From positions 950 to 27,807 of IMG/VR virus record IMGVR_UViG_3300029448_000318: a stretch of 26,858 nt of DNA. One strand, written 5' to 3'. The notes beneath the pieces are model-generated. The model searched no databases, was not told the DNA's origin, and saw only the letters and a program-made list of their open reading frames with translations. This stretch comes from a virus. Every line of letters begins with the position of its first letter. Position 1 is the stretch's first letter. This document shows positions 1 through 26,858 of the stretch, piece after piece. The position numbers were made by a program, and so were the translations under genes.

Positions 1-2
1 CA

Positions 3-1058
3 ATATATGTTAGCACAGCTGCTGACAATATTGGTTTAAAACATACTGGAAAAGGACATGGAAGGGCATTGCCTAATTCTCAACCAGACTATCCAAAAGT
101 AAGTAGAAGTGCTTACAATAAGCCACATAATTTACAAATGTATGACGACTTAGCTTCTCATGTAGGACCTTCTAATGTAGTACCAGGGCCTTCAGGAACA
201 CCACAATTAGGAAGCGTAACAAAGCGTGGACAAAGTATTAATTATGGTCAAGTAAGAAGAGAAGGGTTTTTAGAAACAAACAGAATGCAAAACAAAATTC
301 AAAAAATAGAAATGAATCTAGCTAAAGACATAGCATCAGCTGAAACTAAATACGGTCCAGGCGGATTTGGTGATATGGATGATATAGCAAAAACTTCTGG
401 ACGTACAGGACCTACTCATAGTAATGCAGGAAACAAACTACCTAGTACATCAGAAATGAAAGCAACTAGATTGGACAAAACTATTGATACTAAAATTACA
501 AGAGCAGTTTCAGACGCTAATACTCAATTAGATGTTACTGTAAATAAGGCTATGGGACATAATAAAGGTGGAGTTAAAATTAAAGGATCAGCTACTACTG
601 GGAACGTAAATTTAAATATGCAGCAATACAATCCAGGTGTTACTGGCGGATCTCAAACGACTCCACAAAGTATGCAAGGAGTAAATGCCAATAAAGGACC
701 AGCAGGATCTACAAACCTTCCTAAACCAGGAAAAGGTAAAATAGCTTCTAAGTCTGTACAATTATTAGGAGGAAAAGCAATGATTGGTATTGCGGGAGCT
801 AAAGTAGTACCAGGACTTGGTAATGCTATGATGGCAGCAGATGTAGCAGGAGTTAGTTATAAAACTGTTGGTGAATTTGCTGCAGCACAAAATCCGTCAG
901 AAAAATTGTCAGCTAGTATGAAAGCTGCTGGAGAAATAAAGAGCACTTGGAAAAATAGAGCATCTAGTTTTAAGAGTTGGACTCAATCCAATATGCAAAA
1001 AAGCAGACAACGTAAAGCTGAAATTAGAAGAGATATTTACGGACAGAAAAAGAAATAA
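3..1058 (+). CDS. Structural-type protein of unknown function, 5' end outside the window
   Basis: The reading frame is open from base 3 to the stop at 1056-1058 (351 residues visible), so the gene begins upstream. The TTG at 69 is only an internal codon, and the residues before it read as normal protein (IYVSTAADNIGLKHTGKGHG). The sequence is rich in Gly, Asn, Ser and Thr with many short turn-like stretches. A hydrophobic Gly/Ala-rich segment lies about 110 residues from the end (GGKAMIGIAGAKVVPGLG) and the tail is very basic (RQRKAEIRRDIYGQKKK). I do not recognise a family. The position upstream of holin and tail genes suggests a virion or DNA-delivery protein; that is inference. Confidence 0.6.
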   Translation: MYVSTAADNIGLKHTGKGHGRALPNSQPDYPKVSRSAYNKPHNLQMYDDLASHVGPSNVVPGPSGTPQLGSVTKRGQSINYGQVRREGFLETNRMQNKIQKIEMNLAKDIASAETKYGPGGFGDMDDIAKTSGRTGPTHSNAGNKLPSTSEMKATRLDKTIDTKITRAVSDANTQLDVTVNKAMGHNKGGVKIKGSATTGNVNLNMQQYNPGVTGGSQTTPQSMQGVNANKGPAGSTNLPKPGKGKIASKSVQLLGGKAMIGIAGAKVVPGLGNAMMAADVAGVSYKTVGEFAAAQNPSEKLSASMKAAGEIKSTWKNRASSFKSWTQSNMQKSRQRKAEIRRDIYGQKKK

Positions 1059-1082
1059 TAACCAAAATAGGAGACCAGTAAA

Positions 1083-1283
1083 ATGGCTAAAAGCGAAGAA
1101 AAAAAAACGGACTTAAAAGCAATGGCATCTAGTGAAATGGAAGCATTGGTAGAGCAACATAACGAATTGGTAAAAACAATTCAAGATGCTCAAGGACGTT
1201 TGGCTGAAGTAAAATCAATGTTAATTGAAAAGCAAGGGTACCTGAAAGGACTCGAAGCTTGTGAAGAAGAGTGCGATAAATAA
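1083..1283 (+). CDS. Small coiled-coil protein
   Basis: This 66-residue protein starts at ATG after a clear GGAG ribosome site (AATAGGAGACCAG). After a Lys-rich N-terminus it is nearly all helical with a heptad-like pattern (residues 18-60), and the C-terminus carries two Cys in an acidic context (EACEEECDK). Its TAA stop shares one base with the holin start, so the two are translationally coupled. The placement suggests a lysis or tail accessory role, but no family is recognised. No signal peptide or membrane segment is visible. Confidence 0.65.
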   Translation: MAKSEEKKTDLKAMASSEMEALVEQHNELVKTIQDAQGRLAEVKSMLIEKQGYLKGLEACEEECDK

Positions 1284-1654
1284 TGCCTAAATTAGACATT
1301 ATTGGCACACTTATTGACAAAGTTTCAGACAATGTTGATAGATTTACTTTAGATAAACAAGAAAAAGCTGAATTGATTGCGGAAATTAATAAGGCTCAGC
1401 TTGAAGTTAATAAAGTAGAAGCAGGTCATACCTCAAGGTTTGTCAGTGGCTGGAGGCCCTTTACGGGCTGGATTTGTGCCACTGCACTTGGGTATCACTA
1501 TATTCTACAACCACTGCTAACTTTTATCTTATATTCATTAGGACACGTAATAGAATTACCAGTGTTCGATATGACTACCTTAACTACAGTATTACTTGGG
1601 ATGCTAGGTCTCGGGGGAATGCGTAGTTTTGAAAAAGTTAAAAGATCAGCTTAA
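1283..1654 (+). CDS. Holin, GTA-type 3TM holin family
   Basis: This 123-residue protein has an N-terminal amphipathic helix (residues 1-48) followed by the hallmark of the 3TM gene-transfer-release holin family (Pfam GTA_holin_3TM): a HTSRFVSGWRPFTGW block at residues 49-63. Hydrophobic stretches follow at about 60-83 and 98-113, and it ends in LGLGGMRSFEKVK, also typical of the family. Such holins sit in the inner membrane and release the endolysin. The matching lysozyme is at 6961-7458. The ATG overlaps the preceding TAA (TAATG), giving coupled translation. Family assignment is by remembered motif and is quite secure; the number of membrane passes is inferred. Confidence 0.85.
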   Translation: MPKLDIIGTLIDKVSDNVDRFTLDKQEKAELIAEINKAQLEVNKVEAGHTSRFVSGWRPFTGWICATALGYHYILQPLLTFILYSLGHVIELPVFDMTTLTTVLLGMLGLGGMRSFEKVKRSA

Positions 1655-1664
1655 GGAGATTATT

Positions 1665-2432
1665 TTGAAAATAACTAAGCGTGGTATAATAGTACCAGAT
1701 ACGCATTTTCCTTTACAGGATGATGCAGCTGTTAATTGTGTAGTAAAAGCTATAAGAAAAGTAAAACCAGATTTATTTGTTAATCTAGGAGACGTAGGAG
1801 AATGGGAATCAGTTTCTGCTTGGAAGTATAAAGATAAAAAATTGCCACCATTAGAGTATATTATTCCTATAATCGAAGAAGATATTAGATTAGTAAACGA
1901 AGGATTAGATGTTTGGGACAACGTTTTGGAAGAGGTTGGATGTAAAAAGAAGTATTTACTCCAAGGTAATCACGACCTCTGGTTGGATAATTTTGTTGTT
2001 AAGTATCCCTATATGTCTAATTTTAGTTTTAAAAGAGCATGTAAAATAAAAGAACGAGGGTATAAGTATACAGACTATAATTTACCTATACAGATTGGGA
2101 AACTTACTTTTTTCCATGGAGCGTTTGCAACGACTTATCATGCTAAAAAACATCTTGAGGCGTACGGAGAAAATGTGATGTATGGTCATACACATGACTT
2201 ACAGAGACATACTCAAACAAAATTGAAGCAAACTATTGCGTCTTGGTCATTAGGCTGTTTAAAAGACATGTCTCATGAAAGCAATAAATGGCTTAAAGGT
2301 AGATTGCATAACTGGGCTCATGCTTTTGCTATAGTAGACTGGTTTAGCAATGGAGAATTTAAAGTAGAAATAGTAGAAATTAAAGATGGGAAGACATCTT
2401 TGTGGGGAGAAGTGATAGACGGAAATGACTAA
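1665..2432 (+). CDS. Calcineurin-like metallophosphoesterase
   Basis: All metal-site motifs of the calcineurin-like phosphoesterase superfamily are present: DTH (12-14), GDVGEW (42-47), GNHD (101-104), a His in FFHGAF (151), and GHTH (174-177). The 255-residue length is usual for a single-domain enzyme. I start it at TTG 1665 because AAGGAG lies 6 bases upstream. The longer version from TTG 1629 overlaps the holin gene and has no ribosome site. The substrate is unknown: protein phosphatase, nucleotidase and nuclease activities all occur in this fold. It sits between holin and tail genes and overlaps the next small gene by 8 bases. Confidence 0.88.
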   Translation: MKITKRGIIVPDTHFPLQDDAAVNCVVKAIRKVKPDLFVNLGDVGEWESVSAWKYKDKKLPPLEYIIPIIEEDIRLVNEGLDVWDNVLEEVGCKKKYLLQGNHDLWLDNFVVKYPYMSNFSFKRACKIKERGYKYTDYNLPIQIGKLTFFHGAFATTYHAKKHLEAYGENVMYGHTHDLQRHTQTKLKQTIASWSLGCLKDMSHESNKWLKGRLHNWAHAFAIVDWFSNGEFKVEIVEIKDGKTSLWGEVIDGND

Positions 2433-2562
2433 AATCGTAACAACTAACAGTTTAAAAGGCAACCCGTGGAATGGTACTGACATGGATAAAGATAGACGTA
2501 CTCACAACACAAGCAAAACAAAAGCATCTAAGGGATCTAGACGTGCCAAAAAACGCTCTTAA
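2425..2562 (+). CDS. Small basic protein (45 aa)
   Basis: This short reading frame begins at an ATG overlapping the end of the phosphoesterase gene (ATGACTAA) and ends at TAA 2560-2562, overlapping the first 20 bases of the tail gene. It encodes 45 residues with a polar N-terminus (MTKIVTTNSLKGNPWNGTD) and a strongly basic C-terminus (KASKGSRRAKKRS). It fills a gap that would otherwise be non-coding once the tail gene is given its GTG start. The overlaps on both sides fit the packing of the neighbouring genes. The basic tail could bind nucleic acid, but no function is recognised. Confidence 0.55.
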   Translation: MTKIVTTNSLKGNPWNGTDMDKDRRTHNTSKTKASKGSRRAKKRS

Positions 2563-5029
2563 TATAGCAAATTTTAGTGGAGGACTAAATAACAATACTA
2601 ATACAAGAGATGTTAATTCTGAAGAATTAATAGTATTAGATGGAGTTGATATTGAAACTCCTGGTAAAGTTAGACTTATAGGCCATGTAGACGATGCTGG
2701 AAACATTAATGATAATGTCTCCTTAAGCGGTTCTAATGAATTTAACTACGGAAATGGTTTGCTATGTTTAAGCTTAGACAGAAAAATAGATTCTGCTACT
2801 AATACAGATAATACAGAGTATTTATTTATTAACGATGCTAGTGCTAAAAAAATCAGAATGTGGAATAAAACTGATGAAACTATTATAGCTAGTAATGATA
2901 GTAGTAATATATCTTATGGAACTACTGCTGCATCTGTAGACTATTTAATGATAGATGGAGATTTGAGAGTAAGTTCTTATGTCAATTTAGATGGTTCTAG
3001 TGGTGTTCCATTTCCTACTACAAATAAAGTAAAAATATTATCATTTTTAGATACCAGAAAAAGATTAGGAGTATCTGATACAGGAGTTTCTAATGCTCCT
3101 GATATTGTTTATAATAAAGTTTTTGTAGTTGATGATGCATATATAGCACCTATTAAAGCTCGATCTTCTGCAGATGCTTCTGTAGATAAACATTATGGAT
3201 CTCCAGATGGATACGGTTATGACGTAGAAGCAGAAATGGGAAGTGCATGGTTTCATCCAGACTATGATTCTGAAGCAACTTGTAATACCACTTTTGCAGC
3301 AAGCAATATAGATGCTACTTATAATTATTGGATTAATGTAAACGCTGCTACTGTTAGCGATGTTTTAGACGGACATTCTGAATGGAGTGGAGGTTTTTAT
3401 GGAGGAATTGAGTTAGCTATTTGGACAGGAAATGAAACAGATGCTAATTCAACAATTTATAATTGGTATAGCGCCCAAGCAGATAATCCTAATAGATATG
3501 AAATATTTGGATCTAATGTATACGGCACACAAGAATCTGTACCTGTTCATTTAGGAAAAGTTATAAATCAACCTATTTCAGGTCAATCAGAAGACAAACG
3601 AGTAAAAATGAATTATTGTATGATGGGTAGGGTTCCAAACAAACCTAAACAAACTGGTATTAATTTTTATTGGGCTAGAAGAAAAAACGGAGAAATAGGA
3701 CAAAAATATTTATTGTTTGAAATAGATTTTGAAAAAGGTTACAGAAAAGGCGGGGATGATACTTGGAATATATTTTATGAAAAAACTCAAACAGGTGGAA
3801 GCTTTTTTTATGTTTCTAATCAATTTTCACATAGATCTGCAAACACTATAAGCAGTATTAATACACAAATGCAAGAAATGCCTGAGGATGAGCCATACGT
3901 AGAAAAAACTAATACAGCTATAGGTAGGGCAGGAACAGGCTATAAAACGTCTACAATCGTCAATAGAAGGGCTTATGTGGGCAATGTAGGCTATTATGAT
4001 GATAAAACAGATAGTGTTTCTTTTATTAAAGTAGCAAATGATACAATTTTTAAATCTCCAGTAAATCAATTTGATTATTTTCCATTGAATAGCAAGATAG
4101 ATGTAGAAATAAACGATGGGGATGATATAATTAAACTAGCATCTGTAGGAGATAAACTTTTAGAATTTAAAAGAAATACTCTTTATGTTATAAATTGTTC
4201 TAGAGATATAGAATATTTAGAAGCAAAATTAAAACATAAAGGAGTAGAAAAAGATTACCATGTTGTAGAGGGCGAAGGTTTTGTAGCGTGGATAAATAGA
4301 TTTGGTGCCTATATATATGACGGAAATCAAGTTGAAAATATATTGTTTAATGCAATGGGACAAAAAAGATTAGCTAATTGGGAAACTGCTTATTATCATG
4401 ACGATAATGTATTAGGGTATTTGCCTCACAAACAAACTTTATTTATAGGAAATAAAAATGGTAAAGTTTTAATGTATGATTTAAAAGCTACTGCTTGGCA
4501 ATATTCTAGCAATAGATTTCCTACAAACAATATATCTAATATGGTTACAACTAAAGATGGAAATTTATATTGGTATGAAAATGAAAACAATGTTATGAAA
4601 TTGCATAAATGGGATGACACTCCAGATTCTTTAACTTTAAGTGATGGAACTGTTATTTTACAAACTAAAGATTTTACAATGGACGCTCCAGATGTAAGAA
4701 AAAAAATACATAGTATTTACATTAATTACAAGATTTCAGGTTCAGGTGCTAGCAATGTTGAAGTATATGCAGTTCCTGATAATGGAACACCAAGGCAATT
4801 AGAAACAGATTCTTCTGGAAATGCAAGTGCGCACACATTACCTAAAACTAGTGGAAGTTATAATACTTTACATATGAAAATGTCTTGGACTAAAAGTGCT
4901 TTAAGCACAGATTATTTTAAAAATGTAAGATCATTGTCTTTGCAGTTTGTATCTAATGGAAGTGCAATAGATTCTTCTTTTGAGATAAATGATATTCAAG
5001 TTGTATTTAGAGAAAAGGTTAGAAAATGA
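2543..5029 (+). CDS. Tail-stabilisation-like / tail tube structural protein
   Basis: I start this 828-residue protein at GTG 2543, which has AAGGGA 7 bases upstream. The 24 extra residues from ATG 2471 look unnatural (Lys/Gln-rich) and are better explained as the out-of-frame 45-aa gene. The N-terminus (NFSGGLNNNTNTRDV, then LDGVDIETPGKVRLIG) follows the pattern of podovirus tail stabilisation or tail-tube proteins, where a GGL motif precedes a list of named variables. The rest is beta-rich, with many Asp/Asn/Gly turns and aromatic strands, as in propeller-like tail proteins. Its ATGA overlap with the next gene indicates coupling. Fold assignment is moderate; a virion role is likely. Confidence 0.6.
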   Translation: MPKNALNIANFSGGLNNNTNTRDVNSEELIVLDGVDIETPGKVRLIGHVDDAGNINDNVSLSGSNEFNYGNGLLCLSLDRKIDSATNTDNTEYLFINDASAKKIRMWNKTDETIIASNDSSNISYGTTAASVDYLMIDGDLRVSSYVNLDGSSGVPFPTTNKVKILSFLDTRKRLGVSDTGVSNAPDIVYNKVFVVDDAYIAPIKARSSADASVDKHYGSPDGYGYDVEAEMGSAWFHPDYDSEATCNTTFAASNIDATYNYWINVNAATVSDVLDGHSEWSGGFYGGIELAIWTGNETDANSTIYNWYSAQADNPNRYEIFGSNVYGTQESVPVHLGKVINQPISGQSEDKRVKMNYCMMGRVPNKPKQTGINFYWARRKNGEIGQKYLLFEIDFEKGYRKGGDDTWNIFYEKTQTGGSFFYVSNQFSHRSANTISSINTQMQEMPEDEPYVEKTNTAIGRAGTGYKTSTIVNRRAYVGNVGYYDDKTDSVSFIKVANDTIFKSPVNQFDYFPLNSKIDVEINDGDDIIKLASVGDKLLEFKRNTLYVINCSRDIEYLEAKLKHKGVEKDYHVVEGEGFVAWINRFGAYIYDGNQVENILFNAMGQKRLANWETAYYHDDNVLGYLPHKQTLFIGNKNGKVLMYDLKATAWQYSSNRFPTNNISNMVTTKDGNLYWYENENNVMKLHKWDDTPDSLTLSDGTVILQTKDFTMDAPDVRKKIHSIYINYKISGSGASNVEVYAVPDNGTPRQLETDSSGNASAHTLPKTSGSYNTLHMKMSWTKSALSTDYFKNVRSLSLQFVSNGSAIDSSFEINDIQVVFREKVRK

Positions 5030-6417
5030 GCTACTTTAAAAACAACGCAGCTATAAAGACAATTAAGACTAGAAGTAATTTAAAGTCAGAAACTGAAAGA
5101 CCTACAAAAGTTTATTCGTCTATACCTAAGGTATTTGAAGGTGTGGACGGAGAGCAAAGATTAGTAAATACTGGTAAAAATAAATATTTGTATAGCAAAA
5201 TGAACGGAATGTGGTTTAAAACACTTTTAAAACAACCTAGTGAATCTGATGTAACAACTTCTACTTCTGGAGCATCTGATTCTGGAAGCGGCGGCGGAGG
5301 TACTACTGGAAATCCTATTACTGTTGTTTTTAATTATACTTACGACACAGGAGATGGGTCTCAATATTTAAAAGGATGGCTTAATTATTTAGAGGCTTGC
5401 AAAGAAACTGAAGCTTCTGGACATACCGTAACTACCAAATCGGAATGGGCACACAACGGGTTAGCAAATGGAAGCTTTTTAAAAGAGGGGCAAGCAATAA
5501 ACTCGGACTTAGTAATACCAGAAGGGTTAAGTCAACCTTCATCTGGTTATCATTATTTTTCAACAGAGCAAATAGGTGGAACTAATTCTTATTATTTATT
5601 TAGGTTGGATTATGCGGGGGAGCTTACTGGAGTAAGGGGTAGATCACCAAGTGCTATTTCTTGTACCGAATCAGGAACTACAAGTTCCGATGAAATTACT
5701 GTTGCTGTAACAGGAAATGTAGAAATATCAGAAAGTGTTAGAATCTACTGGAAAGTTGCAAGTGCTGGAAGTTATGGAGCTAATGATTATGTAACTATAA
5801 ATACGTCAGGAACAACATCCACAAGTTGGTCAGATACTTATACTTTTAATGCTAGCAATTCTGGATTAACGCCAAGTGCTAGCACATCATATAAATTTAA
5901 AACAGAACCAAGAAATACAGCGTCACAACAAAATGTAGGACAAACCACAGAAAGTGAAACTATTACTACTCCTTCATCTGCTGGAGGATGGAGCGTTCCA
6001 AGCGATTTTGAAATAGCAGCATTTGGTGAAGGTAGTATAGGAAATTTTCATTACGAATCTAGAACTGCAACATTAACAAATGGTAATACTGGTACAAATA
6101 GCTCAACAGTAAGTTGGACAAAAGATTCTGGAAGTTGTCAAGATCCAGGTTTTGCTATTAGCAAAGATGGAGACCCTGGAGTTTCTGGAACTGATAATAA
6201 TGGAACTGGATGGAACAACGGAAATAGTACATCAAAATCTATAGATTTAGGAAGTTCTTCAGCTACTTTATATATTAGATTTAGACATAGATTTAGATCT
6301 AGTCACATAGGTAATGATGCTAATTTTAGTGTAACATTTTCTAATACTAGCAGCAATGTTGCAGATAATACAGATTTAGATATAACAATGAGTAACGCAT
6401 CAGGACAATTACCGTAA
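5026..6417 (+). CDS. Tail fibre-like protein with FN3-like region
   Basis: This 463-residue protein is very rich in Ser, Thr, Gly and Asn. Residues 1-70 form a basic N-terminal part that may anchor it to the tail. A flexible linker follows (GASDSGSGGGGTTG, 82-95), then a beta-rich domain (96-205) and a fibronectin type III-like or Ig-like stretch (about 206-316, RSPSAISCTESGTTSSDEIT through TTESETITTP). The C-terminal beta domain (321-463) is full of alternating polar and aromatic strands. This layout is common in phage receptor-binding or decoration proteins. Its ATG overlaps the stop of the preceding tail gene. No enzymatic motif is seen. Confidence 0.6.
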   Translation: MSYFKNNAAIKTIKTRSNLKSETERPTKVYSSIPKVFEGVDGEQRLVNTGKNKYLYSKMNGMWFKTLLKQPSESDVTTSTSGASDSGSGGGGTTGNPITVVFNYTYDTGDGSQYLKGWLNYLEACKETEASGHTVTTKSEWAHNGLANGSFLKEGQAINSDLVIPEGLSQPSSGYHYFSTEQIGGTNSYYLFRLDYAGELTGVRGRSPSAISCTESGTTSSDEITVAVTGNVEISESVRIYWKVASAGSYGANDYVTINTSGTTSTSWSDTYTFNASNSGLTPSASTSYKFKTEPRNTASQQNVGQTTESETITTPSSAGGWSVPSDFEIAAFGEGSIGNFHYESRTATLTNGNTGTNSSTVSWTKDSGSCQDPGFAISKDGDPGVSGTDNNGTGWNNGNSTSKSIDLGSSSATLYIRFRHRFRSSHIGNDANFSVTFSNTSSNVADNTDLDITMSNASGQLP

Positions 6418-6427
6418 AGGAGGAATA

Positions 6428-6961
6428 ATGGCTAGTGAAGTACAAATGCTTAACCAGGGAGTAGATACAGCTTTTGCTGAAGAAGAAGCAAAGGACGTAG
6501 AAGAATCAAGAGATGATTGGAAATTAAATATGCTAGAAGACTTTCAAGGACTTCTAGGCGGAGGTTTGCTTGCTAAAGAAGGCATAGACATGATTAAAGG
6601 TTTTAAAGAAAGTAGTATGAGCTTAGAAGAACGAATAGCAAAAGGAATTAAAGAAGGATTAGATGCTAAGGCAATTGCTGACGAAGTTGGTAGTACAGGA
6701 CTAGATGACACTCCAGACGATCCTGACTTTAAATCAACGGAAGATTTAGCAGATAATACTACAGTAGTAAGTGATGATATAGTAAAAAAAGTAGATATTG
6801 ATAAAGCGGACGATAACGTATCTAGCAATGATTATATTGCTGGAACAAACTTAAAAAGTTTTGGACAAGACCAAAGCATAGTAAATAGGCCTTGGATGCA
6901 AGGAATGTCTATGGTAGCTAAGGTTGCTTTTGGATGGGGCAAGAATAAGGAGAAGCGATAA
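6428..6961 (+). CDS. Acidic protein of unknown function
   Basis: This 177-residue protein follows a strong AAAGGAGG ribosome site. It has an acidic, helix-prone N-terminus (residues 10-45), a short hydrophobic Gly-rich stretch (LLGGGLLAKEGIDMIKGF), a very acidic, probably disordered middle (about 85-145) and a basic C-terminal end (FGWGKNKEKR). It lies between the fibre-like gene and the lysozyme, and its stop overlaps the lysozyme ATG. I recognise no family. A virion or assembly chaperone role is possible from context only. Confidence 0.65.
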   Translation: MASEVQMLNQGVDTAFAEEEAKDVEESRDDWKLNMLEDFQGLLGGGLLAKEGIDMIKGFKESSMSLEERIAKGIKEGLDAKAIADEVGSTGLDDTPDDPDFKSTEDLADNTTVVSDDIVKKVDIDKADDNVSSNDYIAGTNLKSFGQDQSIVNRPWMQGMSMVAKVAFGWGKNKEKR

Positions 6962-7458
6962 TGTTGTTTAAAATGATGACAGCTAGTATATTTAAAAAAG
7001 ATTTATATAAACATATAGAGCTTAGAGAAGGATGTAAAAAAGAAGTTTATTTGGACACCTTGGGAAAACCTACAGGAGGTATAGGTCATTTATTAACAAA
7101 AAAAGAATTAAAGTTATATCCAGTTGGTTCTGAATTGTCTGATAAAGTAATAAATAAATGGTATCAAGAAGATATAGAAGAAGCTTTAGACGCTTGTAAC
7201 AGTCAATGCATTTTATTAGGGTTGTATGAAAAAGAATTTAAAATAGCACTAACATCTGTTAATTTTCAATTAGGAACTAAATGGTATAGAAAGTTTCCTA
7301 AAGCATGGCATAATTTGTGTCATGAAAAATACCAAGAAGCTATAGATGAAATAATGTACTATGATAAAGAAAAACAAGAATACTCTTTATGGTATAAACA
7401 AACACCAGTTAGAGTGTTAGATTTTGTTAACGCAATTAAAGATATAATAGGAGAATAA
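6961..7458 (+). CDS. Lysozyme (T4-type, GH24 endolysin)
   Basis: This 165-residue enzyme cleaves the glycan strands of peptidoglycan. The T4 lysozyme active-site spacing is intact: E23 in ELREG, D32 in YLDTLG and T38 in PTGGIGHLLT correspond to T4 E11, D20 and T26. The Gly-Ile-Gly-His block is also conserved. The C-terminal helical lobe follows (residues 75-165). There is no signal peptide, so export should depend on the holin at 1283-1654. The ATG overlaps the preceding TAA. It lies next to internal-virion-type genes, so it could instead be carried in the virion to open the cell wall during entry. Confidence 0.88.
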   Translation: MLFKMMTASIFKKDLYKHIELREGCKKEVYLDTLGKPTGGIGHLLTKKELKLYPVGSELSDKVINKWYQEDIEEALDACNSQCILLGLYEKEFKIALTSVNFQLGTKWYRKFPKAWHNLCHEKYQEAIDEIMYYDKEKQEYSLWYKQTPVRVLDFVNAIKDIIGE

Positions 7459-7459
7459 A

Positions 7460-7678
7460 ATGCCAGATCCAAAAAATGAAAATCGTGGTGGTGGAATAGT
7501 AAAAGAAAATATAAAAAGAGTACCAGTAGATAAATTTGGTAGACCTTTATCTCAGGAAAGAATTAATAATAAAAAGATTGCTTCTATGGCAATAGCTAAA
7601 AGTGGAAGATTTGGAATGTTAGATATAGCATATGGTTTTGGGTTAAATTTTAATCCATTTGAAAAGGAGGGGGTATGA
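7460..7678 (+). CDS. Small hypothetical protein (72 aa)
   Basis: This 72-residue reading frame starts 2 bases after the lysozyme stop, with the upstream GGAG site (ATAGGAGAATAAAATG) inside the lysozyme end. It is basic and Gly/Asn-rich at the N-terminus, then helical (SMAIAKSGRFGMLDIAYGFG), and ends in NPFEKEGV. Its last codons supply the AAGGAGGGGG ribosome site for the next gene, with a 4-base ATGA overlap. No family is recognised. Position in the virion operon suggests a minor structural protein. Confidence 0.6.
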   Translation: MPDPKNENRGGGIVKENIKRVPVDKFGRPLSQERINNKKIASMAIAKSGRFGMLDIAYGFGLNFNPFEKEGV

Positions 7679-8205
7679 TCGATCCAACAGGAATAAGTTT
7701 AGGGTTACAAGCAGTAAGTATGATAGGCGGATGGTTTGGTTCTAGAAGTGCTAGAAAAAAAGAACAAGCAAAAATTGGGCGTTTAAAAGGCGTGGTTAGT
7801 GATTATCAAAGTAAATATCTTGGAGCAGCAAAAAATATAGACGAAAAATATAAAACATTGGGTGGCTTTGAGTATGACTCTAATCAAATTACAAACGCTC
7901 TAGATTTAATGAAAGAAAAAGGTTCTATGAAGCAATTTGATGATATGGTAGGTCGTAGTAATATGTCTGAAATAGGAGGAGAGCAAAAAGCTGTAATGGA
8001 ACAAGGTATAGCATTGGAAAGATCGCAAAGAAGATTGGGTCAAGAAGCATCTGCTTTTGCCCTTCAAGAACAAGCAGCTAATGAATACAGAGATGTTTCA
8101 ATGGGATTATTAGGATTAAGAGAAAAAGCAGCAAACGCAGGATTTACTGCTAAGAAAAGCAGTTTTGATTTAAACAGTTATTTAAATAGGGGGTACATAA
8201 GCTAA
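7675..8205 (+). CDS. Internal-virion-type protein
   Basis: This 176-residue protein opens with a hydrophobic, Gly-rich segment (ISLGLQAVSMIGGWFGSRSA, residues 6-25) and continues as long charged helices rich in Gln, Ala and Glu (QRRLGQEASAFALQEQAANE). That layout, a short N-terminal membrane-active helix followed by helical repeats, is typical of small ejected core proteins such as those of T7-like phages. The assignment is by architecture and context, not sequence identity. It is followed directly by two genes ending in the giant protein, so the three may form one ejected complex. Confidence 0.55.
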   Translation: MIDPTGISLGLQAVSMIGGWFGSRSARKKEQAKIGRLKGVVSDYQSKYLGAAKNIDEKYKTLGGFEYDSNQITNALDLMKEKGSMKQFDDMVGRSNMSEIGGEQKAVMEQGIALERSQRRLGQEASAFALQEQAANEYRDVSMGLLGLREKAANAGFTAKKSSFDLNSYLNRGYIS

Positions 8206-8948
8206 TGGGCGCATCAACAGCAGAATATTTAGACAGATTAAAAGACATAGTAGAAACTATGCAAGGCTACAATGACACTAGTGACAAAGATATGATAGTT
8301 CAAGAAGCCGTTAAAAGTCATTTTCAAATGAAAGCAGCGGTGGAGTTATCTTTATTTAACGATAAGCTAGAAAGAAGAAGAACAGCTAGTGCATCAGCCA
8401 AAGAAGGTATGAGCTTATTAGACGAATACGGTTTAATGGCTAGCCAAACAGACAAAAGCAGATCAAGGTTAACAGACGTAGGAGGACCAGCAGGTACAGG
8501 AACACCTAGAAAGATTATAGGTGAAGGTGGTCTTATCGATACTAATAAATATCCTAATGCTAAATATTTCGAATTTAGTTTAAGTAGAGGTGGCGGATAC
8601 TTCTTTGACGGAAGAAGAAGAAGAAAAGACGCTGACAACTACTTAACATCGCACGAAGCACAAATTACACAGCTAGTAAACACTGTAAATAAAGTAGATG
8701 ACGCTAAGTGGGCATTGGGTAAAGATAGCTCTTCAGTAGAAGAACTAAGATCTAAGGTTTTGGCAGAAAGAAATCATATAGTCAAGTCAAGAAATCAATT
8801 AACTAAAGTAGATACTTATGCAAAAGCAGATGGATACAATCCAATAGGAAACGCAATAATGAGAAGTGGTGAAGTAAAAATATTGGATAGATACGACAGT
8901 TTAATAGAACAGTATGATGCTGCACTTAACGTAATAGAATCGGACTAA
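8205..8948 (+). CDS. Probable internal virion / ejection accessory protein
   Basis: This 247-residue protein has an ATG overlapping the preceding TAA. It has helical N- and C-terminal parts and a Gly-rich basic centre (residues 90-145, with SRGGGYFFDGRRRRK). There is no membrane segment and no recognised domain. The gene lies between an internal-virion-type gene and the giant protein gene, separated from the latter by only three bases, so a role in the same ejected complex is plausible. The function is otherwise unknown. Confidence 0.55.
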   Translation: MGASTAEYLDRLKDIVETMQGYNDTSDKDMIVQEAVKSHFQMKAAVELSLFNDKLERRRTASASAKEGMSLLDEYGLMASQTDKSRSRLTDVGGPAGTGTPRKIIGEGGLIDTNKYPNAKYFEFSLSRGGGYFFDGRRRRKDADNYLTSHEAQITQLVNTVNKVDDAKWALGKDSSSVEELRSKVLAERNHIVKSRNQLTKVDTYAKADGYNPIGNAIMRSGEVKILDRYDSLIEQYDAALNVIESD

Positions 8949-8951
8949 TAA

Positions 8952-11900
8952 GTGTCAGAAAAAGTAATAAATCCTAAGATAGTATATCTTGAGGAGTTGT
9001 TAGCTAGAGGTTTAACTACTCCCGATGATTACATTAAAAGACTAGAACTCCAATACAAGATGGACCCTTCTTCTTATACGGAAGACGATTTAGATTTTAT
9101 GGAAAAAAGGTTTGAATCTATGGACGTTTCCTTTAACAGAGATATGAAAGAGTCTGATGCCAATGTTGTAAGTATTTTAAATCAGTTTGCATCTGGCTTG
9201 GTGGAAGGTTTTACTACGTTAGGTTGGGCAGAACACGGCGATACTAGTAGTGAAAATATTGCTAACAGATTAGGGCATTTAATAGGTTTTGCTCCTGATG
9301 TAGTTGCTAGTGCTCTATCTATGGGAGCTTATGTCCCAGTAGCTGCTGCTAAAAGAGCTTCTATGAAAGGTGCTGCGGGAGTAACTAAAGCACTTAGAAA
9401 AGGTGGAGAGATAGCCCCAGGGTTCTTAAGAAAAGAAGTAGGACCTAAAGCATTTGCATTGCAATCTGTTCCTATGAAAGTTGCTGACAAAGCAACAGGC
9501 TTTTTAAAAGCTCAAATAGGAGAAACTCAACTAATGACTAGCGGATTTTTATCTAAAGGGCTGGCTGCTAATAAAACATTTCAAAATATAGGAGAACAAG
9601 GATTACACCTTGGTATTGCTTTAGGAGTATCATCTTGGACAAAAGGTCCTCAAGCTATGGTAGAGTCTTCTATGCACGGTTTTGCTGCTGGTGCAATGTT
9701 TGGTGGTATAGGAAACTATGTTAACATAAGTAATATGCTTATAAATCCAAAAAGTGCTCCTGCTGCTAAAAAAATTATTAGAGGAGTAGCAAAAAACATA
9801 TCAGAAAATCAAACAAGAGCTAGACTTAGAGGTTTAGATATGGTCGCTAAAGGTGCTATGGGTGGTGCTTTTCAGGGTGGATTAGCTACTATGCAAGGAC
9901 AACCTTTACCAGAACAGGTTTATGAATATTTACTAGGTACTTTCTTTGGAGCAACTGCACAAAGAAGAGGTACTATAGAAAGAGATAGGTGGTTAGCTAA
10001 ACATAAATTACCACAAAATAAAAATTTAGAAAAAGCTAGAGATGCTATTAAAAAAATGCCTGATTTTCAGTCTTTAAGCAAAGCAGATCAAAAGTACATT
10101 ATGCGTTTTACTGACACCCTTCAAAACGAACAAAGAAAAGATTTTAGAAATATATTAGATTTAGACGCTGTTAACGAAATTAAGGAAATAGCAATATCTC
10201 AAGGAATTGATCCTAACAAATTAACTGGTGAACAGTTTGTTAAAATACAAAAACAGAGAGCTAAAAAAGCAGATACAGAAGCTGCTAATCAGTCGGAAGA
10301 ATTTACAGGCCCTATACCAAAAGGGAAAAGACCTGAAAATGAAAGAGTTAATGAAAAAGACACCGTACACGATGAAATAAATTTAAACGAAATTGATTTT
10401 GATATAGCAGGATTTAAAGATTATATCAAACAAAACAAACTAGAAACAGAAAATTTAGAAGTACCATCTAATACAAATTTAACTACCATAGCTAAAGAAA
10501 TTCAAAGAGGTGCAGAAAAAAAATATACAGATTTAGATAATATTAAAATAGAGTTATATCAATTAGCTAAAGACGTAGAAAACAATTTTAGCGAATTTTC
10601 TAGAAGAGTAGTAAATAAATTCCCAGAATTAAGAGATAATGTAACCTTAAAAATTAAGGGAAAAAACGTTACTATGCTAAAATTTGAAGCTATTAAAAAG
10701 AATTTAGGTAAATTTTTAAAGATGAAAGAACAATTAGCTCCAATGTTTAGGTTGGAAGTAGATTTAAGAAACAGCAAAAAACCTTCTTTAAGAGTTAAAC
10801 CTACTACAGATTTGTACGGTAAAGATTTAGACGTAATAGGATCTTCTAATAAAGCTAATAAAATGTACGATCAATTCGATTTACACTCTATAGTCAATAA
10901 AGAGCAATATGCAGAAATTAGAGTTATTGTAGACGATGCTTTTATGCTAGATAAAACTTTTCAATACGGAGAAGGTAAAAACAAAAAAGAAAGATATACT
11001 TTTAAGCGTGATGGTGTATTTGGATACAGACCAGATAAAGATGGTGCGTTTAAAGATTTTATTACAGACAAACAAATTGAAGCTTTAAGTAAAAAACTAT
11101 TAAAAGATACTAATCAATATATTTATAGTGGAGCTAAAGATACAGGAAATTTAATTATACATAAAGTTCCATTTACTATAAAACTAACAGACACAGCACA
11201 ACCTCACTATGTAAAAGAAAGCGAAATAAATACATTTTGGAATCACATACAAAACAAATTTAGAAATGAAATACAAATTATAGGTCCTTCTAAGTTCCAA
11301 AAAGATAAAACAGAAATTATATCTAATTGGATGTATCAGTTAATGGAGTCAGGACATTTATTACCAAAGGAAAGAACTGCTCAAGATTTTATGCGTGCTT
11401 TAGATAATTATGTTGTAGATCCTCAATATTCTAGTTTATCTAAATTTAATAAGTATCTGCATATGGCTCAAGGTAGTAATATTCAACAAAATAGAGAGCT
11501 AACTGCAAATATTAAAGACAGTGAAGCTGGTGAATTAAAAATTATGGCTATTGAAGATATAAATAGCAATTTTAAAATTACTGATGCATCAGGAAAAGAA
11601 ATTCCTTCTCAGTCAGGTGCTGATGCAGGATTTTTATTAAGACAAGATGTATTTGACAGAGCAATAGAATCAAACTTTTTAGATGCTGACGCTGGTTTTA
11701 TAAAATTTTCAGGATTTACAATGCCAACTAAAGATGTAGGTAATCTTATTTTAAAAACAGGTACATTTAGAGCTTCCGATTCTCAAAACGAATTAATGTT
11801 GAAGAAAGGTGTTCATGGAACAATTCGTTCTACTGCTACAAAATCATCTAGAGGTGTAAAATTTGGTCAAGTGCAACACGGACCTAAGGGGGAACGTTTT

Positions 11901-14900
11901 AGTAAAGATGGAACTATATTAAAGATACAGCCAGAAGATCTATATATAGATTACGGAGTTTATGAGTCTGGAAACAAGTTGGATACACCTCCTAATATTT
12001 TAAAACAAATGTTTGATAAATTTATCTATCAGCAAATGGCATCTGATATGGGTAAAGACAAAGCAGATAGATTTGTAAGGGAATATAATGAGTTAATAGA
12101 AGATGGTGTTCGTGGAGAAGATGTTGTTAATAAAATGTTTGAAGAAGCATTGAAAAAACAAGACGATACTATAGAATTTGATCTTGAAAATTTAGGATTG
12201 CAACAAATTAATGAAGGTTTAAGAGATATAGATACACCTATAGCTAGAAAAGTGTTACAAAAAATAATGGAAAGAGGTGAAACTATTGAAGTATCATCTG
12301 AAACTGGATCTATGGAATCTGTTTTGTCTAATTTAGCATTAGAAAACTTTAAATTACCAGAATTGCTTAATAGCGTTGATTATTCTACTGGAGCTATACT
12401 AGACCCTATGAACGTAGAATATATAAGGAAATCAGTAGCAAATTATGCGATTAAAAGGGTAACTAGACCTAGAGCAAAGTACGGCTTCCAATCTAAGTTA
12501 GCTTTAAGAGATGAAGAGATTAGATTTAAATTTAAGAACATATTAACTGATGAAACTTTTATGTTACATGATGGATATAAAGATTACCCTATTAAAGTTT
12601 TAGACAGAGAAATGAAATTAGAAGATGCTTTAAATGAATACAATAGACTTTTAAAGTTACAAGGTAGGGCTGGAGCAGAAAGATTAGTAGAGTTAGAACA
12701 AGCATTAGATTTCTTAATGGTAAGATCTCCAAACAGTTCATTGGGAGGTACTAGAGTATTAAGATTTGCAGGATTTACAGGAAGAAGAGGTTATGGTGTA
12801 GTAACTACTTCTAAAAATGATCACTATTTAGGTGGTGCAGATAAAGATGCTGATTCAGTATTTATATATCAAGGTATGGGAGAGGGAATAAAAGAAGGTT
12901 TTAGAAACTTTAAAAATGAATTTACCGATCCTGTAACTGGAGAAACTAGAGATTTTACAACAATTGGAGATACTTTTAAACCTCACGTACAAGCATATCA
13001 AGAAGGTTCAAAACAATTAGAAATATTAAAAATGATGATACCTTCAGAAAGAATTAAACTTACTAGGGAAATGAGTAGAGCTAAATCTAAAATGGGTATT
13101 TTTGTAAATTCAGGTATTACTCACTCTACAGTTATGGACGCATTAATAGCTAATGGTGGAGAAATTATATCACACTCTACAGGTAAAAACATTAAAACAA
13201 AATGGGATAAAAAAGCAAAAGCTAATGTAGTAAGTAAAGTATTTATGTTTCAACAAACAAGAGATATTCCTATTAATAAAACTACTGGAGAAGCAGAACC
13301 TATTTTAGAGAATATGCAATATAAAGTATCTATTAGAAAAATAGATGACCCTGTTAAGAAAATGCAAGACGATATAGCTGAAGGTGTTAACATATTAGCT
13401 GATGCTGCAGTGTTCCAAAGAATTGATTATCCTGAAAATTTATCAAAAGCTATGATGAATAAATATTTTAAAATAGAAGCTAAGGTTACTCAAAGACAAC
13501 CTGACGGTAAAGGTAAGTTTTTTGAAACTCAAGTTTGGAAAGAAATACCTATAAATAAAAAAAGTTTTCATGAAATTGTAAAAGAAGTAAAATTGTTTGA
13601 TGTCGTAAACTCTATTAGAGAAAAAGGATACTCTACTCAAAGAGATAGAATATCTACTACCAATGAAATACAAAAAGCAGCACAAGATTATTTAGATGTA
13701 ATTGGTTCTGATGGTCCATATTTCAACAAAATAGCTGAAGTATTTTCAAAATTAGATGCTTTAAATATTAACCCTGCTAGACACTACGGCGGAAATAATG
13801 CTAGACAAAACGAAATGATGGCAGCTCTAGCTACAAAACTAAGAGATGATTTAACAAGAAATCCTATATTTAGAAGATTAGGAATTGAAGATAGTTATTT
13901 AAATAGACTTGAAGCAGAAATAGATTTTATGCAATTATCAAGAGATGAAGCTGGTCCTGACAAATTATATAGTAAAATGTGGGAATATGTAACTATTACA
14001 GAAGCTGCTAGATTGTCTAAAAAGTTTGAAGAAGCTTTAGAATTGAAAGGTATAGAACATCCTGAAACGTATACAAAAGAAATATTCGATCATGCTTATA
14101 ACGTAAAAAGCTTTTTTGATACACAGAGAGGTTTAATGCGTGAAGAAGCTAGTCAATTAGGAGCTGAAAGAACTCAAGCCTTAGAAGAGTTTCAAGTAAG
14201 CACTGCTGACATTAATAGATTGATAAAAGAATTTAAAGATGACAGAGGTGTTAGAATGAAACAATTGGGAATACCTCTCAAAGATTATGAATTTTTAGTA
14301 GATACATGGTATCAAGCAGTGCCAACCGCTGACGCTAGAACAGATTATCTAGCTGCACAAAAAGAGTCTTTTAATAAAAAATTAGCAGAATTAGACTCTG
14401 CTATAAAACGTGAAATGAAATTGTTAGAAGTAAACCCTCAAGCAGAAATTGATACAAATAGAAATAATAAAATAGATAGATTATTGAGACAGAAAGCATC
14501 TGCTTATAACAGATTAAGACCCGATTTACGAGGAATATCTAGAAGTAGAGCATTGCAAACAGAAAATGTTAAAAAGTTTTATGAAAATACAGATAAAATT
14601 ATTTCTGCTGCTATGAAAGAAATAGGAACTAATGTACAAAACAGAACTAAAAAAGAAAGCATTATAAAGATGCTGCAAGAAAATAGCTTTAACAATTTGC
14701 AACCACCAGATCCTTTTGGTCCAAACGAACAATTAAGAATTATAAAACCAGATGGAAGAGATATAGAGTATAATATCAATAATTACAACCCAAAGCAGGA
14801 TGAAATAACTTATGTTCCAGCAAATGAAACAAAGCCAGATGGAAGTACAGAAGTTGTGCCTGATACAAAAAGCACTGTTAAAAAATTTAGAGATACTATT

Positions 14901-17900
14901 GAAAAAGTAGATGAAATGGTTCCTCAATTTGAATTTTTAAATCAAATGGAATTAAATAAAACTGGATATAGAACAGAAGAACAAGATATACAAATAAATA
15001 AATTATTAAAAATTATACAACAAAATCCAGGGAGTTTAGAAAACTTGGAATTAGATTTTCAAGTAATGTCTGAAACTCAAAACATAGGATTAGCTACAGA
15101 TATAAGAAATATGAGTTTAAGAGAATTAACTTCTTTCAACAATGCTTTAGAAATAAAATATAGTAAAGGATTAGACATTATAGATAAGACTGGTAAGATT
15201 ATAAGAGGACCAGGTGCTTGGGAACATTTATGGGATTATGAAAAAATAGGACAAGATATGGAATCTTTTGACAAGGTTTCATATATGCAATATGCTAAAC
15301 CAGTAAAAAATAAAAATGGTAAATTAACTGAGCAATCAAGAAAAATACCTACAAGTTCATTAGAGTTAGGTAGATTAACTATAGATAAAACAGATCAATT
15401 ACAAAAAGCTAGTGATGACTTTTTAAATAAACGTATTGATGGATTGTTTGAGTTTTTGATTAAAGACCATCCTAGTTTAAATAAATATGTAGACACCTTA
15501 TTTGAAGCCGCTGTAAATAGAATTGAATATAATGAAGGATGGTATTCTGACAAATATCAAAAAGCAGACAAGGTAAGTAGAGAAGAAATTAAAAAATCAT
15601 GGGAAAGCACAGAGAGTGTATTAAAACTTATTGAAAAAGATGGAGTTTTATTTCCTATGGCTGATTCTACCAGTCCAGGTACAGGTAAATCAAAAATGGT
15701 AAACGGGGATGTATTTGTAAATAAAATTAAAAAAGTTGTACAAAATCATTTAAAAGATGTTAACGATAATTATATACAATCAAGACATAAAAATTTAGAA
15801 AAAGTATTGAAAGCAACTAATACTCCAGGGTTAAAAAAATGGGTAGTTTCTAAAGATAGACAACAAAAGAAAGACGATCCTGGTTACAGAACTCAGGAAA
15901 TGGAAAAACTATTTTTAGATAGAAACGGTTTAATTAAAGAAGAGTTAATACACAAAGTTATTGAATATGCTACTTTTAATGCTAAAGCATCACCTAGAGA
16001 AATTATGGAAAATCTATTACCTGGTGTAAATGATCATAGATTCTTTAAGTTCCATATTAATTTAAAAGACAGATTACAAAAACGAATAGAAAAAGTATCT
16101 GGTTTTGAATCAGTAGATTTAAACAAACCTTTAAATACCAAAGCTTCTAATTGGATTAAAAGAGAGGTTAATAAAGAGTTAAGATTTAGTTCAGATCAAA
16201 AAGGCACTAAGAAAACTTATTATGAAAAAGCTTTAGTTGGTGAAATATTGGAAGGTTATTTCCCTAGATTAGGTCATCATAGAATTAAAGCTAATATACC
16301 TAAATTAGAAGCATGGAAGAAAAAACAAATTGAAGCAGATGTTGAAAGGTTTAGAAAAAATCCAGAAGAAATACCTTCGTCATTAAGAGTAATGAAAGCA
16401 TATAAACGTAAAGGTTTTGAAAATGATGAACAGTTAATTAATTACTACCGTGAACATAAAATGGCAGAATTTGAAAGAATTGAAAACTCAAAAATAAATC
16501 CAGGGACTGCAATGGCAGAAAAACAAGTAACTGATTTATTGAGTAAAACTAATCAAGATGGTATTTTAGGAGACTACAGTGCAAGTAATACTAAATCACG
16601 TGGTGAAACATTTATGCCTTATTACCAAAAAGATTTGCAAGCAATTAGAGACTACACAAGCGGATTCTTTAGAATGATGCTAACTAATACTGCTGGATTA
16701 CGATCAGAATTAATTGTTAGGGATTTTGATTATCAACATAGAAATGAAGATTTTGTAAACAATTGGTCTAACTATATGAGAGACTCATTTATTAACATGA
16801 TGGGTATGTCTAATTACAGAGCATTTAATTTGCATGGAATCAATAAAAAAGATATTCCACTATTTAAGAGATATGTAAAAAATGGTTTAAGCATGGATAA
16901 AATGTTATTAACGAAATATGAAAAAGATTTATTGTTAGACATGGAAGAAGCTATATCAGTTCCTACTCAAGAACAGTGGAACATATTGCATGACGTAGGT
17001 AGTCCTAAAGAAGCTGAAAAAAGAATACAAGAATTAAGATTAATTAAAGCTAAAAGATTATTGAAAAATGTTAACACTACTGGTAAGTATGGTAGTATCT
17101 ATCATTACATGAGCGATGAAGTTGGTGTTAAATATTTACAGAAGATTAATGACAAGTTTGGTGGTAATTTATTAGGGGATTTACCTAAAGATAGAAAGCA
17201 AAGACATTATGCTATTCAACAAAAATTAAAACAAATAAGTGATGTTGAAGGTAAGTTTGAAATGTATTCTTTACTATCAGCACCTAAAACTTTATTGACA
17301 AACATGTACGGTGGTAATATTAATACCATATCAGATGTAGGTTGGAAAACTTTTAGAGAAGCTGCAAATACAGAATGGATGGTTTCTAATTTATTTGGTA
17401 AAAATGCAAGATTTACTTTTTATGATCCAGTAACAGGTAAAAGTAAAAGTCAGGCTATTACAACTAAAAAAGATATTGAAAATTGGTTAGAGTCTTTAGG
17501 GGTATATGACTCTATGTTCTTAGATATGGTAAATCTAGATAGTGTCTATGGTAAACAAAACCAAAAAAGATTTTGGCAAGAAGCTGTAAGAAGAGTTAAC
17601 AAGGGAGCTAAAGATCCAAAAGTAAGAGAATCAGAAGAAGCTTATAACAATATGAAAAATAAAACATTGTTAGAGTTGGCTAGAGACTACAAAATAAACA
17701 TTCCTATTGAAAAAGCGGGTTCTTTCTTTATGTCTTATTCTGAACGTAAATTACGTGGACGTGCTTTCTTGGCTAATTATATTGCTATGAAGAAAAACCT
17801 TGATCCAATGGAAATAGAGTTTAATAGCCCAGCTTTAATTAATTATGCATTGAAAGGTGTTCAATCTTCACAGTTTTTGTATCAGGCTACTTATAGACCA

Positions 17901-18560
17901 AACTTTGCGAACACATCACTTGGCCGTATAATGACTAGATTCCAACCTTATGCATGGAATAGTATTAAAAGACGTATGAAATTGTATAAAGAAGCAGGAG
18001 TAGCTGAATGGGCTTATGATGTTAATTCAACGAAAAAATTTCAAAGACAATTTACTTTTGATTTAATGTCATTAGCACTAGGAACTATATTTACTGCCAG
18101 TTTATTTGAATATGCATTATCACCCCCTATGAATTGGTTGCAGGATACAGCTTCAATGTTATTTGGTGATGAAAGAGATAGGGAAAGAGCTTTCTTTAGT
18201 CAATACCCTCATCCAGTATTAGCACCTTTACAGATTGTAACTCCTCCAGCTGCACGTTTTGTTATATCTCCTATTACAGCTATATTGAATGGTGATATGG
18301 ATAATTTTGCTAAATATCAATTAGCTACATATTTTCCTTTTGGTAGATTAGCTAGAGATAGTTATAGGACTATACAATCACCAGCTATGGCAGTAGATTT
18401 TATGACAGGGATGCCTTTGCATCAAGTTGCTAAAATGAGAAGAGATCATTTAGATAGCTTTGTTGAAGAAGATACAGAAGAAATGACTGCTGAAGAAGCA
18501 ACTGAACTTTACGGAACTCAAAATGCATCTGCAATGAAAGTTCGTGGAAAAATAAATTAA
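8952..18560 (+). CDS. Giant virion protein with double-psi-barrel RNA polymerase-type motif (putative virion RNAP)
   Basis: This 3202-residue protein starts at GTG, three bases after the preceding stop. The N-terminal 340 residues contain Gly/Ala-rich hydrophobic helices (105-135, 205-260, 295-330), typical of proteins injected through the envelope. At 1258-1301 there is R-S-P, then 36 residues on a GGADKDADSVFIY block. In multisubunit RNAP beta' the same order is RAP...NADFDGDQMAVHV, with Arg to first Asp 35 residues apart in E. coli and 39 here. A basic block (IKRVTRPRAKYGFQSKL, about 1167-1183) lies where the beta' GKRVDYSGRS element would be. Residues 1400-2950 are long charged helices of unknown fold. 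The C-terminus has RFQPYAWNSIKRR (about 2992) and hydrophobic segments near 3035-3065 and 3110-3125, as in large polyvalent injected proteins. Best reading: a virion-carried RNA polymerase of the YonO/crAss-like lineage. RNAP confidence is moderate, as the motif has Lys and Ala at the two variable sites. Confidence 0.7.
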   Translation: MSEKVINPKIVYLEELLARGLTTPDDYIKRLELQYKMDPSSYTEDDLDFMEKRFESMDVSFNRDMKESDANVVSILNQFASGLVEGFTTLGWAEHGDTSSENIANRLGHLIGFAPDVVASALSMGAYVPVAAAKRASMKGAAGVTKALRKGGEIAPGFLRKEVGPKAFALQSVPMKVADKATGFLKAQIGETQLMTSGFLSKGLAANKTFQNIGEQGLHLGIALGVSSWTKGPQAMVESSMHGFAAGAMFGGIGNYVNISNMLINPKSAPAAKKIIRGVAKNISENQTRARLRGLDMVAKGAMGGAFQGGLATMQGQPLPEQVYEYLLGTFFGATAQRRGTIERDRWLAKHKLPQNKNLEKARDAIKKMPDFQSLSKADQKYIMRFTDTLQNEQRKDFRNILDLDAVNEIKEIAISQGIDPNKLTGEQFVKIQKQRAKKADTEAANQSEEFTGPIPKGKRPENERVNEKDTVHDEINLNEIDFDIAGFKDYIKQNKLETENLEVPSNTNLTTIAKEIQRGAEKKYTDLDNIKIELYQLAKDVENNFSEFSRRVVNKFPELRDNVTLKIKGKNVTMLKFEAIKKNLGKFLKMKEQLAPMFRLEVDLRNSKKPSLRVKPTTDLYGKDLDVIGSSNKANKMYDQFDLHSIVNKEQYAEIRVIVDDAFMLDKTFQYGEGKNKKERYTFKRDGVFGYRPDKDGAFKDFITDKQIEALSKKLLKDTNQYIYSGAKDTGNLIIHKVPFTIKLTDTAQPHYVKESEINTFWNHIQNKFRNEIQIIGPSKFQKDKTEIISNWMYQLMESGHLLPKERTAQDFMRALDNYVVDPQYSSLSKFNKYLHMAQGSNIQQNRELTANIKDSEAGELKIMAIEDINSNFKITDASGKEIPSQSGADAGFLLRQDVFDRAIESNFLDADAGFIKFSGFTMPTKDVGNLILKTGTFRASDSQNELMLKKGVHGTIRSTATKSSRGVKFGQVQHGPKGERFSKDGTILKIQPEDLYIDYGVYESGNKLDTPPNILKQMFDKFIYQQMASDMGKDKADRFVREYNELIEDGVRGEDVVNKMFEEALKKQDDTIEFDLENLGLQQINEGLRDIDTPIARKVLQKIMERGETIEVSSETGSMESVLSNLALENFKLPELLNSVDYSTGAILDPMNVEYIRKSVANYAIKRVTRPRAKYGFQSKLALRDEEIRFKFKNILTDETFMLHDGYKDYPIKVLDREMKLEDALNEYNRLLKLQGRAGAERLVELEQALDFLMVRSPNSSLGGTRVLRFAGFTGRRGYGVVTTSKNDHYLGGADKDADSVFIYQGMGEGIKEGFRNFKNEFTDPVTGETRDFTTIGDTFKPHVQAYQEGSKQLEILKMMIPSERIKLTREMSRAKSKMGIFVNSGITHSTVMDALIANGGEIISHSTGKNIKTKWDKKAKANVVSKVFMFQQTRDIPINKTTGEAEPILENMQYKVSIRKIDDPVKKMQDDIAEGVNILADAAVFQRIDYPENLSKAMMNKYFKIEAKVTQRQPDGKGKFFETQVWKEIPINKKSFHEIVKEVKLFDVVNSIREKGYSTQRDRISTTNEIQKAAQDYLDVIGSDGPYFNKIAEVFSKLDALNINPARHYGGNNARQNEMMAALATKLRDDLTRNPIFRRLGIEDSYLNRLEAEIDFMQLSRDEAGPDKLYSKMWEYVTITEAARLSKKFEEALELKGIEHPETYTKEIFDHAYNVKSFFDTQRGLMREEASQLGAERTQALEEFQVSTADINRLIKEFKDDRGVRMKQLGIPLKDYEFLVDTWYQAVPTADARTDYLAAQKESFNKKLAELDSAIKREMKLLEVNPQAEIDTNRNNKIDRLLRQKASAYNRLRPDLRGISRSRALQTENVKKFYENTDKIISAAMKEIGTNVQNRTKKESIIKMLQENSFNNLQPPDPFGPNEQLRIIKPDGRDIEYNINNYNPKQDEITYVPANETKPDGSTEVVPDTKSTVKKFRDTIEKVDEMVPQFEFLNQMELNKTGYRTEEQDIQINKLLKIIQQNPGSLENLELDFQVMSETQNIGLATDIRNMSLRELTSFNNALEIKYSKGLDIIDKTGKIIRGPGAWEHLWDYEKIGQDMESFDKVSYMQYAKPVKNKNGKLTEQSRKIPTSSLELGRLTIDKTDQLQKASDDFLNKRIDGLFEFLIKDHPSLNKYVDTLFEAAVNRIEYNEGWYSDKYQKADKVSREEIKKSWESTESVLKLIEKDGVLFPMADSTSPGTGKSKMVNGDVFVNKIKKVVQNHLKDVNDNYIQSRHKNLEKVLKATNTPGLKKWVVSKDRQQKKDDPGYRTQEMEKLFLDRNGLIKEELIHKVIEYATFNAKASPREIMENLLPGVNDHRFFKFHINLKDRLQKRIEKVSGFESVDLNKPLNTKASNWIKREVNKELRFSSDQKGTKKTYYEKALVGEILEGYFPRLGHHRIKANIPKLEAWKKKQIEADVERFRKNPEEIPSSLRVMKAYKRKGFENDEQLINYYREHKMAEFERIENSKINPGTAMAEKQVTDLLSKTNQDGILGDYSASNTKSRGETFMPYYQKDLQAIRDYTSGFFRMMLTNTAGLRSELIVRDFDYQHRNEDFVNNWSNYMRDSFINMMGMSNYRAFNLHGINKKDIPLFKRYVKNGLSMDKMLLTKYEKDLLLDMEEAISVPTQEQWNILHDVGSPKEAEKRIQELRLIKAKRLLKNVNTTGKYGSIYHYMSDEVGVKYLQKINDKFGGNLLGDLPKDRKQRHYAIQQKLKQISDVEGKFEMYSLLSAPKTLLTNMYGGNINTISDVGWKTFREAANTEWMVSNLFGKNARFTFYDPVTGKSKSQAITTKKDIENWLESLGVYDSMFLDMVNLDSVYGKQNQKRFWQEAVRRVNKGAKDPKVRESEEAYNNMKNKTLLELARDYKINIPIEKAGSFFMSYSERKLRGRAFLANYIAMKKNLDPMEIEFNSPALINYALKGVQSSQFLYQATYRPNFANTSLGRIMTRFQPYAWNSIKRRMKLYKEAGVAEWAYDVNSTKKFQRQFTFDLMSLALGTIFTASLFEYALSPPMNWLQDTASMLFGDERDRERAFFSQYPHPVLAPLQIVTPPAARFVISPITAILNGDMDNFAKYQLATYFPFGRLARDSYRTIQSPAMAVDFMTGMPLHQVAKMRRDHLDSFVEEDTEEMTAEEATELYGTQNASAMKVRGKIN

Positions 18561-18569
18561 GGAGGACTT

Positions 18570-18785
18570 ATGTGGGAATTATTTAAAGACAAAAACGAAT
18601 ACAATGAAAAAAATATTATTGGATTTTTATCTTTTGCATTAATGTGTGTATTTGGTATTGTAGATTTAGCTATGGGTATTATTGGAATAGAGCTAATGGT
18701 GAATGATTATATCTATAATTCATTTGTTTGGGTGACTTTAGGCTCATTTGGTATATCAGCATCAGAAAAAGTCTATAAGAAATAA
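18570..18785 (+). CDS. Small 2-TM membrane protein
   Basis: This 71-residue protein has an excellent ribosome site (AAGGAGGACTT) before its ATG. After a charged N-terminus (WELFKDKNEYNEKN) it has two hydrophobic stretches (about 16-43 and 48-62) and a short basic end (SEKVYKK). It is the last gene of the plus-strand arm, just before the terminator. The size and topology fit an accessory holin, antiholin or envelope-modifying protein, though the family is not recognised. The main holin candidate lies at 1283-1654. Confidence 0.65.
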   Translation: MWELFKDKNEYNEKNIIGFLSFALMCVFGIVDLAMGIIGIELMVNDYIYNSFVWVTLGSFGISASEKVYKK

Positions 18786-18876
18786 AAATATATCGTTTTG
18801 TGGGGGTTTATTCACAATTCGTCCCAAATCGGCTCCTCACCGCACTTTATCTCTTTAGGCACACTTGTCTTTAAAT
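18786..18876 (+). other. Non-coding spacer after the plus-strand operon
   Basis: No convincing reading frame is present. It contains a G-run (TGTGGGGGTTT at 18799-18809) and a downstream CCTCAC (18834-18839) that can pair with GTGGGG (18800-18805) with one G-U. That would give a weak 6-bp stem with a long loop. The G-run 11-mer recurs on the minus strand at 25149-25139. No tRNA can be folded here. It is probably 3' untranslated RNA of the late operon. Confidence 0.4.
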
Positions 18877-18922
18877 AAAAAAAAATAGCAAGGCTAATCT
18901 ATAACCTCGCTATCTTTTTTTC
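18877..18922. terminator. Bidirectional Rho-independent terminator at the convergent junction
   Basis: Arms ATAGCAAGG (18885-18893) and CCTCGCTAT (18905-18913) form a 9-bp stem with an 11-base loop. It is followed on the plus strand by a T-run (18915-18921) and on the minus strand by the complement of an A-run (18877-18885). The one imperfect pair is A-C on the plus strand but a G-U wobble in the minus-strand RNA, so it should work better for leftward transcription. It lies where the late plus operon and the minus-strand operon meet, so stopping both is its likely role. Confidence 0.85.
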
Positions 18923-18932
18923 TCTAAAATAA

Positions 18933-19073
18933 TTTTTAATACAAAATAAACGAATATTGTTAATATATTAATACATTCAGTGCCAACCAAGCGTATTTGC
19001 TTTCTAAGGGCTAGGGGGATTGCGTACCCCGTACTTCCTATCAAGCACGTTAATGTTTATTTCGTATTAAAAA
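18933..19073 (-). ncRNA. Candidate structured RNA (or cruciform) closed by a 19-bp stem
   Basis: TTTTTAATACAAAATAAAC (18933-18951) is the inverted repeat of GTTTATTTCGTATTAAAAA (19055-19073), 18 of 19 paired. The exception is A-C on plus but a U-G wobble in minus-strand RNA. The enclosed 103 bases are far more GC-rich than the flanks and contain further hairpins. Read on the minus strand these include GGGG-TACGCAAT-CCCC, AAGC-AAATAC-GCTT and a possible inner GTGC/GCAC stem, giving a multibranched fold. No protein frame is seen. It lies after the last minus-strand gene and before the terminator, as a trailer RNA or independent small RNA would. A replication-related cruciform is the main alternative. 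Confidence 0.45.
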
Positions 19074-19096
19074 CTATCTTAGATCTACTCACTCTC

Positions 19097-19246
19097 TTAT
19101 AAATCATTGATGCGATCTAATATTGCATCTATAACTTTTGTTTCTTGTTTACTAACAAAAGGTGCTTTTTTAAAATTAACTAAAGCGTTTTTCATAATTA
19201 ACACTTCACCTAAATTAAATTCTAAAGTCATTATTGTTTCAGTCAT
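19097..19246 (-). CDS. Small hypothetical protein (49 aa)
   Basis: This is the last gene of the minus-strand operon. I start it at the ATG at 19246, which has GAGGA 6 bases upstream and overlaps the preceding stop by 8 bases (ATGACTGA). The longer version would lie mostly inside the neighbour. The 49-residue product (MTETIMTLEFNLGEVLIMKN onward) looks helical with an amphipathic pattern and no Cys. No family is recognised. Confidence 0.55.
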   Translation of the reverse strand: MTETIMTLEFNLGEVLIMKNALVNFKKAPFVSKQETKVIDAILDRINDL

Positions 19247-19421
19247 TACAATCCTCACATTTTTGCGGTGCCATGACATCACTTAAATCCATTTGATCTT
19301 CTGATCTTCTTAAAGTTCTCAATTCTTTATCTTTTATGGAAGCATCTAAGGCTTTTATTAGTTTTTGTGCAAATCCAATAAATGTTTTTATTTCTTTGTT
19401 ATCTAGATCTATCTTTGCCAC
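19239..19421 (-). CDS. Small protein with C-terminal Cys pair (60 aa)
   Basis: I start this at GTG 19421 because AAAGGA lies 8-9 bases upstream; TTG 19439 lacks a site. The product is helical and charged (residues 8-48) and ends in APQKCEDCND, a single CxxC. It overlaps the nuclease gene upstream by 23 bases and the next gene downstream by 8, so it is translationally coupled on both sides. A lone CxxC could join a metal site in a dimer. No function is recognised. Confidence 0.55.
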   Translation of the reverse strand: MAKIDLDNKEIKTFIGFAQKLIKALDASIKDKELRTLRRSEDQMDLSDVMAPQKCEDCND

Positions 19422-19740
19422 TGTTATATTCCTTTTCAATTTTAATTAATCTTATCCATTCTTTATATGGTATTACTGCTAATGCTTCTTTTCTATCCAT
19501 ACGTGTTACTACCAGATCAACATCATCTGCATGATGTTTAGGATATAACCATTGTGCAATCTTTTTCTTCATTTTAGCTTGGACTGCATATCCTTCTACT
19601 AGACAATCTACTTGTTCAGATTTACCTAATGCTTTACCATTAGAGGCATAGGCTCTCTCTGCAGAAAGCCCTTCCTCTTTGGCGATATTTACACATTCTC
19701 TTTCAAGATTGTTACCACGTATTTTATTTCTATGCGTCAA
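19399..19740 (-). CDS. PD-(D/E)XK-type nuclease, Holliday-junction-resolvase-like
   Basis: This 113-residue protein has the layout of small Hjc or VRR-type nucleases. An N-terminal RGNNLERECVNIAKEEG helix supplies E13. Residues 26-38 read SAERAYASNGKAL, then D45 (QVDCLV) and Q54-x-K56 (YAVQAKMKK) form the D-x8-QxK signature, with Gln in place of the usual Glu. It would cut branched DNA or process replication intermediates, which fits its place in the replication operon after the primase-helicase. It starts at a TTG overlapping the end of the upstream small gene. Metal-site residues are read by eye, so the assignment is good but not certain. Confidence 0.7.
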   Translation of the reverse strand: MTHRNKIRGNNLERECVNIAKEEGLSAERAYASNGKALGKSEQVDCLVEGYAVQAKMKKKIAQWLYPKHHADDVDLVVTRMDRKEALAVIPYKEWIRLIKIEKEYNSGKDRSR

Positions 19741-19945
19741 CTTTATTACCAGTGTTGACTATAGTAGGTTTTTGTATAACCCACTTACGAAACTGTATAT
19801 GTAATTCGTACATGTATATTCCAAAAAATATTGAATACATTCTGCCAAAAGTGTTATCACTAGTGACTCCTAATGTGAATATTTTAAATAATATAATTTT
19901 ATACAAAAACATACCATCTTTATTTACTTTTTTAGTAGATATCAT
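19730..19945 (-). CDS. Small hydrophobic protein (71 aa)
   Basis: The ATG at 19945 follows a strong site (AAAGGAGAAATA) that sits at the end of the primase-helicase gene. The 71-residue product has a basic N-terminus and two hydrophobic, aromatic stretches (about residues 12-27 and 36-49, e.g. MYSIFFGIYMYELHI), suggesting membrane association. Its end overlaps the nuclease start by 11 bases. An opposite-strand frame over the same bases has no ribosome site and goes against local transcription, so I prefer this one. The function is unknown. Confidence 0.6.
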   Translation of the reverse strand: MISTKKVNKDGMFLYKIILFKIFTLGVTSDNTFGRMYSIFFGIYMYELHIQFRKWVIQKPTIVNTGNKVDA

Positions 19946-19955
19946 TATTTCTCCT

Positions 19956-21752
19956 TTACATATCTAACTTTTCAAAAGTCATAGTCTTGTATTGGAAGGT
20001 AGTAACTAGCTCAAATCTAGCCTCATCTCTTGATTTTTCTGAGGTAATAGTTCTGTGCATTTCATTTCTATTTCCTTTTACTACCATAACTTTATCTGCT
20101 TTTTGTACTACATTAGAAGAACCTTTTAATGAATGCAACCCTATAGACCCTTGTGAAGCACTAGCTTTATTAACATGATGTACTGCAATAACAATAGTAT
20201 CATTTCTTTGAGCTATTTGTTTCAAACCGTCTATAATTGTATTCTGTTCTTCTATAGTACCTTTATTACCATCCACTTGTAATTCATCTGTAGTGTCAAC
20301 AACTAGAACATTTGGTTCATATTGTGCAACTACTTTCTTTACAGCTTCTATTTCAGGTGCTATAGACATTATTCTAATGTGTTTTAATTTATCTTTAAAT
20401 GAAACATTTTCTGTTTTATAAGCATCATAAACCCATTCTTTAGGTTTATTTTCTACTATTTGAACAAATCGTCTCCAAGTTAAATTTTCATGCATCTCTA
20501 ATGACAGAAATAAAGTATCTTTTTTACAAAATGTTATTATTTGCTGCACTAAAGCTGTCTTACCCATACCAGTATCACCACTAAATATGATTAATTCACC
20601 AGGTTTAAATAGGTATTGATTGATACCTGTAAATACTTTTGATAGATCTATACTCTTTTTAGAGAAATCTGTCATTATATATTTACGAAAACTATCTTCT
20701 AATGATTCAACGTCTTTAATATCTAACATGTAATCTTTTCGTTTAAAATGAATGCATTTTGGATCACAATATTCCATAAGAATACTATCATCACATCCAT
20801 AACTATAAGAATTTTCATACACATTAGTTACTGTTCGTTGTATTTCATCTGATTCTAATTCTCCATTAGCCCAAGTAATCATTCCATTTAACGCTACTAA
20901 AAATGGAATACCAGCTCTTTTGTATGAACTTATCATCCTCATCATCTTCATGTTTCTAGAACCTTGAGAAGGGCCCTCATTAAAGATATGTTGAACACAA
21001 GTTACCATAGAATTGGTAGTTCCATTTTTAACAGGTGTGCTATTTATCATAACACTGGTAGGTTTTGATAGAACATGTTGTTGTAAATATGGTTCTATTT
21101 GTGTAGTATTATCATTATAAGTAGACCAAAAATGTTCTTTACTTTTAACAAATTTATTGTAAGCAGATTTAGACTGAGCAATCTTTTTAACATCTGCATG
21201 TGACATATCCCATATATTTTCTAATGGAATCCACACTTTATATAAATTAGTTTTTTTATTTAAAGACCATTTTGATCTAATTATTCTAGTTTTATCGTAG
21301 ATATTATCTCCGAAACTAAAATACTCACTCATAGTAGCTTTGACTTTTTCATGTAAGTTTTTATTTGGTGAAAACCCAAATACATTAAGTAACTCAATAT
21401 GATAGCCGCTGCCACTGAACCAGATATTAACATGGTTACTATCAATGCCGAACTCAAACAAGTCATTAAGACAATGTCTAATATAACCTTGCATATTTTC
21501 TTCATCAATATCTCCTTTGTCTATATCTATGATTATTTTATCAACGTAAACAAGCCCATCGAATCCTTTTACTGACTTGTTTTTTATGACATAATCAGTA
21601 AAAGTTTTATCGAAAGAATAATAGGACCTATACATTTCGTTTTTAAAAGCATTTGACTCTTCAAGCTCTCTGTATTGCTCTAAAGTCGTAACTTTATTAC
21701 GATTTTTTATATCTCCTTTTACTATTTCTACTATAGTTTGTTTATTTTCCAT
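19956..21752 (-). CDS. Primase-helicase fusion: AEP primase domain plus DnaB/RecA-type helicase
   Basis: This 598-residue protein joins two replication activities. Residues 65-180 carry archaeo-eukaryotic primase motifs: DID (76-78, the catalytic acid pair), WFSGSGYHIE (111-120, motif II) and DKTRIIRSKWS (153-163, motif III Arg). A Cys/His cluster C320-x8-C329-x3-C333-x-H335 may bind zinc between the domains. Residues 370-598 are a RecA-fold helicase of the DnaB type: Walker A GDTGMGKT (392-399), the H1a-like FLSLEM (415-420), Walker B VLVVDTTDE (482-490), HHVNKAS (525-531) and a basic C-terminal end. It should both prime and unwind at the phage fork, together with the SSB two genes upstream. 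Its start overlaps the small winged-helix-like gene by 22 bases. Confidence 0.88.
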   Translation of the reverse strand: MENKQTIVEIVKGDIKNRNKVTTLEQYRELEESNAFKNEMYRSYYSFDKTFTDYVIKNKSVKGFDGLVYVDKIIIDIDKGDIDEENMQGYIRHCLNDLFEFGIDSNHVNIWFSGSGYHIELLNVFGFSPNKNLHEKVKATMSEYFSFGDNIYDKTRIIRSKWSLNKKTNLYKVWIPLENIWDMSHADVKKIAQSKSAYNKFVKSKEHFWSTYNDNTTQIEPYLQQHVLSKPTSVMINSTPVKNGTTNSMVTCVQHIFNEGPSQGSRNMKMMRMISSYKRAGIPFLVALNGMITWANGELESDEIQRTVTNVYENSYSYGCDDSILMEYCDPKCIHFKRKDYMLDIKDVESLEDSFRKYIMTDFSKKSIDLSKVFTGINQYLFKPGELIIFSGDTGMGKTALVQQIITFCKKDTLFLSLEMHENLTWRRFVQIVENKPKEWVYDAYKTENVSFKDKLKHIRIMSIAPEIEAVKKVVAQYEPNVLVVDTTDELQVDGNKGTIEEQNTIIDGLKQIAQRNDTIVIAVHHVNKASASQGSIGLHSLKGSSNVVQKADKVMVVKGNRNEMHRTITSEKSRDEARFELVTTFQYKTMTFEKLDM

Positions 21753-21994
21753 CCTTTAACCTTACCATTTTTAGTTAACTCTTCTAATTCAATACCATAT
21801 TTGCTTAACATATCACTTGAACGAATATCTCTAAACGCTCTAGAATAAGTACTTGCAGTATGGCTTTTTAGATGTGCCAACCTTCCATAAGTTACAATCT
21901 TTTCTTCAAATTCGTAACTCCAGAAAGCTGGCTCATTTGTATTGGATCTATTTTCAATCCAATGAATTACTATATCTTTAGCTGATTTTGCCAT
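21731..21994 (-). CDS. Small winged-helix-like protein
   Basis: This 87-residue protein lies between SSB and primase-helicase, with its ATG overlapping the SSB stop (TAATG) and its own end overlapping the helicase start. The pattern helix, helix, TASTYSRAFRDIRSS (about 47-61, a recognition-helix-like stretch), then a short beta end (NGKVKGWKI) resembles a winged helix-turn-helix. In this setting it may bind the origin or load the helicase. That is inference from position. No exact family is recognised. Confidence 0.6.
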   Translation of the reverse strand: MAKSAKDIVIHWIENRSNTNEPAFWSYEFEEKIVTYGRLAHLKSHTASTYSRAFRDIRSSDMLSKYGIELEELTKNGKVKGWKINKL

Positions 21995-22563
21995 TAGAAT
22001 GGAAAATCGTCATCTAAAGTTGTTTGTTCGTTAACTGCTTTTTGAGCGACCTGGTTTAAAGTATTAGCTTTCACTTTTACTTCTTTATCACCAGAGTCTT
22101 TTTGGTAATCTTTAGGATAACCTTTCTCAATTTGTGCTAAGAATTTCTTTTCAAGTAAACTCTTTTCATCAACATGAGAAACAACTCCCCAAGTATTTCT
22201 TTTGTATTTACCTGTTGATTGATAGGTAATACAAGCTAACTCTTTGCCAACTAATGATTCTAATGACTTGGTGTCAAGAACACCACTATCAGAAACATTT
22301 AGATCGCATTTAGTAGATAAAAATAATGTATTTAAATCTTCGGGAAATAATAACCCGTTAACTACACCATTTCCATCTTTTTGGAAGTTTTGATTTACGA
22401 AACAAGTATAATTGTATCCATTGTCATTATCTTCCATTTGAAGCTTAAGACTCATATCTGTATATTGAGAGTCCATTACTTCTACTTCAGTAATAGTACA
22501 TTCATTAACAAAATAATTTTTGTTACCTGTACTAGTTACAGTTTTAGTTCCAGAAATTGCCAT
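21994..22563 (-). CDS. Single-stranded DNA-binding protein
   Basis: This 189-residue protein ends in LDDDFPF, the acidic-hydrophobic tip by which SSBs recruit partner proteins. The N-terminal 130 residues are beta-rich with alternating aromatics (YFVNECTITEVEVMDSQYTD and NYTCFVNQNF), as expected for an OB fold. A charged, low-complexity linker (135-178) joins them. It should coat ssDNA at the fork and contact the helicase, nuclease or annealing protein encoded beside it. AAGGAGG precedes the ATG and overlaps the previous stop region. Confidence 0.8.
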   Translation of the reverse strand: MAISGTKTVTSTGNKNYFVNECTITEVEVMDSQYTDMSLKLQMEDNDNGYNYTCFVNQNFQKDGNGVVNGLLFPEDLNTLFLSTKCDLNVSDSGVLDTKSLESLVGKELACITYQSTGKYKRNTWGVVSHVDEKSLLEKKFLAQIEKGYPKDYQKDSGDKEVKVKANTLNQVAQKAVNEQTTLDDDFPF

Positions 22564-22574
22564 ATGATTCCTCC

Positions 22575-22832
22575 TTACTGTTGGTCATTTGTATAATCTC
22601 TTATTTTATCTGTTTCAGCACTTTGAATTTGTTCACTCCATGTATTTAAGTGTTCTTCAAATGCTTCTACAGCTTTGTCAACTATTGGGTAACTATAAAG
22701 ATAGTCGTCATCCGATCCTGTCATAGGTATCTTAATTAAAGCAAATTCACCAAAATCATTGGTTATATGTTTAATTTCACCAGGTTCCATAGATGTTATT
22801 CTATGCTCGCTTGGCATCAACTTTTTCTTCAT
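22575..22832 (-). CDS. Small acidic hypothetical protein (85 aa)
   Basis: The ATG at 22832 has GAGG 6 bases upstream and lies 32 bases inside the end of the annealing-protein gene. The 85-residue product has a beta-like middle (residues 16-52) and an acidic helical C-terminus (AVEAFEEHLNTWSEQIQSAE). No motif is recognised. Being flanked by the annealing protein and SSB suggests a recombination or replication accessory role, as inference only. Confidence 0.6.
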   Translation of the reverse strand: MKKKLMPSEHRITSMEPGEIKHITNDFGEFALIKIPMTGSDDDYLYSYPIVDKAVEAFEEHLNTWSEQIQSAETDKIRDYTNDQQ

Positions 22833-23406
22833 TTTTTACCTCTTTAGCCTTAGGTTTAGGTTTTGTTAGCATAATAAAATGCATTACAGATTTAAACCAT
22901 TTAGTTTTAGTATCATAATATCCAGCACCTCTTCTATCATTAAAGATTTTAACTTCTTTTTCTGATAGAAATGGTTTAGCTGCATTGAAAGTACCATCTA
23001 AAATTTCTAATTCTTTAGTAGTAATTTTAAATTTGGCTTGTTTGGACAAAGCACTTGTCATTTCTTCAGCACTTGGACCATTTTTATCACCACCGTATCC
23101 ACAATGAGCCAAAGCACGACCTACCGCACTTGTTTCACAATTTTCTACAGCTGATGATTTATTTACGAAATGTCCATTATCACGTTCCGCAGCATGTCCT
23201 ACATAAAACACTTCTGGTTCTGCTAATGGATTTGGTGTTATAGTTGCCATCATGATATATTCATTACACATTTCACCAGTAGGTGAATCTACAATATTGT
23301 TACTAGCTAATAGCTTAATATCTATTGTAGATAGTGGATAATCTTCACGAAAGGCAATTAAACGATCTTTGACTAAGGTATAGTCACTTATATTGAATCT
23401 TCCCAT
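22801..23406 (-). CDS. Putative single-strand annealing protein (ERF/Rad52-like)
   Basis: This 201-residue protein contains KSSAVENCETSAVGRALAHC followed by GYGG (about residues 83-106). That closely follows the conserved NxETSAxGRALAxxGYG signature of phage ERF-like annealing proteins. The N-terminal half is beta-rich (ISDYTLVKDRL to IMMATITPNP), the C-terminal end basic and Lys-rich (KPKPKAKEVKNEEK). Such proteins pair complementary ssDNA and usually sit beside SSB and nucleases, as here. It is the first gene after the hairpin that closes the UBL cassette. Its ribosome site (AAGGA) is somewhat far from the ATG. Confidence 0.6.
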   Translation of the reverse strand: MGRFNISDYTLVKDRLIAFREDYPLSTIDIKLLASNNIVDSPTGEMCNEYIMMATITPNPLAEPEVFYVGHAAERDNGHFVNKSSAVENCETSAVGRALAHCGYGGDKNGPSAEEMTSALSKQAKFKITTKELEILDGTFNAAKPFLSEKEVKIFNDRRGAGYYDTKTKWFKSVMHFIMLTKPKPKAKEVKNEEKVDAKRA

Positions 23407-23440
23407 TCTTTTATTTTTCCTTTTTAATTAATATTACTTT

Positions 23441-23476
23441 TTAGAGCCTACTAATATAATATTTAATAGGCTCCAA
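23441..23476 (-). promoter_or_regulatory. Intercistronic RNA hairpin between E1 and annealing-protein genes
   Basis: Plus-strand arms TTAGAGCCTACTAA (23441-23454) and TTAATAGGCTCCAA (23463-23476) make a 14-bp stem with an 8-base loop. The two non-Watson-Crick positions are A-C on plus but G-U in the minus-strand RNA, so the fold belongs to the operon transcript. There is no U-run directly after it, so it is not a standard terminator. It separates the UBL-JAB-E1 genes from the recombination genes and may be an RNase processing or mRNA stability element. Confidence 0.65.
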
Positions 23477-23481
23477 TGCAA

Positions 23482-24144
23482 CTACTTTTTTATAGTAGTA
23501 TAGTATTTAGTTTTGATAGTGTCTGTAGGAAAGTCAAAAGACATTTCCTTGTGATACGGACTATCAGTTAGTATTTTTCTAATAATATTAGATATAAAAC
23601 TACCTGACATGTTACTACAATAACTTGTAGCTTTTGCATTACAAGGTTCCTGGTCACCATCATCGTCTGAATACCAAGTTGCCACATAATCTCTTAAAGA
23701 TGGAGATTGGAGGGTATATTGCTGATAATGTTCAGCTCCCATTCTACCATCTATAAGATAATTAGGTGATTTTAGACTTAAAATACTTTTTACAGCTTCA
23801 AGTCTTGATTCCATAGAATCAAATGCTAACACGACAATATCATTACCTTGTCTTCTATATTGTTCAAATTCACCATTAAAACAATTTATATTAGCATCGT
23901 CTGAAATGTCCATACAGATCTCTCTTAAAGCATCAGCTTTAAACTCGCCTAAATGACGTGTATCATAAGCTGATACACCTATATTTTCACTTCCTACTTT
24001 GTCTCTATCGTATAGAAACAAATTTGTAGCACCCATTCGGGTTAATTGTGTGGCTGCAGCACTACCAATAGCACCGCAACCAAGTATGTGATAAGAGTAA
24101 GTAGATAAATTGTCTACAATACCATTATATCGGGAATTTAACAT
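23482..24144 (-). CDS. E1/ThiF-like ubiquitin-activating enzyme
   Basis: This 220-residue protein is a minimal E1-type adenylyltransferase, which would activate the C-terminal Gly of the 74-residue UBL with ATP. The Rossmann motif is GCGAIGS (22-28), followed by the ribose/Mg-binding LYDRDKV (44-50), SENIGVSAY (52-60, at the place of ENLxRQ in MoeB), K69, the FDSMESR block (108-114, compare the D of E1 motifs) and DGRMGAE (132-138). C168 in QEPCNAK is the best catalytic Cys candidate, with C176 as the alternative. The CxxC zinc pairs of ThiF/MoeB are missing. Its AGGAGGT site lies within the end of the JAB gene and its ATG abuts the JAB stop. It is shorter than canonical ThiF/MoeB. Confidence 0.85.
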   Translation of the reverse strand: MLNSRYNGIVDNLSTYSYHILGCGAIGSAAATQLTRMGATNLFLYDRDKVGSENIGVSAYDTRHLGEFKADALREICMDISDDANINCFNGEFEQYRRQGNDIVVLAFDSMESRLEAVKSILSLKSPNYLIDGRMGAEHYQQYTLQSPSLRDYVATWYSDDDGDQEPCNAKATSYCSNMSGSFISNIIRKILTDSPYHKEMSFDFPTDTIKTKYYTTIKK

Positions 24145-25080
24145 TTAATTACCTCCTAATTTGTCTTCAAATGAATTATTCCAATGTGCTAATTCAGACA
24201 TATCTGCATCTTTTTCGATAAGAAGATCTGTGCAATCCCATTTAACATAAGTCTTGTGAAAAAAGTCTTCTGTTTCTAAATATTGGATAACATTGTCAAA
24301 ATTAGCTTCTTTAGGTATACCAACTCGAAAATTAGCATTTTCATCAATTAAATCATTGTTGATTTCTTTGATTTTTTTGGTATATTCATCATAGTCAATA
24401 TTATTATTCATTGCTTCAAGTATAATATCTTCAACTTTGGCTTCATACCTAATTTGAAGTTTATCATATCCTGTGTTTGAATAATTATATTTCCATAAAT
24501 TTCCCTGACCATTAGCATCACGACCGTAATATGTGTTATAATACGCATTACTTTTAGTTGTTGTAACTAACGATTGTTTAGTACAAAGCTTCTCAACTTC
24601 ATTGATAATACTTTTTGGCATTTCAGGTTTTTTCCTAATAATGTCCATTTCAAGATCATCAACTACTGCTGGAAAAGGTTTCCATATGTTGACACGAAGT
24701 TTGTATTCATTTTGTAGATTTACAACTAAAGAGACAGACCAATCACCTTGATTCATTTCTTCTATAGCTTCTAAATCTGTTCCAGACCAGAAAACATCCA
24801 TAGTATGATGACTATGCCACCATACAAATTTAAGTTTTCTGTCTTTGTATTTCATTGCAGTCTTAACATAATAAGCTGCTAAAGCCTCTTTAAAGAGGTG
24901 AGTATTACCGCCACTGATTTCTTGTTCTAAGATAACAGGACTATGAAGATGCCATTTATCTTCTTTGTCTTTTTCTGCAAGTAACATACCACCTATTTCT
25001 GATTTGTGTTCATCATAGGCATATTTGGAATAGTTTTGAATTTTGTCCCAAACTTTTCCTTTCATGTAAAAATTACTCAT
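24145..25080 (-). CDS. JAB/JAMM (MPN+) metalloprotease, predicted ubiquitin-like isopeptidase
   Basis: Residues 1-145 form a JAB domain with a complete zinc site: E28 in SEIGGML and HSHHTMDVFWSGTD (89-102), which is exactly H-x-H-x7-S-x2-D. Such enzymes cut peptide or isopeptide bonds after the Gly-Gly of ubiquitin-like proteins. I start at ATG 25080 because GGGAG lies 8 bases upstream; a longer TTG start at 25122 has no such support. The product is 311 residues, about twice a bare JAB domain. Residues 150-311 have no recognised fold but include helices (210-245) and C283. The gene lies between its presumed substrate (UBL) and the E1. The LGGN C-terminus is coded by the E1 ribosome site and should not be read as a ubiquitin tail. 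Confidence 0.88.
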   Translation of the reverse strand: MSNFYMKGKVWDKIQNYSKYAYDEHKSEIGGMLLAEKDKEDKWHLHSPVILEQEISGGNTHLFKEALAAYYVKTAMKYKDRKLKFVWWHSHHTMDVFWSGTDLEAIEEMNQGDWSVSLVVNLQNEYKLRVNIWKPFPAVVDDLEMDIIRKKPEMPKSIINEVEKLCTKQSLVTTTKSNAYYNTYYGRDANGQGNLWKYNYSNTGYDKLQIRYEAKVEDIILEAMNNNIDYDEYTKKIKEINNDLIDENANFRVGIPKEANFDNVIQYLETEDFFHKTYVKWDCTDLLIEKDADMSELAHWNNSFEDKLGGN

Positions 25081-25124
25081 ATTATATTCTCCCATAATTA
25101 GTTTTTTCTTAACGTACGACAAAC

Positions 25125-25167
25125 TAAGGTAGCTGTTAAAACCCCCACAGTAAAAACAACTACCTTA
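25125..25167 (-). promoter_or_regulatory. Intercistronic RNA hairpin between UBL and JAB genes
   Basis: AAGGTAGCTGTT (25126-25137) and AACAACTACCTT (25155-25166) pair over 12 bp, 13 with the flanking T25125-A25167, around a 17-base loop containing GGGGG on the minus strand. The only odd pair is C-A on plus and a U-G wobble in minus-strand RNA, so the structure belongs to the operon transcript. It sits within a 116-base gap in an otherwise overlapping operon. No U-run follows. It may reduce read-through or be an RNase cut site, making much UBL and less JAB/E1. Confidence 0.65.
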
Positions 25168-25196
25168 TGTTCATCACGAATGTCTACTAACTCGTC

Positions 25197-25421
25197 TTAA
25201 CCGCCGACTTTATTAGTAGTGACAATTGCAACATAAGAACCAGATGGTATTACATAGTCGTCAGATCTTTCGACCCCACCAACATTTGTAGTAACATTAG
25301 ATCCTTCAATGTCTTTGTATGCCTTCAAATGACCTACTGTACGTACGCCATCTGGAAGTTCCAAAGTACTGAAGTTTGCACTGTCATACATTAATTCGAT
25401 AGTAAATGAATCTTCACTCAT
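25197..25421 (-). CDS. Ubiquitin-like beta-grasp protein ending in Gly-Gly
   Basis: This 74-residue protein has the size of ubiquitin. The order is strand (FTIELMYD, 6-13), strand (STLELPDGV, 18-26), helix (TVGHLKAYKDIEG, 28-40), strand (SNVTTNVGGVERSDDYV, 41-57), then PSGSYVAIVTTNKVGG to the end. The last part follows the ThiS/MoaD pattern VNG...DGDxVxI...GG. The free terminal Gly-Gly would be adenylated by the E1 encoded two genes downstream; it needs no maturation. I start at ATG 25421 because AGGAG lies 6 bases upstream. It overlaps the MazG-like gene by 8 bases. It could act as a conjugated modifier or a sulfur carrier; the JAB neighbour favours conjugation. Confidence 0.85.
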   Translation of the reverse strand: MSEDSFTIELMYDSANFSTLELPDGVRTVGHLKAYKDIEGSNVTTNVGGVERSDDYVIPSGSYVAIVTTNKVGG

Positions 25422-25899
25422 TGTTATCTCCTCTTGTATTAAGTTTAATTTCGTTAACGTAATTTGTTCTTTTAGCTTCAGCATTTAACAAATAAAACAT
25501 GCATTTAGCAAGGTGAACACGAGCCTTTCTTAATTCTAGTTTATAATAATGACTTGTCAAACTATCTTTACGACCTTGTAGATCTTTTGAATATGGTCCT
25601 TGAAATTCTGCAGATAAATACACAGCACAATCTAAAAGTTCTTCTAAAGCTTCAATTAGATTGTCTCGTTTTTTACCATATTTCTTTTCCCATTTTAATA
25701 AATCGCTTTCAGTAATAGGGACTTCGTCCCCATAACTCTTCGCACCTATTTTTAGTCTTCTTCTTATAAACTTAATGATGTTTTTAGTATAAACATTTAA
25801 TAACTCTATTCTTATATTTAAAGCATCATTGCATTCCACAGCAACATAATTTAAAAGTGTTTCTACTTCTTTTAATATCTTGCTATTATTCTTTGACAT
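25414..25899 (-). CDS. MazG-like all-alpha protein (possible nucleotide pyrophosphohydrolase)
   Basis: This 161-residue protein is almost entirely helical. The stretch from KIGAKSYGDEVPITESD (about 51-67) to NLIEALEELLDCAVYLSAEF (80-99) matches the pattern KG..KYGDEV...EALEEL.DA.VYL of phage MazG-like or dATP/dGTP pyrophosphohydrolase proteins, in which the acidic residues bind Mg. The second acidic motif is less clear, so activity is uncertain. Its stop lies inside the UBL start (ATGAGTGA), so the UBL depends on its translation. It may adjust nucleotide pools, or it may be a partner of the UBL system. Confidence 0.55.
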   Translation of the reverse strand: MSKNNSKILKEVETLLNYVAVECNDALNIRIELLNVYTKNIIKFIRRRLKIGAKSYGDEVPITESDLLKWEKKYGKKRDNLIEALEELLDCAVYLSAEFQGPYSKDLQGRKDSLTSHYYKLELRKARVHLAKCMFYLLNAEAKRTNYVNEIKLNTRGDNNE

Positions 25900-26047
25900 A
25901 TTTGCCTTTCTTGAAATCGTACTCTACATTAAATTGCCACAACCATGGAGGTCTTTGATTTGCATTTAAACTAACATTTGCAAAATAAAACCAACCATTA
26001 TGTTGTATTTTTTTAACTTGAGTAGTCTTCGTTTTTGATTTCTTCAT
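25886..26047 (-). CDS. Small protein (53 aa) rich in Trp and Phe
   Basis: The frame runs from ATG 26047, inside the end of the 169-residue gene, to TAA 25886, overlapping the next gene by 14 bases. It thereby fills the only gap between these two genes. The product has a basic N-terminus (MKKSKTKTTQVKK), then QHNGWFYFANVSL and NQRPPWLWQFNVEYDFKKGK. That composition, with Trp and Pro, is protein-like in an AT-rich genome. No clear ribosome site is seen, so it may rely on coupled translation. The function is unknown; strand-like aromatics suggest a small beta domain. Confidence 0.6.
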   Translation of the reverse strand: MKKSKTKTTQVKKIQHNGWFYFANVSLNANQRPPWLWQFNVEYDFKKGKYVKE

Positions 26048-26522
26048 ATTGTTGTTCAACATTAGTAATTTGTTTCTTAATATCTACAGCAATAGAATGT
26101 GTATCAGTATACAATCTAGTCAATCTAGATAACTGAGATTTCATTAATCTATTAGTTTCTGAATGAACTAATTGTAAATGATTTCTTTCTTCAGCTTCCA
26201 TAGTATCTTCATTACGAACCATCATAAATTTAGGTTCTTCACCTAATTTATTTTCTATTTGAGCCTTAGGTTCTTTTGTAACAGGTTTGTTCTTTGACTT
26301 AGAAGTAAACCATTGTTGTGCTGGAGTATGTTTTTTAACACAACCACCAGATGGAGGTAATGCTTTACCTTGAGCTTCTAGTTCTTCCCAAGTGACTTTA
26401 CCAGCGTTAACTTGTCTTAGTGCTACACCATAATAATTAGCAGACAAACCTCTTGCAACTGCAGGTTTATTGCTTCCTGGATATAAACACATTTGTACTT
26501 TTTTCTTCTTTTTTCTAGGCAT
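26013..26522 (-). CDS. Hypothetical protein with degenerate zinc-finger-like N-terminus
   Basis: This 169-residue protein begins with a basic stretch (PRKKKKK). Then C12, S17, S27 and Y30 stand exactly where a phage-type C-x4-C-x9-C-x2-H finger has its ligands (ARGL context at 23-26). Only the first Cys remains, so zinc binding is probably lost. Residues 60-105 are charged and flexible. Residues 108-165 look like a long coiled coil (RLMKSQLSRLTRLYTDTHSI onward). It follows the tandem hairpins, with its ATG at 26522. The function is unknown; nucleic-acid binding is possible. Confidence 0.65.
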   Translation of the reverse strand: MPRKKKKKVQMCLYPGSNKPAVARGLSANYYGVALRQVNAGKVTWEELEAQGKALPPSGGCVKKHTPAQQWFTSKSKNKPVTKEPKAQIENKLGEEPKFMMVRNEDTMEAEERNHLQLVHSETNRLMKSQLSRLTRLYTDTHSIAVDIKKQITNVEQQYEEIKNEDYSS

Positions 26523-26551
26523 TATTACCTACTTTCACATCCTCAGATTCT

Positions 26552-26609
26552 ATAGGCAGCATCTGGGATGCTTTAAGACACTGCCTATTTGTTATCGAGA
26601 AGATAACAA
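26552..26609 (-). promoter_or_regulatory. Tandem RNA hairpins between two genes at the head of the minus-strand operon
   Basis: TTGTTATC (26589-26596) and GATAACAA (26602-26609) form a perfect 8-bp stem with a 5-base loop, directly after the stop codon of the 70-residue gene. ATAGGCAG (26552-26559) and CTGCCTAT (26581-26588) form a second 8-bp stem; an alternative inner hairpin GCATC-TGG-GATGC lies at 26559-26571. The two stems abut. No U-run follows. They may act as an attenuator, a processing site or a leader for the following gene. Confidence 0.6.
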
Positions 26610-26822
26610 CTAACGTTTGTAAGATTCGAAATTGTCGAAAACTTTATCTTCAATTTCAAACTCTTCATACTCTTGATTCTGCAATTGATTTAATCTTTCT
26701 ATAAATTCTCTAATAGTTAATTTACGATTAATCATAGTTTGACCTCGTTTATTAACATGAAAATATACTTCTTGACTTAATCTAGGAATTGCACCTTTAG
26801 AAAGTTTAGCTTTATCCATCAT
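26610..26822 (-). CDS. Small hypothetical protein (70 aa)
   Basis: This is the first complete minus-strand gene in the window. Two adjacent ATGs (26822, 26819) could start it; a GAG lies 4 bases before the first. The N-terminus is basic (DKAKLSKGAIPRLSQEVYFH), with a helix in the middle (LTIREFIERLNQLQNQEYEE) and an acidic end. The product resembles small phage regulatory proteins in size only; no family is recognised. A 6-bp hairpin TCTTCT-TAT-AGAAGA (26831-26845) precedes it. Confidence 0.6.
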   Translation of the reverse strand: MMDKAKLSKGAIPRLSQEVYFHVNKRGQTMINRKLTIREFIERLNQLQNQEYEEFEIEDKVFDNFESYKR

Positions 26823-26858
26823 TTTCTCAGTCTTCTTATAGAAGATATTTGATTATGA

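What the first reader, a model, noticed from the sequence alone, without database searches (positions are those of the whole stretch)
23482..25421. Phage-encoded ubiquitin-like cassette: UBL, JAB isopeptidase and E1, without a visible E2
Seen: three consecutive minus-strand genes code for a 74-residue beta-grasp protein ending in Gly-Gly, a JAMM protein with complete E...HxHx7Sx2D site, and an E1-like enzyme with GxGxxG. Known: bacterial Bil and CBASS systems use UBL or E1/E2/JAB modules against phages, and PRTRC plasmid cassettes pair JAB, ThiF and UBL proteins. Inference: here the phage carries the modifier system itself, inside its replication operon. It could tag its own replication or virion proteins, modify host proteins, or undo host UBL-type defence.
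Basis: partly seen in the sequence, partly recalled or inferred. Interest (0 to 1): 0.93.

Follow-up and report, generated by a model that had tools for sequence, protein, structure and literature searches.

The report
Phage ubiquitin-like tagging cassette missing E2
This uncultured phage carries genes for a ubiquitin-like protein tag, an enzyme that activates it and an enzyme that trims or removes it; almost all of its relatives, and apparently cultured gut crAss-like phages, carry the same set plus a probable E2 conjugating enzyme, so some phages seem to own a complete protein-tagging system, placed beside their DNA-replication genes.

Summary
In detail: minus-strand genes for a 74-aa beta-grasp protein ending KVGG (25197-25421), a JAMM protein with all metal/catalytic residues (24145-25080) and a 220-aa ThiF/E1-like enzyme (23482-24144). 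They belong to a large phage family: 116 distinct E1 loci were compared. In 68 the order is UBL - large protein - JAB - E1; most others are cut by contig ends. The large protein (457-835 aa) has one cysteine invariant in 70/70, an [H/F/Y]-P-[Y/F] motif before it and NPLN after it; its AlphaFold2 model aligns mainly to E2/UBC enzymes, at modest scores. It is absent from the window's record, the only locus with both UBL and JAB that lacks it, so the loss looks derived. All 79 UBLs keep K-x-G-G; 46 have 1-119 residues after it, like a precursor. crAss001 gp79-gp76 (annotated 'metalloprotease', 'thiamine biosynthesis') and Flavobacterium phage Fpv1 appear to carry the same set. SSB-like and primase-helicase genes follow in 33/35 and 35/35 loci. 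Best reading: a phage-encoded, replication-linked ubiquitin-like conjugation system resembling PRTRC cassettes in gene order but not a member by sequence; this genome is an E2-less variant. Activity and targets are untested.

The parts
25197..25421 (-). UBL: 74-aa ubiquitin-like modifier, ThiS/MoaD/Urm1-type beta-grasp, ending K71-V-G73-G74
   Evidence: K71, G73, G74 invariant in 50; Pfam ThiS in 21 of 50 homologues, best 1.9e-5
25081..25196 (-). 116-bp gap where relatives have the 457-835 aa E2-like gene; its first part is 78% identical to the UBL-E2 spacer of L028, and JAB has its own GGGAG ribosome-site-like sequence
24145..25080 (-). JAB/JAMM isopeptidase-like protein, 311 aa (ATG start at 25080; a TTG start at 25122 is possible)
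   Evidence: Prok-JAB 1.4e-4; HSHx7SxxD invariant; profile hits Caldiarchaeum Rpn11 homologue 3.4e-8, human PSMD14/RPN11 and CSN5 weaker
23482..24144 (-). E1-like adenylating enzyme, 220 aa, GxGxIxS and invariant C168 (EPCNAKATSYC)
   Evidence: ThiF 4.4e-17; profile hits UBA6 4e-15, UBA5, MccB, ThiF, MoeB, Cap2, BubCD
22801..23406 (-). conserved neighbour (PHROG 11717, unknown function); same family found in 13 of 35 relatives
21994..22563 (-). SSB-like protein with acidic C-terminus DDDFPF (assigned by me from the tail; no Pfam hit), present in 33 of 35 relatives about 0.8 kb after E1
19956..21752 (-). primase/DnaB-type helicase, present in 35 of 35 relatives
   Evidence: (DnaB_C 5.8e-12)
25414..25899 (-). 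161-aa gene directly upstream of UBL, function unknown, homologues upstream of the cassette in 17 of 56 relatives

Best explanation
The three genes are the remaining part of a phage-encoded ubiquitin-like conjugation system that in relatives has four genes: UBL, E2-like, JAB, E1. Proposed cycle: JAB trims the UBL precursor after Lys-x-Gly-Gly; E1 uses ATP to adenylate the C-terminal glycine and probably holds the UBL on Cys168; in relatives the E2-like protein receives it on its invariant cysteine and passes it to lysines of target proteins; JAB can take it off again. The steady place next to SSB-like and primase-helicase genes suggests that targets are replication or recombination proteins, or host proteins met there. 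In this genome the E2-like gene has been lost, so E1 may pass the UBL on directly, as SAMP and Urm1 systems do, or an E2 lies in the unsequenced rest of the genome. Shown here: genes, folds, conserved residues, gene order, loss of E2 in this record. Inferred: every enzymatic step, the E2 activity, and the targets.
For: UBL fold like MoaD/ThiS/Urm1/ubiquitin. K-x-G-G in 79 of 79 UBLs; 33 end at GG and 46 carry 1-119 more residues, including in-frame fusion to about 117 aa in L050 and L060: a precursor that needs a processing peptidase. JAB residues invariant and nearest solved relatives are Rpn11-type deubiquitinases. E1 ATP-site residues and C168 invariant from the window to crAss001 and Fpv1. 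E2-like protein: Cys invariant 70/70, P 69/70, W 69/70, NPLN; the VIA-align list for its AlphaFold2 model is headed by UBC enzymes (3bzh Z 5.5, 128 residues, 4.4 A; about 20 E2 entries, all on residues about 140-475); the Cys lies 31 and 46 residues before the aligned end, against 29 and 47 for the catalytic Cys of Ube2w and Ubc6 (my arithmetic from the ranges; Cys numbers from memory). Four genes linked in 68 of 116 loci plus 3 with changed order or a split E2; E2 in 27 of 27 tested relative records. Replication synteny. No rhodanese, thi or moa gene seen among the cassette's neighbours.
Against: No biochemistry. The E2 assignment has no significant sequence-profile support (Pfam none; PDB profile none; PRTRC-B 0.15), Foldseek against PDB found nothing, and Z about 5 is modest. 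ThiS/MoaD-type UBLs and ThiF-type E1s also serve sulfur transfer. The E1 lacks a separate catalytic-cysteine domain. No target is known. E2 loss rests on one metagenomic contig that is a fragment (27.8 kb against 43-56 kb for relatives).
Confidence: 0.7

Rival explanations
1. Sulfur-carrier pathway: E1 activates the ThiS-like UBL, which becomes a thiocarboxylate and donates sulfur to a nucleotide, tRNA or cofactor; JAB only matures the UBL.
For: UBL is nearest to ThiS/MoaD/TtuB by fold and by Pfam; best NCBIfam model for E1 is a ThiF (5.9e-18, but 65 bits against a cut-off of 159). E1 plus JAB plus ThiS-like sets with sulfur genes are described in PMC1779556.
Against: No rhodanese, sulfurtransferase or cofactor gene in the conserved neighbourhood; an E2-like protein with an invariant Cys is linked in nearly all relatives.
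Confidence: 0.12
2. Counter-defence: the phage uses JAB, the UBL or E1 to undo or jam host Bil or CBASS conjugation.
For: E1 has distant matches to CBASS E1-E2 proteins (best 6.5e-13) and JAB to defence JABs (1.9e-7) in PADLOC.
Against: A decoy or isopeptidase alone would not need an E1 with all ATP-site residues and an E2-like partner kept across the family; the cassette sits in the conserved replication operon, not in a variable region.
Confidence: 0.1
3. Tagging of virion or host proteins (assembly, host take-over, superinfection exclusion) by the same conjugation chemistry, not replication proteins.
For: Nothing excludes it; a phage system that pairs a UBL with a JAB in tail assembly is known (lambda TAPI/TAPK, PMC1779556).
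Against: Gene position is with replication and not with tail genes.
Confidence: 0.25
4. In this genome the remainder is a decaying relic, or the missing E2 is an assembly error.
For: Only this locus lacks the gene; single contig; the junction was not found elsewhere.
Against: UBL, JAB and E1 are intact and under purifying selection against L028, though that average covers time before the loss; the junction keeps the spacer after UBL and gives JAB its own ribosome-site-like GGGAG, with no E2 3' end left, unlike a simple chimera.
Confidence: 0.25

Closest known systems
PRTRC plasmid/chromosome cassettes (row 6d operons of Iyer et al. 2006, PMC1779556: UBL, helical protein, E2-like, JAB, E1)
   Same: Same gene order E2-JAB-E1 (seen directly in L185 and L189); JAB and E1 are profile-related (2.6e-5 and 2.8e-11); both E2s show [V/I]-C-x-G-[D/N] and a downstream [T]-[H/N]-P motif.
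   Different: On phages, no helical F protein between UBL and E2, E2 two to three times larger and not relatable by profile (E 0.15), curated PRTRC models not reached; E1 clades separate.
Bil (BilA-D) and Bub bacterial conjugation systems
   Same: UBL, E2, JAB, E1 in one operon; JAB cleaves the UBL precursor (described for Bil in PMC11354881); the E1 profile hits Citrobacter BubCD (5e-8).
   Different: BilA has two UBL domains and the E1 BilD has two adenylation domains plus a Cys domain (PMC11354881); here one UBL domain and a 220-aa E1, and the cassette is on the phage side.
CBASS type II Cap2/Cap3
   Same: E1 and JAB homologues; reversible conjugation chemistry (PMC10097602, PMC11153139).
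   Different: Cap2 is an E1-E2 fusion that conjugates the cyclase; here E1 is alone, a separate UBL exists, and no cyclase was noted.
Lambda TAPI/TAPK tail-assembly UBL and JAB (PMC1779556)
   Same: Phage-encoded UBL with a JAB partner; UBL with C-terminal extension.
   Different: No E1 or E2 there; tail-assembly genes, not a replication operon.
SAMP-UbaA, Urm1-Uba4, TtuB
   Same: Small ThiS/MoaD-like UBL and MoeB/ThiF-type E1 able to act without E2; UBL fold matches SAMP1, Urm1 and TtuB.
   Different: Cellular, sulfur-transfer dual role; here phage-borne with an E2-like partner in relatives.

Membership tests
PRTRC system | ThiF-family E1 matching the PRTRC_ThiF model | tested here: not met
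   TIGR03736 25.4 bits against cut-off 144.75; homologous by profile, 2.8e-11
PRTRC system | JAB protein PRTRC_A | tested here: not met
   no NCBIfam match to the window JAB; crAss001 JAB 0.076; hhalign 2.6e-5
PRTRC system | E2 family D (PF14460, PRTRC_B) | tested here: not met
   none of 70 E2-like relatives match Pfam E2 families; hhalign 0.15, although the best local match is the Cys motif; no E2 in the window
PRTRC system | gene order E2-JAB-E1 preceded by a UBL | tested here: met
   met in 68 relatives and E2-JAB-E1 order in PRTRC loci; the window itself lacks the E2
PRTRC system | helical protein F and ParB-related gene | tested here: inconclusive
   no gene between UBL and the E2-like gene in L004, L005, L011, L028; ParB not searched for
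Bil system | two-domain UBL (BilA) and E1 with two adenylation domains plus Cys domain | tested here: not met
   one beta-grasp domain; E1 is 220 aa; no Bil model among the 25 PADLOC matches shown for the window E1
CBASS type II | E1-E2 fusion Cap2 | tested here: not met
   E1 is a single domain; PADLOC E1-E2 models match only over their E1 part
CBASS type II | CD-NTase gene in the operon | tested here: inconclusive
   none noted among scanned cassette neighbours, not searched for specifically
Thiamine/molybdopterin ThiF-ThiS or MoeB-MoaD | E1 reaches the ThiF or MoeB curated cut-off | tested here: not met
   65.3 against 159 and 22.9 against 266 bits
Thiamine/molybdopterin ThiF-ThiS or MoeB-MoaD | partner thi, moa or rhodanese genes nearby | tested here: not met
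   none among the ten cassette-side genes scanned
E2/UBC fold (protein in relatives, L028:3158-5107) | UBC fold with catalytic Cys | tested here: inconclusive
   VIA-align list headed by E2s at Z 5.0-5.5 over 112-132 residues, Cys 70/70; Foldseek PDB negative; no profile match
Ubiquitin-like (beta-grasp) modifiers | beta-grasp fold and C-terminal Gly-Gly | tested here: met
JAMM/JAB metallopeptidases | E and HxHx7SxxD motif | tested here: met

The most novel reading that the evidence does not exclude
Tailed phages, including cultured crAss001 and Flavobacterium phage Fpv1, encode their own complete ubiquitin-like conjugation and deconjugation pathway (UBL, large E2, JAB, E1) that modifies proteins at the phage replication fork, and some lineages such as this one have dropped the E2 and conjugate directly from E1.
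Probability: 0.35. Interest if true: 0.93.

Novelty: new variant of a known kind. Interest (0 to 1): 0.82.

Why it matters
Ubiquitin-like conjugation in prokaryotes is known so far mainly from host defence (CBASS, Bil) and from functionally unexplained cassettes such as PRTRC. A full set kept by a large clade of phages in their replication operon, with intact catalytic residues, would mean that phages run such modification for their own ends, and would offer a first handle on what replication-linked cassettes of this type do. Because cultured crAss001 (Bacteroides intestinalis) appears to carry the set, hidden under 'thiamine biosynthesis' and 'metalloprotease', the question can be tested in a laboratory phage. 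The E2-less variant is a natural test of whether E1 alone is enough.

Tried and rejected
Foldseek of the E2-like model against PDB gave nothing useful. Sequence profiles for the E2-like family found no Pfam or PDB relative and no significant link to PRTRC-B. hhalign of crAss001 gp78 and gp79 against the IMG/VR families was suggestive only (E 0.004 and 0.005 for single comparisons, probabilities 7-8%); the link rests mainly on gene order, the CxG motif and homologous E1 and JAB. The RGG at the E2-like C-terminus of L004, L005, L011 and L028, which looked like a second modifier tail, is not conserved. An SSB-like PF tail on E2 occurs in only 6 of 92 and is not a family feature. No second copy of the E2-less junction was found (near-identical records may be hidden by the tool). 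A first look for PF14460 in three genomes gave nothing; Burkholderiales genomes gave PRTRC loci. PF14461 loci were not used further. Literature searches found no paper on a phage-encoded UBL-E2-JAB-E1 set; most subscription papers are not held, so prior description is not excluded.

Full report
Observation. Three minus-strand ORFs in operon order code for a 74-aa protein ending KVGG, a 311-aa JAMM protein and a 220-aa ThiF-like enzyme. AlphaFold2 of the UBL with 50 homologues gives a confident beta-grasp; solved neighbours are MTH1743, MoaD, ThiS, TtuB, SAMP1, Urm1 and ubiquitin, and 21 of 50 homologues match Pfam ThiS. The alignment of 52 E1s keeps GxGxIxS, D46, D48, N54, K69, D109, R114, D132, R134, C168 and T173 without exception; the profile hits UBA6, UBA5, MccB, ThiF, MoeB, Cap2 and BubCD. 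The JAB alignment keeps HSHx7SxxD in all 42 and the upstream Glu in at least 90%; its best solved relative is the Caldiarchaeum Rpn11 homologue. dN/dS against L028 is well below 1 for all three.

The cassette is common. Scans of IMG/VR gave 220 contig stretches with E1 and 257 with JAB relatives, of which 80 each were fetched. Among 116 distinct E1 sequences (the window and two cultured-phage loci included) the arrangement is UBL-E2like-JAB-E1 in 68; three more have the four genes with changed order or a split ORF (L101, L135, L155), and most of the rest are cut at a contig end upstream of JAB or have the UBL missed. The habitat and hosts of these contigs are not known to me.

The missing gene. 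In relatives a 457-835 aa protein lies between UBL and JAB. Its signature is [H/F/Y]-P-[Y/F]-I-S, a variable loop, [V/I]-C-x-G with an invariant Cys (70 of 70), W 27 residues on, and T-[N/H/G]-P-L-N 38 residues on, which recalls the HPN...Cys layout of ubiquitin-conjugating enzymes. Its AlphaFold2 model (pLDDT 75.9) gives no Foldseek match in PDB, but the VIA-align second look is headed by E2 enzymes: Z 5.5 for UBE2E1, 128 residues at 4.4 A, and about 20 E2 entries, all on the same part of the model. The unrelated rows that tie with them lie on the helical parts. I read this as a probable, not proven, UBC fold. In the viral structure library the next match after close homologues is a 420-aa protein (A0A1B0WLX5, probability 0.87), the length of Fpv1 gp57, and a 435-aa protein of crAss-like cr128_1, the length of its gp78 counterpart, appears low in the list; identity of these accessions with those genes is inferred from length.

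E2 loss in this genome. No E2-like match exists in the whole 27.8-kb record, while 27 of 27 relative records give one. The spacer after UBL is 78% identical to the UBL-E2 spacer of L028 and then runs into a GGGAG-led JAB start with no E2 remnant. The E1 tree places the window as sister to L028, deep in the IMG/VR clade (100/99 and 99/99 support), so loss is the simpler reading. The record is a fragment, so relocation cannot be excluded.

UBL as a precursor. All 79 distinct UBLs have K-x-G-G (x mostly Thr, Val, Ser). 33 stop at GG as here; 46 have 1 to 119 residues after it, including fusions of about 117 aa in L050 and L060 (some of the long tails may include mis-called ends). That pattern fits cleavage after GG by the neighbouring JAB.

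Cultured phages. E1 homologues occur in 76 phage records, all Bacteroides or Flavobacterium phages, crAss-like phages or uncultured phages. In crAss001 gp79-gp78-gp77-gp76 read as beta-grasp-like N-terminus plus extension, a protein with HSH...PC-x-G-x-GPI and invariant Cys in eight relatives, JAB and E1, annotated as hypothetical, metalloprotease and 'thiamine biosynthesis protein'. Fpv1 gp58, gp57, gp56+gp54 and gp53 look alike, with VKSGG in gp58 and the JAB gene split by an inserted endonuclease gene. Profile support for the UBL and E2 links is weak, so these two assignments rest on order, motifs and the solid E1 and JAB homology.

Context. Downstream of E1 an SSB-like gene (C-terminal ...PF) is found in 33 of 35 and a primase-helicase in 35 of 35 loci with enough sequence; in crAss001 the neighbours are primase, uracil-DNA glycosylase and PD-(D/E)XK exonuclease.

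Comparison. Gene order equals PRTRC E2-JAB-E1 (row 6d of PMC1779556), and JAB and E1 are profile-related, but curated PRTRC models are not reached and the E2s are not relatable by sequence; by E1, IMG/VR phages, crAss plus Fpv, and PRTRC form separate clades. Bil and CBASS differ in E1 and UBL architecture (PMC11354881). It therefore works, by inference, like PRTRC or Bil conjugation but is not filed as a member of either.

Mechanism. Maturation by JAB, activation by E1, transfer through the E2-like Cys in relatives or directly from E1 here, and removal by JAB is the best-supported reading (about 0.7). Replication or recombination proteins as targets is a guess from position (about 0.35). Sulfur transfer is possible but lacks partner genes; pure counter-defence does not explain the kept E1.

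Noticed in passing
window 8952-18560 (+): A single 3202-aa ORF takes up more than a third of the window; not identified here.
   Followed up: no
L161 2653-3006 and 4001-4945 (Flavobacterium phage Fpv1): The JAB gene is split into gp56 and gp54 by an endonuclease gene (gp55) on the opposite strand, between the Glu half and the HSHx7SxxD half.
   Followed up: partly
L169 (JALFMW010000101.1, labelled Clostridium sp. MAG) and L170 (SABI01000248.1, labelled Spirochaetia MAG): Both contigs carry the crAss-like gene set around E1 and look like phage contigs binned with bacteria.
   Followed up: partly
L050 and L060, UBL ORFs: The UBL is fused in frame after K-x-G-G to a domain of about 117 aa that resembles between the two.
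   Followed up: no
L101 5497-5712 and L135 7546-7752: The UBL gene has moved (between E2 and JAB; after E1) while the four genes stay together.
   Followed up: partly
L116, L022, L111, L101, L015, L016, C-terminus of the E2-like protein: Six of 92 E2-like proteins end in PF, some with an acidic stretch before it, like the SSB C-terminal tip.
   Followed up: partly
L028:3158-5107 codons 521-533: A second Cys cluster (C521, C526, C533; C526 in 67 of 70) follows the E2-like core, perhaps metal-binding.
   Followed up: no
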